DNA from: Candidatus Brevefilum sp.
Lineage (GTDB): Bacteria; Chloroflexota; Anaerolineae; Anaerolineales; Anaerolineaceae
Assembly: GCA_029210815.1 (NCBI GenBank)
Contig: JARGGB010000001.1
Span: 76,308-140,307, forward strand
DNA length: 64,000 nucleotides
Reading direction: 5' to 3'
Shown: in pieces, positions 1 to 64,000 of the stretch
Layout: each line of letters starts with the position of its first letter
Position numbering within the stretch: the stretch's first letter is position 1
Translations under genes and position numbers: made by a program
The notes under the pieces: model-generated
What the model was told of the DNA's origin: nothing
Seen by the model: the letters and a program-made list of their open reading frames with translations, nothing else
The model's database searches: none

Positions 1-78
1 GCGATCATATTGTTTGTCACTGTGAGCGAAGCGTGGCAGTCTATATTTTGATTTATTGTTCGCTGGATGTTGAAATCT
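1..78. repeat. 78-bp direct repeat, copy 1
   Basis: These 78 bases recur without a mismatch at 277-354. Both copies contain GAGCGAAGCGTGGCAGTCT, close to a dispersed intergenic motif (GCGAGCGAAGCGTGGCAATCT-like) that I recall from Chloroflexota and other genomes. The window starts inside or at the edge of this copy, so its true left limit is unknown. Confidence 0.9.
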
Positions 79-82
79 CCCG

Positions 83-168
83 ATCTCTCTGGTGTCCTCA
101 GTGCGTAGCCTTCTGTAAGGACCAGGGAGATAACCTCCCGATCTCTCTGGTGTCCCCACCAGAGAGAT
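83..168. repeat. Hairpin-forming repeats
   Basis: ATCTCTCTGGTG at 141-152 and CACCAGAGAGAT at 157-168 form a perfect 12-bp stem with a 4-nt loop. An imperfect version lies at 83-93 and 121-131 with one mismatch. The neighbouring GGTGTCCTCA at 91-100 reappears inverted as TGAGGACACC at 264-273 and 495-504. The whole 1-505 stretch looks like a nest of degraded inverted-repeat units rather than genes. Confidence 0.7.
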
Positions 169-276
169 AACCACAAATGCTTTTTTCTTACTGGATTTTC
201 AATATTGTGTTGTTTGGTTATCTCCACAATTATCATACATTCCACCATATCCGATTTCACCGGTGAGGACACCCGT

Positions 277-354
277 GCGATCATATTGTTTGTCACTGTG
301 AGCGAAGCGTGGCAGTCTATATTTTGATTTATTGTTCGCTGGATGTTGAAATCT
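277..354. repeat. 78-bp direct repeat, copy 2
   Basis: Identical to positions 1-78. The 198 bases between the copies are noncoding and contain a hairpin. The perfect identity suggests a recent duplication or a mobile, MITE-like unit. A shorter relative of its core (GCGAAGCGTGGCAATCT) occurs at 2105-2121. Confidence 0.9.
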
Positions 355-375
355 TAATTGATTTTTATTATCATA

Positions 376-505
376 TGTCACTCCGGGATTGCTTCCTATC
401 CTTACAGGTCACTTCGTAGACAGGACACTGCACAGTCACTTTGTTCGCATTGACAAAAATTTAAATAGGATGTGCATAACCTCGATAACATCGGTGAGGA
501 CACCG
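376..505. other. Noncoding repeat remnants
   Basis: This stretch has no credible reading frame. It contains pieces such as GGATTGCTTC and CGCATTGACAA that look like an inverted, degraded copy of the same dispersed repeat family, then a second CGGTGAGGACACC block at 493-505. Confidence 0.4.
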
Positions 506-521
506 GTGCTATCTTTAAACC

Positions 522-742
522 CTAAATTTCATTCCTGACCCGGCGCAGCAATTGGACATTAACCGCCACGATCATCGTACTCAGCGACATGATCAGAGCC
601 CCAACCGTCGGCGGCATCAGGATCCCTAAGGGCGCTAAAACGCCAGCAACAAGGGGCAGCGCGATCACGTTGTAACTCGTTACCCAGACTAGGTCTGATT
701 ATCCTTATGATAATCCTCATGCGTATGCGGATTGGATGCCAT
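522..742 (-). pseudogene. Internally deleted CopB-like P-type ATPase remnant
   Basis: On the minus strand an ATG at 740-742 opens a short His-rich frame (MASNPHTHEDYHKD...), as at the start of a metal P-type ATPase. It stops after 17 codons. From about 697 down to 522, in another frame, the DNA encodes the family's C-terminal membrane end: [19 protein letters not shown], then a [15 protein letters not shown] block, then a stop. The intact pump at 10500-12719 has the matching [16 protein letters not shown] and [15 protein letters not shown] blocks. About 2 kb of the catalytic middle is missing and the two ends are out of frame. The gene is a relic, perhaps of a second copper pump lost when the surrounding repeats spread. 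The homology is read directly; the deletion mechanism is inferred. Confidence 0.85.
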
Positions 743-770
743 TTTGAGAATTCTTTTTTTCGATTTAATT

Positions 771-799
771 TTGTCTACTTATTACTTATGATGTATCTT
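771..799 (+). promoter_or_regulatory. Possible promoter of the 835 gene
   Basis: TTGTCT at 771-776 and TATCTT at 794-799 are separated by 17 bases, and the start codon follows 36 bases downstream. The match to the sigma-70 pattern is moderate. Confidence 0.35.
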
Positions 800-834
800 T
801 AATATGAAGCCAAATTCATAAGACGAAAGGCTTT

Positions 835-1950
835 ATGAACAAAGATTTCACACTGGGATTGGGAATCATCCACGCAGAGGAGGGAGAGGTGCGGGCTTTC
901 CTTCCGGATTTTGTGCAAAAGATGACCCGAATATTCAAATCGGTGGTTTTAGAAGAGGGATATGGGGAGAAACTCGGCGTTAAAGATAGTTACTATACGA
1001 AATCTTATAATATTATCTCCGGCACGGCTGAAGAAGTCTATGCCCAGGATTATATCCTGGTGCTGCGTTATCCTCCACAAAGATATCTTGAGATGATCCA
1101 GCCCGGAAGCTGCCTGATTTCAATGTGTCACTTCCCCACTCGCCCAGAGCGGCGTACCTTCTTGAAGGAGCGAGGCATTGAAGCAATCTCTTTAGACACC
1201 ATCCTTGACGACAATGGGCAAAGGCTGGTGGAAAACCTCCGATCTGTCGCCTGGAACGGATGTGAGGTTGCCTTCCAGGTTTTGCATCAAATCATACCTG
1301 GTTTGGACTCCACCAATCGGAACCCTTTACAAATCACCTTACTGGGCTCTGGCGGTGTGGGCACCCATGCCGTTCAGGCCGCCATCCGTTATGGCGATCC
1401 CGAAATTTGGTCAGCGTATGCCAACAAGAGTATTCCTGGGAATATCCTCCGGGTCGTCGATTATGACCTCACCGCTCACAAAGAGCATTTAAAGAAATTA
1501 CTGTCAACCACCAACTTGCTGATTGACGCCACCCAAAGGTCAAATCCCTCGCAAATAATCATTCCAAATAAATATATAGCTTTAATGCCCGAAAACGCTG
1601 TGATTCTCGACCTTTCGGTCGATCCATATGATTTCCAAAGAAAACCTTACGAAGTCAAGGGCATCGAAGGCATCCCCCAGGGAAACCTGGACCAGTACAT
1701 TTTCGCCCCTGATGACCCGGCCTGGGATCATTTGCCCTCAGCCATCAACACAGAATACCGACGTTGGGTCGTCTCCTGTTATTCCTGGCCGGGCATTCAC
1801 CCGCGTGCCTGCATGCTGCGCTATGGTAACCAGATTTCGCCCTTACTACGGCGATTGGTGTCTGTTGGCGGGATTGATAAAGTCAACCCTGGCGGGGGAT
1901 TCCATGAACGCGCCCTTTCAAGGGGGATGTTAAAGTATTGGCGTGAGTAA
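835..1950 (+). CDS. Alanine dehydrogenase/PNT-family protein
   Basis: The 371-residue protein has the two-part plan of the alanine dehydrogenase/transhydrogenase family. The N-terminal catalytic half (about 1-165) contains YILVLRYPP and the HFPTRPERR segment. The C-terminal Rossmann half has a nucleotide loop GSGGVGTHAVQAA starting at residue 171 and a DLSVDPYDF segment where family members have DL(A/S). It is probably an NAD(P)-dependent cytosolic oxidoreductase. The substrate cannot be read from sequence, and it is too divergent to call true alanine dehydrogenase or saccharopine dehydrogenase. The gene stands alone between repeat-rich regions. Confidence 0.7.
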   Translation: MNKDFTLGLGIIHAEEGEVRAFLPDFVQKMTRIFKSVVLEEGYGEKLGVKDSYYTKSYNIISGTAEEVYAQDYILVLRYPPQRYLEMIQPGSCLISMCHFPTRPERRTFLKERGIEAISLDTILDDNGQRLVENLRSVAWNGCEVAFQVLHQIIPGLDSTNRNPLQITLLGSGGVGTHAVQAAIRYGDPEIWSAYANKSIPGNILRVVDYDLTAHKEHLKKLLSTTNLLIDATQRSNPSQIIIPNKYIALMPENAVILDLSVDPYDFQRKPYEVKGIEGIPQGNLDQYIFAPDDPAWDHLPSAINTEYRRWVVSCYSWPGIHPRACMLRYGNQISPLLRRLVSVGGIDKVNPGGGFHERALSRGMLKYWRE

Positions 1951-2384
1951 GGGAATAGTCTCAATATATAGCTGAATAATTTTAAATAGAATAATTTTGG
2001 AGTGAGGGGATCTCGTCCTGAGCTCAGAGGGCGTAAGACTCAGACCGAAAACCCTCTATATCTATAATAATAAGAAAACTGACCGAAAAAATTTAGTGTC
2101 CGGGGCGAAGCGTGGCAATCTCAAATGATTGGTATTTACTAGATTTTGAGTAGGTTGCTGCACGACCGTATTGACCTGCGAACCTCATTTATGTCTCACT
2201 ACCAGGGAAGAAGTCAGGGTGAGGGTTTCTCATTAGCATTAATAGGAGCGAGCGCTGCGATGGAGGGATAAATATGTCACATAGATCGCTGCGAGAACAT
2301 ACGAGACTATGGGATATCTTCATAACAAGTGACATAACCGAATCAATTATGTATTGATTGGTGCGCACAAGAGAGGTGCACAAC
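1951..2384. other. Noncoding gap with repeat fragments
   Basis: About 430 bases without a convincing gene. It holds one copy of the 58-bp repeat (2053-2110), immediately followed by a GCGAAGCGTGGCAATCT element (2105-2121). A 64-codon minus-strand frame at 2189-2383 has low-complexity, unrecognisable content and is not called. Confidence 0.6.
2053..2110. repeat. Imperfect 58-bp direct repeat, left copy
   Basis: Matches 3509-3566 at 48 of 58 positions by direct comparison, with no gaps. The two copies lie in the same orientation on either side of the DUF3795 and hemerythrin genes. Confidence 0.75.
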
Positions 2385-2756
2385 TTACTGGGTCGCTCGA
2401 TTCAGCTTCCTCAGGTTTGCTAAGGCCTCTTCATAACTTGTATCCTGCTCTGACCACTCGACGAGGCGGTCACAGGGAAAATCTGGGCATTCACTGCATT
2501 TGTTGAGGCCGTGTTGGTCCTCACAGCATGCCAAGATCCAGCAATCGGTCGACCAGTGTGTCTCACGGTTACCAAGGCAGCCTGTACAAAACATCTTGCG
2601 CTTGAGCACTTCAGGCATACCTTCATTTTCATCCAACCAACCCTGACGCTTAAACCAATTCAAGACTGTAGCTGCAGCACCTTGGTCAAAAGGTGCCAGT
2701 CTGATCTCACAGGTGTCACAATTCAACCCACAGGCTGCTACCATCGATGTACTCAT
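2385..2756 (-). CDS. DUF3795 cysteine-rich protein
   Basis: A 123-residue protein with the DUF3795 pattern: CGLNCDTCEI near the start, CTGCLG in the middle, a C...CC cluster, then CSECPDFPCDRL. The paired cysteines suggest zinc or an Fe-S cluster, but no function is established that I can name. It is cytosolic, with no signal or membrane segment. It lies 68 bases downstream of the hemerythrin gene on the same strand and may be co-transcribed with it, suggesting a link to oxygen, NO or metal handling; that link is inference. Confidence 0.8.
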   Translation of the reverse strand: MSTSMVAACGLNCDTCEIRLAPFDQGAAATVLNWFKRQGWLDENEGMPEVLKRKMFCTGCLGNRETHWSTDCWILACCEDQHGLNKCSECPDFPCDRLVEWSEQDTSYEEALANLRKLNRATQ

Positions 2757-2824
2757 GGGTGGATCTTTCCAATTTTCATGCAGGACATTTCACTCCTCAG
2801 CGTGATTTTTTTAAATATTTCCAC

Positions 2825-3391
2825 TCACGTGTGATGAGGTGGCTCTGCATCCATGCTGTATTTCTCCTGGAACTTGTGCAGCATATGATGTAATTTCTCA
2901 TGTGTACCTGCCCCCATGACATTTACTTCATGTGCTTCAAACAAGTCGAGTAATTCCAGGTGCCGGTTTGGGGCGATTAGCTGATCTCCCAGGGGAAACA
3001 GGATCTCATTTTCCTTTTTGATGTGAGACCGTAATAGCGCGATGTAAGCGGCTGCATTCTCGGAAAAACTGCCAAAGTCTTCCTTTTTAAGTGCTTCTCC
3101 TATCATCGCAAGAAATTTTCTTCCCTCAACATGCTCAACGAGCATTTGCCCAATAGGGCTATTTTCTCTGGCCATCCCGCAGTTCTCCAATTCAGGGAAC
3201 AGCAGACCTTCTTCCTTACCGTGATGGCATTTATCTGCAAAGAGTCTCAGGAAATCAAGGATCCCAAGCAGGTCCTTCCGATCAACAGGTTCTCCTTCTT
3301 CCAGGTGATGCACCATTTTTTCAAGGATATCCAAACCAGAAAGGATACCTTCATGTTCAGCTACCAGGTCTTCACTGGCATATTGCATCAT
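2825..3391 (-). CDS. Hemerythrin-domain protein
   Basis: A 188-residue, all-helical cytosolic protein with the hemerythrin di-iron ligand series: H13, the CHHGKEEGLLFPE segment (H56/H57, then a Glu), H87, then HIKKENEILFP (H123, E127). Such domains bind O2, NO or iron and in anaerobes usually serve oxygen sensing or detoxification. The upstream sequence on the minus strand has a GGAGGT-like ribosome site just before the ATG. The C terminus runs about 50 residues past the four-helix core and contains HEKLHHMLHKF, which may add metal ligands. Confidence 0.85.
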   Translation of the reverse strand: MMQYASEDLVAEHEGILSGLDILEKMVHHLEEGEPVDRKDLLGILDFLRLFADKCHHGKEEGLLFPELENCGMARENSPIGQMLVEHVEGRKFLAMIGEALKKEDFGSFSENAAAYIALLRSHIKKENEILFPLGDQLIAPNRHLELLDLFEAHEVNVMGAGTHEKLHHMLHKFQEKYSMDAEPPHHT

Positions 3392-3508
3392 GACCTCCTA
3401 ATTTTTTGGTGAGTAACATAGTAATAATACTATAAAAGATTTCGCCTGTGTCGCTTAGTGAAGCTATGGGATAGCCTATGCTTATACTCTGTGTGGAAAA
3501 TCCGCTTC

Positions 3509-3566
3509 CCTCTGTGTCTATAATAATGAGACAACTGACCCCAATAATTTAGTGTATAGGGCGAAG
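3509..3566. repeat. Imperfect 58-bp direct repeat, right copy
   Basis: Partner of 2053-2110 (48 of 58 identical). It lies in the gap between the hemerythrin gene and the ECF transporter operon, which otherwise shows no gene. Confidence 0.75.
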
Positions 3567-3678
3567 GAGAAAAGAAATGTCTCAAGAAGGAAAAACACAA
3601 ACCCGCTGGGGATGATATGAAACGAAAAAATTAGCAATGAATAATTTGAGATAGGAAAAAATAAAGGTGGCTCTCACG

Positions 3679-4557
3679 CTAAGCAAACAAATTCATAAAC
3701 CACTCAGGGGTCCAGAAACCGCCCAAATCCAGGATGTGGGCAGCAACAATACTGCCAACCAGCATCAAAGCACTGAAACCAATCAGCGCATAATCCCACC
3801 AGTGGTATTCCAGCGGGTAAATCCAGGTGCGTTTTGCCTGACCGAAACAGCGCAGGTCCATCGCGTTTGCCACATCCTCGCTTCCGATAATGGCATTCAT
3901 CGTTACCGGCACCAGCAAGGGCGCGATCCGGGCGATCTTCTTGAATATCCCCCCCTTGACCTTCTCAATTTCATAACCGCGAGCCTTTTGCGCATCCAAC
4001 GTAACCGACAAATCCCGAGCCAGCGTGGGGATAAAACGGATGGCAAGCTCCATGGTGTAGGCAACATTGTCCGGCATCCCTAATCCGTGAAATGTCGCTC
4101 CATACGCCCGCGAATCCATCGTGTAAGGGATCAGCAGAAATATCAGCGAAATCCCGCCAAGTCGCATCAATTGGCATAGGGAAAACCATAAGCGCTCAAC
4201 AGTCAAACCAAAATTAATCTCCCAATTCACCAATGGGATGGTAAATTTTTGCGGCCATATCACATGCCCACCGGGAGGAACCACCCCACCTGCCCCACCC
4301 CCTGTGATAATGGTGTTAATCACGATCATCGAAAAAAGCATGATGCTGATCAAAAACCAGCCGTGGCGCGTTTCCTTCCACTTTGTCTTTCCAAAGTAAT
4401 ACCAGATGATAGCAAGAATAAAAAAGATAAATAAAAATGTGGCATTCCAAAACATGGTTGCAGAAAGCAGGAAGGCAAAGGAGAAAATCCATCGAGCCCG
4501 GGGGTCGATTTTATCCATGGTGCTGTTTCGGAATTTATATCGCCAACTGATCAGCAT
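3679..4557 (-). CDS. ecfT: ECF transporter T component
   Basis: A 292-residue membrane protein with the EcfT plan. An N-terminal DPRARW motif is followed by closely spaced hydrophobic helices, a cytoplasmic region with the coupling helices (SVTLDAQKARGYE, the family's A-R-G motif), and further helices to the C terminus. EcfT couples ATP hydrolysis by the A proteins to substrate movement through the S component. The next two upstream genes encode S and A, so the transporter is a dedicated three-gene system. M14 (before DKIDPR) is an equally plausible start, since neither has a clear ribosome site. Confidence 0.9.
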   Translation of the reverse strand: MLISWRYKFRNSTMDKIDPRARWIFSFAFLLSATMFWNATFLFIFFILAIIWYYFGKTKWKETRHGWFLISIMLFSMIVINTIITGGGAGGVVPPGGHVIWPQKFTIPLVNWEINFGLTVERLWFSLCQLMRLGGISLIFLLIPYTMDSRAYGATFHGLGMPDNVAYTMELAIRFIPTLARDLSVTLDAQKARGYEIEKVKGGIFKKIARIAPLLVPVTMNAIIGSEDVANAMDLRCFGQAKRTWIYPLEYHWWDYALIGFSALMLVGSIVAAHILDLGGFWTPEWFMNLFA

Positions 4558-4587
4558 AATAACAATCTATTTCATAAGAAACGCTAA

Positions 4588-4622
4588 TGCAGGCAGGCAC
4601 TGATAAAAGCTGCCTGCCTGCA
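4588..4622. other. Perfect 12-bp intercistronic hairpin
   Basis: TGCAGGCAGGCA (4588-4599) pairs fully with TGCCTGCCTGCA (4611-4622) across an 11-nt loop, in the gap between the S and T genes. No T-run follows on the minus strand, so this is more likely an mRNA-stabilising or processing hairpin than a terminator. Confidence 0.7.
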
Positions 4623-4636
4623 ATGCAATCAAAAAA

Positions 4637-5194
4637 TTAATTTCTGCCAGATCGCTGTACAACGGCAGCATAAGCCACCATCAAGATTGGCAGCAAGATC
4701 AAGCCATTGACAATGTTCGACACAAAGGATGGGATAAAGTTCGCAAAGATGACGGTGTTCATATCCGCACCTGAGACCCACATCTCGGAAAGCGAGGCGA
4801 CGCCCATGCCAACACCAGAGCCCAGGATAACAGACAGTTCACCAAGCAAGAGTGACTTAACGGCTTTGTAATCCACAATCATGCCTGCAAACAATCCGGG
4901 GATCAGCCCCATGATGCCGTTTCCAAGATCCCACCAAAACCAGAACCCCCAGCCGCTCAGCAGGTCAGCCAGGATATTGCCGACAAAACCGGAGATGAAG
5001 CCAACGATCGGACCGAAGGCGATCCCGAAGAACATCGGGATAACAACCGCTGGTCGGATGGAGACATTCCCGGCGCCCGGGAGCTGCAGCACGTTGGTTG
5101 CATACCCCAGGACAGCGTAAAGCGCTGCGCCAATTGCGGCGAAGACCACTTCACGCGTTCCAAATTTCCAAATTGATTTCTTTTTTTCTGCCAT
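4637..5194 (-). CDS. ECF transporter S component (substrate unknown)
   Basis: A 185-residue integral membrane protein with about five or six helices and the S-component look: a short basic N terminus, Gly/Ala-rich helices, and a polar segment with NVSIRPAVVIPMFFGIAFGP typical of substrate-binding subunits. S components capture a vitamin, nucleoside or metal and dock on EcfT. I cannot assign the substrate from sequence. The SAM hydroxide adenosyltransferase in the same operon hints at a SAM-, adenosine- or methionine-related ligand. The start is supported by an AGGAG site on the minus strand about 7 bases upstream. Confidence 0.8.
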   Translation of the reverse strand: MAEKKKSIWKFGTREVVFAAIGAALYAVLGYATNVLQLPGAGNVSIRPAVVIPMFFGIAFGPIVGFISGFVGNILADLLSGWGFWFWWDLGNGIMGLIPGLFAGMIVDYKAVKSLLLGELSVILGSGVGMGVASLSEMWVSGADMNTVIFANFIPSFVSNIVNGLILLPILMVAYAAVVQRSGRN

Positions 5195-5245
5195 TTCAAA
5201 CTCCTTTTATTGAAAATAAGATTGGATAAACTAACTGCAATAAAT

Positions 5246-6871
5246 TTAACCGATCCTGTGAGCCAGGGTTTCGGCGCGATAAAAACTGCCAGTTTTTGGC
5301 AGGAACTGCTGATTTATCTTTAGTAAAGAAGTTGGTAATATGCGATAATTAATTAATTGGTCTTCGTCTTTTAAAACCTCTGGCGGCGAGCCATCTGCGA
5401 CAATTTGCCCATCAAATAATATCATTATACGATTGGCGTAGATTAACGCCAGGTCAAGGTCATGGGTGATGAAAACAATGCTGTCAAACCCGGGCATTTG
5501 TAGAATTGCATCCATAAATGCCCGATAATTCCAGTAATCCTGCCCTGCGGTTGGCTCATCCATCATTAAGAGCCGTGAACGCATTGAGAGCACTGAAGCA
5601 ATGCTGATCCGTTTTTGCTGACCAAAGGAGAGGGCAAGCGGCGGCGTATCCAGTTCCTCCTCTAAATGGACAGTTTCAATCGCCCATTTGACGCTCTTTT
5701 GAATCTCAGCCTTAGAAAACCCGAGATTCTTAGGACCAAACGCCAGCTCATCCCCAACTGTAGGTGCAAACAACATCTGAGTCGGGCTCTGGAAGACATA
5801 ACCAACCGACTTCGCTGCAGTTGCAACCGTGATATCCCTTGTATCATTTCCTTCCAGGTAAACATGACCCTGTGAAGGTTTCAACAAACCCAAGGCATGC
5901 TTGACCATGGTTGTCTTGCCAGAACCGTTGTGCCCCAATATGGCGATGATATCCCCTTTATTGATCTTAAAATTGATATCATGAAGCACAAAAGGGTAAT
6001 CTTCATCATACTGAAAATTAACGCCCTCAAATTCAACCAGCAATTCCAAATCCCCTTCTTGCGGCTTTAAGACGGGTTCGAATTCTGGCGGCGGTTCATT
6101 TTTTGCTCGTCTGAGCACAACCTCTGCCGGTAGTTTTATTCGTGTGTAATCGACAACCTCCATCATGCCCTGCCGATCACCATCGTAGGTGATCTCACCC
6201 TCATCCATATAAATTACCCGCTCAGGCTTAATCGCCAGCACATCCTCAACGCGATGCTCCACAATCATCACCGAGAGACCCTCATCCGCCAACTGCCTGA
6301 ATATTTTTAGGGCTTCCATAGCAGAAGCCGGGTCAAGGCTTGCCAGGGGCTCATCCAGCAGCAAAATTCTGGGCTTCATCGCCAACACACCAGCCAATGC
6401 AATTTTTTGTTTTTCACCGCCGGAGGTGCCAAAGGTTTCTCTGTCCCGAAGATAGAGAATACCCATCTTTTCGAGCGCCTGGTCCACCCGGGGAAAAATT
6501 TTCTCGGTCGGCATTCCCAGGCTCTCAAGCCCAAAAGCGACATCGTTTAACACGTAAGTCCCTAAAATTTGGCGTTCCGGGTCTTGAAGAACCGTCCCTA
6601 CTTCCTGTGAGATCTCTGACATTTCTATGTCAAAGACGGATTTGCCAAATAATTCAATTTCACCTTTGATCTCACCATGATAAGCATTCGGGATCAAGCC
6701 GTTGATGCAGCGCATCAATGTCGTTTTTCCGCAGCCGCTAGACCCTGCAATTAACAACACTTCCCCGGGATTGACATCAAAGCTTATGTGTTTGATCGCC
6801 GGTGTGGATCGTGAATTATATTGAAAGCTGAGGTCCTTGATGGACAGTGGTAATGGTTTCACCTCACTCAT
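5246..6871 (-). CDS. ECF transporter fused double ATPase
   Basis: A 541-residue protein made of two ABC ATPase domains in tandem, equivalent to EcfA plus EcfA'. Domain 1 (about 10-245) has Walker A GSSGCGKTT, signature TSGGEKQK and Walker B ILLLDEPLASLDP. Domain 2 (about 280-510) has GHNGSGKTT, a variant signature LSFGQQKR and LLMMDEPTAGQD. Both have the downstream His (VEHR, ITHD). It powers the ECF transporter with the T and S genes just downstream. Its first codons overlap the end of the adenosyltransferase gene by 8 bases, indicating tight translational coupling. Confidence 0.9.
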   Translation of the reverse strand: MSEVKPLPLSIKDLSFQYNSRSTPAIKHISFDVNPGEVLLIAGSSGCGKTTLMRCINGLIPNAYHGEIKGEIELFGKSVFDIEMSEISQEVGTVLQDPERQILGTYVLNDVAFGLESLGMPTEKIFPRVDQALEKMGILYLRDRETFGTSGGEKQKIALAGVLAMKPRILLLDEPLASLDPASAMEALKIFRQLADEGLSVMIVEHRVEDVLAIKPERVIYMDEGEITYDGDRQGMMEVVDYTRIKLPAEVVLRRAKNEPPPEFEPVLKPQEGDLELLVEFEGVNFQYDEDYPFVLHDINFKINKGDIIAILGHNGSGKTTMVKHALGLLKPSQGHVYLEGNDTRDITVATAAKSVGYVFQSPTQMLFAPTVGDELAFGPKNLGFSKAEIQKSVKWAIETVHLEEELDTPPLALSFGQQKRISIASVLSMRSRLLMMDEPTAGQDYWNYRAFMDAILQMPGFDSIVFITHDLDLALIYANRIMILFDGQIVADGSPPEVLKDEDQLINYRILPTSLLKINQQFLPKTGSFYRAETLAHRIG

Positions 6872-7658
6872 TCAAAATCACCTCAACCTTATCACCAATA
6901 TTTGCCCCCGTGATTTGAGCAGCGCTGCCGTTCACAGCGCCAATCTCGATGAAATTTTCACTGTCAACCAGGGCTACCAGTTCACCTTCCGGGCGGTGCC
7001 CATAAGAAGGGACAAGCCTCTCTATCAAATGATCACCCAAACGAATTTTTACACCACCAGCGCTCAAAACTGCTTCCGCAGGTAAATCTGTTGTCAAATT
7101 ACCAAAAACATCAATAATCGTGATATGTGCTTCCCAACCATAATCCCTTTTAATCGGGCGGGAGAAATCAATCCGGATTGGGTCCTCAATTGGATCACCC
7201 AGTCTTTCTAAAGCCACACCTGCAGCCAAATGCGCACCGGTAGGAGCAAAAATATCCCGTCCGTGAAATGTATGGCTGACATTTTCAAGCCAGTATTTCG
7301 GATTATTGAGATGAACCATTTCGATACTTTTCCCTGCGCGCTCCCCCTCTTCTAAAATTGGTGTGATCAAGCCATTATCCGGGACAATGAATTGCTGCTC
7401 TCCTATTTTCAATCCTATCGGACGCCTCTGCGTACCCACTCCGGGATCAATCACCGCAATGTGGACACTGCCAGGTGTGAAATAAGGTACAACCCGCCAC
7501 AGTGCATAAGCGCCCAATCGAATATTTTGCGGCGGAATGTCGTGGGTGATATCTGCGATATGCGAATCAGGTGCAATACCCCAAATCACGCCTTTCATCA
7601 CGCCTATGAAACCATCCTGGTTGCCAAAATCCGTTGTCAATGAGATCGTTGTTTTCAT
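6864..7658 (-). CDS. SAM hydroxide adenosyltransferase (DUF62 family)
   Basis: A 264-residue cytosolic enzyme of the DUF62 family, which hydrolyses S-adenosylmethionine to adenosine and methionine; relatives include fluorinase and chlorinase. The start TLTTDFG-like motif (SLTTDFGNQDG), AVIDPGVGT, VPDNGL and FHGRDIFAP blocks are present, as is the late DVFGNLTT motif. It is the first gene of a four-gene minus-strand operon with an ECF transporter. The pairing suggests the transporter handles a compound connected to SAM turnover, but no substrate can be named. Confidence 0.85.
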   Translation of the reverse strand: MKTTISLTTDFGNQDGFIGVMKGVIWGIAPDSHIADITHDIPPQNIRLGAYALWRVVPYFTPGSVHIAVIDPGVGTQRRPIGLKIGEQQFIVPDNGLITPILEEGERAGKSIEMVHLNNPKYWLENVSHTFHGRDIFAPTGAHLAAGVALERLGDPIEDPIRIDFSRPIKRDYGWEAHITIIDVFGNLTTDLPAEAVLSAGGVKIRLGDHLIERLVPSYGHRPEGELVALVDSENFIEIGAVNGSAAQITGANIGDKVEVILNE

Positions 7659-7748
7659 GCCCCTAGTATCTCATTAGAGAATTTTTTTGTCAACAAAACT
7701 TGTTTTCCTCCGATATATCGATCTGGATAAAAGAAATCCTTCTACAAC

Positions 7749-7779
7749 TTGACAGCGTTTTGCTGGCACAGTGTACAAT
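7749..7779 (+). promoter_or_regulatory. Possible promoter of the DUF1295 gene
   Basis: TTGACA at 7749-7754 and TACAAT at 7774-7779 are separated by 19 bases, longer than ideal. The ATG lies 57 bases downstream with GGAGAG just before it. Confidence 0.45.
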
Positions 7780-7836
7780 AAATGTATCACTAATAAAACA
7801 TAAAATTATTCATTTTCGAATTATGGAGAGAAAAAA

Positions 7837-8712
7837 ATGGAAAATTCATCATTACAATCCTTAATAGGATCATTATTAGCAGTACTGGTCGGGGTAGGTG
7901 TAGGGATTGCCGGCAGCCAGGGAGGCGCAAAGCTTGGCGGTATTTCCCTTATGCTTTTAGCTGTTGCAGGTGCATATTTGATCCAGTGGATCGCTTTTAT
8001 TATCGCTTATCGGTTAAAAACAGAAAAGTTTTATGACCTGACCGGCACAATAACCTATGTGAGCCTGACAACATTGCTCGTTCTCATGGTACCAAACATT
8101 GATGATCGGGCAGTCTTATTACTCGTTCTGGTGGTTGTTTGGTCCGCTCGTTTGGGCACATTCTTGTTTACCCGCGTTATAGGAGAGGGTAAGGACAGCC
8201 GTTTTGACGAAATCAAGGTGTCTTTTGGCAAGTTCCTCCTCACATGGACCCTGCAGGGTTTATGGGTAACATTCACAGCAGCAGCAAGCTGGGCTGCCAT
8301 CACATCAACCGTTCGCAAAGATTTAGGCTGGCTTGCTGTGATTGGCCTCTTGATCTGGGGCGTCGGATTTTTCTTCGAACTGGTTTCCGATACACAAAAA
8401 AGCCGCTTCAAAACCAATCCAGAGAATGAGGGCAAATTCATCCAGGAAGGCTTATGGGCCTGGTCACGCCATCCCAATTATTTTGGTGAAATCGTCATTT
8501 GGATTGGTGTCGCATTAATCGCACTGCCTGTTCTCAAAGGTTGGGCATTGCTAACCCTGATCTCACCCATATGGGTCATCATCCAATTGACGGTGATTAG
8601 CGGCATCCCTATGTTAGAGAAAAAATCCGATAAACGCTGGGGCGGACAGGAAGCTTACGAAATGTATAAGAAAAATACACCCGTTCTGATTCCACGCTCG
8701 CCGAGAAAATAA
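7837..8712 (+). CDS. DUF1295 membrane protein (steroid 5-alpha-reductase-like)
   Basis: A 291-residue polytopic membrane protein with about seven hydrophobic helices. The C-terminal GLWAWSRHPNYFGEI motif and the following PMLEKKSDKRW segment define the DUF1295/steroid 5-alpha-reductase-like group, whose conserved basic/His region binds a nucleotide or methyl donor in related enzymes. In bacteria the substrate is unknown, probably a lipid or isoprenoid. The gene is monocistronic, with its own promoter and a terminator at 8733. Confidence 0.8.
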   Translation: MENSSLQSLIGSLLAVLVGVGVGIAGSQGGAKLGGISLMLLAVAGAYLIQWIAFIIAYRLKTEKFYDLTGTITYVSLTTLLVLMVPNIDDRAVLLLVLVVVWSARLGTFLFTRVIGEGKDSRFDEIKVSFGKFLLTWTLQGLWVTFTAAASWAAITSTVRKDLGWLAVIGLLIWGVGFFFELVSDTQKSRFKTNPENEGKFIQEGLWAWSRHPNYFGEIVIWIGVALIALPVLKGWALLTLISPIWVIIQLTVISGIPMLEKKSDKRWGGQEAYEMYKKNTPVLIPRSPRK

Positions 8713-8732
8713 CAATTTTAATCAAAACAAAT

Positions 8733-8773
8733 AAGGTGGTAAGTCTTCACTCTCGAGGTTTGCCACCTTTTTT
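8733..8773 (+). terminator. Rho-independent terminator
   Basis: AAGGTGG (8733-8739) pairs with CCACCTT (8763-8769), extended by weaker inner pairs and followed by a run of six T. It closes the DUF1295 gene. Confidence 0.7.
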
Positions 8774-8809
8774 AACCCTTCTGACTTAAACAAATCCAGA
8801 CAGCCCAAC

Positions 8810-8838
8810 TTGACAAGTATTTATTCAGATAATAGGAT
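8810..8838 (+). promoter_or_regulatory. Possible promoter of the 8936 gene
   Basis: TTGACA (8810-8815), a 17-base spacer, then TAGGAT (8833-8838). It lies about 100 bases before the start codon. Confidence 0.4.
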
Positions 8839-8935
8839 TATCCAATGTTGTACCCAGTCCGTTTGAAAATAAATTTATAAAAAATCCTTGGACGGACAAA
8901 GTTAGAGGTAATAAACACAACAGAAAATTATACAG

Positions 8936-9511
8936 ATGATAAAAAAATTGACTGAACGTCACCCCAAAATATTCAACAAGACCAATGTGGCTAAGCTAAT
9001 AGCACTTTTTGTCGTTCTCGCGATTGCCGTTTGGGGATCCATGAAACTTGATTTCAATGACGTTAAAGCTTTCATCGAGCAGAATCAAAGCCAGGCAATC
9101 CTCATCAGCCTTTTGGTTTACATTTTATTCGGGTTCACATTTTTACCATCCATTCCATTAACCTTGTTTATTGCCGCCCTGATCGGTCCGCTTCAAGCAG
9201 CGCTGGTAGCTGCATTGGGCAACACAATTGCGTCACTTTTCGAATACCAAATTGGAAAAACCGTTGGCGATGTGATGGCGTTTGAAGATTTTAAGGCCAG
9301 TTTGCCGATGGGTCTCGATAAATTACCTGTTGATTCCCCGCTTTTTATGCTTGGGGCACGCAGTATTCCCGCTGGCGCACGAGCATTCAGTGTGGTTTGC
9401 GGTGCCTACCAGGTACACATGCCGACCTATTTATGGACAACCTCCCTGATGTATTTTTTAAGCTCTGTCATATTGACCTTTGGTGGCGTCAAATTAATCA
9501 ATCTTCTTTAA
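8936..9511 (+). CDS. TVP38/TMEM64-family (VTT domain) membrane protein
   Basis: A 191-residue inner-membrane protein with an N-terminal anchor (about 20-40) and a VTT/SNARE-associated domain containing the reentrant pattern FTFLPSIPLTLFIAALIGP and later ARSIPAGARAFSVVCGAY. The DedA/TVP38 superfamily takes part in lipid scrambling or membrane homeostasis; the specific role here is unknown. It is followed after 36 bases by a cupin gene and may be co-transcribed with it. Confidence 0.75.
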   Translation: MIKKLTERHPKIFNKTNVAKLIALFVVLAIAVWGSMKLDFNDVKAFIEQNQSQAILISLLVYILFGFTFLPSIPLTLFIAALIGPLQAALVAALGNTIASLFEYQIGKTVGDVMAFEDFKASLPMGLDKLPVDSPLFMLGARSIPAGARAFSVVCGAYQVHMPTYLWTTSLMYFLSSVILTFGGVKLINLL

Positions 9512-9547
9512 AAATCAAACAAAACAAAATTGAAGGATGGATCGTTT

Positions 9548-9874
9548 ATGATCGAAACAGTATTCACACTCTCGAATCACATTGACCGAACGGTAGAAAA
9601 AGTCATCCAGGATGATAATCTTGATTACATTCACATGTTGTTTAACAAAGACGAAGGTTTGCCCCTGCACTATTCAAATTCAAATGTGTACATGACGGTC
9701 CTTCGTGGCAATCTCTCCATTGCGCTTGATGACCAGGGAGTGCATGTTTACCCCGGTGGAACCCTTTTAAAAATCCCCTATAAAACCAAAATGAACGTTC
9801 AAAATATGCATGATGAGATGCTTGAACTGCTGGCAATCAAAGCACCTGCCCCCAAGAATTACCCAAAAGAATGA
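9548..9874 (+). CDS. Small cupin-domain protein
   Basis: A 108-residue single-domain cupin: DEGLPLHYSNSNVYMTVLRGNLSIALD corresponds to the first cupin motif and VYPGGTLLKIPYKTKM to the second. The usual metal-binding His set is incomplete, so metal binding is uncertain. The ATG at 9548 is preferred over the in-frame TTG at 9530 because GAAGGA lies at 9532-9537. Function unknown; small cupins often bind sugars or act as sensors. Confidence 0.65.
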   Translation: MIETVFTLSNHIDRTVEKVIQDDNLDYIHMLFNKDEGLPLHYSNSNVYMTVLRGNLSIALDDQGVHVYPGGTLLKIPYKTKMNVQNMHDEMLELLAIKAPAPKNYPKE

Positions 9875-9915
9875 ATTTTTGTAGATTTAATCCAACCCGA
9901 ACTATCAGTTAAAGC

Positions 9916-9942
9916 AAAAAAAAGCCCAAATGGGCTTTTTTT
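9916..9942. terminator. Bidirectional-type terminator
   Basis: A-run, AGCCCA, short loop, TGGGCT and T-run: the 27 bases form an almost perfect palindrome, able to terminate from either side. It closes the cupin gene. Confidence 0.85.
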
Positions 9943-9946
9943 GATG

Positions 9947-9981
9947 GGGTGCCTTAATCGAGTCGAAGCCTCAACCTCCTC
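9947..9981 (-). repeat. Degenerate tRNA-His 3'-end fragment
   Basis: These 35 bases align without gaps to 14215-14249, the T-arm and acceptor end of the tRNA-His gene, with 30 of 35 identical and in the same orientation. The rest of the tRNA is absent. Such displaced 3' ends are typical of attachment-site duplications left by tRNA-targeting integrases. Confidence 0.7.
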
Positions 9982-10105
9982 CAAAATATCAAATAACCAA
10001 TTCATATTTCACATCATGAACATTACAGTTTACTGCGAAATCTGAACGCAAAATTTTACACAAATACCCTTTGCAAATTAAAGGACTTTATCCCCTTTAA
10101 ATGAA

Positions 10106-10342
10106 TTAGGATTTAAGGTTTCTTATCAACTTTTGATATTCTTCCTCATCAATTTCACCGCGAGCATATCGCTCTTGTAATATATCCAATAAAGAATCCT
10201 CTACCTTGGTTGAAGGAGCATCATTGGAGCGCTGTTTGAGGAAATCTGGTCGCCGACCTGAAAAATAAGCGATGACCCCAATTACCAAAACAAGAACGAT
10301 CAGACCTCCAAAAACAAGGAATATCAGTCCAAAGAACATCAT
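10106..10342 (-). CDS. Small membrane protein with SHOCT domain
   Basis: A 78-residue protein with one N-terminal transmembrane helix (about 3-28) and a C-terminal SHOCT domain (LLDILQERYARGEIDEEEYQKL). SHOCT modules are short oligomerisation tails common on small membrane proteins, often next to copper-resistance genes. Here the gene lies directly downstream of the CopB-like pump on the same strand, about 157 bases away. Confidence 0.8.
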   Translation of the reverse strand: MMFFGLIFLVFGGLIVLVLVIGVIAYFSGRRPDFLKQRSNDAPSTKVEDSLLDILQERYARGEIDEEEYQKLIRNLKS

Positions 10343-10499
10343 TTTTTACCTTTCTACAGAATTCTTGAAAACATTATTAATACATTTGGATTCTGACATA
10401 TAATCATCAAGAATTCCTAAAGAAAGTGCAAAGATCAATTAAAGAATGCTTTCAGTGGGACGAAAACCCTGATGGTCACTACAGACCGTTTCCTCACAT

Positions 10500-12719
10500 C
10501 TATTCTGGCAGTTCATGTCTGCGAAGCAGTTGTGCGTTAATTGCAACAATGACTGTGCTCATAGACATTAGCAAGGCTCCAACTGCTGGAGAAAGAAGGA
10601 AACCAAATGGCGCCAGCACACCAGCCGCCAAAGGAATAGCAAATATATTGTAGCCTGCAGCCCACCAAAGATTCTGAACCATTTTACGATAGCTGGCTTT
10701 ACTGAGGTCAAAAATTTTCACAACATCCATCGGGTTATCTTTGACCAGGATAATACCAGCTGATTCAATGGCCACATCTGTGCCGCTTCCAATCGCAATG
10801 CCGACATCTGCTCTCGTCAATGCTGGTGCATCATTCACCCCGTCACCAACCATAGCGACCTTCAAGCCCTTTTCCTGTAATTCGATCACTTTACGATCTT
10901 TGTTCTCTGGCAGCACCTCTGCATAGTATGTATCAATTCCCAGCTCCTCTGCCACTGATTTAGCCACCGCTTCGCTGTCTCCTGTTAGCATGGCAACTTC
11001 AATTTTCATTTCGTGGAGGCGCTCAACAACCTCCTTGCTGTTTGCTCGAATAACATCAGCGAGGGAAAACGCAGCAGTCACATGCGGTCCTTCTGGGCCT
11101 TCCTGAACAAGATAAACAACACTCTGGCCCTTTTTATTTGCCTCCTCCTCAAATTCTGAAATCTTTTTGGGAAGTTCGATATCCAACATTTCTAATAGAC
11201 GTGGACCGCCGACATAAACGGTATTGTTCTGGAAACTTGCACGAACACCTCGTCCCTCAAGTGCCTTAAAATCTGACACTTCTGGCAAGTTCAGTTTCTT
11301 TTCATCTGCCGATTTTCGAATACCCCTTGCTATAGTATGTTCCGAATCGCCTTCGATGGCTGCGGTTAATGCCAATGCGTCTTCATCGCTTATGCCATCA
11401 ATCGTTTGAATGCCCACAACGCCAAATTTGCCTTCGGTCAATGTTCCCGTTTTATCAAACACGATAATGTCAATCTCTCGCGATTCTTCTAAAGCAAGCC
11501 TGTCTCGCACAAGGATTCCATTTTGAGCGCCCATTGCTGTTGTGATGGCCACAACGAGTGGTACCGCAAGACCTAGTGCATGCGGGCAGGCAATCACCAA
11601 AACTGTGGCTACCCTTGCTACGACTGCTACATCAAAACCTACGGCGATTATCCATGCAATAGCAGTAATGACCGCCGAACCAAGCGCAATATAAAACAAC
11701 CATCCCGCCGCTTTATCCGCCAATATCTGCGTATTGGATTTGCTCTTCTGAGCCTCATTCACCATACGCATGATTCCCGCCAATGCAGTTTCATCACCTG
11801 TGGCAGTGACACGAACTCGCAAACTGCCAGACCCATTGATGGTTCCAGCGATTACTTTATCGTTAGGTGATTTTTTCACTGGGCGGGACTCACCTGTAAT
11901 CATCGCTTCATTTACATCCGAGGTGCCTTCTTCAACTTCACCATCTGCTGGTATACTGGCGCCGGGGCGCACTAAGAGAAGATCCCCACTGGATAAATCG
12001 CTGACAGGGACGGTTTCACGATTGCCCGCGTCATCAATGCGTTCTGCGGTATCCGGCAGTAATTTTGCCAGTTCTTGTAAAGCGCCTGAGGCTTGCCGGA
12101 TGCTCCGCATTTCGATCCAATGACCAAGAAGCATGATGTCGATAAGTGTAACCAATTCCCAAAAAAAGGTTGTGCTTGTTGGCATGAACAGTGCGGCAAG
12201 ACTGTACACAAAAGCCACGATTATCGCCAGGGATATCAAAGTCATCATTCCCGGTTTTCGGTTTTTAATTTCGGGTACCGCCATTTTTATAAAAGGTAAT
12301 CCGCCGTAAAAGAAGACAATCACTGAAAATACAGGTGTGATCCATCGAATACCGGGAAAATCTGGCAGATTATATCCCAAGAAATTCGAAATGGTTGGGC
12401 TGAAAATTAAAACAGGGATGGAAATTAAAAGAGAAATCCAAAACTTGCGCCGAAACATTTCCTCGTGGCCGGTATGGTCGACATGCTCTCCATGACCTTC
12501 GTGCTCTCCGTCACCATTATGCTCCCCATGACTTTCGTGCCCAGCATGACCTTCGTGCTCTACGTGACCATCATGCTCCCCATGACTTTCGTGCCCAGCA
12601 TAACCTTCGTGCTCTGAAATAGATTCATGATTTTCCATATCATGCCTTGTAATGTCTTTCTCCATATTTTTCGTGGTTTCTTCCCGTTCGTGTTGATGAG
12701 AATTATCCATCATATTCAC
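10500..12719 (-). CDS. copB: CopB-like heavy-metal P-type ATPase
   Basis: A 739-residue P1B-type ATPase. The first 90 residues form a cytosolic His-rich tail with about 2.5 near-identical 18-residue repeats ([13 protein letters not shown]...). The pump core follows with the TGES actuator motif, CPH in the ion-pathway helix ([11 protein letters not shown]), the phosphorylation site DKTGTLTEG, the nucleotide-domain HP-like GDSEHTIAR and GDGVNDAPA. The CPH triad and His-rich N terminus point to the CopB/P1B-3 group exporting Cu(I/II) or Ag across the inner membrane. No CXXC metal-binding domain is present. It lies inside the putative tRNA-bounded island; a related pump survives only as a relic at 522-742. 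Confidence 0.92.
12504..12611 (-). repeat. Two 54-bp tandem repeats in the His-rich tail
   Basis: Encodes residues 37-72 of the CopB-like pump as two 18-residue units, [13 protein letters not shown] and [13 protein letters not shown] plus spacers, with a shortened third unit to about residue 87. The repetition is also clear at the DNA level, so the number of units may vary by slippage. Confidence 0.85.
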
Positions 12720-13250
12720 CTTAACTCCTTATTTAGACTATTATTATCTATTATACCGGATTTTTTACCACTTTTATTAAATTAATATAAAAAATCATGT
12801 TAATTGATAAAATATTTTGTGTGTTTCGCCGATAATTTTAAATGCTCTCATACAAATAGCAATCATGATCCACCAATCTGGATCTTAAAATTTTACACCA
12901 GCCTTACTGTTTAGTAGTCGAAAAATAATGAAATAAAGTCATTTTGATAAAAATGATAAAAAAATGGAAAACAAGGCTCAGCGTCACCAAATAAAGGAAA
13001 TGAATTGGTTAATTAAAGATATCCTAAAAAAAATGGCTTTGCAACCACAGAAGAGGCTGTCGAACAACGATCGATACAAGATTTTTAGAGTTCCCTGGAT
13101 TGAGTTGAGCAGGAATTTACTTAAATCAATAAAACCTTACTTCTGATTGGGTAATAATTTGCAGAAATTCCAAGGCTTAGAATTGATTTTTATGATGTGA
13201 CATGAATGGCACTCAACCAACCCAAATTTCATGATCAGTGTAACCTGCAA
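12720..13250. other. AT-rich intergenic stretch
   Basis: About 530 bases without a convincing gene. Close to the pump start, a minus-strand TATAAT at 12750-12755 could serve as its -10, but no good -35 is visible. A 60-codon plus-strand frame at 12964-13146 has no ribosome site or recognisable content and is not called. Confidence 0.5.
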
Positions 13251-13775
13251 CTAATTTAACCTCATAAGATATTCCGCCAGATCCTCAAGGTCTTCATCGC
13301 CGATATTCCATCTAGGCATATCTTCGCTGAGCGGTTCACCATCAGGGTGTTCACCCTCTACTACTGCCAGCCGGAAAAGTTTAAGATCATACTCACCACC
13401 ACCATGGCCTTCTTCATCATCACCATGCCCCTCATCTCCTTCACTGGCCAGTGAATCCCAGCGGATATCGGGTGCGTCCATAAACTGCATACCCATCATT
13501 GCATGCAATCCCCCTTGTGCATCTGGACCATGACAGGAGGCGCAAGCTAAATACCCACCTCCCATCATCACGCTGGAGGGTGGCCCACCAGAATATGTGA
13601 TTCTGGCATCTCTCTCACTTGAAGACGTGAAGTAAATCCGCTCGCCATTCGAATCAAAGGCACCTTCTCCCCATCCTGTGCCTGTTCTTCTCTGAAATAC
13701 CGTACAGGCATCAAGTAAAACAATTAACAAAAGCCCAAAGCCAAATATCAAGGTAATCCTGGTTACTTTTTTCAT
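13251..13775 (-). CDS. Cytochrome c-type lipoprotein with acidic/His insert
   Basis: A 174-residue exported protein. Residues 1-24 form a lipoprotein signal ending in LLDAC, so it should be anchored on the outer face of the membrane. A CASCHG heme c site follows at about residue 78, with a Met (DMPRWNI) near the C terminus as the likely second axial ligand and LAEYLMRLN as the final helix. Between them sits a DEGHGDDEEGHGGGEYD insert rich in Asp, Glu and His, possibly metal-binding. It may pass electrons or sense copper beside the CopB-like pump; its role is not established. No cytochrome c maturation genes are in the window. Confidence 0.8.
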   Translation of the reverse strand: MKKVTRITLIFGFGLLLIVLLDACTVFQRRTGTGWGEGAFDSNGERIYFTSSSERDARITYSGGPPSSVMMGGGYLACASCHGPDAQGGLHAMMGMQFMDAPDIRWDSLASEGDEGHGDDEEGHGGGEYDLKLFRLAVVEGEHPDGEPLSEDMPRWNIGDEDLEDLAEYLMRLN

Positions 13776-14159
13776 TTCCTCACTCTCCTAAACAAACTAC
13801 CGCTTTGTTTTCAATATTAATATTCCAGATCAATTAAAGAGTTCACAATAGGATGCGTGAAAAAGACCGATAATAACATATGTAAAATGCTGAAAAAACC
13901 TTAGAAATCATAATGAAAATTCAATTCCAAACGTGAATAATTAATTATAACCGACGGATAAACAATCTCAAAATAATTCTTGAATAACGATCATGACGAA
14001 AAATAGTGACATCCGCAAACGAAAGTTTTCAGATTTCCAAATTCCATTTAGAAATCCAGCGAAAATGCAGCCTGTTTGATTTGTATTGAACCATGTGATT
14101 ATTCAATTCTTTCAATCTTTTCGAATTGATTTAACAAGCGAATTAGGAATTTCTCCATC
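13776..14159. other. AT-rich intergenic stretch
   Basis: I see no gene, RNA or clear repeat here. It separates the cytochrome c gene from the hisS/tRNA-His terminator. Confidence 0.5.
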
Positions 14160-14185
14160 AAAAAACCCCCCATTTTTGGGAGGTT
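14160..14185 (-). terminator. Terminator of hisS/tRNA-His
   Basis: On the minus strand AACCTCCC, a short A-rich loop, GGGGGGTT and a T-run form a strong hairpin (one G-U pair). It lies 30 bases beyond the tRNA end. Confidence 0.8.
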
Positions 14186-14215
14186 CGTTGGCTTGACGCG
14201 TTTTATTTGTTGTTG

Positions 14216-14289
14216 GGTGCCTGAAGGGGGTCGAACCCTCAACCTCCTCATCCACAGTGAGGCGCTCTAACCATTGAGCTACAGGCACC
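14216..14289 (-). tRNA. tRNA-His (GTG)
   Basis: On the minus strand the sequence begins GGTGCCTGTAGCTC and ends GTTCGACCCCCTTCAGGCACC. It folds as a cloverleaf with a GTG anticodon in the loop CTGTGGA. The extra 5' G at -1 opposite C73, the identity element of tRNA-His, is present. CCA is not encoded. It lies 26 bases downstream of hisS on the same strand, so synthetase and tRNA probably share a transcript. Confidence 0.93.
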
Positions 14290-14314
14290 ATATTCAATCC
14301 CTAATTTTATCACA

Positions 14315-15592
14315 TCAAGGAAGGGATGGCAAGAATTTCTCGATCTGCTTTATCAGCTCACTGCGTCCTATCGTCACCTGGTCACGTGTCTTGAGATTCT
14401 TAACAGCGACCAGATTCTCATTCAGTTCATCCGGACCTAATATCACTGCCACTGAGATATCCAATTTATCGGCATACTTAAACTGCTTGCCAAGCTTATC
14501 TGCCTCAGGGTAAACCGCAGCACGATAACCAGCCATCCTGATTTCTTCAGCAATTTTTAAGGACTCAGGCAACATTGTTTCATCAAATACCGTCACCAGG
14601 ACTTGCGGCTTGTGACCCAATTTTTCAGGGATCACACCAGCATCTCGCAATACCAGCTCAATAACGACATCGCCCATGGCAAATCCGACGCCAGGCAGGC
14701 GATTCCCGCCGACATCCGAAACCAGGTTATCATAACGCCCGCCACCTAAGATCGCCCTGGACGCGCCACCCAGCTCAAATGCCTCAAAAACAGTGCCGGT
14801 GTAATAATCCAGGCCACGGATAACCTTTGGACTATAAGTTACGTAGTCCTCAACACCGAAGATTTTAATTAACTCGAAAAATTCGACAAGTTCATCGGAT
14901 TTCATAAAGAGATCCTGGTCATTGACCAGGTTCAGCAGTCCGTCAACCTGTCCTTCGGTCAAGCCAATTTCAAGGGCATAAGCACGCCATTCCTTCTCGG
15001 AAAGCTTATCCAGTTTATCAACAACCTTAAACACATCGTGACGCAATTCTTTTGCAATATTAATCGTTGAAAGGGCGTCATCCATCAAACGCCGGTTATT
15101 AACAAAAATCTGCACCTGATCCGATGAAAGCCCGGTTTCTTTCAAAAAACTCGCTGCAACAGCAACGATTTCCGCATCCGCTGCCACCGCTTCTGTTCCT
15201 ACCAGGTCAATATTCCACTGAAAAAATTCTCTTGTCCTGCCACGCTGCGGGTTTTCATAACGCCAAAAAGGACCAATGGACCACCATCGCAAGGGCATCG
15301 GAATTTCATATTGACGCTGCGCCACCATACGAGCCAGTGTCGGTGTAAGCTCAGGACGAAGTGTGAGCATATCATCACCCGGGGATGAAAATACAAAAGC
15401 CTGCTCTTTGACCAGTTCTTCACCGGATTTTGCAGCATAAAGATCGATAAATTCTAAACAGGGACCGTCGAATTCCTGGTAACCAAACCGCGTCGAAACA
15501 TCCCGGATGATGTCAAACATCCATCGCCGAACAGCCATCTCATCAGGGTAAAAATCTCTTGTGCCCTTAACACTTCTAACAATATCTGCCAT
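14315..15592 (-). CDS. hisS: Histidyl-tRNA synthetase
   Basis: A 425-residue class II synthetase that charges tRNA-His. Motif 1 lies near the N terminus (GTRDFYPDEM). Motif 2 appears as GPFWRYENPQRGRTREFFQWNID. The HisA-type histidine site reads GLDYYTGTVFE with GGGRYDNL after it, and motif 3 is GVGFAMGDVVIE. The C-terminal anticodon-binding domain (about 330-425) ends the protein. Length is normal for the family. Confidence 0.97.
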   Translation of the reverse strand: MADIVRSVKGTRDFYPDEMAVRRWMFDIIRDVSTRFGYQEFDGPCLEFIDLYAAKSGEELVKEQAFVFSSPGDDMLTLRPELTPTLARMVAQRQYEIPMPLRWWSIGPFWRYENPQRGRTREFFQWNIDLVGTEAVAADAEIVAVAASFLKETGLSSDQVQIFVNNRRLMDDALSTINIAKELRHDVFKVVDKLDKLSEKEWRAYALEIGLTEGQVDGLLNLVNDQDLFMKSDELVEFFELIKIFGVEDYVTYSPKVIRGLDYYTGTVFEAFELGGASRAILGGGRYDNLVSDVGGNRLPGVGFAMGDVVIELVLRDAGVIPEKLGHKPQVLVTVFDETMLPESLKIAEEIRMAGYRAAVYPEADKLGKQFKYADKLDISVAVILGPDELNENLVAVKNLKTRDQVTIGRSELIKQIEKFLPSLP

Positions 15593-15734
15593 AAATTCCT
15601 CAATATCTTATTTTCATCATTGTTTCGTAGACAATTTTACCCGTTTTTTACCAATTCGCATTTTGAAGACAAACTAATTTCAAATTTTACGATAGAATAA
15701 AAGCGTCATTGATATCTATGAGTAAAAGGACATT

Positions 15735-16103
15735 ATGAAATTAACAGAAATAGTCGACTTAATTAACGGCGAATTATTAACACAGGAAGAAGATTACAAA
15801 AAAGATATTACCGGTGCAATGGGTGCTGATCTGATGAGTGATGTTTTGGCTTCCATAAAACCAGAAGCAGCATTGCTCACAGGTTTATGTAACCCACAGG
15901 TTGTTCGCACAGCTTTAATTGCTGATATTCGAACGATTATCTTTGTGCGCGGGAAAAACCCTGATCGTGAAACAATCAGAATTGCCAATGAAGAACAAAT
16001 TCCCCTGATAACGACAAGCCTTGGCATGTTTGAAGCCTGCGGAATTCTACACAAAGCGGGTTTACTAAGTTATGAACTGCCTGCCAATGACGACTGCGCG
16101 TAA
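15735..16103 (+). CDS. DRTGG-domain protein 1
   Basis: A 122-residue protein consisting of one DRTGG domain: an N-terminal MKLTEIVDLINGEL helix, the MGADLMSDVLA segment, and a C-terminal ITTSLGMFEACGILHKAGL. DRTGG domains occur with CBS domains and phosphotransacetylase and are thought to bind a nucleotide or adenylate ligand. It opens a four-gene module (DRTGG, CBS-HATPase, DRTGG, PHP) directly upstream of the hydrogenase operon, an arrangement I recall from HydABC-type hydrogenase loci in other anaerobes. A regulatory role is inferred. Confidence 0.75.
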   Translation: MKLTEIVDLINGELLTQEEDYKKDITGAMGADLMSDVLASIKPEAALLTGLCNPQVVRTALIADIRTIIFVRGKNPDRETIRIANEEQIPLITTSLGMFEACGILHKAGLLSYELPANDDCA

Positions 16104-16117
16104 AAGGTAAATATGCC

Positions 16118-17089
16118 ATGACAGACGAACATCCACGGGTTTCAGACGAATTTGCCAAGAGCATTACCAGAACCGAAGAACTCGCATATGAACTTCGTAT
16201 CCATGAGGTAATGAGCGAGAACGTCCACTGCCTCCCGCCTGACATCAAATTGGAAGAAGCACTGGATATCTTTCAAAAAGAAAGGTTCTCAGGTGCACCG
16301 GTTATCACTAATGGTGATTTGGTTGGGCTTATCAGCATAGAAGACCTGATCCGGGCATTACGATCAGGGAACCTGGACGTTAATGTTAGTGAATATATGA
16401 CGACCAAAGTTGTCACTGTTCACGAATATGACCCGGTTGTTGAGGCGCTAAAAACCTTTTCCAGAACAAATTTTGGCCGCCTTCCCGTACTTGATAAACA
16501 AGGCAAACTGGTTGGTATCATCACCAAAGGGGACATATCCAATGGCTTATTAACAGCTTTGCAAAGGGACTACCATGCAGAAGAGCTGATCCGGTATCGC
16601 GCCAGTCACTTATTTGAAGATATTGTTTCCCATCGAACAAGTCTCATCCTGAGATACGAGATTCGAAAAGGAGATTTTATTCACGGCGGCAATGCGTCAA
16701 GCAATATTAAAAGGGCTTTGTTGAGATTAGGCGCTACGCCACAGATTGCCAGGCGCTGCGGTATTGCAGTTTATGAAGCAGAAATGAACCTGATCATTCA
16801 CACCAACCACGGCGGCTCCCTTCGTGTTGAGGTCGAACCCCACAAAATCACCATGGAAGCCTATGACGACGGTCCAGGCATTGAGGACGTTGAACAGGCG
16901 ATGAAGCCAGGTTACTCAACAGCCACCAACGAAATCCGTGAAATGGGTTTTGGCGCCGGGATGGGCTTGGTTAATATTAAGCGCTGTGTGGACGAAATGC
17001 GCTTGATCTCTTCAAGAGACCGCGGCACCAATTTATACATGATCATGTACCTTGATGATAAAGATAATACTTTAAATACTGTTAATTGA
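16118..17089 (+). CDS. CBS-pair protein with HATPase domain
   Basis: A 323-residue cytosolic protein. Two CBS domains (about 28-85 and 90-150) should bind adenine nucleotides. The C-terminal third is a GHKL ATPase fold of the anti-sigma/serine-kinase type, with DDGPGIEDVEQA as the G1 box and GFGAGMGLVNIKR as the G2 box. No histidine phosphoacceptor box or receiver is present, so it is not a normal two-component kinase. It may sense ATP/AMP and phosphorylate or sequester a partner. It sits between two DRTGG genes 14 and 28 bases away. Confidence 0.8.
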   Translation: MTDEHPRVSDEFAKSITRTEELAYELRIHEVMSENVHCLPPDIKLEEALDIFQKERFSGAPVITNGDLVGLISIEDLIRALRSGNLDVNVSEYMTTKVVTVHEYDPVVEALKTFSRTNFGRLPVLDKQGKLVGIITKGDISNGLLTALQRDYHAEELIRYRASHLFEDIVSHRTSLILRYEIRKGDFIHGGNASSNIKRALLRLGATPQIARRCGIAVYEAEMNLIIHTNHGGSLRVEVEPHKITMEAYDDGPGIEDVEQAMKPGYSTATNEIREMGFGAGMGLVNIKRCVDEMRLISSRDRGTNLYMIMYLDDKDNTLNTVN

Positions 17090-17117
17090 ACCCTCACCAT
17101 AAAAGAATTGAGACACT

Positions 17118-17468
17118 ATGAACTTGAATGAAATCATCCAAAACCTGAACCTGAAAGTCCTGACCAATTCAAAAGATTTTTCAACAATCAAGGTGAAAAG
17201 CGGTTACTGCTCAGATTTACTCAGCTGTGTTATGACCGGCGCCGAACCTGAAGGTATTTGGATCACCCTTATGTCACACAGCAATATCGTTGCCGTTGCT
17301 GCACTGCTCGACCTGGCTGCAATAATCATCACAGAAGATGCCCAACCTGATCAGCAGACGATCGATAAAGCTAACGAAAAAGATATCATAATGCTTTCAT
17401 CACCAGATCCAAACTACGAAGTCATTGGACAATTGTGGGAACTTGGTTTACGAGCAACCAAAAATTAA
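17118..17468 (+). CDS. DRTGG-domain protein 2
   Basis: A 116-residue single DRTGG-domain protein, similar in layout to the 15735 protein: MNLNEIIQNLNLKVL start, a GYCSDLLSCVMTGA segment and an ANEKDIIMLSS region. The two may form a heteromer around the CBS-HATPase protein. Its stop lies 17 bases before the preferred start of the PHP gene. Confidence 0.75.
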   Translation: MNLNEIIQNLNLKVLTNSKDFSTIKVKSGYCSDLLSCVMTGAEPEGIWITLMSHSNIVAVAALLDLAAIIITEDAQPDQQTIDKANEKDIIMLSSPDPNYEVIGQLWELGLRATKN

Positions 17469-17485
17469 CCCACAAGAAAGTACCT

Positions 17486-18232
17486 TTGAAAACCTATTTA
17501 TCTGAATTACACGTCCATACTGTATTATCACCCTGTGCGGGCGTGGAGATGATACCCCCATTAATCGTAAAAAAAGCGCTTGACATTGGCCTTAACCTGA
17601 TTGCGATAACAGATCATAATGCCAGTGAAAATGTGCCAGCAGTCATAAAAGCTGCAGAAGGGTCCGATTTAACTGTCTTACCCGGCATGGAACTGCAGAC
17701 AGAAGAAGACGTCCATATCCTTTGCTTGTTTGATACGGTGGAGCAACTAAACAAACTCCAGGAACTCGTTGATAAAACTTTACCTGATATAAAGAACAAT
17801 GTTGAATTTTTTGGTGAACAATTCATTGTCGACCAGACTGGCGAATTTATTCAACGAAAAGAACGCCTGTTGATCAATTCAACCCAATTAAGCTTTGATG
17901 AAGCATTCCGCTCTGTAACAGAATTGGGCGGCTTATTCATCCCTGCCCATGTCAACCGCCAGGCTTTTGGTTTGATTGATCACCTTGGTTTTGTCCCACC
18001 TGATTTAGATATTGAGGCTTTGGAGATATCCAGGCATATTTCCCTTGAAGAAGCAAAAAAAAATTTCCCCCAAATTAAGAAGTTCCCGCTCATTCAAAGC
18101 GGTGATGTCCATTATATTGATGATTTTTTAGGTGTAAATCAGTTTATAATTGAAAAGCCAACAATAGCCGAACTCAAGCAAGCGTTTAGATCAATTAATG
18201 GACGCTGCTTTACGGTCATATCGCACAATTGA
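17486..18232 (+). CDS. PHP-domain phosphoesterase-like protein
   Basis: A cytosolic protein of about 248 residues with PHP metal motifs: ELHVHTVLSPC (HxH), ITDHNASEN, GMELQTEEDVHILCLF and, late, QSGDVHYID. These fit a trinuclear metallo-phosphoesterase. The TTG at 17486 is preferred because AAGAAAG precedes it and HVHT then falls near the N terminus as usual; the frame stays open back to 17435. Its substrate is unknown. It ends the regulatory module that precedes the hydrogenase operon. Confidence 0.75.
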   Translation: MKTYLSELHVHTVLSPCAGVEMIPPLIVKKALDIGLNLIAITDHNASENVPAVIKAAEGSDLTVLPGMELQTEEDVHILCLFDTVEQLNKLQELVDKTLPDIKNNVEFFGEQFIVDQTGEFIQRKERLLINSTQLSFDEAFRSVTELGGLFIPAHVNRQAFGLIDHLGFVPPDLDIEALEISRHISLEEAKKNFPQIKKFPLIQSGDVHYIDDFLGVNQFIIEKPTIAELKQAFRSINGRCFTVISHN

Positions 18233-18264
18233 TGATTCACTAGACTTAATATGACATTTGTGTA

Positions 18265-18293
18265 TTGACCTGCTGGCTGTTGGGTATTACACT
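18265..18293 (+). promoter_or_regulatory. Hydrogenase operon promoter
   Basis: TTGACC (18265-18270), a 17-base spacer and TACACT (18288-18293). The predicted transcription start falls within the adjoining Rex-like operator. Confidence 0.6.
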
Positions 18294-18296
18294 GAT

Positions 18297-18314
18297 TTGT
18301 GGTAAATTTCACAA
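18297..18314 (+). promoter_or_regulatory. Rex-like operator
   Basis: TTGTGGTAAATTTCACAA matches the Rex consensus TTGTGAA-N4-TTCACAA at 12 of 14 fixed positions. It begins three bases after the -10 box, a position suited to repression. A weaker related site (CTGTGGGTCATTTCACCC) follows at 18316-18333. Rex senses the NADH/NAD+ ratio, which would fit an NAD(H)-linked hydrogenase. No rex gene is in the window. Confidence 0.65.
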
Positions 18315-18365
18315 TCTGTGGGTCATTTCACCCGCACAAAGATATATTAAGGAGTAATCCTTTAG

Positions 18366-18890
18366 ATGCAAAAAACAATGGAAAAAAGTATAGAAGCTAA
18401 TCCCCTTAATGATCCGGAACAACGATCCATTATCGATCAAATATTAGATGAAAACAAAGATCTTGCTGGGGCGACAATGGTCGTTCTTAACAGCTTGCAG
18501 GAGGCTATTGGTTACATCTCTCCGGAAATGCAAGTATATGTTGCAAAAAAATTAGGTGAACCCGTTAGTCGGATCCATGGTGTTGTTTCCTTTTACTCCT
18601 TCTTTACAACAACCCCTCGAGGTAAACACACCATAAAATTCTGTATTGGAACCGCTTGTTATGTGAGCGGCATCGAACAGATTATTGAAAAAGCAAAACA
18701 AATCCTGGAGATTGAACCTGGAGAGACAACTGATGATGGTTTGATTACTTTAGAGTTTTGCCGTTGTGTTGGTGCATGCAGCCAGGCACCTGTTATGGTT
18801 GTGGATGAAGAGGTTCAGGGACGTGTGAAAGCAAATCGCTTCCCAAAGACCATTCAGGACATTAAAAAAATGGAAGCAAACCTTGCGTGA
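18366..18890 (+). CDS. hydC: HydC/NuoE-like [2Fe-2S] subunit 1
   Basis: A 174-residue NuoE/HydC-type subunit: a helical N-terminal part, then a thioredoxin-like fold with all four cluster cysteines (C93, C98 in CIGTAC; C134, C138 in CRCVGAC). It should carry a [2Fe-2S] cluster next to the FMN of a NuoF/HydB partner. It is the first gene after the Rex-like operator. A second copy lies at 21709; this one has a longer N terminus and the two are clearly divergent, so they probably pair with different NuoF proteins or act at different places. Confidence 0.9.
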   Translation: MQKTMEKSIEANPLNDPEQRSIIDQILDENKDLAGATMVVLNSLQEAIGYISPEMQVYVAKKLGEPVSRIHGVVSFYSFFTTTPRGKHTIKFCIGTACYVSGIEQIIEKAKQILEIEPGETTDDGLITLEFCRCVGACSQAPVMVVDEEVQGRVKANRFPKTIQDIKKMEANLA

Positions 18891-19449
18891 ATTGGCTTTG
18901 CACATTCTGGACATCGCTGAAAACAGCATTTCAGCAAACGCCGATGAGATAAAAATCATCGTCGAAGAAGATTTGCAAAAAGATATACTCAGGATTCTCA
19001 TCCAGGATAATGGCAAAGGTATGGACGCTGAAACACTGGCGAAAATCACTGACCCTTTTATCACATCCAGGAAAACACGAAGCGTCGGATTGGGAATTCC
19101 ATTTTTCAAAGCAGCTGCCGAGGCTTGCCAAGGGTCATTCACAATTCATTCAGTTCCCGGCAAGGGTACAACGGTGGAGGCTGTTTTCAAACACAGCCAC
19201 ATCGACCGAATGCCACTGGGTGACATTGAAAGCACTTTAATAACCTTATTAATGGGTACACCCGAAATTCATTGGATATTTGAATATCGGAATAACGAAA
19301 GTTGTTTTATTTTTGACGACAAACCTATCAAAGAAACCCTTGAAGGGATCCCATTATCAGAACCCGCGGTAATGAGATACATCCGCGAGATGATAGAAAC
19401 CGGCATCCAGGAGGTTCACCTTTCTGGAATAATGGAAGCTACACATTAA
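18883..19449 (+). CDS. HATPase-fold protein inside hydrogenase operon
   Basis: A 188-residue protein with a GHKL ATPase domain: an N box around ENSISANADEI, G1 DNGKGMDAETL, the F box DPFITSRKTR, and G2-like GLGIPFFKAA with GKGTTVEAVF. There is no histidine phosphoacceptor or sensor domain. The TTG start overlaps the end of the preceding HydC gene by 8 bases, indicating translational coupling. Similar small ATPases recur in HydABC-type operons; a regulatory or protein-kinase role is inferred. The C-terminal 70 residues are unassigned. Confidence 0.75.
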   Translation: MRELALHILDIAENSISANADEIKIIVEEDLQKDILRILIQDNGKGMDAETLAKITDPFITSRKTRSVGLGIPFFKAAAEACQGSFTIHSVPGKGTTVEAVFKHSHIDRMPLGDIESTLITLLMGTPEIHWIFEYRNNESCFIFDDKPIKETLEGIPLSEPAVMRYIREMIETGIQEVHLSGIMEATH

Positions 19450-19482
19450 GTCAATCGATATAAATTAAACAGGAGAAATAAT

Positions 19483-19851
19483 ATGCCCAGTGTAAAATCA
19501 TTAGATGATCTCAAGAAAATTCGCGAAGATGCACTCAAAAAGCAGCAATTAAAAGAAACCTCAGGTAAAACAGAGGTGATTGTTGGCATGGGAACTGTTG
19601 GTATTGCAGCTGGCGCTCGCGAGACTCTGAAAGCAATACTTGACATAATTGAAAAAGATAACCTGAGTGACATCATTATTCGCCAAACAGGCAATATTGG
19701 CCTTGACTCATACGAACCCATTGTTCAGGTCATTCTCCCTGGCGAAGAAAAAGTATCCTATGGGAAAGTCAACCCCGAAATGGCTCGCCGTATCATGAAA
19801 GAACATGTTTTGGGTGGTGAAATCGTAAAAGATTTTCAAATCGAAGGATAA
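19483..19851 (+). CDS. HndB-like protein lacking all cysteines
   Basis: A 122-residue protein with the thioredoxin-like ferredoxin fold of HndB: VGMGTVGIAAGA, RQTGNIGLDSYEPIVQV and VSYGKVNPEMARRI. In cluster-binding relatives four positions are Cys (CMGTCGIAAGA and TGCIGLC patterns, from memory). Here they are G35, V39, N71 and D75, and the protein has no cysteine at all. It therefore cannot bind a [2Fe-2S] cluster in the usual way and is probably structural. It lies between the HATPase gene and HydB, 36 bases before the latter. Confidence 0.8.
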   Translation: MPSVKSLDDLKKIREDALKKQQLKETSGKTEVIVGMGTVGIAAGARETLKAILDIIEKDNLSDIIIRQTGNIGLDSYEPIVQVILPGEEKVSYGKVNPEMARRIMKEHVLGGEIVKDFQIEG

Positions 19852-19887
19852 ATTTTCGAGTTAATGATGGTATCTGGAAGGTAATTT

Positions 19888-21672
19888 ATGGCTTATTTCC
19901 GTTCACATGTTTTAGTATCTGTTGATCCTGTATGCGTGCAAAAAGGCGCATACGAGTTGATCGAGACTCTTCAGGATGAAATTGTCAAACAGGGACTGGT
20001 TGAAGAAGTCCAGGTCCTTGAGACTTCGAGGATCGGTGATCCTGAGACAGAAGGTCTCGATTTAATGGTCTACCCTGAGGCAGTCCATTACACGAAGTTA
20101 ACCCTCGATGATGTTCCTTTTTTGGTTGAAGAACAATTTTTAAAAGGACGCATCGCTGAACAATACATTCGTGAGACTAAAAAAGTCGTTGATGAAGAAT
20201 TGTCCGCACCCAAAACCAAAGAGGTCCGGATTGTTTTGAAAAACATTGGAGAAATCGATCCCCTAAATATTGAAGATTACATCGCCCGGGATGGCTACAT
20301 GGCGCTTGGGAAAGTACTCACAGAGATGACCCCTGAAGAAACAATCCAGGAAGTTTTGGATTCTGGCCTGCGAGGTCGTGGTGGTGCAGGTTTCCCAACA
20401 GGTCTCAAATGGCGCTTCATTCGCAATGCGGAAGCCGAACAAAAATACATGATTTGCAACGCCGATGAAGGTGACCCGGGCGCATTTGCAAACCGTCGTG
20501 TTCTTGAAGGTGACCCTCATTCTGTTGTTGAGGGGATGATCATCGGCGCTTATGCAGCTGGCGCATCCCAGGGATATATTTACTGCCGTGCAGAGTATCC
20601 CATTGCGGTTAGAACAATGAAAACCGCCATTGAGCAAGCACGAAATTTCGGTTTACTCGGTGACAATATCCTTGGCAGCGGTTTTTCATTCGATCTTGAA
20701 GTCCGAATGGGTGCAGGCGCATTTGTTTGCGGTGAAGAAACGGCTTTAATGGCTTCTATCGAAGGACTACGCGGCGAACCTCGCCCACGTCCCCCATTCC
20801 CGGCGCAAAAAGGTCTTTGGGAACAACCTTCAAACATTAACAATGTTGAAACCTATTCGAATGTCCCACAAATCATCCTCAAAGGTGCGGAATGGTTTTC
20901 CAGCCTTGGCTATAAGAAAAGCACTGGAACGAAAACCTTCTCAATGGCAGGCGATGTAAAAAATACAGGTTTAATCGAAGTACCCTTTGGCATTACCCTT
21001 CAAGAGATCATCTATGATGTAGGGGGCGGCATTAAAGAAGATAAAAAGTTTAAAGCTGTGCAGACTGGTGGTCCCATGGGCGGCTGTTTGCCTGAAAACC
21101 TCCTTGATCTTCATATGGATTATGAAGCCCTGGCAGAAGCAGGCTCAATCTTGGGTTCAGGCGGTCTTGTCGTCATGGATGAGGACACCTGCATGGTGGA
21201 TATCGCCAGGTTCTTTATGGATTTCACCCAGGATGAAAGCTGCGGTAAATGCACGCCCTGCCGGATTGGTACACGACGCATCCTCGAAATCCTCACCAGA
21301 ATTTGTGAAGGCAAAGGAAAGCCCGACGACATCGATACCCTGCGTTATCTTTGTGACCAAATCAATGAAAACAGCCTTTGTGGATTAGGCAAAGGTGCGC
21401 CGAATCCTGTAAAGAGCACACTCGAACACTTCCTCGATGAATATGAAGCCCATATTTATGAGAAACGCTGTCCTGCAAAGGTCTGCAAATCCTTAATTCG
21501 GTTTGAAATTATTGATGGGCTCTGCACGGGATGTACACTCTGCGCCCGGAACTGCCCGGTGGATGCAATTTCAGGTGAGCGCCGCCAAACACACGTGATC
21601 GATCCCGATATTTGCATCAAATGCGGTATTTGTGAACAACTATGCCCATACGATGCAATTGAAATAAAATAA
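19888..21672 (+). CDS. hydB: HydB/NuoF-like FMN subunit 1 with ferredoxin tail
   Basis: A 594-residue flavin subunit of an NAD(H)-linked hydrogenase. Residues 1-110 resemble the thioredoxin-like domain but keep only one of four cluster cysteines (C16). The NuoF core follows: [13 protein letters not shown] and the [10 protein letters not shown] segment for FMN/NADH, the [13 protein letters not shown] region, an SLBB domain, and the N3-type [4Fe-4S] motif [11 protein letters not shown] with a later Cys in LCGLG. The last 60 residues hold two [4Fe-4S] motifs ([12 protein letters not shown] and [12 protein letters not shown]). This tail is the hallmark of bifurcating HydB, where it is thought to meet ferredoxin. 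It is paired with HydC genes on both sides. Confidence 0.92.
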
Positions 21673-21708
21673 AATTGTCAATAGAGACCACCACATAGGA
21701 GTAAGAAT

Positions 21709-22188
21709 ATGGCAACCGAAGTCAAAGAAGGGCAGGATATCCGCAAATTAGTGCGGACACTTGTCCAAAACCACGGTGATGAAAAGGCTGAACTCATCCC
21801 CATCCTTCATGAAATCAATCGTGAATTGGGGTACATCTCCGATGAGGCAATCAAAGAACTCAGCAAAAGGATGAATCTCCCCTCAAGCCACATATACTCT
21901 GTCGCAACTTTTTATCGAATGCTTTCAACTGAACCCCGGGGGCGTCACGTCATTCAATTTTGCGAGAGTGCACCCTGTCATGTTACCGGAGGGCGCCTGG
22001 TCTGGCAAAAACTCCAAAGAGAGCTGGGTTTACCAAAAGGAGAAACAAGCCAGGATAACAAATGGACCCTGCTCACAACAAGCTGCCTTGGCTTGTGCGG
22101 CGTTGGTCCGGTCATGGTTATTGATAACGACATCTATGGAAACGTGACACCCGAACAGGTGCCAGGTATCCTCAAAAATTACGAATAG
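21709..22188 (+). CDS. hydC2: HydC/NuoE-like [2Fe-2S] subunit 2
   Basis: A 159-residue NuoE-type subunit with intact [2Fe-2S] ligands C85, C90 (CESAPC) and C126, C130 (CLGLC). The N-terminal helical part reads LIPILHEINRELGYIS, as usual. It starts 36 bases after the first HydB and ends 10 bases before the second NuoF-type gene, and probably pairs with the latter. Having two HydC genes in one hydrogenase operon is unusual. Confidence 0.9.
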   Translation: MATEVKEGQDIRKLVRTLVQNHGDEKAELIPILHEINRELGYISDEAIKELSKRMNLPSSHIYSVATFYRMLSTEPRGRHVIQFCESAPCHVTGGRLVWQKLQRELGLPKGETSQDNKWTLLTTSCLGLCGVGPVMVIDNDIYGNVTPEQVPGILKNYE

Positions 22189-22198
22189 GAGGCCTTTC

Positions 22199-23845
22199 AT
22201 GAAAACAACACGTTCAATGGTATTGGTTTCAAGTGATCCTGAAAGTTTGGATCGTGGCGCTCTGGATGTCTTCAGCTTACTGCAAAAGCAAATTACAAAA
22301 TTTGGACTTGAGGAAGAAATAGCCCTTTCAATGATCACCGATATCAGTAAACACGCAATGAGCCCGCTTGTATTGGTATATCCTGATGCGGTTATTTACG
22401 GTCCTGTCACCACGGATGATGTTCCCCGGATTGTCGAAGAACATCTTTATAAAGGTCGGGTCGTAGAGGAAAAACAAATCTCTGCTTATGATCTTTCAGG
22501 ACGGGTGGCATGGCTCTCATCCCGAAAAGGGACAATGCCAGCTGAAAATCGCATTGTCCTGAAAAATGTCGGTCTCATTGACCCCGAGAACATTGAAGAA
22601 TCCATCATCAATGAGGGATATGAGGCTCTTGGAACCGTGCTCAAAGAGATGACGCCTGATGAGACCATTAAAGTGATCAAAGATTCCGGTTTACGAGGAC
22701 GCGGTGGCGCAGGTTTCCCAACGGGTCTTAAATGGCAATTTGTGAAAGGCGCAAAGGGTAATAAAAAATACGTCATTTGCAATGCCGATGAGAGTGAGCC
22801 AGGCACATTCAAGGATCGTCTTGTCCTGGAAGGTGACCCCCACGGCATCATCGAAGCCATGTTGATCGCAGCTTATGCAGTCGGTGCAGATGAGGGTTAT
22901 GTCTATATTCGTGGTGAATATGGCTTAGCCATCAGCCGAATGCAAAAAGCAATCCAGCAAGCCAGAGACTACAACTTACTCGGAGAAAATATTTTTGGAA
23001 CAGATTTTTCCTTTGATATCCACATCCATGCGGGTGCTGGAGCATATATCTGTGGGGAAGAGACTGCCTTAATCGAATCAATTGAAGGCAACCGCGGCGA
23101 ACCTCGCCCAAGGCCGCCCTATCCAACAACCGCAGGACTTTGGCAAAAACCAACCCTGGTCAACAATGTTGAAACCCTTGCAAACATCCCGGCGATTATT
23201 CGCAACGGCGCTGCCTGGTACAAAAACATTGGAACACCTTCAAGCCCAGGAACAAAAGTTTACACCGTTCTGGGCAATGTCAATGTTACTGGTCTGATTG
23301 AGGTACCAATGGGCATCACCCTGCGCGAGGTGATTTCAATCTATGCAAAAGGCATGAAAGATGGTGCAACCTTTAAATTAGCACAAACAGGTGGCTCAAG
23401 CGGCTCAATCATCCCCGCAAGCCTTCAGGATACACCAATGGATTTCGATTCCTACACTAAAGCGGGTGTTTCTTTAGGCTCTGGCGCATTATTGATTTGT
23501 AATGAGGACATTTGCGTTGTAGATCTGGCAAAAGTATTGTTGAACTTTTTCAGATTCGAAAGCTGCGGTAAATGTAATCCTTGCCGAATAGGGAACAAAA
23601 GAGCCCATGAAACGCTTGTCAACATTTCTGAAGGTGTCGGAACTTTACAGGATTTGAAAGACCTTCAAATGATGAGCGAACAGCTTTACGAAATGTCCAA
23701 TTGTGGTCTCGGGCAAACAGCCGGTTCCCCCTTAAAAGATATCTTAGCGCACTTTAGAGCAGAAGTTGAAGCGCACATTAAATTAAAAGTTTGTCCTGCA
23801 GGCGTTTGCCCAATGAGCGGCCAGCGGATCTACAAGACTATTTGA
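22199..23845 (+). CDS. hydB2: HydB/NuoF-like FMN subunit 2, no ferredoxin tail
   Basis: A 548-residue paralogue of the 19888 protein. The N-terminal thioredoxin-like part has no cysteine at any cluster position. The core is intact: [40 protein letters not shown] and the [4Fe-4S] motif CGKCNPCRIGN with a later NCGLG Cys. It stops soon after CPAGVCP, lacking the two C-terminal [4Fe-4S] motifs of the first copy. It should oxidise or reduce NAD(P)H through FMN and hand electrons to HydA, but could not use the ferredoxin-contact tail. GAGGC in the ribosome site sits 10 bases before the ATG. Confidence 0.9.
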   Translation: MKTTRSMVLVSSDPESLDRGALDVFSLLQKQITKFGLEEEIALSMITDISKHAMSPLVLVYPDAVIYGPVTTDDVPRIVEEHLYKGRVVEEKQISAYDLSGRVAWLSSRKGTMPAENRIVLKNVGLIDPENIEESIINEGYEALGTVLKEMTPDETIKVIKDSGLRGRGGAGFPTGLKWQFVKGAKGNKKYVICNADESEPGTFKDRLVLEGDPHGIIEAMLIAAYAVGADEGYVYIRGEYGLAISRMQKAIQQARDYNLLGENIFGTDFSFDIHIHAGAGAYICGEETALIESIEGNRGEPRPRPPYPTTAGLWQKPTLVNNVETLANIPAIIRNGAAWYKNIGTPSSPGTKVYTVLGNVNVTGLIEVPMGITLREVISIYAKGMKDGATFKLAQTGGSSGSIIPASLQDTPMDFDSYTKAGVSLGSGALLICNEDICVVDLAKVLLNFFRFESCGKCNPCRIGNKRAHETLVNISEGVGTLQDLKDLQMMSEQLYEMSNCGLGQTAGSPLKDILAHFRAEVEAHIKLKVCPAGVCPMSGQRIYKTI

Positions 23846-23872
23846 ACACGAAGATAATGGAGAGTCACTATT

Positions 23873-25768
23873 ATGATTAAACTCACAATTGACGGAAAAG
23901 AAATCGAAGCCCAGGAAGGTACCACTGTTTTAGAAGCTGCAGAAGCTGCTGGTGTTTTTGTACCAACTTTATGCCATCATCCGCAGCTTACCCCTTATGG
24001 CGGTTGCCGGCTGTGCATGGTCGAAGTTGAAGGTGCGGGCACCTTACAGCCTTCCTGCACATTGCCTGCAACGAATGGGATGGCCGTGAAAACGAACACA
24101 CAAAAGGTGCTTGACGCTCGAAAGTTCGTCTTAACGCTTATTTTCAGTGAACGCAACCACTTCTGCATGTACTGCCAGGTCAGCGGCGGCGATTGCGAAC
24201 TTCAAAATCGTGCTTATGACGAGGGCATGACCCACTGGGATTTGCAGCCAAACTGGCAGCCCTTTGAGGTTGATGCGTCGCATCCCTTCATGGTGCTCGA
24301 TAATAACCGCTGTATTTTATGCCGGCGCTGCGTACGGGCATGTGGTGAATTGGTAGGCAACTATACACTGGGCTTTGAAGAGCGCGGTGCAGACAGCTTA
24401 CTTGTTGCTGATTACAATGTGCCCTTTGGAGAATCCTCCTGCATATCTTGCGGTACCTGTGTCCAAATTTGCCCAACAGGTGCGATCATTGATCGCCAGA
24501 GCGCTTACCAGGGCAAGGAGACGGAAGTGGACCATCACATCGGCGTATGTGTTGAATGCTCCGTCGGCTGCCAGAGAGACGTCCTCACACGAGACAATCG
24601 ACTTATTCGCATCGAAGGCGAATGGGATGCCGTACTGAATCACGGCTTGTTGTGCGATAAAGGTCGCTTCCTCCCCCTGGAAGATGATCGTGCACGCTTG
24701 CTCACACCCCTCGTTCGAAAAGACGGGAGTCTCAAAGCTGCAACCTGGGACGATGCCATGAAAGCGATTGCAGAAGGTCTGGGCAAAGGTAAAGGTTTAG
24801 CAGCAATTGCTTCAACACGCTTACCCATCGAAGATTTAGCACTTTTTAAATCGGTCTTTGCTGATGCGCTGCAGGCAGGCTTGGTGACAACACTTGAAGA
24901 GGGCAAAGCAACAGCCTCCCTTGCAAAAATGGCAGAAAAACTCGGGAAACCATTTGAATCAAATTTGGATGTTTTGAAAGACACAGATGCTGTCCTATCA
25001 CTTGAACTTGATTTAGTGGACGAGCATCAAGTTGCTGGTTTCTTCGTGAAACGCCAAATAGCAGATGGCACAAAGCTAGTTGTCGCAGACGGTAAAGGCA
25101 ATAAACTTGCAGAAAATGCCTCCTTCAAACTGGATCTCAAAGCTGGTGATGAGAATGCATTCTTAGCAAAACTATACGAAGCAACCCAAAATGAAACCGG
25201 TGATGAGGATTTTGATAAGGCTGCAAAGCTTTTGAAGAATGCTAAGAAACCCGTTATTGTCTATGGCGAAGGTTTTGCTGCACACGCAGATGAAAAAGCT
25301 CTTGAAACATTGTTAGAAATTTCAGAATCACTGGGAGCAGAACTTGTTGGTGTCAAAGGCAATGCAAACAGTATGGCAGCATCACAACTGGGACTTGAAG
25401 CACCCATCAAAGTAAATGGGCACAAATCTGCATTCGTTATGCTGGGTGATGAAGAACCCTCCCAGAAATTGGTCAAACAGCTTGAGGAAGTTCCCTTTGT
25501 GGTTGCACTCTCAGCTTACGGTTCCCAGTTGACCGGAAATGCTGACGTTGTTTTGCCGGTGACAATGTGGGCAGAACAATCCGGAACTTACATGAACATG
25601 GATGGGCGTATGCAAAAAGCAGTCCAGGCTTTGGAAATACCGGAAGGCGTCCTCACTTCAAGGGAAACACTCCTTAAGATTTCTGAATCCCTCTCTATTG
25701 AGACTGATGCAGATTGGAAAACTAAAGTCACATCACGAACACCAACTGTTGAAATCAAAGAAGTGTAA
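23873..25768 (+). CDS. hydA: HydA/NuoG-like Fe-S electron-wiring subunit
   Basis: A 631-residue protein of NuoG layout. A plant-type [2Fe-2S] domain has C34, C45, C48 and C63. Next come a His-ligated [4Fe-4S] site (HFCMYCQVSGGDC), two [4Fe-4S] motifs (CILCRRCVRAC and CISCGTCVQICP), and a further [4Fe-4S] in the molybdopterin-type domain (CVECSVGC ... LLCDKGRF). The remaining 350 residues resemble a molybdopterin oxidoreductase fold without a visible cofactor site. There is no [FeFe]-hydrogenase H-cluster domain; the catalytic role is taken by the [NiFe] pair just downstream. It links the NADH-side flavins to HydS. Confidence 0.92.
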   Translation: MIKLTIDGKEIEAQEGTTVLEAAEAAGVFVPTLCHHPQLTPYGGCRLCMVEVEGAGTLQPSCTLPATNGMAVKTNTQKVLDARKFVLTLIFSERNHFCMYCQVSGGDCELQNRAYDEGMTHWDLQPNWQPFEVDASHPFMVLDNNRCILCRRCVRACGELVGNYTLGFEERGADSLLVADYNVPFGESSCISCGTCVQICPTGAIIDRQSAYQGKETEVDHHIGVCVECSVGCQRDVLTRDNRLIRIEGEWDAVLNHGLLCDKGRFLPLEDDRARLLTPLVRKDGSLKAATWDDAMKAIAEGLGKGKGLAAIASTRLPIEDLALFKSVFADALQAGLVTTLEEGKATASLAKMAEKLGKPFESNLDVLKDTDAVLSLELDLVDEHQVAGFFVKRQIADGTKLVVADGKGNKLAENASFKLDLKAGDENAFLAKLYEATQNETGDEDFDKAAKLLKNAKKPVIVYGEGFAAHADEKALETLLEISESLGAELVGVKGNANSMAASQLGLEAPIKVNGHKSAFVMLGDEEPSQKLVKQLEEVPFVVALSAYGSQLTGNADVVLPVTMWAEQSGTYMNMDGRMQKAVQALEIPEGVLTSRETLLKISESLSIETDADWKTKVTSRTPTVEIKEV

Positions 25769-25813
25769 AACACCTTGTCTTATGATTGGTTGGAGAATTG
25801 AAAGGATAATTTA

Positions 25814-26356
25814 ATGTCAAAACCTAAAGTAGCATCGGATTGGTTATGTGGATGCGCAGGATGCCATATGTCACTTCTTGACATCGACGAACGAATTTTA
25901 CAGGTGGTTGAACTTGTCGACCTGCGCGCAACACCTATCACCGACTTAAAAGAACCGGATGAAGATGGGGTAACCGTAGGTATTCTTGAAGGCGGGATCA
26001 ATAACACCTATAACGAAGAGATCGCCAAGAAGATGCGTGAACGCTGCAAGATCCTCGTTGCCCTGGGTGATTGTGCTGTATTTGGCGGCGTCCCTGCCAT
26101 GCGTAACTTTGTTGGAGCAGACGCAGCATTGCAACGGGCTTATGTAGAAGCTGAAAGCAATGATTCCGAAGGAAAAATCCCCTCATCCCCGGAACTTGCT
26201 CAAATGACCCGTGTTCGAGCGGTCAGCGAAGTTGTCCCCGTTGATTTATTTATTCCAGGGTGTCCTCCAGATGCAGATGTGATCTTTTATGCGCTGGTAG
26301 AACTGGCTCAGGGGCGAATTCCAGAAATTAAAAATAAAAATTTACACTGGCACTAG
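25814..26356 (+). CDS. hydS: [NiFe] hydrogenase small subunit (HoxY/HydS-like)
   Basis: A short 180-residue small subunit. It carries one proximal [4Fe-4S] set: WLCGCAGCHMSLLD near the N terminus, LGDCAVFGG in the middle and PGCPPDAD near the end. The medial and distal cluster domains of membrane hydrogenases are absent, as in HoxY of group 3d and HydS. There is no Tat signal, so the enzyme is cytosolic. It starts 45 bases after HydA and is followed 12 bases later by the large subunit. Confidence 0.95.
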   Translation: MSKPKVASDWLCGCAGCHMSLLDIDERILQVVELVDLRATPITDLKEPDEDGVTVGILEGGINNTYNEEIAKKMRERCKILVALGDCAVFGGVPAMRNFVGADAALQRAYVEAESNDSEGKIPSSPELAQMTRVRAVSEVVPVDLFIPGCPPDADVIFYALVELAQGRIPEIKNKNLHWH

Positions 26357-26368
26357 GAGATAAGAACT

Positions 26369-27796
26369 ATGGCAACAGAAAAAATAACAATTGAACCAGT
26401 AACCAGAATTGAAGGTCACGCAAAGGTGACCATACATATGAATGACAATGGCACAGTGGACCATGCATATTTTCATGTCAACGAGTTTCGTGGTTTTGAA
26501 AAATTCTGCGAAGGACGCATGGTCTTTGAAATGCCCCAAATTACGCCAAGAATTTGCGGAATCTGCCCGGTAAGCCATCACCTGGCAGCAGCAAAGGCCG
26601 GCGATGCCGTTATGGGCGTTGAACCACCACCAACAGCCTCTCTCCTCAGGGAGCTCATGCACATGGGGCAAATCATCCAGAGTCATGGGATGCACTTTTT
26701 TGAACTCGCTGGACCAGACCTGATTCTTGGTTTCGACGCAGATCCGGCAATTCGCAATATTGTTGGCTTAATTGGCGCAGACCCTGAATTAACATTACGT
26801 GCTGTTGAACTCCGAAAATTCGGACAGGACGTCATCTTCCAGGTCGGTGGCCGACGTATCCACCCCAATTTTGCGGTTCCTGGCGGCGTAAACCATTCGT
26901 TAACCCAAGAAAAACGTGACCATATGCTTGCTGGCCTGGATAAAGCCCAGGAAACGACCTTGATTGGCATTCAAATCATCAAGGATTGGGCAGAAGCCAA
27001 TATGGAAGATATCGAGAAATTTGCTGTATTTCATACCGGTTATTTCGGTTTAGTGACACCGGAGAATGGTCTCGAACTTTATGATGGTAAAATTCGGCTT
27101 GTTGATAGAGAAGGAAAACAACTGGAGTGCTTCGATGCTCAGGATTACCTGGATGTCGTTTCAGAGCACGTCGAAGATTGGTCCTATCTCAAGTTCCCCT
27201 ACTACAAAAAGATGGGTTGGCCAGACGGCGTTTATCGAGTTGGGCCATTAGGCAGGTTGAATGCCATCGACAAGATCGATACGCCCTTAGCCCAAAAGGA
27301 ATTTGAAGTTTACCGGCAAATCAACCATGGTAAGCCAGTATTTCAAACGCTTTATTATCACTATGCCCGTTTGATTGAAACCTTATTTGCTGTTGAACGA
27401 ACCCGCGAACTCCTGCATCACCCTGACATTTTAGGGAGAGATATTCTTAACAAGAAATTCAATTTTAAAGGTGAAGGAGTTGGCGTTATTGAAGCTCCTC
27501 GCGGTACCCTGTTCCATCACTATAAGGCCAAACCAAGCGGTCAACTTGAAAAAGTTAACTTGATCGTCTCAACGGGACATAACAACTGGGCAATGAGTGA
27601 AGCAGTGGACTCGGTTGCAAAAACCTATGTCAAAGGTCCTGATGTGCAAGAAGGTATGCTCAACCGCGTAGAGGCAGCTATTCGTGCTTACGATCCCTGC
27701 CTGTCATGCTCAACCCATGCTGTTGGGCAAATGCCGATCAAAATTGATGTACACAATTCACGGGGTGAAATAACCCAAACCCTGAAACGTGACTGA
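26369..27796 (+). CDS. hydL: [NiFe] hydrogenase large subunit (HoxH/HydL-like)
   Basis: A 475-residue catalytic subunit. The four active-site cysteines are present: C63 and C66 in [12 protein letters not shown]444 and C447 in DPCLSCSTH. The motif spacing fits bidirectional NAD-linked group 3 enzymes. After H450 come 25 residues that should be removed by the maturation protease encoded next (27871). It interconverts H2 with protons and electrons; with the HydABC-like subunits the complex likely couples H2 to NAD(H) and possibly ferredoxin. Confidence 0.95.
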
Positions 27797-27804
27797 TCAA
27801 ATCA

Positions 27805-27846
27805 TTATGCCCCTTCTTAAGAAAAAGACCTTTCGAAGGGGCATAA
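27805..27846 (+). terminator. Strong hairpin after the structural genes
   Basis: TTATGCCCCTTC (27805-27816) pairs perfectly with GAAGGGGCATAA (27835-27846) over an 18-nt loop and leads into TTTT. It can terminate or attenuate transcription between the structural and maturation genes, setting a high ratio of hydrogenase to accessory mRNA. Confidence 0.75.
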
Positions 27847-27870
27847 TTTTCATCTATTGGGGAATTTTCC

Positions 27871-28359
27871 ATGGTTGCTGACACCCTTATCATTGGTTAT
27901 GGCAATGCAGATCGCCAGGATGATGGTGCTGGCTGGCATATTGTTAGGAACCTTGCAGAACGTCTTGGCTTATCCGTTTCGGATGACCCTGGTGCTTCTA
28001 TAGAAATTGAACATGATCTCGTTGATCTTATTTTTGACCTCCAAATTTACCCTGAATTGGCGGAGACCATTTCGCAATACAAACGAGTTTGTTTTGTGGA
28101 TGCCCACACTTCAGATATCCCGGAAGAAATCTCATGGGTTGTTCTTTCACCAGAGTACGAAAAATCACCGTTAACGCACCATATGTCACCAAGAACGGTG
28201 CTCTCAATTGCGAAAACAGTTTACGATAAAGTTCCAGAGGCAATTCTTGTTTCGGTACGGGGCTTTAAATTCCAATTTGAACGTGAATTGAGCCCCAAAA
28301 CTGCACGACTAACGCAGCAAGCTGCTGACAGGATCTGGGATTGGATTCACCAGGGCTGA
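27871..28359 (+). CDS. Hydrogenase maturation protease (HoxW-like)
   Basis: A 162-residue peptidase of family M52. The N-terminal IIGYGNADRQDDGAG and mid-protein DLQIYPELAE and VDAHT match the nickel-recognition residues of the HybD/HoxW group. It should cut the HydL precursor after H450 once nickel is inserted. It is placed directly after the large-subunit gene and the 27805 hairpin. Confidence 0.88.
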   Translation: MVADTLIIGYGNADRQDDGAGWHIVRNLAERLGLSVSDDPGASIEIEHDLVDLIFDLQIYPELAETISQYKRVCFVDAHTSDIPEEISWVVLSPEYEKSPLTHHMSPRTVLSIAKTVYDKVPEAILVSVRGFKFQFERELSPKTARLTQQAADRIWDWIHQG

Positions 28360-28473
28360 AGCGCGTGATTCTTGTCACTCAAGCCTGGTGACATACTGCA
28401 ATATCGAAAATTTACCAATCGCAGTATTTTTAATCTGTGTTCAATGAACTAAACGAAGCAATCAAAGGTTATC

Positions 28474-28950
28474 ATGCTCTCACAGGTCGATATCGCCTCA
28501 ACAATAAAATCCATTCCCTGGTTTCTCGACTTATCAATCGAAAGCCTCCAAACGTTGACAGGGATCGCAGACGTTCACTCATACAATGCCGGTGATGTCA
28601 TTTTCTCTGAGGGTGAAAAACATCCTTACCTCTATGTAATTCTTGAGGGCAGCATTCAGCTGGAAAGCTTTGTCCCTGGTCACGGATCGCTCCACTACCT
28701 CACTGCAGAGTCGCTCGATGTGATTGGTTGGTCAAGCCTGACACCTGTCGTTCGGCAAAAAACCGGCTCTGCCATCGCTCTTGAACCAACCCGTTTGCTG
28801 GCTTTTCATGCCAGCACCTTAATGGAATTATGTGAAAAAGATTGTGATCTTGGCTTTGTGATCATGAAGCGCCTTGCAAACATCATTGCTTCAAGACTTC
28901 TAACCCATCGATTACATTTATTGGAATTGATCTCCTGTCAGAATCGATAA
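28474..28950 (+). CDS. Cyclic-nucleotide-binding-fold protein without HTH
   Basis: A 158-residue protein with a Crp/Fnr-type effector domain: YNAGDVIFSEGEKHPYLYVILEGSIQL and later VIGWSSLTPVVRQKTGSAIALEPTRLL. A long helix follows (MKRLANIIASRLLTHRLHLLEL), corresponding to the Crp dimer helix, and then the protein ends. The DNA-binding domain is missing, so it is not a conventional transcription factor. It may bind a small ligand and act on a neighbour; the role in the hydrogenase locus is unknown. Confidence 0.75.
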   Translation: MLSQVDIASTIKSIPWFLDLSIESLQTLTGIADVHSYNAGDVIFSEGEKHPYLYVILEGSIQLESFVPGHGSLHYLTAESLDVIGWSSLTPVVRQKTGSAIALEPTRLLAFHASTLMELCEKDCDLGFVIMKRLANIIASRLLTHRLHLLELISCQNR

Positions 28951-28995
28951 TCCCAAAGACTACAATTTTTATCAAAAAAGGTCTATAATTAGCTA

Positions 28996-29340
28996 ATGCA
29001 TGAACTTTCTGTAACCGAAAGCGTACTTGAGATTGCCTGCAAGCATGCTCATAATTCAAAAGCAAAAAAAGTAACGGATATCCACTTAGTGATCGGTCGT
29101 CTTTCGAGCATTATCGACGACTCGGTTCAATTCTATTGGGACACAATCAGTAAAGACACAATTTGTGAACAGGCAAAATTACATTTTCGACGGGAACCTG
29201 CTGTTTTAGTTTGTCTCGAATGCCAAACTGAATACAATCTGGAAGATGAATTAATGCCCTGCCCAAATTGCGGGAGCGCAAAAATTCGTGTTCTCTCAGG
29301 AGACGAGTTTTTTCTTGAAAGTATCGGAATTGAAAGGTAA
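28996..29340 (+). CDS. hypA: Hydrogenase nickel chaperone HypA
   Basis: A 114-residue HypA. The N-terminal MHELSVT binds nickel through its His, and the zinc site consists of CLECQTEY and CPNCGS (two CxxC pairs). It delivers nickel, with HypB, to the large-subunit precursor. It starts the hypABFCDE gene string, with a TATAAT at 28983-28988 just upstream that may be an internal promoter -10. Confidence 0.95.
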   Translation: MHELSVTESVLEIACKHAHNSKAKKVTDIHLVIGRLSSIIDDSVQFYWDTISKDTICEQAKLHFRREPAVLVCLECQTEYNLEDELMPCPNCGSAKIRVLSGDEFFLESIGIER

Positions 29341-29343
29341 ACA

Positions 29344-30009
29344 ATGTCCGAAAAACGAATCAAAATTGTTGAAAATATCTTAAATGCTAACGATCAAATC
29401 GCGCTAAAAAATCGACAACGAATTAATGAGGCTGGCGTTTATTCAATTAATTTGATGGCTTCACCAGGTGCTGGAAAAACCAGCTTTATTTTAGCAACAA
29501 TCAAATCACTGTTGAATGAAAATATCCAGATTGGCGTCATCGAGGGTGATACAGCACCAGTTACAATTGATTCGGATAAAATCAGCGCAGCAGGGATGCC
29601 TGCTGTCCAGGTCAACACAGGCGGACAATGTCACCTGGATTCAGTCATGATCGAAAACGCGTTGGATCAATTGCCCTTGGATGACCTTGATCTCCTGGTC
29701 GTTGAAAATGTTGGCAATCTCATCTGCCCGGCGGCTTTCAAGCTTGGCACACACAGCAATGTGCTTATTGCAAGCGTTCCGGAAGGTGATGATAAACCTT
29801 ATAAATACCCAAACATTTATCGCGGTCTGGATGTCCTGATCATCAATAAGGTTGACCTCCTGCCCTATCTTGATTTTGATATGGATTACTTCAGGAAGGG
29901 TGTTGAGATGCTTAATCCAGGTTTGCAAACATTTGCAGTTTCTTGTAAGACCAATCAGGGCATTGAAGATTGGCTGACCTGGCTGCGGTTGAGAATTTCA
30001 AAGAAATAA
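29344..30009 (+). CDS. hypB: Hydrogenase nickel-insertion GTPase HypB
   Basis: A 221-residue GTPase with P-loop MASPGAGKTS, switch region IEGDTAPVTIDSDK, the metal-site segment NTGGQCHLDS and NKVD for guanine recognition. The His-rich N-terminal nickel store found in many HypB proteins is absent. It begins 3 bases after hypA. It works with HypA to insert nickel into HydL. Confidence 0.95.
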   Translation: MSEKRIKIVENILNANDQIALKNRQRINEAGVYSINLMASPGAGKTSFILATIKSLLNENIQIGVIEGDTAPVTIDSDKISAAGMPAVQVNTGGQCHLDSVMIENALDQLPLDDLDLLVVENVGNLICPAAFKLGTHSNVLIASVPEGDDKPYKYPNIYRGLDVLIINKVDLLPYLDFDMDYFRKGVEMLNPGLQTFAVSCKTNQGIEDWLTWLRLRISKK

Positions 30010-30013
30010 TTCA

Positions 30014-32308
30014 ATGCCTCTCGTCAGTTATCATATCCATATCAACGGCATTGTCCAGGGTGTTGGATTTCGTCCATTCATTTACAACCTTGCCGTAAAG
30101 AAGGGTTTGAATGGTTGGGTACGAAACTCTGCCAGTGGTGTGGATATTGAGATTTCAGGCAGTGCCGAGGCAATTGAAGATTTCATACAGGAAATTAATC
30201 AATCAGCACCGCCCCTAGCACAGATCGATTCAATTGATTCTGAAAAGATTGAAAATACACCATTTGCTGACTTTAAAATCATCACCAGCAAAAACAGGGC
30301 GACGGATTTTATCCCGGTCTCGCCAGACGTCGCAACCTGCAGTCAATGCAGGTCGGAGCTGTTTAATCCCCAAGATCGGCGTTATCGGTATCCCTTTATA
30401 AACTGCACCAACTGCGGTCCCCGGTTTACAATCATCTACGACATCCCATATGACCGCCCAAAGACAACCATGTCGGGTTTCAATATGTGTGCCGATTGCC
30501 AGGCAGAGTATGAAAATCCGCTTGACCGCCGCTTTCATGCCCAGCCTGTCGCTTGTCATGTTTGCGGCCCCCAGGTGTGGTTGGAAGACAACCAGGAAAA
30601 TGTGATAGCTGAGAAAGAAGAAGCAATTCAAACCACCCGTCGGATGATCAAAGAAGGGAATATCCTGGCAGTAAAAGGTTTGGGGGGATTTCATTTAGCC
30701 TGTGACGCAACAAATCTTGAGGCGGTTGCAAAATTGCGAGCGCGTAAAAGACGGCCTGCAAAGCCATTTGCGTTGATGGCTTTTGACTTGGAAACCGTGA
30801 AAAAATATGTTATTACAAGTAAAGCATCAGAAAAATTATTAGAAAGCCCGCAAGCACCAATTGTGTTATTGCCCAAAAAACAGGGTGGTGGAATTGCAGA
30901 AAATGTTGCACCTGGACAATCGAAATTGGGTTTTATGCTTCCCTACACGCCTTTACATCTGCTCTTGCTAGAACCAGGAGATGATTTCCCACCTGCGTTG
31001 GTGATGACCAGCGGCAACCTTTCTGAAGAACCGATTATTCGTGAAAGCCAGGCAGCCAGGGATAGGCTGAAGGAGATTGCAGACGGGTTTTTGCTTCATG
31101 ATCGTCCTATCCACATGCGAATTGATGATTCTGTTTTCACGATTGTCAACAAAAAACCCTATCCAATTCGCAGAGCGAGAGGCTTCGCACCAAATCCAAT
31201 ACGAGTCTCACAGAAGTTACCGCAAGTCCTGGCGGTAGGACCCCAAATGAAGAATACATTCTGCCTGACTCGGGATAAATACGCTTTCCTCAGTCATTAC
31301 ATCGGTGAAATGGAAAACTGGGAAACTTACCAGGATTTCCAAAAAGCCATACAACATTATCAAACTTTATTCCGGATTGATCCAAAGGCGATTGGTTATG
31401 ATTTGCACCCTGACTACCTGTCCACAAAGTATGCCCTGGAACAGATCCAATCAAAGAATCTTCCCGGATTCGGTATACAGCATCATCATGCCCACCTTGC
31501 TGCGGGGATGATAGAAAATGGGATCGATCCACTTGAAAAAGTTGCCGGATTGATTTTTGATGGTACCGGTTACGGATCCGATGGTGCAATTTGGGGTGGT
31601 GAAGTTCTGATAGGTAATTGTCTCGAATTTGAACGCATCTTTCACCTCAAATATGTCCCTCTCCCTGGGGGCGACCTGGCGATTCTCAAACCAGCACGCA
31701 TGGCTTTGAGCACATTATGGGCTTATGGATTTGATTGGGCTGAGGACATAGCACCAGTCAAATATTTGTCGGACATGGAGAAAAAAGCGCTAAAAAACCA
31801 GCTTGAAAAACAGATCAATACGCCACAAACATCCAGTATGGGCAGACTTTTTGATCTTGTTGCTTCATTGCTGAATCTGAGGCATGCTGTCACCTACGAA
31901 GCCCAGGCAGCGATTGAGCTTGAATCCTTGGCGGATTTTGACGAGGTGGGGTATTATCCTTGGGAAATTGATAATACTGAAATCAACGTAAAATCCACAC
32001 TTCAAAGTATCTTATCTGATATTAGAAACGCCGTTGATAAACCAATTGTAGCGGCGCGATTTCATAACACAATCGCCCAAATGGGGTTGGAACTTTCCCG
32101 GAAAATCAAACTAAAAACGGGAATTGATCAAATTGTCTTATCTGGCGGCGTATGGCAAAATCATTTATTACTGACAAAAATGATTACTTTACTGGAACAA
32201 AATGGATTCAAAGCCCTGGTCCACAAGCAAACACCCCCAAATGATGGGTGTGTTGCATTCGGGCAGGCATTGATAACTTCTTATCGGTATTTTAGCGAGG
32301 TGGAATAA
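30014..32308 (+). CDS. hypF: Carbamoyltransferase HypF
   Basis: A 764-residue enzyme that makes the thiocarbamate used for CN ligands on HypE. In order: acylphosphatase domain (VQGVGFRPFIYNLA near residue 20), zinc-finger pairs CSQC, CTNC, CADC and CHVC, a YrdC-like domain (VKGLGGFHLACDATN; KRRPAKPFALM; TSGNLSEEPI), and a Kae1-like domain (GIQHHHAHLAAGM; FDGTGYGSDGAIWGGE; LSGGVWQN). Full length. Confidence 0.96.
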   Translation: MPLVSYHIHINGIVQGVGFRPFIYNLAVKKGLNGWVRNSASGVDIEISGSAEAIEDFIQEINQSAPPLAQIDSIDSEKIENTPFADFKIITSKNRATDFIPVSPDVATCSQCRSELFNPQDRRYRYPFINCTNCGPRFTIIYDIPYDRPKTTMSGFNMCADCQAEYENPLDRRFHAQPVACHVCGPQVWLEDNQENVIAEKEEAIQTTRRMIKEGNILAVKGLGGFHLACDATNLEAVAKLRARKRRPAKPFALMAFDLETVKKYVITSKASEKLLESPQAPIVLLPKKQGGGIAENVAPGQSKLGFMLPYTPLHLLLLEPGDDFPPALVMTSGNLSEEPIIRESQAARDRLKEIADGFLLHDRPIHMRIDDSVFTIVNKKPYPIRRARGFAPNPIRVSQKLPQVLAVGPQMKNTFCLTRDKYAFLSHYIGEMENWETYQDFQKAIQHYQTLFRIDPKAIGYDLHPDYLSTKYALEQIQSKNLPGFGIQHHHAHLAAGMIENGIDPLEKVAGLIFDGTGYGSDGAIWGGEVLIGNCLEFERIFHLKYVPLPGGDLAILKPARMALSTLWAYGFDWAEDIAPVKYLSDMEKKALKNQLEKQINTPQTSSMGRLFDLVASLLNLRHAVTYEAQAAIELESLADFDEVGYYPWEIDNTEINVKSTLQSILSDIRNAVDKPIVAARFHNTIAQMGLELSRKIKLKTGIDQIVLSGGVWQNHLLLTKMITLLEQNGFKALVHKQTPPNDGCVAFGQALITSYRYFSEVE

Positions 32309-32311
32309 ATT

Positions 32312-32566
32312 ATGTGTTTAGGCATACCAGGAAAAATAATTACCATTTATGAAAATCACGGCACCAAAATGGCAAAGATTGATTTTGGCGGTATCAGTCG
32401 AGAGGCATGTATCGAAGTCATCCCTGAAGCCAAGCCAGGTGATTGGACCATTGTTCATGCAGGGTTTGCCCTGAACCTATTAAGCGAGGATGAAGCGCAA
32501 GAAACGCTGGACATCCTGCAGGAAATGGCTGAGCTTGCGGAAGAGGAAAACCCGCTTAATGAGTAA
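32312..32566 (+). CDS. hypC: Hydrogenase assembly chaperone HypC
   Basis: An 84-residue HypC with the essential [10 protein letters not shown] start, whose Cys binds the Fe(CN)2CO precursor with HypD, and a conserved [14 protein letters not shown] segment. It begins 3 bases after hypF and its end overlaps hypD by 8 bases. Confidence 0.96.
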
Positions 32567-33662
32567 TATGGGAACACCGAAATTCTTATCCGGCTATCGC
32601 AATGCAGATTTAGTAAAAACTGCTATTGCTGAAATCCACAAGCGGATGACAAAACCCTGGTCCTTGATGGAAATTTGCGGGGGGCAAACCCACGCCATCA
32701 TGCAGTATGGGTTGGATCAACTTCTGCCTGATTCATTAGAGCTTGTACACGGACCTGGTTGTCCGGTATGCGTTACCTCCCTTGAATTAATTGACCAGGC
32801 ACTCTGGATTGCGAAGCAGCCCGATGTGATTTTCACTTCCTTTGGAGACATGCTCCGGGTTCCCGGGTCAGACGGTGATTTATTCTCGGTGAGAGCATCC
32901 GGCGGCAAGGTGCGGGTGGTTTACTCACCACTGGATGCCGTGGAAATTGCCAATGACAACCCCGAAAAACAAGTCGTCTTTTTTGCCATTGGGTTTGAAA
33001 CAACGGCACCAGCCAATGCCATGGCTGTTCTGCAGGCAGAAAAAATGGGTTTAAGCAATTTTTCCATTTTAGCTGCCAACGTCCTCGTTCCACCTGCGAT
33101 GCATGCCATTCTTGGAAGCCCTGGCAATCGCATCCAGGGATTTTTAGCGGCAGGGCATGTGTGTGCGGTTATGGGATATTGGGAATACCCGCCCATTGCA
33201 GAACAATACCAAACACCCATCGTGGTCACTGGATTTGAACCCCTTGACCTGGTCAACGGCATCCTTCAAACAATAATAATGTTGGAGGAAGGTCGCGTCG
33301 CAGTAGAAAACGCATACACGCGTGCGGTAACTTATCAAGGGAATCAAGCAGCACAGGTGATGATCAAGAGGGTTTTCGAAACTGTCGACCGAAATTGGCG
33401 CGGTATTGGCAGCATTCCAAAGAGCGGCTTTGGTTTACGAGAAAATTACAAATACTTTGACGCTGCAGACCGTTTTGATTCAGGTGACATAAAAACTGAA
33501 GAGTCTGATATTTGTATTGCCGGCCAGGTCCTTCAAGGACTCAAGAAACCTTCAGACTGCCCTGCCTTTGGCACACTATGCACCCCACAAAATCCGCTGG
33601 GTGCACCAATGGTCTCATCAGAAGGTGCCTGTGCAGCCTACTACCGGTATGGAAAAAAATAA
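32559..33662 (+). CDS. hypD: Hydrogenase Fe-ligand assembly protein HypD
   Basis: A 367-residue HypD that builds the Fe(CN)2CO unit. Signature blocks are [28 protein letters not shown] and the late Fe-S site cysteines ([27 protein letters not shown]). The ATG at 32559 overlaps the end of hypC and is chosen over the upstream open frame (to 32490), which is a shadow of hypC. Confidence 0.95.
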
Positions 33663-33664
33663 CG

Positions 33665-34741
33665 ATGACAGAGAAACAAACCTCTCCCGTCAGCATGCAA
33701 GGACCAATGTGTCCTATCCCCCATCACCATACAGAAACAGTGGTTATTGGGCACGGCAGCGGCGGGCAAATGACATCTGACCTGATCAAAAACAATTTCC
33801 AATCACGCATTGGCAACACTTACCTCGCTGAGGGGAATGACGCTGCCAGATTGGTACTCGACAATTTTAATGGACAAATTGCTGTCTCGACAGACTCGCA
33901 TGTCGTCTCACCCATTTTCTACCCGGGCGGGGATATTGGACGCTTAGCTGTTTGCGGAACAGTAAATGATGTCGCCATGCTCGGCGCAGAACCAAAATTT
34001 CTAACCGCTGGTTTTATTCTTGAAGAAGGATTTCCAATCGAATCTCTTAACAGGGTCATTGACTCAATTGCTGAAGCTTGCATTGAAGCAGGTGTTCAAA
34101 TTGTCGCCGGTGATACCAAAGTGGTAGAAAAGGGGAAAGCTGACGGTATTTTCATTAACACTGCAGGCTTTGGTGTGATTCCAAATGATCGCCAAATAGG
34201 CGGCCAATTTGCTCAACCCGGTGATGCAGTCATCATCTCCGGTACTTTGGGAGACCATGGGATTGCGGTGCTCCAGGCTCGTGGTGAGCTTGGTTTCGAA
34301 TCAGAGATCACATCGGACGTCGCCCCACTCAATCATATGATCGCTGATCTTCTGGATGCAGTACCAGACGTTCACGTCTTACGAGACCCAACCCGCGGCG
34401 GGCTTGGAACCTCCTTAAAGGAAATTGCCTGCCAGAGTGAAGTCAGTATTCACCTCGAAGAAGAAGCCATCCCCGTTTTGCCTGATGTGCGCACAGCATG
34501 TGAACTGCTTGGTTTCGACCCTTTATATTTGGCAAACGAAGGTAAACTAATTGTCATTCTTCCTGAAGAAAATACAGAAAAAGCTTTAAACATCATTAAA
34601 AGCTCACCTTATGGTGTTAATGCTATGCGAATTGGCACTGTTTTTAGTGAAGATCATGGGATGGTTTTGCTTAATACCGCTTTCGGATCCACGCGAATTA
34701 TCGATATGCTGTCTGGCGAAATCCTGCCGCGCATTTGTTAA
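33665..34741 (+). CDS. hypE: Hydrogenase cyanide-ligand protein HypE
   Basis: A 358-residue HypE of the PurM/AIR-synthetase-like fold, with GHGSGGQMTSDLI, the DTKVVEKGKADGIFINTAG segment and TRGGLGTSLKEIA. The protein ends in LPRIC, the C-terminal Cys that is carbamoylated by HypF and dehydrated to thiocyanate. The ATG at 33665, two bases after the hypD stop, is the start; the open frame continues back to 33512 only because it overlaps hypD. Confidence 0.96.
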   Translation: MTEKQTSPVSMQGPMCPIPHHHTETVVIGHGSGGQMTSDLIKNNFQSRIGNTYLAEGNDAARLVLDNFNGQIAVSTDSHVVSPIFYPGGDIGRLAVCGTVNDVAMLGAEPKFLTAGFILEEGFPIESLNRVIDSIAEACIEAGVQIVAGDTKVVEKGKADGIFINTAGFGVIPNDRQIGGQFAQPGDAVIISGTLGDHGIAVLQARGELGFESEITSDVAPLNHMIADLLDAVPDVHVLRDPTRGGLGTSLKEIACQSEVSIHLEEEAIPVLPDVRTACELLGFDPLYLANEGKLIVILPEENTEKALNIIKSSPYGVNAMRIGTVFSEDHGMVLLNTAFGSTRIIDMLSGEILPRIC

Positions 34742-34745
34742 TACC

Positions 34746-34775
34746 TTGACCGTTCTCATACATTCCTAATATACT
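34746..34775 (+). promoter_or_regulatory. Promoter of the methyltransferase/PIG-L pair
   Basis: TTGACC (34746-34751), an 18-base spacer and TATACT (34770-34775), 35 bases before the start of the next gene. Confidence 0.5.
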
Positions 34776-34809
34776 TATCAGCAGAAAATTTACAGAAAAA
34801 AGGAAGCTT

Positions 34810-35610
34810 ATGAAAATCGAATATAAAGAAACAAGCAGTGATTTAATCACCCGCATCAACATCCATGATGCATACGGCGCACGGGATATCGACAAATGGA
34901 TGCTTGAAGTACTCCCCCTTGAACAGGGAATGTCAATTCTTGATGTGGGCTGCGGTGCTGGAAAACAATGCTTCTCTTACCTGACACACCTCAATGGCAA
35001 AGCCAGCATCACAGGCGGTGATGTGTCAGAGGAACTGCTTAGCAAAGCGCAAGAAGAAAACGCAAAATTGGGGAATCGGATTACTTTTCAGGAATTGGAT
35101 TTCAATAAAATATTTCCTTTTGAAACGAAGACCTTTGATCTTGTCTCCTGCTCCTTCGCCATATATTATGCTGAAGATATGCCATTCACAATCAAAGAAA
35201 TGCATCGCATATTGAAGACAGGCGGCCACCTCTTCACAACCGGACCAATGCCTGAAAACAAACAAATGTTTTATGACATCATTCAGGAAGCAACAGAGAA
35301 AGAAATTCCACCGATGCCTGGCAGCTCTCGCTATGCTTCTGAAATTCTCGACACAATTAAAGCCCAATTTTCCGAAGCCGATGTTATCGTCTTTGAAAAT
35401 CCCCTTACTTTCCCCACCGTGGACCCCTTCCTCGCCTACACAAGGGCATCACTCTCAGAAGATCGTTTGTTGTGGAATACATTTTTCCAAACGAAAGAAG
35501 ATTTTGAAAAAATTATGGAAGACATTGCCAGTGTTGCAAAAAAACGTTTTGAGAAAGATGGCAAACTGGTGATGACCAAGGTCGTCGGCGGTTTCTTAGC
35601 AACCAAGTAG
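34810..35610 (+). CDS. Class I SAM-dependent methyltransferase
   Basis: A 266-residue cytosolic methyltransferase with the Rossmann SAM site: motif I ILDVGCGAGKQC (about 44-55), an acidic GGDVSEELL strand end, and DLVSCSFAIYYAEDMP as motif IV. A C-terminal part of 100 residues is probably substrate-specific. The acceptor is unknown. It is immediately followed by the PIG-L deacetylase, so both may act on one sugar or small-thiol metabolite; this is inference. Confidence 0.8.
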   Translation: MKIEYKETSSDLITRINIHDAYGARDIDKWMLEVLPLEQGMSILDVGCGAGKQCFSYLTHLNGKASITGGDVSEELLSKAQEENAKLGNRITFQELDFNKIFPFETKTFDLVSCSFAIYYAEDMPFTIKEMHRILKTGGHLFTTGPMPENKQMFYDIIQEATEKEIPPMPGSSRYASEILDTIKAQFSEADVIVFENPLTFPTVDPFLAYTRASLSEDRLLWNTFFQTKEDFEKIMEDIASVAKKRFEKDGKLVMTKVVGGFLATK

Positions 35611-35613
35611 GTG

Positions 35614-36270
35614 ATGATGAATCACAATATGACTTTTTTTGGCGAAACTGTTTTATGCATTGGCGCACATCCTGATGATATTGAGCTGGGATGCGGGGCA
35701 TTGATCGCAGATATTGTGGACCAAACCAATGTTGTCTGTGTCACCCTATCTGACAACCAGGAAAATCTCCAATTAAATAATCTTGTGGACGAGCACCGAG
35801 AAAGCATGAAAATTCTTGGTGTCAAACCAGGAAACGCAATCCTGCATGATTTCACAACTCGCCGTTTTCAAGCTGCCCGCCAGGAAATTCTTGAGGTGAT
35901 GATCGGCCTGAAAAAACAATATCACCCTGAGGTTGTCCTTGTACATACCGCGAATGACATTCACCAGGATCATAAAACCATCACCGAAGAAGCCCTGCGA
36001 GCGTTTCGCGGAACAACGCTCTTAGGTTTCGATGTGCTGCGATCCAGTTACGGATTCTTCCCCGATTTTTTAGTAGAAGTCTCTGAGGAAGCAGTTAAAA
36101 CAAAAATCAAGGCATTAAAAGCCTATGGGACATATGCCGATAAGTATTATTTTGATGAAAATATCATCCATTCAACCGCAATTCGCCATGGTGCCCTGGC
36201 AGAGAGACCATTCGCTGAAGGCTTTGACATCCTGAGAATTGTCGGCCAATTTGGCGATAAGGAATATTAA
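35614..36270 (+). CDS. PIG-L/LmbE-family deacetylase
   Basis: A protein of about 218 residues with the zinc motif AHPDDIELGCGALIAD and the later VHTANDIHQDHKT motif, typical of N-acetylglucosamine-type deacetylases of the PIG-L family (as in bacillithiol, mycothiol or glycan pathways). GTG 35611, ATG 35614 and ATG 35617 are all possible starts; 35614 is an arbitrary middle choice. It overlaps nothing and begins within 4 bases of the methyltransferase stop. Confidence 0.8.
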   Translation: MMNHNMTFFGETVLCIGAHPDDIELGCGALIADIVDQTNVVCVTLSDNQENLQLNNLVDEHRESMKILGVKPGNAILHDFTTRRFQAARQEILEVMIGLKKQYHPEVVLVHTANDIHQDHKTITEEALRAFRGTTLLGFDVLRSSYGFFPDFLVEVSEEAVKTKIKALKAYGTYADKYYFDENIIHSTAIRHGALAERPFAEGFDILRIVGQFGDKEY

Positions 36271-36272
36271 AC

Positions 36273-36307
36273 AAAAAAACGGCTGTTGAGAAGCAGCCGT
36301 TTTTTTA
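36273..36307. terminator. Bidirectional terminator between convergent genes
   Basis: A-run, CGGCTG, loop, CAGCCG and T-run. It serves the PIG-L gene on the plus strand and the Rieske gene on the minus strand. Confidence 0.88.
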
Positions 36308-36326
36308 TTTTAATCCATCTATATTT

Positions 36327-36647
36327 TTACGATTCAATCCCAATTTCAATCATGCCATCAACAACACGAATAGGATAAACAGGTACGTCCTGGACAGCAG
36401 GTAAAGCTAAAACCTCGCCAGTGGGAATGTCAAACCGGGCACCATGCCTGGGGCAAATGATCTGATGGTCATCAACTTCACCTTCGCCAAGTGGTCCGTC
36501 ATCATGTGTGCATACATCTGCAATCGCGTAATAATCGCCAGCCAGGTTAAATAACACAATAGATTTATCGTCAATTTCTATAAAAAGGCGCTCACCTGGT
36601 GGTAATTCTTCTTCAGAACATACAGAAATAAAAGATAACGCTGTCAT
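36327..36647 (-). CDS. Rieske-type [2Fe-2S] ferredoxin
   Basis: A 106-residue soluble Rieske protein: CTHDDGPL and CPRHGARF give the Cys2His2 ligands. It resembles the small ferredoxin components of dioxygenases, but no oxygenase is nearby. It is the last gene of the suf operon, so a role in Fe-S assembly, for example as an electron donor or cluster carrier, is suggested by context only. Confidence 0.9.
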   Translation of the reverse strand: MTALSFISVCSEEELPPGERLFIEIDDKSIVLFNLAGDYYAIADVCTHDDGPLGEGEVDDHQIICPRHGARFDIPTGEVLALPAVQDVPVYPIRVVDGMIEIGIES

Positions 36648-36704
36648 TTAATATTCCTTTGTTCAATATTCTGTTTGCAATTTGTGTGATTTCGGAAATT
36701 TCAC

Positions 36705-36998
36705 TTAACTGGTTTGATAGCCTGTCGGTCGGGGTGAATCCTTTTTAGCTTGACGCAGTAATTTTGAGTCAAAAGGAAACCACAATATGTGGTCTGGAAC
36801 CATCCAACCGTCGGTCAAGTACACGTTTGTACGGAATTGCACCGCTACCATTTTTTCATCCACCTGAACAACAATCCCCCGAGCCCAATCACGAATTCGG
36901 TCACCGTTTTTTTCATGATCACAATAAACCTCTACTGGATCCCCAACTTGATAGGTCTGATCCTCGTCGGGTGGTCTCATAAATGGTGATCTTGCCAT
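36705..36998 (-). CDS. Small conserved-looking protein in suf operon
   Basis: A 97-residue cytosolic protein I do not recognise. The middle (YQVGDPVEVYCDHEKNGDRI, then ARGIVVQVDEKMVAVQF) looks like a small beta-barrel of SH3/Tudor type, with proline-rich basic ends. It has one Cys and no metal motif. AGGAGG just upstream on the minus strand supports the ATG. It lies between sufD and the Rieske gene. Confidence 0.65.
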   Translation of the reverse strand: MARSPFMRPPDEDQTYQVGDPVEVYCDHEKNGDRIRDWARGIVVQVDEKMVAVQFRTNVYLTDGWMVPDHILWFPFDSKLLRQAKKDSPRPTGYQTS

Positions 36999-37117
36999 TA
37001 AATAATCCTCCTAAATTTTTTTATCATTTGATCATGCCAAAACAAAATCAACTTACCTATTGTAGCAGAAATGATAACAATTTTCTATTAGATTAGGATA
37101 TGAATTATTGTTTTGAA

Positions 37118-38473
37118 TTACGCGCCTGACATTTTGTCAATGATGGCATCCTTAAATCGATTTTGAACGCCCTCAAAAGGAATACGATCCATAATGCGTT
37201 CAAAAAAGCCCATGACAATTAATTGTCGCGCTTCACCCTCAGGGATTCCGCGACTGTAGAGATAAAAGAGTTCATCTTCGTCAATATTCCCAACGGTTGC
37301 ACCATGGGTGCAGCGGACATCATCCGCTAAAATCTCCAAACCCGGGATTGAGTCTGCTCGCGCACCTTTGCTCAGGATCAGGTTTCGATTTGCCTGGTAA
37401 CCATCCGTCCCATCTGCGCCAGGAGCGACATAAATCATCCCCTGCCATACAGAACGGCTTTCATCCATCAAAGCACCTTTATATAAGAGATCGCTGATGG
37501 TATTGCCAGCGAGGTGATTCTGCTGCGTGTCATGATCCAGGTGCTGGGTACCATTCGCAAAATAAAAACCGGAAATTCGCCCTTCTGCACCCGGCTCGAC
37601 CAGGTCAATATCTGAGAAATTCTTGGTCAATTGCGTCCCTATCGCGCCAAAAATCCAATCCAGCTTACCGTCACCCATCACTTTGGCACGCTCACGGGTA
37701 AATGACCAAACATTCTGTCCCCAGGATTGTAATTCCACAAAGCTCAAGTGCGCATTCTTGCCGACATAAATTTCCACAATGCCATCATGGAAGACCTGTG
37801 AACCCAGGTTACCCTTTGGAGAGGAAGATTCATGAACAAAAGTGACCTGCGCACCGTCCTCAAGCCACACAATAATGTGGTTAATAAAGGCAGTATTTTC
37901 TCCAGCACCCCAATAAAGGCTGTGAAGCGGCTGGTCTATCACTACATTTTTGGGAACATATAAAAAGACGCCGTCCCTTGCCAGGGCTGCAGCTAAGGCT
38001 GTAAATTTGTCTTCGTCAGGAGAAACGATTTTCCCTAAGAATTTCGATAAGAGTTCAGAATGATTGATTTCAGCTGTATGAAAATCTGTGAATACCACAC
38101 CTTTTTGAGACAGTTCCTGATCCAAATGGATTTGCGTTTCAATTGCGCCAGAAACAATTTGACCGGAGCGCCCGTCACCCAGGATATTTGGATTTAACAG
38201 CTTTTTTGGTGGATCCTGGTAATTAATTTCTTCATCGGGTAATGAAAAAACACCTGAATTTAAATGACGAATATCTGTTCGCCGCCACGCTTCATCCTTC
38301 AAATTTGGAAAAGAAAGCTTTTGATAATTTTCCCAGGCATTCTCACGATATTCCATCAACCCTGCCTCTTTAACAAGGGGCATTTGTTGTTTATCAAATT
38401 TAAATTCTGTAAGGCTTTCTCGTGTCCGTCCCGATGTTTTCTTAATGATTACTTTAGGTGGCTTAGACGTCAT
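37118..38473 (-). CDS. sufD: Fe-S assembly scaffold subunit SufD
   Basis: A 451-residue SufD: an N-terminal helical region, a beta-helix core with HLDQELSQKG, FVHESSS and the HLDHDTQQNHLAGNT segment, and the C-terminal DDVRCTHGATVGNIDEDELFYL followed by the RGIPEGEARQL helix, which contacts SufC. It forms the SufBC2D scaffold with the two upstream genes. Confidence 0.93.
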   Translation of the reverse strand: MTSKPPKVIIKKTSGRTRESLTEFKFDKQQMPLVKEAGLMEYRENAWENYQKLSFPNLKDEAWRRTDIRHLNSGVFSLPDEEINYQDPPKKLLNPNILGDGRSGQIVSGAIETQIHLDQELSQKGVVFTDFHTAEINHSELLSKFLGKIVSPDEDKFTALAAALARDGVFLYVPKNVVIDQPLHSLYWGAGENTAFINHIIVWLEDGAQVTFVHESSSPKGNLGSQVFHDGIVEIYVGKNAHLSFVELQSWGQNVWSFTRERAKVMGDGKLDWIFGAIGTQLTKNFSDIDLVEPGAEGRISGFYFANGTQHLDHDTQQNHLAGNTISDLLYKGALMDESRSVWQGMIYVAPGADGTDGYQANRNLILSKGARADSIPGLEILADDVRCTHGATVGNIDEDELFYLYSRGIPEGEARQLIVMGFFERIMDRIPFEGVQNRFKDAIIDKMSGA

Positions 38474-38493
38474 ATTTTGTGCTTCTTTCCCGA

Positions 38494-39906
38494 TTATCCT
38501 ACGGAGCCAATCATTTGCAATTGAATTAAGCGGTTCATTTCTACAGCATATTCCATCGGTAATTCTTTCACCAGAGGTTCAATAAACCCGGACACCACCA
38601 TCGTTGTTGCCTCTTCTTTGCTGAGCCCGCGGCTCATCAAATAAAACAACTGCTCATCACCCACCTTTGAAACAGTTGCTTCATGACCCAGGCTTACATC
38701 CTGAGCATCAACCTCAATGTAGGGATAAGTATCAGACCGTGATTCGGGGTCAAGTAGCAGGGCGTCGCAAACCACGTTCGATTTTGAGCCCTCTGCATTT
38801 ACATGAATTTTCAGCAATCCACGGTAAGAAGATCGCCCGTTCCCACGGCTGATCGATTTAGATGTAATTTTGCTGCTTGTGTTGGGCGCAAAGTGAATCG
38901 CTTTACCGCCTGCATCCTGGTGTTGATTTGGACCGGCAAAAGCAACAGAGAGAATTTCGCCGTGTGCCCCCGGTTCCATCAAATAACATGAAGGATATTT
39001 CATCGTAACCTTCGAACCCAGATTTGCATCAACCCATTCCATCGTAGCGTTTTCATACACCTTTGCCCGCTGTGTCACCAGGTTATAAACATTATTAGAC
39101 CAGTTTTGGATAGTTGAGTAGCGGACGCGTGCGTTCTTCTTTACAATGATCTCAATAACACCGCTGTGGAATGAATTTGTCGAATACGTCGGGGCAGTAC
39201 AACCCTCAACATAATGGACCTGTGCACCTTCATCCGCGATGATCAATGAACGTTCGAACTGCCCAATGTTAGCGGCATTCAACCTGAAATAAGCCTGCAG
39301 GGGAAGGTCAACCTTCACTCCCGGGGGAATATAAACAAATGAGCCGCCGGACCAAACTGCGCTGTTCAGGGCGGCAAATTTATTGTCCTGAATTGGGATG
39401 ACCGTTGAAAAATATTCTCTAAATAAATCTGGGTGCTGTCTCAATCCCTCTTCAATTGAGAGAAAGATCACACCAATTTCTTCCAATTCTTTTTGGACGC
39501 TGTGGTAGATCATCTCAGATTCGTATTGCGCACCGACACCAGCAAGATACTTCTGCTCTGCTTCTGGAATACCAAGCTTGTCAAAAGTGTTTTTTATGGT
39601 GTCAGGCACATCATCCCAGGATCTACCTTCACCCTCAGTTGGCTTAAGATAATAGTAGATATCATCTAAATCCAGATCACTCAGGTCAGCACCCCAGGTT
39701 GGGATGGGTCTGCTTTGATAAAGTTTCAATGCTTTCAAACGAAATTCCAGCATCCATTCAGGTTCGCTCTTCAGGGCTGAGATTTGCCTGACAACCTCTT
39801 CATCCAGACCTTTTCTGCTCTTAAACACAAATGATTCTGGATCACTAAATCCAAACTGATATTCCCCTAAATCACCTAAAAACCCAGTCTCCGGGTTCTT
39901 ACCCAT
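38494..39906 (-). CDS. sufB: Fe-S assembly scaffold subunit SufB
   Basis: A 470-residue SufB with [32 protein letters not shown] (the cluster-site Cys), [20 protein letters not shown] and the late [19 protein letters not shown] plus [10 protein letters not shown] for SufC binding. Length and motif order are normal for the family. It lies 22 bases downstream of sufC and 20 bases upstream of sufD. Confidence 0.95.
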
Positions 39907-39928
39907 AGAAGACCTCCAATATCTTCAT

Positions 39929-40705
39929 TTATGATGCTTCTGCCAGTCCATACTTTTCTCGAACCCAATCGTAACCTTCATCCTCTAAAAGGAGAGAGAG
40001 TTCCTGGTTACCAGATTCGACAATTCGCCCGTCAAACATGATATGAACAAAATCAGGTTTGATATAATTCAAAATTCGCTGATAATGGGTGATGACCATT
40101 ACACCCATATTTGGACCCTTGACGGCATTGACACCTTCAGAAACGATCCTGATGGCGTCAATATCGAGGCCTGAATCTGTTTCATCAAGAATGGCAAAAG
40201 CAGGCTCCAAAACAGCTAATTGCAAAACCTCTGTACGTTTTTTCTCGCCGCCAGAAAAACCCTCATTCAAATAACGCCCGCCAAAGGCATGATCCATCTC
40301 AAGTAAATCCATCTTGGATTTGAGCAGTTTTCTAAATTCTAAAACTGATATATCTCCTTGCGGTGACTCCATATGACGGCGTCGTGCGTTAAGTGCCGTT
40401 CGAAGAAAATTTGCCACCGTCACGCCGGGAATGGATACCGGATATTGAAATGCAAGAAAAACGCCTGCCCGTGAGCGTTCGTCAGGAGCCATGTCAAGAA
40501 TACTCACACCATCGACAAGGATATCGCCATCGGTGATCTCATATTTTGGGTGACCCATCACCGCGTAGGCTAGCGTTGACTTACCTGTCCCATTCGGCCC
40601 CATGATGGCGTGCACCTCACCCTGGTTGACCGTAAGATTTAGCCCTTTTATGATGGGCGTACCGTCAATGGAAACATGCAAATTTTTAATTTCTAAGGCT
40701 GACAT
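39929..40705 (-). CDS. sufC: Fe-S assembly ATPase SufC
   Basis: A 258-residue ABC-type ATPase with Walker [11 protein letters not shown], the SufC signature [13 protein letters not shown], Walker [12 protein letters not shown] and the ITHYQRI His. It powers conformational change in SufBC2D. First gene of the minus-strand suf operon, driven by the promoter at 40779-40807. Confidence 0.96.
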
Positions 40706-40778
40706 TTAATCTCCTCAAAAGCAAGATTTTTAATTTACCAATTTTATCTGAATTATCATAATAAAATTAAGCATCCGA

Positions 40779-40807
40779 ATTATAGCATGCGTAATTTTAA
40801 GTGTCAA
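40779..40807 (-). promoter_or_regulatory. suf operon promoter with sufR-like block
   Basis: On the minus strand TTGACA (40802-40807), a 17-base spacer and TATAAT (40779-40784): a perfect sigma-70 promoter. TTAAATATTGACA (40802-40814) at its -35 is identical to the block over the -35 of the SufR-like gene promoter, implying a shared regulator. Confidence 0.8.
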
Positions 40808-40947
40808 TATTTAACATAAAAATATAATAAATTATTGATATTCCACAGAGATATAAAACCAATTATTTCAACCCCCGCTAATTTATCTGTTCGTCAATTG
40901 ATCCACCAAATAGAAACAAATGTCAAATTGAATACGAAATTTAACTT

Positions 40948-40990
40948 AAATTAGCACACCTTGAAATAACAACCCAAAGTGTGCTAATTT
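40948..40990. terminator. Hairpin between 41061 gene and suf operon
   Basis: AAATTAGCACAC (40948-40959) pairs perfectly with GTGTGCTAATTT (40979-40990). On the plus strand T-rich sequence follows. It may insulate suf from the upstream small gene. Confidence 0.6.
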
Positions 40991-41060
40991 TTGGTCTAGA
41001 TCACACTAGTTTCGAGTTTTACTTTATCCTCAAAACACCTGCGGATAAGTCTGGGATAAT

Positions 41061-41231
41061 TTACAGGCCTTTTAGATAAGTGGCAAGAATTAATAGTACC
41101 CAGCCAATAGCAAGGACCCAAAAATTATTCTCTGTGATTAAGGGCAGCGAAGTAAATCTTGATAATATTGCCAAGAGACCGAGTACCAGTGCAATAATCC
41201 ATGTAATGTTTTTTGGAGCATTTAGTTTCAT
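41061..41231 (-). CDS. Small two-helix membrane protein
   Basis: A protein of 56 residues with two transmembrane helices (about 8-24 and 35-53) separated by a short LPLITEN loop. The start is set by GGAGGA right before the tandem ATGATG; the longer frame upstream has no ribosome site. Function unknown. Confidence 0.55.
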   Translation of the reverse strand: MKLNAPKNITWIIALVLGLLAILSRFTSLPLITENNFWVLAIGWVLLILATYLKGL

Positions 41232-41526
41232 CATTCCTCCTAAAGAATAATTTAACTTGGATATATATTTTATAATAAATCTATAAACATTGCAAAAAAT
41301 CCACATTTCACGTTCAAACAATCCCTATAACGACCAAATTTTTTATGGGAAAAAACCTCTTTGTTCGATGCCACTTAATGTAAGAAGATTTTGCAAGCCT
41401 GATCATTTCCTGCTGTAAAAGACAATATAACAATTGTCGAAAACCAAATTCTAATATAATATTAATAAATTGTGAAATTCAATATGGTAAAATAAATTTA
41501 GTTCAATATAAAACCAAGGAGTTAAA

Positions 41527-42045
41527 ATGGCTGATAAAGAGAAAAAAGGTATTTTCGGTAAGGTAACCGATGCATTTTCCAGCAAAGATGAAAAAGAGGA
41601 AATTGCAAAATTACAAGAAGAATTAGATCAAGCTAAAAAAGACGCTGAAGCATCCAAGAAAGCGATCAAATCACTTTTAGAGCAGAACAGGGACAAATCA
41701 GTTGTCTCTGCTGAAGCTGAAACAGCAGAAAAACGCATCAAAGAACTTGAAGCAAAACTCAGAGAAGCAGAACGCGAAAAAATGATTGATGCCCGAAGGA
41801 AAATTAAAGAAGAACGGATGGCTGGCTTGGAAAAAGCCAAGGAATCCAAGATTATGACAACCCACAAAGTTGCCGCCGATGAAACCTTAAGCCACCTCGC
41901 ACTTAAATATTACAAACACGCGACCCCTCCCTACTGGCAGTTGATTCTTGAACAAAACAAGGAAGCACTTCAGGGTAACGAGAGAAATGTCCGCGAAGGC
42001 ATGGAATTGGAAATCCCGGAATTACCTGAGGATTTAAAAGACTAA
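41527..42045 (+). CDS. Coiled-coil LysM-domain protein
   Basis: A 172-residue protein without a signal peptide. Residues 20-105 are a highly charged coiled coil. The C-terminal part is a LysM domain (THKVAADETLSHLALKYYKHATPPYWQLILEQN...), a module that binds peptidoglycan or related glycans. With no export signal, it may act in the cytosol like other BON/LysM stress proteins. AAGGAG precedes the ATG. The next gene starts one base after its stop. Confidence 0.75.
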   Translation: MADKEKKGIFGKVTDAFSSKDEKEEIAKLQEELDQAKKDAEASKKAIKSLLEQNRDKSVVSAEAETAEKRIKELEAKLREAEREKMIDARRKIKEERMAGLEKAKESKIMTTHKVAADETLSHLALKYYKHATPPYWQLILEQNKEALQGNERNVREGMELEIPELPEDLKD

Positions 42046-42046
42046 G

Positions 42047-42760
42047 ATGGCAAGCTCGATAGACCTCGCGACATTGTTTGGAAGCGTAACCAAACAGCTC
42101 GCCCAAAATAAAGAATCACTAAACGAGGCTGATTCATACAATCACAACCATGGCGATAACATGGTCCAAATTTTCAATTTGGTCCAGAATGCTGTTGCAA
42201 AACGGTCTGGAAAACCCATGGAAGACCAGCTCGCTTATGCAAGTCAGGTCGTGAAAGAAAAAACCAACAGCGGATCAGCCAACCTGTACGCCCAGGGTTT
42301 GGAGAAAGCTGCCAAAAACCTTTCAGGGCAGGAGCTGAATGAAAAATCAATGGGTGTTTTGCTGCAAAGTCTTCTGGGTGTAGATCAGCCAGAACCAAAA
42401 CCACCAGCCAAAAGTGATAATATTTTAGGCTCATTATTGTCTGGGCTTGCTGGACAATCCAGCGAGCCTGCGCCATCAAACCAATCCTCACAAACTGACA
42501 ATGTACTTGGCGCATTATTATCTGGCTTAACAGGGCAAACCAGCGAACAATCTGATTCAGATCAGTCTCTGGGACTGGACGACTTAATGCAGGCAGGGAT
42601 GGCTTATTTCCAATCCAAACAATCGGGTAACAGCAATATGGAAGCAATCATAAGTGCATTGATGGCAGCAAGCCCCATGGGTAAATCAAGTCATCGTGCT
42701 CAGTCTGCATCTATAGTTGCTTCAACAATAATGAAGTTTATGGGGAGCAAAAACAAATAG
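42047..42760 (+). CDS. Unrecognised Gln/Ser-rich protein with internal repeat
   Basis: A 237-residue protein I cannot assign. The N-terminal 90 residues are helical and include LNEADSYNHNHGDNMVQIF, faintly like the DAK2/DhaL ligand loop. The middle has two copies of a D-N-(I/V)-L-G-(S/A)-L-L-S-G-L-(A/T)-G-Q unit separated by Ser/Gln linkers, and the C terminus is alanine/methionine-rich. It is coupled to the LysM gene and ends at a strong terminator. Confidence 0.6.
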   Translation: MASSIDLATLFGSVTKQLAQNKESLNEADSYNHNHGDNMVQIFNLVQNAVAKRSGKPMEDQLAYASQVVKEKTNSGSANLYAQGLEKAAKNLSGQELNEKSMGVLLQSLLGVDQPEPKPPAKSDNILGSLLSGLAGQSSEPAPSNQSSQTDNVLGALLSGLTGQTSEQSDSDQSLGLDDLMQAGMAYFQSKQSGNSNMEAIISALMAASPMGKSSHRAQSASIVASTIMKFMGSKNK

Positions 42761-42778
42761 ACCCATCTTATCAAACAC

Positions 42779-42813
42779 AAAAGATGCTCATTTCATAAAG
42801 GGCATCTTTTTTT
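42779..42813 (+). terminator. Rho-independent terminator
   Basis: AAAGATGC pairs with GCATCTTT and a run of seven T follows. It ends the LysM gene pair. Confidence 0.85.
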
Positions 42814-42837
42814 GGTTAATTAACCTGATTGTTCATT

Positions 42838-42863
42838 ATATTTAAGATAAATATCTTAAATAT
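42838..42863 (+). promoter_or_regulatory. Palindromic operator at the sufR promoter
   Basis: ATATTTAAGAT, AAAT, ATCTTAAATAT: an 11-bp perfect inverted repeat whose last base is the first T of the TTGACA -35 box. Its right half (TTAAATATTGACA) recurs at the suf operon promoter. Probably the binding site of the regulator encoded at 42944. Confidence 0.7.
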
Positions 42864-42892
42864 TGACAAGCCTGTCCTTCACGTGCTAAAAT
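42863..42892 (+). promoter_or_regulatory. sufR promoter
   Basis: TTGACA (42863-42868), an 18-base spacer and TAAAAT (42887-42892), 51 bases before the start codon. Confidence 0.65.
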
Positions 42893-42943
42893 CACCTTCA
42901 AATGAATTCGGAGTATTTCTATCGTTATTTTTAGGTTTAAATT

Positions 42944-43552
42944 ATGAAAAGCACACGCGAAAAAATATTACAAACATTGCTTACTTATCCCGGTTCTACC
43001 ATAAACGAACTCGCTGATGCGGTTGGTATCAATGGGATATCCATCAGGCACCATCTCACCTCGCTTGAAGCGGGTGATCTGGTCGTTTCTTCTGAGGAGC
43101 GTCACGGCGTTGGTCGTCCAAGATTGATTTATTCATTAACGGATAAGGGCGTTGAGAAATTTCCTACCAGTTACCTGCGCCTGACGAAACGCTTAATTGG
43201 GACATTAAAAGATAAAATGTCGGATGAGGAAGTGGAATCTCTTTTTACTGAAATTGGGATTGAGATGGCGCAAGCGCATAAAGAAGACCTCGATGGAAAA
43301 TCTTTGGATGCAAGAATCAAAACGCTTAAACAAGTCCTGACTCGTGAAGGTTTCATTATTGAGTATGAGAAGGGCAATGATTCCTACGTGATTTCATCCT
43401 TGTCCTGTCCCTATTACCAGGTCGGTAAAGATTATCCTGAGATTTGCAATTTAGATATGCATCTGATTTCAGAATTTCTTTCAGCACCCGTCAAAAAAGT
43501 GACATGTATCCTTGATGGAGATGAGCGCTGCACCTATCAGATTTCAGTGTAA
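42944..43552 (+). CDS. sufR: SufR-like Fe-S-sensing regulator
   Basis: A 202-residue regulator. The N-terminal winged helix (about 1-75) reads ILQTLLTYPGSTINELADAVG, then an IRHHLTSLEAGDLV recognition helix and a GRPRLIYSLTDKG wing. Four cysteines (C155, C168, C188, C196) cluster at the C terminus and could ligate a [4Fe-4S] or [2Fe-2S] cluster as in SufR. Gene context (SufT-like gene downstream, suf operon 2 kb away) and the shared promoter block support repression of suf and itself when clusters are sufficient. Confidence 0.8.
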   Translation: MKSTREKILQTLLTYPGSTINELADAVGINGISIRHHLTSLEAGDLVVSSEERHGVGRPRLIYSLTDKGVEKFPTSYLRLTKRLIGTLKDKMSDEEVESLFTEIGIEMAQAHKEDLDGKSLDARIKTLKQVLTREGFIIEYEKGNDSYVISSLSCPYYQVGKDYPEICNLDMHLISEFLSAPVKKVTCILDGDERCTYQISV

Positions 43553-43567
43553 AAAATGGAGAATAAC

Positions 43568-43915
43568 ATGAACGACAACAGTATTGATAATATGCCAATC
43601 TGGGACATCGAAAACTCACATCCCGATTATGTTCCTGCCCTGGAAGACGGCTTGAGCGAGATAATTGATCCGGAGTTAGGCTTGAACATTTTGGAGCTCG
43701 GATTGGTTAGAAATATTGATGTTAAGTCTGACCACGCAGTAATTACCATGATTCTGACCACGCCATTCTGCCCCTATGGTCCTTCGATAATGGAAAGCAC
43801 CAGGAAAAAGGCGGAAACGATCCTTGAAATGCCAACAAAAATTAACTATGGACGTGAAACCTGGGACCCTACAATGATGGAAGAAGGACTCGCAGACGAT
43901 TGGGGGTTGTATTAA
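43568..43915 (+). CDS. SufT/DUF59-like metal-sulfur assembly factor
   Basis: A 115-residue MIP18/DUF59 protein: IIDPELGLNILELGLVRNID, then TTPFCPYGPSIMEST, whose Cys is the conserved functional residue, then WDPTMMEEGL. Such proteins help Fe-S cluster maturation. ATG 43568 is preferred over 43556 because GGAG at 43558-43561 would be its ribosome site. It follows the SufR-like gene after 15 bases. Confidence 0.85.
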   Translation: MNDNSIDNMPIWDIENSHPDYVPALEDGLSEIIDPELGLNILELGLVRNIDVKSDHAVITMILTTPFCPYGPSIMESTRKKAETILEMPTKINYGRETWDPTMMEEGLADDWGLY

Positions 43916-43956
43916 GAATGGTAAGCCATTGCGTAATAATCGCAATGAAATTAGTC

Positions 43957-44289
43957 TTAATAAGGACGATCAAATAAATTTAATAATTTCATCCCCAATG
44001 CCATATCTCCGCTTACCTTAACTTTTCTTAGTAGAAACGCACGCATAGGGTCAATTTCGCCTGTGAACAACTTAACACCCTCTTCACCATCTGCTTTGAT
44101 GGTGATGTCAGGATGATCAGCCTGACCCTCTTCAACCTCACATGTTTGGTCTTTGATGACGATAAACCAATCGGATGCCTGTTTCCCTGAAAAGAAACAC
44201 TGCACGACAGCTTCAATCCCTTTTGCCCTTTCATGATTAAAATATTCCGGAATACTTTCCATAATTTGACTGACATTCAATTCTGCCAT
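43957..44289 (-). CDS. SCP2 sterol-carrier-like protein
   Basis: A 110-residue SCP2-domain protein with the typical end DITIKADGEEGVKLFTGEIDPMRAFLLRKVKVSGDMALGMKL. SCP2 folds bind lipids in a hydrophobic tunnel. The start codon abuts the stop of the upstream methyltransferase gene, so the two are likely one operon with feoAB. Confidence 0.85.
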   Translation of the reverse strand: MAELNVSQIMESIPEYFNHERAKGIEAVVQCFFSGKQASDWFIVIKDQTCEVEEGQADHPDITIKADGEEGVKLFTGEIDPMRAFLLRKVKVSGDMALGMKLLNLFDRPY

Positions 44290-44868
44290 TTAATTTCTCT
44301 CCTTTTTTATCCTGATCCAGGCGATACCCTTACTGCGATTTATATCGACGGATGCCCTACCATCAAAATTCCCCATTTCTGCGATGCGAGACGGGGATAC
44401 AAAATGGCTTCGCATCAATAATAATTTTTCCCCCACAGCAATCAACTTGACGTAAAAATTTTCAATATCCGGCTCTTCAATGATGATGAAGCCATCTCTT
44501 TTGAGAACGCGCCACATTTCATTCAGTGTATCATGCTGGTTTTTCACATGATGAAAAGCATCTACCATGATTACTCGATGGACCGATTCATCGGGAAAAG
44601 GCAAGCATTCAGAGTTGGAGTTGACAATGGTCAAACCTTTATCTTGCGCCTCTTTGAGCATATTAACAGAGGAATCTGCAATTATCAATTTTTTGACTTT
44701 CTCTTTGAAGAGCAAACCAACTCTGCCAGTGCCGCCGCCAACATCAAGCAAAATCTGATCTTCAGCAGATTCTGCTAAGTCAACAATTTCATAATCGACT
44801 CGCCTGCCAAAAATGAAATCGTAGAGAGGACCGATCAAATCAAAATGGTCAAACTTTGCCATCTTCAC
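44290..44868 (-). CDS. Class I SAM-dependent methyltransferase
   Basis: A 192-residue methyltransferase with motif I LDVGGGTGRVG, an IIADSSVNML acidic strand and VIMVDAFHHVKNQ as motif IV, resembling UbiE/MenG-like enzymes. There is no other quinone gene here. It starts 3 bases after feoB ends, so it is part of the feo operon; a link to iron is not established. Confidence 0.8.
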   Translation of the reverse strand: MKMAKFDHFDLIGPLYDFIFGRRVDYEIVDLAESAEDQILLDVGGGTGRVGLLFKEKVKKLIIADSSVNMLKEAQDKGLTIVNSNSECLPFPDESVHRVIMVDAFHHVKNQHDTLNEMWRVLKRDGFIIIEEPDIENFYVKLIAVGEKLLLMRSHFVSPSRIAEMGNFDGRASVDINRSKGIAWIRIKKERN

Positions 44869-44871
44869 CTG

Positions 44872-46788
44872 CTAAAAAATTATTACTGTTATTCCACGGG
44901 CGAATAATGCCGCCAATGTGGCAATAACAATTGTCATTGCTGCAATATACCACATCGCTTTTGTTCCCAATTCTTTTCTTATCACAACCATTGTCGCCAA
45001 ACACGGAATGTAAAAAACAACAAAAACAGCATAGGTCACCATTTGGACTGGCGTCAGCACATCAGAAAATGACATGCTTCCTAAAGCCTGTCCAAGCATG
45101 ACCAGGGATAATTCCTTACGCAGCACGCCAAATATCAGGGGAACCCCAACTTCCTGAGGTAAATCTAAAAGCCACGAGAGCGGTCTGACCAGGGTATTCA
45201 AATAAACAGCAATATTAAGATGATTCAAAATCGCCAGGACAATGCTGCCGCCAATCAGTAATGGCCATGCTTCAACAATGAATTCTCGAATACGCCACCA
45301 GGCTTTATTGAAAACCGTACGCAGGGTTGGCACCCGGTACACAGGCATCTCTAATATCAGACCAGGTGATGTATCCGGAACAAGTCTTGAAAGAATCTTT
45401 GCCGTGACTGCAATGACAAAGAGATTGAACAAGTAAATTCCCAGGGCAAGAGCAGGTCCGAGATAGAAAGCGACCAATCCAAATACGACGGATAATCGGG
45501 CTGCACAAGGCACCATAGTAGACAGCGCAGCCGAGATAAAACGTTCCCGCTTATCTTCCAAAATCCGTGTGGACATAATCGCCGGAACATTACAGCCAAA
45601 ACCAAGGATGAAAGGCACAATGGATTTGCCATGCAAACCAATTTTATGCATCAAGGAGTCCATTAAAAAAGCTACTCGAGGAAGATATCCTACATCTTCC
45701 AAAACGCCCAAACCTATCAAAAAGGGCACCAGGTACGGCAGGACAATTGCCACACCGCCTGCAAGACCCTGGATCAGGCCAATCACCAGTTCAGTTGTGA
45801 AATTTTGTTTACCACCTAATAAACCGATCGCCCAGGTTTCCATTTGCTCAAACAAAACCATCAATGGCGTTTCAATTAAGCCCCCCAGGCTGTACACTGC
45901 TTGAAAAAACAAATATAAAATCAGGACTAAAAATGCATAACCCAAAAGCGGATGAAGAAGAATATCATCCAATTTGTCACGAAAAGTGATATTCCGCTTA
46001 CCTTGTTTGATGATCCTGTTCGCGATCTGTTCCGCCAGGGAACTTCTTTCGCCATTGATCACCCAATCAGAGGATTGACCTCGCGTATGCCGTAAACCTT
46101 CTCGAATAGATCTCAAGTCATCCTGGATTTCCGGTTTCTGGTCGAGAACATCCTTCAGGATTGATTCATCACCTTCAATTAATTTGATGGCTAAAGCCCT
46201 CGGCTTCAAATAGGTCTTAACATTTTTGAGATTGGTTTCAAGAACAGTTAAATATGTCTCAATTTCCTCGCTGTATCTGGGTTGAACGGGGATTTTGTAC
46301 TCATTGCCAACCTGAAAAGCTTTGGTGAACAGCGGTTGAATACCCCGACCCTTGGAAGCAATCATTGGAACAACAGGGGCACCCAAAAATTCTTCCAGTG
46401 CTCTGACGTCAACATGAATGCTCATCCTGTCGGCTTCATCCATCATATTTAATGCAACAACAATGGGAATTTCAAGCTCAAGTAATTCAACTGTCATTGC
46501 TAAACCATGGGACAAACGCGAAGCATCCAGGACATTAACAACAACGTCAACTTCGTTTGACCGTAGATATTTAATGACTTCCCGCTCTGCGGGATTCGTA
46601 CCAGCTAACGTGTAAGTGCCCGGCAAATCCACAACATCAACAATCTGCCCCAGCAAGCGGACTTTGCTTTCTGTGAAAGTGACAGTGGTACCGCTAAAAT
46701 TGCCAGTTTCTGCTTTGTAACCTGCAATTTGGTTAAATAACGTACTCTTCCCGCAGTTGGGTTGACCAATTAATCCAATTCGCATCAA
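44872..46788 (-). CDS. feoB: Ferrous iron transporter FeoB
   Basis: A 638-residue iron permease. The N-terminal G domain has G1 GQPNCGKST, G3 DLPGTY and G4 NMMDEAD; a helical GDI domain follows to about residue 270. The membrane part has the two Gate motifs (PFILGFGCNVPAIMSTRILED with its Cys) and ends in ARGITVIIF. It imports Fe(II) across the inner membrane. It overlaps feoA by 4 bases. The short C terminus lacks the cytosolic FeoC-like tail. Confidence 0.95.
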   Translation of the reverse strand: MMRIGLIGQPNCGKSTLFNQIAGYKAETGNFSGTTVTFTESKVRLLGQIVDVVDLPGTYTLAGTNPAEREVIKYLRSNEVDVVVNVLDASRLSHGLAMTVELLELEIPIVVALNMMDEADRMSIHVDVRALEEFLGAPVVPMIASKGRGIQPLFTKAFQVGNEYKIPVQPRYSEEIETYLTVLETNLKNVKTYLKPRALAIKLIEGDESILKDVLDQKPEIQDDLRSIREGLRHTRGQSSDWVINGERSSLAEQIANRIIKQGKRNITFRDKLDDILLHPLLGYAFLVLILYLFFQAVYSLGGLIETPLMVLFEQMETWAIGLLGGKQNFTTELVIGLIQGLAGGVAIVLPYLVPFLIGLGVLEDVGYLPRVAFLMDSLMHKIGLHGKSIVPFILGFGCNVPAIMSTRILEDKRERFISAALSTMVPCAARLSVVFGLVAFYLGPALALGIYLFNLFVIAVTAKILSRLVPDTSPGLILEMPVYRVPTLRTVFNKAWWRIREFIVEAWPLLIGGSIVLAILNHLNIAVYLNTLVRPLSWLLDLPQEVGVPLIFGVLRKELSLVMLGQALGSMSFSDVLTPVQMVTYAVFVVFYIPCLATMVVIRKELGTKAMWYIAAMTIVIATLAALFARGITVIIF

Positions 46789-47009
46789 ATTTTCTCGACT
46801 TTAACCCGAGATGCAATCCCCCTGCCCAAGGCTATTGATCGGCCGTCAACATCGACCATGATCGGTCCACCCATCGGTGCATAACGCAGAACTTTGACCT
46901 CACGGCCGGGACACAAGCCCAATTGCCGCAACTTAAAGCTTACGCCCTTCCCCCCGGTATAATCAACAACACGCACTGCCTTGCCTTTAGGTGCACCTAA
47001 TAAATTCAT
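46785..47009 (-). CDS. feoA: Ferrous iron transport protein FeoA
   Basis: A 74-residue SH3-like FeoA: RQLGLCPGREVKVLRYAPMGGPIMVDVDGRSIALGRGIASRV. It stimulates FeoB. Its promoter and a palindromic operator lie just upstream at 47035-47071. Confidence 0.93.
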   Translation of the reverse strand: MNLLGAPKGKAVRVVDYTGGKGVSFKLRQLGLCPGREVKVLRYAPMGGPIMVDVDGRSIALGRGIASRVKVEKI

Positions 47010-47034
47010 TTAGCCTCTAATAATAATTTCCAGT

Positions 47035-47063
47035 ATTTTATCGTTTTGAGTTGATTCAGTCAA
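47035..47063 (-). promoter_or_regulatory. feoAB promoter
   Basis: On the minus strand TTGACT (47058-47063), a 17-base spacer and TAAAAT (47035-47040), 26 bases upstream of the feoA start. Confidence 0.7.
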
Positions 47064-47071
47064 GAATCAAC
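47050..47071 (-). promoter_or_regulatory. Palindromic operator over the feoA -35
   Basis: GTTGATTC and GAATCAAC flank TTGACT, giving a perfect 8-bp inverted repeat centred on the -35 box. It is well placed for an iron-responsive repressor of the DtxR/MntR or Fur type; no such regulator gene is in the window. Confidence 0.65.
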
Positions 47072-47312
47072 CTATAAAATTTTATCAATCCGATCAATTT
47101 GATTTATCAATCAATTTTGGCAGTCAAATGATGATACTTCAAATCATTCTAGAAAAAACAAAAAAAGTCCTGAACCATTGTAGTTTGAAAATAATCGAAG
47201 CTTCTGTATAATTATTCAAGCTATCGGACCAGTAGAATTTAAGCCAAAAAGATTATGATAAATACTACTATAATTATAAAAATAACTGCACTCATAAAGT
47301 CAGGAGAAATAC

Positions 47313-48485
47313 ATGACAGCATTGCCGCCACCAATCATGGCATCAGAGACTGGCTCCTTTGCTCGAAAAACAATTGAAGAATTAAAACCGGGAATAATCG
47401 ACAATTTATTAAACCAGTACGATTACACCCCACAAATTCAAAAAGCTTTACTCGAGTTCAAATCGGAGATGATAAGCGGGCAGTTAAAACCGCTTCAAGA
47501 GAAAACCAGCGATAGACCGATATGGGATCTGGATGTCCACGCTTACATTGGTGAAAGTTGGCTGAATATTCCCTGGATTTTAGCAGAAACCTTCTTTTTC
47601 CGCAGGGTCCTTGAGGCAGTACAATACTTTCAACCAGGACCATGGCAGGGAAAAGATCCTTTTCAACACTTAAAAGATTGCGAACTTTTAACCGCACTTC
47701 CCGAATTTATTAAAACATTTCAAAACAAAAACGCTTCAAACGATGAATCAGCATTTAAAGAAGCTTGCTATCAATCCCTATGGGGAAATCAAAGTGATTT
47801 GAGCAACCTCCAATCCTACGATGAAATTCTAAATCATCCTGCAGAAAAACTTGTTATTGACCACTCGGAGCAAGCATTTAAATTTATCTCTCATCATAAC
47901 GGTAAACTTGCCTATTTCTTTGATAATGTTGGAAAGGAGATATTTTTTGACCTCGCCTTAATTGACCTATTACTTCAAAGGAATCTTGCACAATCTGTAA
48001 CTTGCTATCTCAAAAGTCAGCCATTTTTTGTTTCGGATGCCCTGCCAAAAGATCTTTATCAAGCAGTAGATCTTTTGGCATCCTCATCCGATGAAGAATG
48101 TGAACATCTGGCGGCTCGCATTACAAACGATCTTAAGTCGGGAAAAATCAGAATCGAAGCACCACCTTTTCTAGCAACAAGCCGAACTTTCCGAGCAATG
48201 CCTGATGCCTTGAAACGAGAGATTGGTCAACATGATCTAGCAATACTGAAAGGTGATGTGAATTTTAGAAAGCTTGTTGGTGATCGTCACTGGGACCCAA
48301 CCACCCCAATCGAAAAAACGGCAGGCTACTTCCCAACAAGCTTATTAAGCCTACGAACATTAAAAGGAGAGCTTATTGTCGGTTTAGAAAAGGATCAATT
48401 ACATAATTTGGAATCAAACGCTGAAGAAAATTGGATGATAAACGGTAAAAGGGGCACGATCACATTTTTCCAAAATCAAAATTGA
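47313..48485 (+). CDS. ARMT1/DUF89-family damage-control phosphatase-like protein
   Basis: A 390-residue cytosolic protein of the DUF89/ARMT1 family. The long helical N-terminal part contains DLDVHAYIGESWLNIPWILAETFFFRR. The metal-binding half contains AYFFDNVGKEIFFDLALIDLLL (the D-N-x-G-E motif) and ILKGDVNFRKLVGDRHW. Family members are metal-dependent phosphatases acting on damaged sugar phosphates or metabolites. The gene is preceded by an AGGAG site and followed by ino1 after 63 bases. Confidence 0.82.
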   Translation: MTALPPPIMASETGSFARKTIEELKPGIIDNLLNQYDYTPQIQKALLEFKSEMISGQLKPLQEKTSDRPIWDLDVHAYIGESWLNIPWILAETFFFRRVLEAVQYFQPGPWQGKDPFQHLKDCELLTALPEFIKTFQNKNASNDESAFKEACYQSLWGNQSDLSNLQSYDEILNHPAEKLVIDHSEQAFKFISHHNGKLAYFFDNVGKEIFFDLALIDLLLQRNLAQSVTCYLKSQPFFVSDALPKDLYQAVDLLASSSDEECEHLAARITNDLKSGKIRIEAPPFLATSRTFRAMPDALKREIGQHDLAILKGDVNFRKLVGDRHWDPTTPIEKTAGYFPTSLLSLRTLKGELIVGLEKDQLHNLESNAEENWMINGKRGTITFFQNQN

Positions 48486-48548
48486 TGCGTGCCTTTATTA
48501 CCAAACAAAATAAAACAAATAACAAGCTGACGAAAGGTTATTAATGAC

Positions 48549-49628
48549 ATGAGCGAAAACAAAAAAGTTCGAGTTACAATCATTGGCGTGGGCAATTGTG
48601 CGTCTGCATTGGTTCAGGGTGTCGAGTTTTACAAAAATGCGAAAAATGACGAGCGTGTTCCCGGACTAATGCATGTTGATTTAGGCGGATACCACATTTC
48701 AGATATCGAGTTCAGCGCTGCCTTTGATGTTGTGGATACCAAGGTTGGTAAAGATCTGTCAGAAGCCATTTATGCTTTCCCAAACAACACCTACCACTTT
48801 GCAGATGTTCCAAAGCTTGGTATTCCCGTCCATCGCGGGATGACACACGATGGTTTGGGGAAATATTTGAGTCAAATTGTCAAAAAAGCACCGGGACCAA
48901 CGGATGACATCATTAAAATCCTGCAAGACACAAATACGGATGTCGTTGTCAATTTCTTGCCCGTTGGATCTGAAATGGCAACAAAATGGTATGTTGAACA
49001 GGTTCTTGATGCAGGCTGCGGTTTTGTCAACGCCATTCCAGTCTTTATAGCTAGCTCAAAATACTGGGGAAAACGTTTTAGTGAAAAGGGGCTGCCAATC
49101 ATCGGCGATGACATCAAAAGCCAGGTCGGAGCAACCATTTTGCACCGAGTCCTGACCAGCCTGTTTGTTGACCGCGGCGTCAGACTTGATCACACCTACC
49201 AGCTCAATTTTGGCGGTAATACCGACTTCATGAATATGCTCGAACGAGAACGCCTGCAATCTAAGAAGATCAGCAAAACCGGCGCTGTGACAAGCATGCT
49301 TCCTTATACCCTCCCCGAAGAGGATATTCATGTCGGTCCAAGTGACTATGTTCCCTGGTTAACTGATAGGAAATTCTGCCACATCAAAATGGAAGGGACA
49401 ACCTTCGGCAATGTGCCCCTCAATTTAGAAGCCAAATTAGAAGTATGGGATTCCCCCAACTCTGCTGGTGTAATCATAGACGCCGTTCGCTGCTGTAAGC
49501 TCGCTCTCGATCGTGGATTGTCAGGCCCCCTATTAGCACCTTCCTCCTATTTCATGAAAACCCCACCTGAGCAGTATGAGGACAGCATAGCACGGGATAA
49601 AACCACCGCCTTTATTCAAGGTAAATAA
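48549..49628 (+). CDS. ino1: Inositol-3-phosphate synthase
   Basis: A 359-residue NAD-dependent enzyme converting glucose 6-phosphate to L-myo-inositol 1-phosphate. Seen are the Rossmann loop [48 protein letters not shown] with the catalytic Lys, and [11 protein letters not shown]. Inositol phosphates feed phosphoinositide lipids or compatible solutes; TreS nearby also hints at solute/carbohydrate metabolism. Confidence 0.95.
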
Positions 49629-49651
49629 TTTTTAAAATTACATGAAGAATC

Positions 49652-49680
49652 AACGGGAGCATCACATGCTCCCGTTTTTC
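49652..49680 (+). terminator. Terminator after ino1
   Basis: ACGGGAGCAT, a 3-nt loop, ATGCTCCCGT and a T-run. Confidence 0.9.
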
Positions 49681-49718
49681 TTATTCCCTTGTTCATCTAA
49701 AACAATTCACAAAAGTTT

Positions 49719-49747
49719 TTGCTTATTAGCCAACTCATTGATATAAT
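49719..49747 (+). promoter_or_regulatory. Promoter of the DnaE-like gene
   Basis: TTGCTT (49719-49724), a 17-base spacer and TATAAT (49742-49747), 42 bases before the start codon. Confidence 0.55.
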
Positions 49748-49789
49748 AAAGATATTAGAATAAATGTTCTTTAATCATTACATTTGATC

Positions 49790-52700
49790 ATGAATAATAT
49801 TCCGTTTTTACGAACCCACTCCTATTACGGATTTCTGGAATCATTGCTTTCTCCAGAAGATCTGATTGCAAATGCAATAAAATATGGCGTGCAGACTTTG
49901 GGCATGACAGACCATCGTTACCTCACGGGTTCAATTGCATTCCATGAAGCATGTCTGACTGAAGGAATAAAACCTATCCTCGGTCTTGAAATCGATTTTA
50001 ATTACAAGGGATTTCAAGGCATTTTATGCCTGATTGCAAAAGATCGTGACGGCTGGACGAATTTATCCCACCTTAGCAGTCTGATGCTGGTCGAAAACAT
50101 AAGTTTAGAATGTAACGATTTGGCAAATCACCGTGCCGGATTAATTTGCATCATGGGCAGTCCGCAAGGAATCTTAAGAGAATTAGTCTTTAACTGTTCC
50201 CAATCCTTGAATTATCCTGAGCAAATAATAAAAAATTTTCAAACCACCTTCCAGGATAATCTCTATATTGAAATTCAACGTTTTGCTGATGGTCCACTCA
50301 AAAACGAGAGCAGCCTTCTGCAGCTTGCAAAGAAACATGCAATCCCAATTATCGCAAGCCAGGATATCCGCTATGAAAACGCTGCAGACCAATCGACATA
50401 CCGAACTTTATCAGCTGTTCGACAAAATAAAAGACTTGATTCAATAAACCAAAAACTTGATCTCATCAAACAAGCCAGCTTTCCAAATCAGGAAGATTTC
50501 AAACATAGGTATCAAGATATTCCAGAAGCCATTGAAAACCTGCAAATCCTTACAGAAAAATGCCAATTGAAATTACCAGTAGGTCAGAGGTATTACCCTG
50601 ACTTCAAAACACCATCGGGCATCTCACAATCAGAATATCTAAAGGAAAAAGCCTATGAAGGTGCCAGGAAAATATATCCAAATATTGACGAGAAGATCAC
50701 CCATCGTTTGAATTATGAACTGAACATCATTTCTGAGATGGGATATGAACCTATCTTTTTGATTGTTCAGGATGTGATCAACCAGGCTCGAAAATTAGGG
50801 ATTCCCACTTCATCCAGGGGGTCGGCAGCCTCTTCCCTCGTTGCCCATTGTTTAAATATCACCTCTCCCGACCCAATCGCCCTCAACTTATACTTCGAGC
50901 GTTTTCTAAACCCGGCTCGTAAGAAACCGCCGGATATCGACACCGACATTGCCTCTCATCGACGTGATGAAATCATCCAGTATGTTTTTGATACCTACGG
51001 GGAAAATCATGTCGCAATGGTCGGGACGATCAATCGCTACAGACCAAAATCAGCTCTGAATGACGTGGCAAAGGTCTATGGACTTTCACCAGAAACTGTT
51101 CGCCAACTCTCAAAAAGAGTGCCCTCTTCCTTCAGCTTTCGGCGCAGCGATGATGAAGTGGATCCATTCTCTGGCATCCTTCGTGATCAATCTATCCCAA
51201 TGATCCACAAAATCATCAACGATGCAAAAGCAATTCTAGACTTACCCCGACATCTTTCTGTCCACCCGGGGGGAATTGTGATAGCGCCCTTCCCAATCAG
51301 GGATCTGGTACCACTGGTTCATTCGACTTCCTTAGGGATCAACCACACCCAATTTGATCTTGATGGCGTTGAAGAATTAGGACTTGTCAAAATTGATTTG
51401 CTTGGGATTCGTGGATTAACCGTTCTGGGTGAGGTCGCAAATAAAATCAGGTCCTGGCGGCTTAGCGAATTTAATCAAGGATTGGATGTCCTGGAAAGCA
51501 TCCCGGGAAAGGACCCTGAAACTGAACAAACCATTTCTAAAGCACAAACGATTGGATGCTTCCAAATAGAAAGCCCCGGTATGCGTGCGACTCTAAAAGA
51601 GATCAACGCAAAATATGTGGAAGACATCATGGCAGCTCTGGCGCTCTACCGTCCTGGACCATTGAAAGGTGGCTTGAGGGATGCTTTCGTCCGAAGATTT
51701 CGAGGTGATGAGCCTATTGAGCATCTCCATCCCTCATTATCAAACCTGCTGGGAGACACCTTCGGCGTCATCCTATACCAGGAGCAAGTTTTGCGCATTG
51801 CACATGAATTAGGCGGCCTTACGGTTGCCCAGGCAGATATTCTCAGACGTGCAATGAGTCACTTTGATCCTGGTGGGATCATGGACACTCTGCGCAGGCA
51901 ATTCATCGAAGGTGCATTAAAAAATAAAGGCGTAAGTATTGAAATTGGGGAAAGAATCTGGGATATGATGTCAGCCTTCGCAGGGTACGGATTTCCCAAA
52001 GCCCATGCTGCCTCCTATGCAAGGCTTGCCTGGAACGCAGCCTGGTGCAAAACTCACTTCCCTGCAGAATTTATGGCTGCGGTCCTCAGTTATGGTGGGG
52101 GATATTATTCTCAACGGGTTTACTTAATGGAAACACGAAGGCTAGGCTTATCGGTTTCACCACCTCACATCAACCATTCTAACCACCGCTTTAAAGTTGC
52201 CTATCCCAATGGAAGACCAAAGCTTTATATGGGCTTGGACCAGGTCAGGGATCTGACTCAGAAAACGATTGATTCAATCATTAAAAATCGACCTTTCCAT
52301 TCACTTGAGGATTTTATAATTCGGGTGGACCCGCATAAAAAGGAAGCTGAAAACCTGATCATGTGTGATGCTCTTGAGGGTTTGGTTAACATTCCGGAAG
52401 CCCTGGAAAGGATTTCACACAAACATCCTGCTGGACAATTATTATTATTTTCCGAAAGAAAACAAATCGAGGATTGGGATGCTGAAAAAAAATATAAAGC
52501 ACAATTAGAAATTCTTGGTGCAAGCCTGGCTTCCTCTCCGTTGGAACAATTTGCAGGCGAAATTCAATCTTCTGGTGCAATTTCTACCATAGAAGCAGAA
52601 AAAAGCGTTGGTGAAAAAGTTAAGATCGCAGGAATGCGTCAAACGTATCGCAGATTTCGAACAAAGTCCAAACAAACAATAGCAGTCCTGACTCTGGAGG

Positions 52701-52876
52701 ATTTAGAGGGGTCTCTTCAAATATTGATTTCTCCTTATCTATATCGGCAAAACCATCTCGTACTTCAAGAAATCGGTCCATTTATCATTGAAGGTGTGAT
52801 CGAACGCGATTCTGAACGGAAAAATATAAAGATGAATGCAGAGAAAATTGTGCTGCTGAAAAATACCGACAGGTGA
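49790..52876 (+). CDS. DNA polymerase III alpha, DnaE2-like
   Basis: A C-family polymerase of about 1028 residues. The N-terminal PHP domain (1-200) has lost the HxH motif (RTHSYY). The palm has KKPPDIDTDIASHRRDE with the catalytic aspartates and DGVEELGLVKIDLLG. Fingers, a helix-hairpin-helix region (YGFPKAHAASYARLAW) and an OB fold near the end (KVKIAGMRQTYRRF...LTLEDLEGSLQILISP) follow. Length and the C-terminal end match the error-prone DnaE2/ImuC group better than replicative DnaE (about 1160). No imuA or imuB is nearby. ATG 49790 is chosen over TTG 49784. Confidence 0.85.
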   Translation: MNNIPFLRTHSYYGFLESLLSPEDLIANAIKYGVQTLGMTDHRYLTGSIAFHEACLTEGIKPILGLEIDFNYKGFQGILCLIAKDRDGWTNLSHLSSLMLVENISLECNDLANHRAGLICIMGSPQGILRELVFNCSQSLNYPEQIIKNFQTTFQDNLYIEIQRFADGPLKNESSLLQLAKKHAIPIIASQDIRYENAADQSTYRTLSAVRQNKRLDSINQKLDLIKQASFPNQEDFKHRYQDIPEAIENLQILTEKCQLKLPVGQRYYPDFKTPSGISQSEYLKEKAYEGARKIYPNIDEKITHRLNYELNIISEMGYEPIFLIVQDVINQARKLGIPTSSRGSAASSLVAHCLNITSPDPIALNLYFERFLNPARKKPPDIDTDIASHRRDEIIQYVFDTYGENHVAMVGTINRYRPKSALNDVAKVYGLSPETVRQLSKRVPSSFSFRRSDDEVDPFSGILRDQSIPMIHKIINDAKAILDLPRHLSVHPGGIVIAPFPIRDLVPLVHSTSLGINHTQFDLDGVEELGLVKIDLLGIRGLTVLGEVANKIRSWRLSEFNQGLDVLESIPGKDPETEQTISKAQTIGCFQIESPGMRATLKEINAKYVEDIMAALALYRPGPLKGGLRDAFVRRFRGDEPIEHLHPSLSNLLGDTFGVILYQEQVLRIAHELGGLTVAQADILRRAMSHFDPGGIMDTLRRQFIEGALKNKGVSIEIGERIWDMMSAFAGYGFPKAHAASYARLAWNAAWCKTHFPAEFMAAVLSYGGGYYSQRVYLMETRRLGLSVSPPHINHSNHRFKVAYPNGRPKLYMGLDQVRDLTQKTIDSIIKNRPFHSLEDFIIRVDPHKKEAENLIMCDALEGLVNIPEALERISHKHPAGQLLLFSERKQIEDWDAEKKYKAQLEILGASLASSPLEQFAGEIQSSGAISTIEAEKSVGEKVKIAGMRQTYRRFRTKSKQTIAVLTLEDLEGSLQILISPYLYRQNHLVLQEIGPFIIEGVIERDSERKNIKMNAEKIVLLKNTDR

Positions 52877-52964
52877 ACCGGCCAAACCTTGTCGCGGATT
52901 TTGGATAAAGCTATACTTGATTCTGATGACAAGTTTAGAGAAAAAATCGAAAAGATAACAAAGC

Positions 52965-54086
52965 ATGTTAGATATTTATGAGCGCTTAGCCAGCTACCTG
53001 GATACGCTTCCAGCCGGCTACCCAACAACTGAAGACGGATTAGAGCTGCAAATCCTGCGAAAACTTTTTACTGAAGAAGAAGCCGAATTAGCTTTGCACC
53101 TCATGATCCTTGATGAGCCAGTTTCGGTCATAGCCTATAAAGCCGGATTGGAACAGGACTACGCTTCGAAGCTGCTGGAGCGCATGGTTCAAAAGGGTTT
53201 GATTTCGGGGTCTTATCCAGAAGGAAAACCACCGGTTTACTCTATCAGCCAATTTGTTGTCGGTTTTTATGAGGATCAGGTCAATCGCCTTGATGCCGAG
53301 TTGGTAAACTTGTTTGAAGCCTATGCACCCATTTATTTTGATAAGGGTCCTTGGAAAAAGCAGCCGCAAATACGGACGATTCCAGTAATGGAAGCCATTC
53401 CTGTCACCCCTGAAGTTTTACCCTATATGCAAGTTGAAGCCATTCTGCAATCGAAAACAGATTTCGCAGTACGCAATTGCGTCTGTCGTCAGGAGAAGGA
53501 GATACTTGATAAGGGGTGCGGTAAGCCAATGGAAACTTGCATGATGTTTGATAGTGCAGCAAGTAACACCGTGAAAACTGGCAAAGGCAGGATGATTTCA
53601 ATGGAAGAAGCGCAGGGCATCCTCAAACAAGCCCGAGAAGCTGGACTGGTATTGCAGCCATCTAATTCTCAAGATCCAATCTTTCTATGCGCTTGCTGCA
53701 GCTGCTGCTGCGGGGTGTTAAGTAATATAAAAAACCATCCAAATCCTGGCGCGCTCGTTGCAAATCCATATTTCGCCGAACATAATCCTGCTTATTGCAT
53801 AGCCTGTAGTGCTTGTGCTGAAATCTGTCCAATGGCAGCATTGACCATGAACGGTAGTAGCGAGATCGAATTTGATCAAACGCGCTGTATCGGCTGTGGA
53901 TTATGCATTACTGTTTGTCCAAGCGAGTCCCAAAAATTGGTACTTAAACCAGATTTGGAACAACCAAAAATCCCAAAAAACACCACACAAACCTACTTAA
54001 GCATATCAAAAGCGCGAGGTATTGGGAATTTGGTCAGTATGTTGTGGATATTGATAAAAAACTACTTTAAGACCATCAAAATATAA
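52965..54086 (+). CDS. 4Fe-4S protein with winged-helix N terminus
   Basis: A 373-residue protein. The first 100 residues look like a winged helix (LRKLFTEEEAELALHLM...GLEQDYASKLLERMVQKGLI). The middle has RNCVCRQEK and a striking FLCACCSCCCGVL segment. The end carries two [4Fe-4S] motifs, CIACSACAEICPM and CIGCGLCITVCP, followed by a hydrophobic C-terminal helix (about 350-370). It may be a membrane-bound or DNA-contacting redox protein; its function is unknown. Confidence 0.7.
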   Translation: MLDIYERLASYLDTLPAGYPTTEDGLELQILRKLFTEEEAELALHLMILDEPVSVIAYKAGLEQDYASKLLERMVQKGLISGSYPEGKPPVYSISQFVVGFYEDQVNRLDAELVNLFEAYAPIYFDKGPWKKQPQIRTIPVMEAIPVTPEVLPYMQVEAILQSKTDFAVRNCVCRQEKEILDKGCGKPMETCMMFDSAASNTVKTGKGRMISMEEAQGILKQAREAGLVLQPSNSQDPIFLCACCSCCCGVLSNIKNHPNPGALVANPYFAEHNPAYCIACSACAEICPMAALTMNGSSEIEFDQTRCIGCGLCITVCPSESQKLVLKPDLEQPKIPKNTTQTYLSISKARGIGNLVSMLWILIKNYFKTIKI

Positions 54087-54141
54087 AGGTGAATGCAAGA
54101 ACCATATCAAATCTAAATAAAAGGATTTACGAGGAGGAAAA

Positions 54142-55776
54142 ATGACAAAAAATAAATTGCACTGGTACATGGATGCCTTGTTTTACGAGGTTCATATCCG
54201 GGCTTATTGTGATTCCAACGGCGATGGAAAAGGGGATATCCCCGGTCTGATCAGCAAACTTGATTATATAAAAGACCTGGGTGTCGATTGCATCTGGATT
54301 CTTCCAATCTACCCCTCACCCTTAAAAGATGATGGTTATGATATTGCAGATTATTACAGCGTTCACCCGGATTATGGCACCATTGATGACTTTAAGACAC
54401 TGATCGAAGAAGCGCATAAACGGGGATTAAAGGTCATCGCGGATCTGGTCCTGAATCACACTTCTGACCAGCATCCATGGTTTCAGAAATCACGTTCTGA
54501 CCCCAATTCTAAATATCGCGATTATTATGTCTGGTCAGAAACAGATGAAAAATATGAGGACGCCCGGATCATCTTCTTAGATACCGAAGAATCAAACTGG
54601 ACCTACGATGAAGTTGCCGGTATGTATTTTTGGCATCGTTTTTATTCAACGCAGCCTGACTTGAATTATGACAACCCGGGAGTGGTCAAAGAGATGATGA
54701 ACGTCATGGATTTTTGGCTTGATATGGGCATCGATGGTTTCCGGGCAGATGCAGTCCCCTACTTGATCGAAAGAGAAGGGACCAACTGCGAGAATTTGCC
54801 TGAAACACACGAGATTTTGAAGCAATTTCGACAGCACCTTGACGAAAAATATGAAGATAAAATTTTATTAGCCGAAGCTAATCAATGGCCAATGGATGTC
54901 AGGCCTTATTTTGGTGAAGGCGATGAATTCCATATGGGATTTCATTTCCCTGTGATGCCTCGCATATATATGGCTATGCGAAATGGCGATGCCAGCCCCA
55001 TTCATTGGATCATGTCGCAAACCCCAGAGATCCCAGAAAACACCCAGTGGTGCATTTTCCTTCGAAACCATGACGAGCTCACCCTTGAAATGGTAACCGA
55101 GGATGAACGGCAATGGATGTGGTCTGAATACGCACCGGATCCACGAATGCGTCTTAACCTGGGTATTCGACGCCGCCTTGCGCCACTCCTCGATAACGAC
55201 CACCAAAAAATACTGCTGGCGAATGCCTTGTTGTATGCCCTCCCTGGTGCACCCATCATCTACTACGGGGATGAAATCGGAATGGGAGACAATATCTGGT
55301 TGTTTGATCGTAACGGCGTCCGAACACCAATGCAGTGGGACGACAGTATCAACGCCGGGTTTTCAAAAGCAAATCCTGAAGACCTTTATGCGTCTGTTAT
55401 TGATTCTGCAGAATATTCCTATAAAGAGGTCAACGTCGCTTCACAACGCCAGGATCCCGATTCATTATTAAACAAAATGAAGCATCTGATTTCGGTTCGT
55501 AAATCGCACCCGATTTTTGCTGTTGGCGATTTTGAGTTCCTCGCCCAGGACCAAACAGCATTTCTTGTCATTCAACGAACCCTTGAAGATCAAACCGTGA
55601 TATGTATTCATAATCTCACCGGAGAAAAAAAGGATCTTACGCTTGACCTTTCAAATTTCTCTGGAAAACAATCAATCAACCTTCTTGAGGAAGGAAAGCT
55701 GGATCCAATCACTAAGGAAAAACAAAGTTTTGATTTAAAACCACACCAATTCTTGTGGATGATGATCACAGATTGA
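54142..55776 (+). CDS. treS: Trehalose synthase (maltose alpha-glucosyltransferase)
   Basis: A 544-residue GH13 enzyme interconverting maltose and trehalose. TreS features are [22 protein letters not shown] and the substrate loop [20 protein letters not shown]. Catalytic residues are the nucleophile in [13 protein letters not shown], the acid Glu in LLAEANQWP and [12 protein letters not shown]. It has the normal catalytic length without the C-terminal kinase fusion. An AGGAGG site precedes the ATG. Trehalose is a likely osmolyte or storage sugar. Confidence 0.93.
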
Positions 55777-55825
55777 CCATATCATTGAATGGTTGAACTC
55801 ATGAATTTCAAGTAAAATTGATGCC

Positions 55826-57259
55826 ATGGACCAAGAAAATCGACTTCAGACCTGGTTGTCGCAGTACATTAAACCCCTCGATTTTAAGCGGCGGACCGAG
55901 ATTGTTGAATACATCCGTCAGGCTGCGACACCAGGTTTTGATTATTTTTTCCTTGTGATCCTTTCCGGGGCAATTGCAACAATCGGTTTAATCAACGATT
56001 CTCCCGCAGTCATCATCGGTGCAATGCTTGTCGCACCGCTCATGTCTCCAATACTTGGGGTAGGTTTGGGGTCAATCACAGCGGACGCTGCCCTCACCCG
56101 TGATTCAGCTGCTGCGCTGATCAGGGGTGCCTTGCTTTCCATATTACTTGCCACACTCATTACCCTATTTAATATTTATCTGCCTTTTGTCCCCTCACTT
56201 CTTGATATTCCTGGAGAAGTTTTAGCACGCACACAACCTACGCCCAATGACTTGATGATAGCCCTGGCAGGTGGATTAGCAGCGGCTTATTCATTATCAC
56301 AGCCACAGCTCTCTGCAGCTTTGCCTGGTGTTGCCATCGCAACTGCCTTAATGCCACCTCTTTCAACAATTGGGATTGGAATTGCCCTTGGTCGTTGGGA
56401 AATCGCAGGCGGTGCAGCGCTTCTGTTCCTGACAAACGCAATCACAATTGCTTTTGCAGCAATACTTGTCTTCTTCCTGGAAGGCTTTGTGCCAAGATTT
56501 CAAAATAATAACAATAAGATACCCAGGAGCCTCCTTGTGGCGGCACTTCTCACAGCTTTACTGTTAATTCCGCTTACCATCGTAGGCATCAGTTTGGTAT
56601 CTAATGCACAGGAAAATCGCTTAATCAACAACTTAATTGAAACTGAATTTTCAGAAATTCAGAATGCTGAACTTGTGGAACTGACTATTTTTCGGTCAGA
56701 AAAGGAAATTAAGCTTGATATCACAGTGCGATCCAATTCGCCGTTGACATATAACCAGGTCGTTAGCTTACAGGAGATTCTCGTCGCAAGGCTTGATAAA
56801 CCCGTGTCCTTGAAAGTGGATCATATTAGGTCGGAAACTTTTGATCCCATGGTTCCTCCAACCCAAACGCTATCTCCAACAATAACATTAACCCCAACCC
56901 CTGGACCAAGCCCAACTTACACACCGACATCAACACAAACTTCAATGCCGCCGACACAAACACCCTTACCTGCAACGTCTACACCAACGGCAACAATCAC
57001 ACCCATACAAGCAACAGCAACACCAATTGCAGCAATCGTTATCAGTGCAGGCGAATTCCCCCCTTATTATTATCTTTATCAGGAACCCGGGGGACCTGAG
57101 ATCGCAAGATTAGCGGAATATTCTGTCCTGCTTGACCTGCATGAATCTTTGACTTATGAAGGATTGATTTGGGTCAAAGTCCAGGATGAAGACGGACGTA
57201 TCGGTTGGTATCCAAAGAGGAATTTAGTATATCCAACAGAAATCTCAACAAATAATTAG
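55826..57259 (+). CDS. DUF389 membrane protein with SH3-like tail
   Basis: A 477-residue protein. Residues 35-260 form the DUF389 membrane domain with about six helices and the motif INDSPAVIIGAMLVAPLMSPILG. An extracytoplasmic domain follows (about 265-345), then a Thr/Pro-rich linker of about 60 residues (TPTPGPSPTYTPTSTQTS...), and a C-terminal SH3-type domain (YLYQEPGGPEIARLAEYSVL...IGWYPKRNLV). The SH3 end may bind the cell wall. Transport function is unknown. Confidence 0.8.
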   Translation: MDQENRLQTWLSQYIKPLDFKRRTEIVEYIRQAATPGFDYFFLVILSGAIATIGLINDSPAVIIGAMLVAPLMSPILGVGLGSITADAALTRDSAAALIRGALLSILLATLITLFNIYLPFVPSLLDIPGEVLARTQPTPNDLMIALAGGLAAAYSLSQPQLSAALPGVAIATALMPPLSTIGIGIALGRWEIAGGAALLFLTNAITIAFAAILVFFLEGFVPRFQNNNNKIPRSLLVAALLTALLLIPLTIVGISLVSNAQENRLINNLIETEFSEIQNAELVELTIFRSEKEIKLDITVRSNSPLTYNQVVSLQEILVARLDKPVSLKVDHIRSETFDPMVPPTQTLSPTITLTPTPGPSPTYTPTSTQTSMPPTQTPLPATSTPTATITPIQATATPIAAIVISAGEFPPYYYLYQEPGGPEIARLAEYSVLLDLHESLTYEGLIWVKVQDEDGRIGWYPKRNLVYPTEISTNN

Positions 57260-57284
57260 TTGCGAATGATAAAGGAGTTAACAA

Positions 57285-57434
57285 ATGTCATCTTACGAAT
57301 GTATCGCATGTGGGTATATCTATGATCCCGCAGAAGGCGATCCAATGGGCGGGATCGAGCCGGGAACCCCATTCGAGGATTTGCCAGACGATTGGGTTTG
57401 CCCTGATTGTGGGTTAGGGAAAGAAGAATTTGAG
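57285..57434 (+). CDS. Rubredoxin with frameshifted C terminus
   Basis: A 49-codon rubredoxin, too short for most ORF cut-offs: C6/C9 in [15 protein letters not shown] and C39/C42 in VCPDCG give the single-iron site; [11 protein letters not shown] is the usual middle. After GLGK the frame reads RRI and stops. Removing one A from the run at 57420-57423 restores the normal KEEFEEID end, with its stop at 57445-57447. The iron site is complete, so the protein may still work. It is followed after 91 bases by superoxide reductase, its usual redox partner. AAGGAG precedes the ATG. Confidence 0.85.
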
Positions 57435-57525
57435 GAAATTGATTAATGAGGATCATTTTTGAATTGTTAGCCATACTTGGGTATTATTAGTAACGAGGAA
57501 ACCACAATATTTGAAAGGATGAAAA

Positions 57526-57918
57526 ATGTCATTAGGTGACTATCTCCAGACTGCAGATTGGAAAAGCGAAAAACACGCACCGGTAATTGAATGCCCGGAT
57601 TCCGTCAAAGCGGATGAAGAATTCCATGTTTCACTGACAATTGGAAAAGAAATTCCACATCCAAATACGACGGAGCATCATATTGCATGGATTTCGTTAT
57701 TCTTCAAACCAGAAAGTGGGAAATTTCCTTTTGAAGTAGGAAAATTTGATTTCTCAGGCCATGGGCAATCGATAAAAGGTGCAAATCAAGGACCGCTCTA
57801 CACGGAACCAAAAGTCAAAGTAGCAGTAAAGATTAAGGAACCTGGAACCCTGATAGCGATGTCCTATTGCAATATTCACGGGCTTTGGGAAAGCAATAAA
57901 GATATTAAAATCTTATAA
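57526..57918 (+). CDS. Superoxide reductase (class II, neelaredoxin type)
   Basis: A 130-residue superoxide reductase with the Fe(His)4Cys ligands: E15-K16-H17, H45, H51, and C115/H118 in SYCNIHGLW. The N-terminal desulforedoxin domain is absent (class II). It reduces superoxide to H2O2 with electrons from rubredoxin, the gene just upstream. Cytosolic oxygen defence typical of anaerobes. Confidence 0.93.
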   Translation: MSLGDYLQTADWKSEKHAPVIECPDSVKADEEFHVSLTIGKEIPHPNTTEHHIAWISLFFKPESGKFPFEVGKFDFSGHGQSIKGANQGPLYTEPKVKVAVKIKEPGTLIAMSYCNIHGLWESNKDIKIL

Positions 57919-57940
57919 CAAATTCAATAACCGAAAAGGC

Positions 57941-57976
57941 ATACAGGCTTATCTGTCACGATTTATAAGCCTGTAT
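57941..57976. terminator. Hairpin after superoxide reductase
   Basis: ATACAGGCTTA pairs with TAAGCCTGTAT over a 14-nt loop. No strong T-run follows, so termination is likely but not certain. Confidence 0.55.
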
Positions 57977-58014
57977 TCAACGGTTTAATTAGCATGCTTA
58001 TAAAGAATGATGAT

Positions 58015-58043
58015 TTGACAAGTAATCCTGCTTTATGGATAAT
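58015..58043 (+). promoter_or_regulatory. Promoter of the ATPase operon
   Basis: TTGACA (58015-58020), a 17-base spacer and GATAAT (58038-58043), 71 bases before the atpD start. Confidence 0.75.
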
Positions 58044-58096
58044 TAAGGCTGCTCTTAATTTCATTTTACATTGCTCTTAAACAGTATAAGTTGTAA

Positions 58097-59899
<1,803 letters not shown>

Positions 59900-59913
<14 letters not shown>

Positions 59914-60199
59914 AAATTTTATGACTTCTTTAGAGACTAAGAGTAAAAAACCAAAAAAATCAACAGGCAGTGTCTCTCTTACAACCCTTGGGTGGGAGCT
60001 CGCTTTGCCAATCTTTGGCGGTGTTTTACTTGGATATCACATTGACAGCAAAATGCCTGGTTCAGGATATACATATACATTCTTATTATTAATCATTGGT
60101 ATCTTTGTTGGGTATTACAACCTTTATAAGTATATCCGTTTAGAATTACTGCGAACCAAATTGTCAAATCGCAAATTCAAAAAGGGGGAACATTCATAA
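59900..60199 (+). CDS. atpQ: N-ATPase AtpQ (AtpI-like)
   Basis: A 99-residue membrane protein with two helices (about 30-48 and 58-75) and a Lys-rich N terminus. ELALPIFGGVLLGYHIDSKM resembles the AtpI/AtpZ family. Position after atpC and before atpR fits AtpQ, thought to assist c-ring assembly or Mg transport. Confidence 0.8.
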
Positions 60200-60498
60200 T
60201 GGATAATCTCACCATACCATTGTGGATCATCCTCGGCGCTGGAACAGCTGTGTTTTTCTTAAAATCTCAGTGGTGGTCTGTTATGGCTATCCACCCCGAG
60301 AAACCTCACAGCAGCAAATGGTTGATCATGGGTGGAACAATCATCCGGCTGGTTTTCATCGCGCTGATCTTTATTGCTGCGGGATTTTATTCAATTTATG
60401 CATTATTAATTGTTTTTTCATCATTTATGGCATCAAGACTATTAATTTTGTTGATCTGGCAAAAAAGATTTGAAGCAGAAAATGAGAAGAGTCACTAA
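60199..60498 (+). CDS. atpR: N-ATPase AtpR
   Basis: A 99-residue, three-helix membrane protein. The middle helix holds the Arg of GGTIIRLVFIALIF, which is thought in AtpR to interact with c-subunit carboxylates. Its first base is the last base of the atpQ stop. Confidence 0.8.
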   Translation: MDNLTIPLWIILGAGTAVFFLKSQWWSVMAIHPEKPHSSKWLIMGGTIIRLVFIALIFIAAGFYSIYALLIVFSSFMASRLLILLIWQKRFEAENEKSH

Positions 60499-60510
60499 AA
60501 CAAAGGATTT

Positions 60511-61200
60511 ATGATGGAGGCGATAGCGCCGCAAGTTGTTTTCTATCTTTTTGGATTACCGATTACGGATACGGTTGTTTCAACATGGGTCATGATGGGG
60601 ATTATAATCATCGCCGCATTTCTTATTCGGAAATACAAACCAACAGCCGGTGAAATGATCGTTGAAATGATCAATAACATTGTCAGCTCTGTGATGCCCG
60701 AAGATATCAATGTGTCAAAATACTTAACAATCCTGGGGACCCTGGCAATATTCCTTGTCCTGGCAAACATATTCAGCATATTCCCACTAATGGTTTCACC
60801 AACAGCCAATATCAATACCACAATTGCGCTTTCTGTTGTCGTTTTCTTTGCTGTCCACTTCTATGGCATTCGAGAAAAAGGTCTTTGGAAGTATTTGAAA
60901 GATTTCGCAAATCCTGTTTTCATTTTACCCTTGGAAATTGTCAGTCAATTCTCCCGCACCTTGTCACTGGCAATTCGTCTTTTTGGCAATATTCTCAGCA
61001 CGGACTTAATCGTTGCGATCGTATTTTCATTGATCCCATTTCTTGTTCCCCTGCCTTTGGCGGCTTTGGGCATGCTTACAGGTGTACTCCAAGCTTACAT
61101 CTTCCTGGTTTTAGCATCACTTTACGTTGCTTCCGCCATAGAAGTTGAAGAGATGGAAGAAGAACGACGACAACTCAAACAAGAGCTTTCAAAAAGCTAA
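60511..61200 (+). CDS. atpB: N-ATPase subunit a
   Basis: A 229-residue a subunit with five or six helices and the essential Arg in SLAIRLFGNILSTDL, followed by a helix ending in the YIFLVLASLYVASAIE motif. It forms the ion half-channels next to the c-ring. Confidence 0.92.
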   Translation: MMEAIAPQVVFYLFGLPITDTVVSTWVMMGIIIIAAFLIRKYKPTAGEMIVEMINNIVSSVMPEDINVSKYLTILGTLAIFLVLANIFSIFPLMVSPTANINTTIALSVVVFFAVHFYGIREKGLWKYLKDFANPVFILPLEIVSQFSRTLSLAIRLFGNILSTDLIVAIVFSLIPFLVPLPLAALGMLTGVLQAYIFLVLASLYVASAIEVEEMEEERRQLKQELSKS

Positions 61201-61228
61201 AATTAAATATGAAAGGAATAAAAAAATT

Positions 61229-61501
61229 ATGTGGCAACTTGATTCTTCAACCCTCATCACTGTTCTGACAATTATTGTCGCAACAGGTGGAATGGTTCTT
61301 GGCGCAATTGTACCGGCTATCATGGAGGGAATTGCAGTAAAGAAGGCGTTGGAAGGAATTACACGCCAACCGGATGCTGCTAATGATCTGCGCACAACTT
61401 TGCTTATTTCAATGGCTTTGCTCGAATCAACAGCAATTTACGTCCTTCTTGTTATATTGATATTAATTTTTGCAAACCCCTTGCTCGATCGATTCTTTTA
61501 A
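61229..61501 (+). CDS. atpE: N-ATPase subunit c with sodium-type motif
   Basis: A 90-residue hairpin of two helices. Helix 2 has E66-S67-T68-x-x-Y71 (LLESTAIY), the sodium-binding signature of Ilyobacter-type c subunits; helix 1 has P29 and E33 where those have Gln32, giving two carboxylates as in N-ATPases. The helix-1 GxGxGxG packing motif is not intact (ATGGMVLGA). The ATG at 61229 has GAAAGGA upstream; the open frame back to 61145 overlaps atpB and is ignored. Confidence 0.9.
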   Translation: MWQLDSSTLITVLTIIVATGGMVLGAIVPAIMEGIAVKKALEGITRQPDAANDLRTTLLISMALLESTAIYVLLVILILIFANPLLDRFF

Positions 61502-61518
61502 GAATAAGGAGATTTTAG

Positions 61519-62307
61519 ATGCTGGATATTGAACTTACAACAATTCTGGCCGAAATAATAAATTTCCTGATTACTGCTGTCGCGCTTTACTTTTTGCTTT
61601 TCAAACCGACCGTCAAACGCATTGAAACGCGTTCTAAGGAAAAGGAAGAAATGTTATCCAATGCAAAGGCAAAAGAACACGAAGCTGAGGAGAAATTAGC
61701 AAGAATTGAAGATCGACTGGCGAGTATCGATAAAGAAATTGAATCTCGTCTTGAGGAGGCTTATCAAAAAGCACAGGCGGAAAGTCAAGCTTTGCTGCAG
61801 GAAACCCAAAAAGAAGCTGAGAGAATTATCAGAGACGCAGAAAACGAAGCAGAAAAACGTCAAAGATTGGAAATGGAAGAGTTAGAACAAGAACTTGTCC
61901 AAACTATCTTAAGTATTAGCAGCCAGGTACTTTCCAAAACAACGCCTGAAAAAACGCATGAGATGTTGATCGATGAATTAAATAAAGAGATATGGGATAT
62001 GGGCAAAAGTGACATGCCCCAGGTCAGAACAATCAGAGACTCTCTTGCTGAAAGAACGCCAACTGTTCATGTTGTATCCGCCAAAGAGCTCGCGCCTGAA
62101 CAACAACGCGCACTTGTTCGCACCTTCAGTGCGCTTGCTGACAGAAACGTGAACATGGAAATCGAAATAAATCCAGAGCTAATTGCGGGGATTAGAATCA
62201 GGATGGGTGATCTCGTCGTTGAAAATAACCTTGCCACAGAATTGGCTGAATTAAAATCTGAAGTTATCGAAGCCCTGGAAGAGAGCGTGGATACCCAGGA
62301 TGGATAA
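61519..62307 (+). CDS. atpF: N-ATPase subunit b with delta-like C terminus
   Basis: A 262-residue b subunit, much longer than the usual 160. It has one N-terminal membrane helix (ILAEIINFLITAVALYFLLF), a long charged coiled coil to about residue 150, and a C-terminal region whose ending (EIEINPELIAGIRIRMGDLVVENNLATEL) resembles the delta/OSCP C terminus. No separate delta gene precedes alpha, so this subunit may supply the stalk-F1 link. Confidence 0.88.
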   Translation: MLDIELTTILAEIINFLITAVALYFLLFKPTVKRIETRSKEKEEMLSNAKAKEHEAEEKLARIEDRLASIDKEIESRLEEAYQKAQAESQALLQETQKEAERIIRDAENEAEKRQRLEMEELEQELVQTILSISSQVLSKTTPEKTHEMLIDELNKEIWDMGKSDMPQVRTIRDSLAERTPTVHVVSAKELAPEQQRALVRTFSALADRNVNMEIEINPELIAGIRIRMGDLVVENNLATELAELKSEVIEALEESVDTQDG

Positions 62308-63970
62308 AGAGAACTTCAGCTTACCCGAAGAGCAATTTGGAGATATCTCCGAAAAAATTTCATCGCGAATGAAATTATCTGTCAGTAAAGAGGATTTCCT
62401 GGCGATGGTGAAAAAAAATGTCGACCTTGACCGAGAACTTAAACCACAAAAAAGATTCAAGGAAACGGTTGACAAACTTTCGCAGCAATCCAAACAAATT
62501 TCAACGCGTGTTCGTTTTAGAGATGTAGGTACAGTTCATCATATTGGTAATGGGGTTGCCACCGTATCCGGGCTGCCTAACGTCAGCATCGATGAAATTG
62601 TCGTATTTCCAACCGGCGTTGAAGGCATGGCATTGAACCTCGATAAAAAACGGGTTGATCTGATCATGCTGGGAAGTGAAAATGACATCCGTGGTGGAGA
62701 CCTGGTTCAGGCAACAGGCAATCGATTAAAAGTTCCTGTTGGCTCACAACTGCTGGGGCGCATCATTGATCCATTGGGTAACCCTCTTGACACTGACGAA
62801 CCCATTGAAGCAAGTGAATATCGGTATTTATCACGCATTGCACCCGGGGTGATCAAGCGAGCGCCTGTCAATGAATCCATGTTCACCGGCACGAAAATTA
62901 TTGATACTTTATTCCCGATTGGTCGTGGACAAAGAGAGCTCATTCTTGGAGATCGTCAAACCGGGAAAACCACATTAGCCGTCGATGCGATCATCAGCCA
63001 GAAAGACTCCGATGTTCGATGTATCTATGTTGCGATTGGTCAAAAGAAATCCAGTACCCTCGCCATAATAGAAACGCTCAAAAAACATGATGCCCTATCG
63101 TACACCTCATTTGTCATCAGCGGTCCGGATGATCAACCTGCATTACGCTATCTTGCCCCTTACACAGGTATGACCATGGCAGAATTCTTCCTGGACCAGG
63201 GGCTGGATGTCTTGATAATTTTCGACGATCTAAGCAAACATGCTGATTCATATCGCGAATTAAGCTTGCTCCTGCGGCGGCCGCCAGGACGAGAGGCTTA
63301 TCCTGGGGACATATTTTACATTCACTCAAGGTTGCTTGAACGGGCTTGCAAACTAAATGAGGAAAATAAAGGCGGGTCAATTACTGCCTTACCAATTGCG
63401 ACAACCCAAAATGGGAATTTATCGGATTACATTCCTACCAACTTGATTTCTATTACCGATGGGCAGTTAATGCTGGATGCCGATCTTTTCAACCAGGGAC
63501 AAAAACCTGCGGTTGATATCGGTCGCTCGGTATCACGTGTCGGTGGTGCAGCACAAAGACAGGCTGTTCGAAAACTGGTTGGAAATTTAAAACTTGAATT
63601 ATCTCAATATGAAGAAGTTGAACATTTCACCAGGTTTGGCACTGAGGTTGACCAGGCAACAAGACAACAAATTGAAAAAGGGAAGCGCATTTTAAATATT
63701 CTTAAGCAAAAACCCAATCAGCCCCTTACCTTCCCCCTTACAGTTGTGCTTTTGTTTGGTTTGACAAATGGGTATCTCTATGACATTCCGCTACCTCTTC
63801 TGGACGCTTATCAAGATGAATTAAAAAACTACTTTCATGCAAGAGAAAGTAAACTATTGAACGATATCGACAGAGAGGGTGCCCTGACAGATGAAATCAC
63901 GAAAGACCTGGAAAGAGCATTAACCGACTTCAATGAGGAATGGGTTGAGAAGAAAGGTGCAGCATCATGA
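62300..63970 (+). CDS. atpA: N-ATPase subunit alpha
   Basis: A 556-residue alpha subunit with GDRQTGKTTLAVDAI (P-loop), FDDLSKHADSYREL and the LLLRRPPGREAYPGD segment. The first 70 residues are a charged extension beyond the standard start (the normal beta-barrel begins near VGTVHHIGNGVATVSGL). Overlaps atpF by 8 bases. Confidence 0.93.
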   Translation: MDKENFSLPEEQFGDISEKISSRMKLSVSKEDFLAMVKKNVDLDRELKPQKRFKETVDKLSQQSKQISTRVRFRDVGTVHHIGNGVATVSGLPNVSIDEIVVFPTGVEGMALNLDKKRVDLIMLGSENDIRGGDLVQATGNRLKVPVGSQLLGRIIDPLGNPLDTDEPIEASEYRYLSRIAPGVIKRAPVNESMFTGTKIIDTLFPIGRGQRELILGDRQTGKTTLAVDAIISQKDSDVRCIYVAIGQKKSSTLAIIETLKKHDALSYTSFVISGPDDQPALRYLAPYTGMTMAEFFLDQGLDVLIIFDDLSKHADSYRELSLLLRRPPGREAYPGDIFYIHSRLLERACKLNEENKGGSITALPIATTQNGNLSDYIPTNLISITDGQLMLDADLFNQGQKPAVDIGRSVSRVGGAAQRQAVRKLVGNLKLELSQYEEVEHFTRFGTEVDQATRQQIEKGKRILNILKQKPNQPLTFPLTVVLLFGLTNGYLYDIPLPLLDAYQDELKNYFHARESKLLNDIDREGALTDEITKDLERALTDFNEEWVEKKGAAS

Positions 63971-64000
63971 AAATGGTAATGGCTGTCGTACCATCCAGCA
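63967..64000 (+). CDS. Start of next gene (truncated by window end)
   Basis: ATGA overlap with the alpha stop opens a frame reading MKMVMAVVPSS. N-ATPase operons normally continue with atpG (gamma), whose start usually looks like ...LKxRIxSVxxTxxIT. These 11 residues look more like the first strand of a P-II/c-di-AMP-receptor-type protein. Too short to assign. Confidence 0.4.
   Translation, partial: MKMVMAVVPSS

Follow-up and report, generated by a model that had tools for sequence, protein, structure and literature searches.

A DRTGG/kinase/PHP gene module with exchangeable sensors beside bifurcating-type redox operons, a candidate signal-transduction system

Sensory hydrogenases of group D (M2e), HydS, occur in Clostridia together with a histidine kinase-like ATPase upstream of the bifurcating hydrogenase HydABC, as described in passages of PMC8163306 and PMC3608648. 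An example is TamHydS, which according to Land et al. is flanked by such an ATPase and by a gene carrying an AraC regulator annotation. For the PAS-type (group C) HydS, control of expression and not of activity is assumed or reported in the portions cited of PMC10055695, PMC11837493 and PMC8924675. A table in PMC10472528 places a HATPase gene of Acetobacterium woodii ('sensory transduction histidine kinase HydE', Awo_c27000) between hydC and hydD, and NiFe-HydABCSL of Acetomicrobium mobile, of the Bfu family as defined by its domains in PMC9304861, joins a BfuABC core to [NiFe] subunits with hisK and hydD in the operon. That bifurcating hydrogenases can be preceded by a histidine kinase together with a group D hydrogenase is thus known, and to that extent an earlier note on the DNA studied here was wrong or incomplete in calling the system uncharacterised; our literature search found no published description of the DRTGG/PHP core, the CBS form or the sensor exchange presented below, which are apparently new.

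The window, that is the whole stretch of 64,000 nucleotides from Candidatus Brevefilum sp. that was analysed, contains the following features.

15735..16103, + strand: D1, DRTGG protein 1 (PF07085, 8.5e-9, Pfam)
16118..17089, + strand: K, putative sensor kinase, CBS pair and SpoIIAB-like HATPase (CBS, two stretches, 8.9e-34; HATPase_c_2, 4.6e-9)
17118..17468, + strand: D2, DRTGG protein 2 (PF07085, 25.0 bits, slightly below the cut-off of 25.2; PF02603, 24.7 bits, above the cut-off of 24)
17486..18232, + strand: PHP-family phosphoesterase (Pfam match 6.5e-10; TTG start probable)
18265-18293: promoter-like hexamers directly upstream of the Rex box, from a scan not over chance
18297..18314, + strand: palindrome TTGTGGTAAATTTCACAA resembling a Rex operator (1 mismatch), in the gap from the module to the structural genes
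18366..18890, + strand: HydC/BfuC-like 2Fe-2S thioredoxin-fold subunit (PF01257, 6.2e-44; HoxE/NuoE family matches under their cut-offs)
18883..19449, + strand: HydE-type orphan HATPase (GHKL, histidine-kinase-like boxes)
19483..19851, + strand: HydD-like small 2Fe-2S ferredoxin-type protein (NF041612, 4.4e-7, under its cut-off)
19888..21672, + strand: HydB/BfuB, FMN/NADH subunit with C-terminal 4Fe-4S dicluster domain (PF01512, PF10589, Fer4)
21709..22188, + strand: second NuoE/HydC-like subunit (HydC profile; the sole cluster gene outside the Pfam scans)
22199..23845, + strand: second NuoF-like subunit, without C-terminal ferredoxin domain (Pfam)
23873..25768, + strand: NuoG/BfuA-like subunit (PF13510, Fer4, PF00384)
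25814..26356, + strand: [NiFe] hydrogenase small subunit (PF01058)
26369..27796, + strand: [NiFe] hydrogenase large subunit (PF00374; both Cys motifs, RICGIC and DPCLSC, in the translation)

The four genes at 15735-18232 are all intact and run in one direction, with gaps of 14 bp (D1-K), 28 bp (K-D2) and 17 bp (D2-PHP, from TTG 17486), and the PHP gene ends 133 bp before the structural genes. Their reading as DRTGG, CBS-HATPase, DRTGG and PHP genes upstream of a hydrogenase, put forward in the earlier note, was upheld by Pfam and by the AlphaFold model of D2 (pLDDT 96), whose top PDB match, the DRTGG protein 2ioj, confirmed the predicted DRTGG identity of D2. Residues D32 and S35 of D1, within the family motif D-L-M-S-D, are present at 100% in 105 homologues, as are D33, S36 and N56 of D2 in 98. 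In the PHP protein HxH, DH, E71, H79, H157 and D209xH211 (numbered on the aligned reading, first codon at 17480) are invariant in 17 sequences, and the conserved His, Asp and Glu residues are presumably metal ligands, as in the PHP family. A GTG at 17435 was dropped as the start of this gene; TTG 17486 (MKTYLSELHVH) is most likely, since a relative, L018, begins MKTYRAELHVH. The regulatory region of the Clostridium perfringens family II pyrophosphatase (3l31/3l2b) holds the same two domain types, CBS and DRTGG, in one structure, whereas in the window they lie on separate proteins, the output is a GHKL ATPase, and a pyrophosphatase catalytic domain is absent from D1, K and D2 by Pfam, the NCBIfam PRK14869 models scoring far under cut-off.

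The kinase consists of a CBS part (about residues 26-150) and a HATPase part (about 174-314) with E220/N224, DxGxG at 250-254 and GFGAGMGL at 277-284. The HATPase half superposes on the anti-sigma serine kinase SpoIIAB (1til_E; VIA-align Z 19.2, rmsd 2.0, 135 residues), and E220 and N224 align with the Glu and Asn of its N box, residues which we take to be catalytic in SpoIIAB/RsbW serine kinases; in 25 kinase sequences N224 is invariant and E220 reaches at least 90%. Fold and residues make K a probable Ser/Thr protein kinase. It differs from SpoIIAB/RsbW in its additional CBS input and in scoring 51.6 bits with the curated NCBIfam spIIAB model, far under the cut-off of 135, and Pfam scans of all cluster genes but 21709-22188 gave no STAS protein or sigma factor as partner. 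Nor did Pfam scans give a HisKA/DHp or receiver domain in K, HydE or their neighbours, which, for all cluster genes but that same one, agrees with the earlier claim of a system without response regulator. The CBS half matches AMP-, ADP- and ATP-bound CBS pairs at Z of about 16, the top fold match being 2p9m (Z 17.6, no ligand named), and judged from this resemblance alone the pair most likely reads adenine nucleotides (energy charge); several homologues show a degenerate second CBS motif. The VIA-align matches span mainly one domain, the absence of other folds being uninformative, and with a pTM of 0.48 the domain arrangement in the model of K is unsure.

The encoded domains identify the window enzyme as a [NiFe] hydrogenase; its BfuBC core is HydBC-like and of the bifurcating type, and bifurcation activity is predicted for it. 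The window holds what defines the NiFe type of the Bfu family, namely BfuB (FMN/NADH, NADH 4Fe-4S and further 4Fe-4S parts), BfuC, BfuA and the NiFe small and large subunits, with HATPase and hydD genes as in NiFe-HydABCSL; it also has the CBS/DRTGG/PHP module and an additional NuoE/NuoF pair (a comparison checked on the window side alone). The [NiFe] subunits (PF01058, PF00374) rule out an [FeFe] HydABC, the type assumed in the earlier note. The orphan HATPase which that note had located inside the structural operon is indeed there, overlapping hydC by 8 nt; no DHp domain was found in this HydE-type protein by Pfam, an HTH_24 match remained sub-threshold (0.013), and in its place between hydC and hydD it resembles HydE of A. 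woodii.

The order D1-K-D2-PHP-(HydC)-HydE is conserved in several phyla, and the module is therefore not a chance grouping. One search kept its 80 best matches out of 533 or more places; neighbourhoods were counted over 127 loci including the window, or 116 after kinases at least 95% identical were dropped, and the alignments A2 (25), A3 (14), A4 (17), A5 (23), A6 (25) and A7 (21) were made from hand-picked locus subsets. A gene of the BfuB/NuoF type (profile score >150), a category that also takes in some NuoF-like proteins lacking the C-terminal 4Fe-4S part, was present in 59 of 75 non-redundant well-flanked loci, and 2 further loci adjoin Rnf genes. A hydrogenase catalytic subunit was found in at least 40 of the 75 examined stretches, which end about 10 kb away, so a module standing mostly without hydrogenase nearby was not seen. 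The proposal of a control system for bifurcating hydrogenases accordingly stands as regards the strong BfuB/NuoF link, but the module reaches wider than hydrogenases. BfuB is absent from 16 of the 75 loci; L037, L096 and L097 show neither Bfu nor Rnf in the examined stretch, and other BfuB-less loci are L079, L087, L101, L102, L105, L109 and L122.

At the genome level, with 7 to 11 candidates scored per genome, a BfuB/NuoF-type gene accompanied K in 15/15 Chloroflexota genomes as against 125/286 without K (301 genomes; E <=1e-150), and in the phylum of Pelotomaculum in 72/73 as against 87/126 (199 genomes; E <=1e-200), with Fisher values, uncorrected for phylogeny, of 7e-6 and 3e-8. All 15 K-bearing Chloroflexota genomes have a near-full-length BfuB match. 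Conversely, among genomes with BfuB/NuoF, K is missing from 125 of the 140 in Chloroflexota and from 87 of the 159 sampled in the phylum of Pelotomaculum, and so bifurcation can do without the module.

The CBS pair is missing from the kinase in many Clostridia, where HydS, a hydrogenase of group D and putative sensor of H2, is encoded next to it. Among 116 non-redundant loci, 2 of them truncated, HydS lay on the same strand within 3 kb of 22/24 CBS-less kinases and of 0/90 CBS-type ones, a figure which includes short-flank loci (both flanks reach 5 kb or more in 54 of the 90). HydS has Fe_hyd_lg_C and an FeS domain (L107, L113) and in most cases the motifs [S/T]PCxxK and Cx2Cx4Cx16C, matching the description of M2e enzymes; on these grounds a Clostridial gene of about 440 residues was rejected as HydB and assigned to HydS. 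The group D clusters share the kinase family of the window: in the HydS-type relatives examined, the T. mathranii locus lying outside the comparison, the K homologue has DRTGG and PHP neighbours, the kinase with HydS beside it being usually flanked by DRTGG and followed by PHP and HydC-E-D-B. The window differs in having no HydS beside K, a kinase with a fused CBS pair, a [NiFe] enzyme and, in a genome 96% complete, no HydG match, so that H-cluster maturation is probably absent. HydG exceeded its cut-off in 0/14 CBS-type Chloroflexota, 5/11 other CBS hosts, 11/17 HydS hosts (counting G657, which carries both kinase kinds, as HydS) and 2/2 hosts with neither sensor; of the 6 HydS hosts without it, one shows a partial match where a contig begins. 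Maturation capacity explains at best part of the exchange. The kinase tree is poorly resolved: parsimony gives at least 5 sensor changes and a single change occurred in 0/200 bootstraps, while the well-supported branches force just one.

The palindrome upstream of the structural genes resembles the Rex operator consensus, and a Rex-type domain is encoded in the window genome. Across the whole window this pattern was not in excess (7 matches, 5.0 expected), and scans for promoters (7, against 7.6 in shuffles) and terminators (1 against 3.5) gave no excess either; Rex boxes become informative only when gaps are compared across genomes. With up to 2 mismatches they occur in 20/46 PHP-HydC gaps (shuffled 1.6%) and 20/99 regions upstream of D1 (shuffled 1.0%), from 46 and 99 qualifying loci of the 116, partly close kin, the shuffles keeping single-base composition only. 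The predicted operator suggests that the structural genes have their own transcriptional control, and a control separate from the module makes the role of the latter rather post-translational.

In our judgement there is an even chance that the module acts on ferredoxin/NAD redox complexes as a switch of kinase and phosphatase whose sensors can be exchanged. This reading joins what was computed (module, BfuB link, sensor exchange, fusions, folds, conserved residues, Rex boxes) to an inferred ligand, kinase and phosphatase activity, substrate and direction of control. The four genes and the HydE-type HATPase would form a signal-transduction module around the SpoIIAB-like GHKL ATPase, a probable Ser/Thr kinase, with two DRTGG proteins and the metal-dependent PHP phosphoesterase as probable opposing phosphatase. 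The input would be, in the window, the kinase-fused CBS pair, most likely sensing adenine nucleotides, and in many Clostridia the separate HydS, the putative H2 sensor, beside a CBS-less kinase. The output would most likely be post-translational, by reversible phosphorylation that tunes bifurcation and falls on the invariant Ser in the DLxS motif of a DRTGG protein, on a subunit of the ferredoxin/NAD complex next to the module, or on both, transcription being set separately by the NADH sensor Rex. More specifically, and only tentatively, a widespread partner switching free of sigma factors may be proposed, in which the SpoIIAB-type kinase and the PHP phosphatase would reversibly phosphorylate DRTGG adaptors or Bfu/Rnf subunits and so gate NADH/ferredoxin bifurcation in direct response to adenylates (CBS) or H2 (the HydS H-cluster).

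The top fold match of the kinase, being an anti-sigma factor, could also speak for transcriptional partner switching, in which K would be an anti-sigma-type factor antagonised by the DRTGG proteins and would control how the hydrogenase operon is expressed. The AraC-annotated gene beside TamHydS in Land et al., the assumed regulation of expression by group C HydS in Thermotoga maritima and the effects of related HydS/HfsB genes on expression in R. albus and Thermoanaerobacterium, as given in the passages cited, point the same way. We consider it unlikely, because at the Pfam cut-off neither a sigma factor nor a STAS protein nor a DNA-binding domain appears among the scanned cluster genes, the gene after HydS is usually a DRTGG protein in the examined loci, and transcription is served by the predicted Rex operator. 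It is unlikely, too, that the module answers to energy or redox stress in general, accompanies redox operons only as a passenger and has its true target elsewhere: BfuB is missing from 11 of the 54 well-flanked CBS-type loci, a rubrerythrin gene lies about 0.3 kb downstream of PHP in Pelotomaculum (L096) and a glnE-type gene directly follows PHP in L037, but the strong co-occurrence, the close spacing, Rnf as second context and the location of HydE, within or adjoining module and structural operon alike, argue against this. That the GHKL ATPases and the DRTGG and PHP proteins serve as chaperones which build the Bfu complex or load its cofactors is very doubtful, given the kinase-less majority of BfuB/NuoF genomes noted above and a swap of CBS for a putative H2-sensing hydrogenase, which fits sensing and not assembly.

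If true, the sigma-free reading would supply the missing signal path of the group D sensory hydrogenases, and a bifurcating complex as target would mean that a step central to energy coupling in anaerobes is controlled post-translationally. In organisms lacking HydS the same core is found with the CBS pair in its place; the output is therefore probably common to both inputs and testable in either. Likely partners are named by the conserved kinase, DRTGG, PHP and HydE genes together with natural fusions of K with HydS (L127, L128; lower-scoring, without the PCxxK motif, their H-cluster doubtful) and of HydS with D2 (L113). Long ORFs at first taken for DRTGG-PHP or DRTGG-kinase fusions (L062, L083, L084, L090, L064, L079, L095) have N-terminal extensions without a DRTGG match, which look like upstream or wrong-frame read-through. 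PHP and HydE are naturally fused in L057, L071, L077, L103 and L106.

In the window, DRTGG, CBS-HATPase and PHP genes had been proposed in an earlier note to form a nucleotide-sensing control module, lacking a response regulator, upstream of a bifurcating HydABC-type hydrogenase, with an orphan HATPase within the structural operon. All four module genes and the orphan HATPase, a hydE-type gene, were found; the downstream enzyme is instead a [NiFe] hydrogenase with BfuBC.

Features of the module and its surroundings
13251-13775, upstream: small protein containing CxxCH, a motif for haem binding, read from the translation
15735-18232: four co-directional genes, D1 (DRTGG), K (CBS-HATPase, putative kinase), D2 (DRTGG) and PHP (PHP-family putative phosphoesterase)
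18297-18314: Rex-box-like palindrome, one mismatch
21709-23845: second NuoE/NuoF pair, its NuoF without the C-terminal ferredoxin domain; such a pair also occurs in several Chloroflexota relatives
28474-28950, just 3' of the hydrogenase genes: 158-residue protein whose sole Pfam domain is a cyclic-nucleotide-binding one

The module is separated by 133 bp from the structural genes, which follow in the order hydC-, hydE-, hydD- and hydB-type, second NuoE/NuoF pair, NuoG/BfuA-like subunit, and [NiFe] small and large subunits. The product is a BfuBC-containing [NiFe] hydrogenase and not an [FeFe] HydABC enzyme; its general type is the one described in PMC9304861 as NiFe-HydABCSL or the Bfu family. 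In Acetomicrobium, according to that paper, the operon also contains hisK and hydD, neither of which belongs to the holoenzyme. The genome carrying the window has 2.66 Mb and a completeness of 96%, and its K protein shares 96% identity with the one encoded by L017, an Anaerolineaceae contig.

K has at least 533 relatives in the GTDB genomes scanned, of which the best 80 were taken; 46 stretches were added from further genomes. The resulting set comprised 116 non-redundant loci, 75 of them flanked by 5 kb or more on either side and used to count BfuB/NuoF-type and hydrogenase genes. The proposed tie to bifurcating hydrogenases holds for the BfuB/NuoF-type (FMN/NADH) subunit, encoded in 59 of the 75, and for a hydrogenase catalytic subunit, found in at least 40; the module is thus not one occurring mostly without a hydrogenase nearby. 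Among 301 Chloroflexota genomes K was detected in 15, all containing BfuB, compared with a BfuB/NuoF-type match in 140 of the 301 overall; in 13 of the 15 the two genes share a contig and are separated by no more than about 5 kb, and in two (G192, G290) they are on different contigs. In the Pelotomaculum phylum (199 genomes) BfuB/NuoF was present in 72 of 73 K-bearing genomes versus 87 of 126 others, and was located within 12 kb of K in at least 43 of the 73. The P values for co-occurrence in both phyla are uncorrected for kinship.

Sixteen well-flanked loci lack BfuB, and two of these stand beside genes of Rnf, a second type of Fd/NAD redox complex. In L129 (8160-15557) a CBS-type kinase and a HydD-like protein directly precede the rnf operon, in the order D1-K-HydD-RnfC-D-G-E-(A)-B, the bracketed gene being outside the domain scan; in L098 rnfC and rnfD are found 3' of the module after several other genes. 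Control of Rnf by the module is possible in both.

Other neighbours in seven of the remaining 14 loci without BfuB
L055, L078: [NiFe] large subunit
L050: HdrA-like gene
L066: FAD/4Fe-4S gene
L096 (Pelotomaculum): rubrerythrin
L037: glnE-type gene
L097: amidase

Since these loci include Rnf and other contexts, the usual neighbour of the module is an Fd/NAD redox complex and not a hydrogenase as such; a minority of copies has neither in reach.

The main point of interest is an exchange of sensors, since it offers a way to test how sensory hydrogenases signal. The kinase match was limited to the HATPase half in 68 of the 73 K-bearing Pelotomaculum-phylum genomes, and in those of the 68 whose loci were taken the kinase is a stand-alone CBS-less protein, mostly of 140-170 residues. 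Most of them carry, between this kinase and D2, a gene of about 440 residues with Fe_hyd_lg_C and a C-terminal FeS domain (Pfam, L107 and L113) and, in most cases, [S/T]PCxxK and Cx2Cx4Cx16C, features of group D/M2e HydS, a putative H2-sensing hydrogenase, such as TamHydS (PMC8163306). CBS domains were present on 90 of the 116 kinases (54 of these loci with 5 kb on both sides), and none of the 90 had HydS within 3 kb. Among the 24 kinases without CBS, HydS was nearby or fused in 22; the remaining two of the 116 are cut by contig ends. The HATPase-half tree requires at least five changes between the types, and one change suffices in 0 of 200 bootstrap trees, the tree being poorly resolved and its firmly supported branches forcing one change only.

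Fusions join K to HydS (L127, L128), HydS to D2 (L113) and PHP to HydE (L057, L071, L077, L103, L106). The H-cluster is doubtful in both K-HydS fusions because the PCxxK motif is absent. In L112 (9097-10454), one of the 22, HydS falls into two separate frames, of 126 and 317 residues, devoid of the searched H-cluster motifs, which represents either a decayed sensor or a sequencing error. Loci L121 and L122, with neither CBS nor HydS, may point to a third input; no PHP was found in them, and their stretches contain an [FeFe] HydA gene.

In the structural model of K (pLDDT 84.9, pTM 0.48) the HATPase half matched SpoIIAB best (Z 19.2, rmsd 2.0 over 135 residues). The CBS half matched CBS pairs, including structures with AMP, ADP, ATP or Ap4A bound (Z about 16), the best being 2p9m (Z 17.6), with no ligand named. 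The N-box Glu/Asn, DxGxG and GFGAGMGL are kept in K, and the putative metal ligands of PHP are invariant in 17 sequences. The D2 model has a DRTGG fold close to the CBS-DRTGG regulatory region of Clostridium perfringens pyrophosphatase. Asp and Ser of the DLxS motif are fully conserved in D1 (105 homologues) and D2 (98 homologues). HydE keeps its GHKL boxes, and Pfam detected no DHp domain in it. We infer that K and PHP form a putative kinase/phosphatase pair, in which K would phosphorylate either a serine of a DRTGG protein or one of the subunits of the redox complex, and PHP would oppose it.

Rex-like boxes with up to two mismatches occurred in 20 of 46 PHP-HydC gaps, against 1.6% in shuffles, and upstream of D1 in 20 of 99 regions, against 1.0%; the window's genome encodes a Rex-type N-terminal domain. 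To judge from these sequences, it appears to be Rex that adjusts transcription to NADH/NAD, and the kinase module is therefore more likely to serve a second, post-translational layer. A counter-argument comes from literature in which control of expression is assumed or reported for PAS-type HydS proteins (PMC11837493, PMC10055695, PMC8924675).

The module is real, conserved and partly known, in a new form. The pairing of a histidine kinase-like ATPase with a group D hydrogenase, upstream of hydrogenases that bifurcate electrons, is already published (PMC8163306, PMC3608648), and PMC10472528 names a HydE in A. woodii. According to PMC13104023 and PMC11376134, it is unknown which partners HydS has and by which path it signals; related literature includes PMC9431212, PMC6085437, PMC11406978 and PMC4374699. 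The open-licence literature gave no account of the module under DRTGG with hydrogenase, DRTGG with CBS and bifurcating, CBS/PHP/anti-sigma with HydABC, or HydS with DRTGG.

The full D1-K-D2-PHP order with HydE was found in loci of Chloroflexota, Planctomycetota, Myxococcota, Nitrospirota, Cloacimonadota, Delongbacteria, Atribacterota, Fidelibacterota and Bacillota, and a partial module in Spirochaetota, Acidobacteriota and Verrucomicrobiota; in Planctomycetota, the phylum to which L072 belongs, K occurred in 5 of 199 genomes. Around the modules of L060-L092 (e.g. L074:4758-15685), from Planctomycetota and candidate phyla, HydC carries an FAD/Fer4 part at its N terminus and HdrA-like proteins carry a 2Fe-2S domain at theirs; perhaps they form a Bfu-Hdr type complex.
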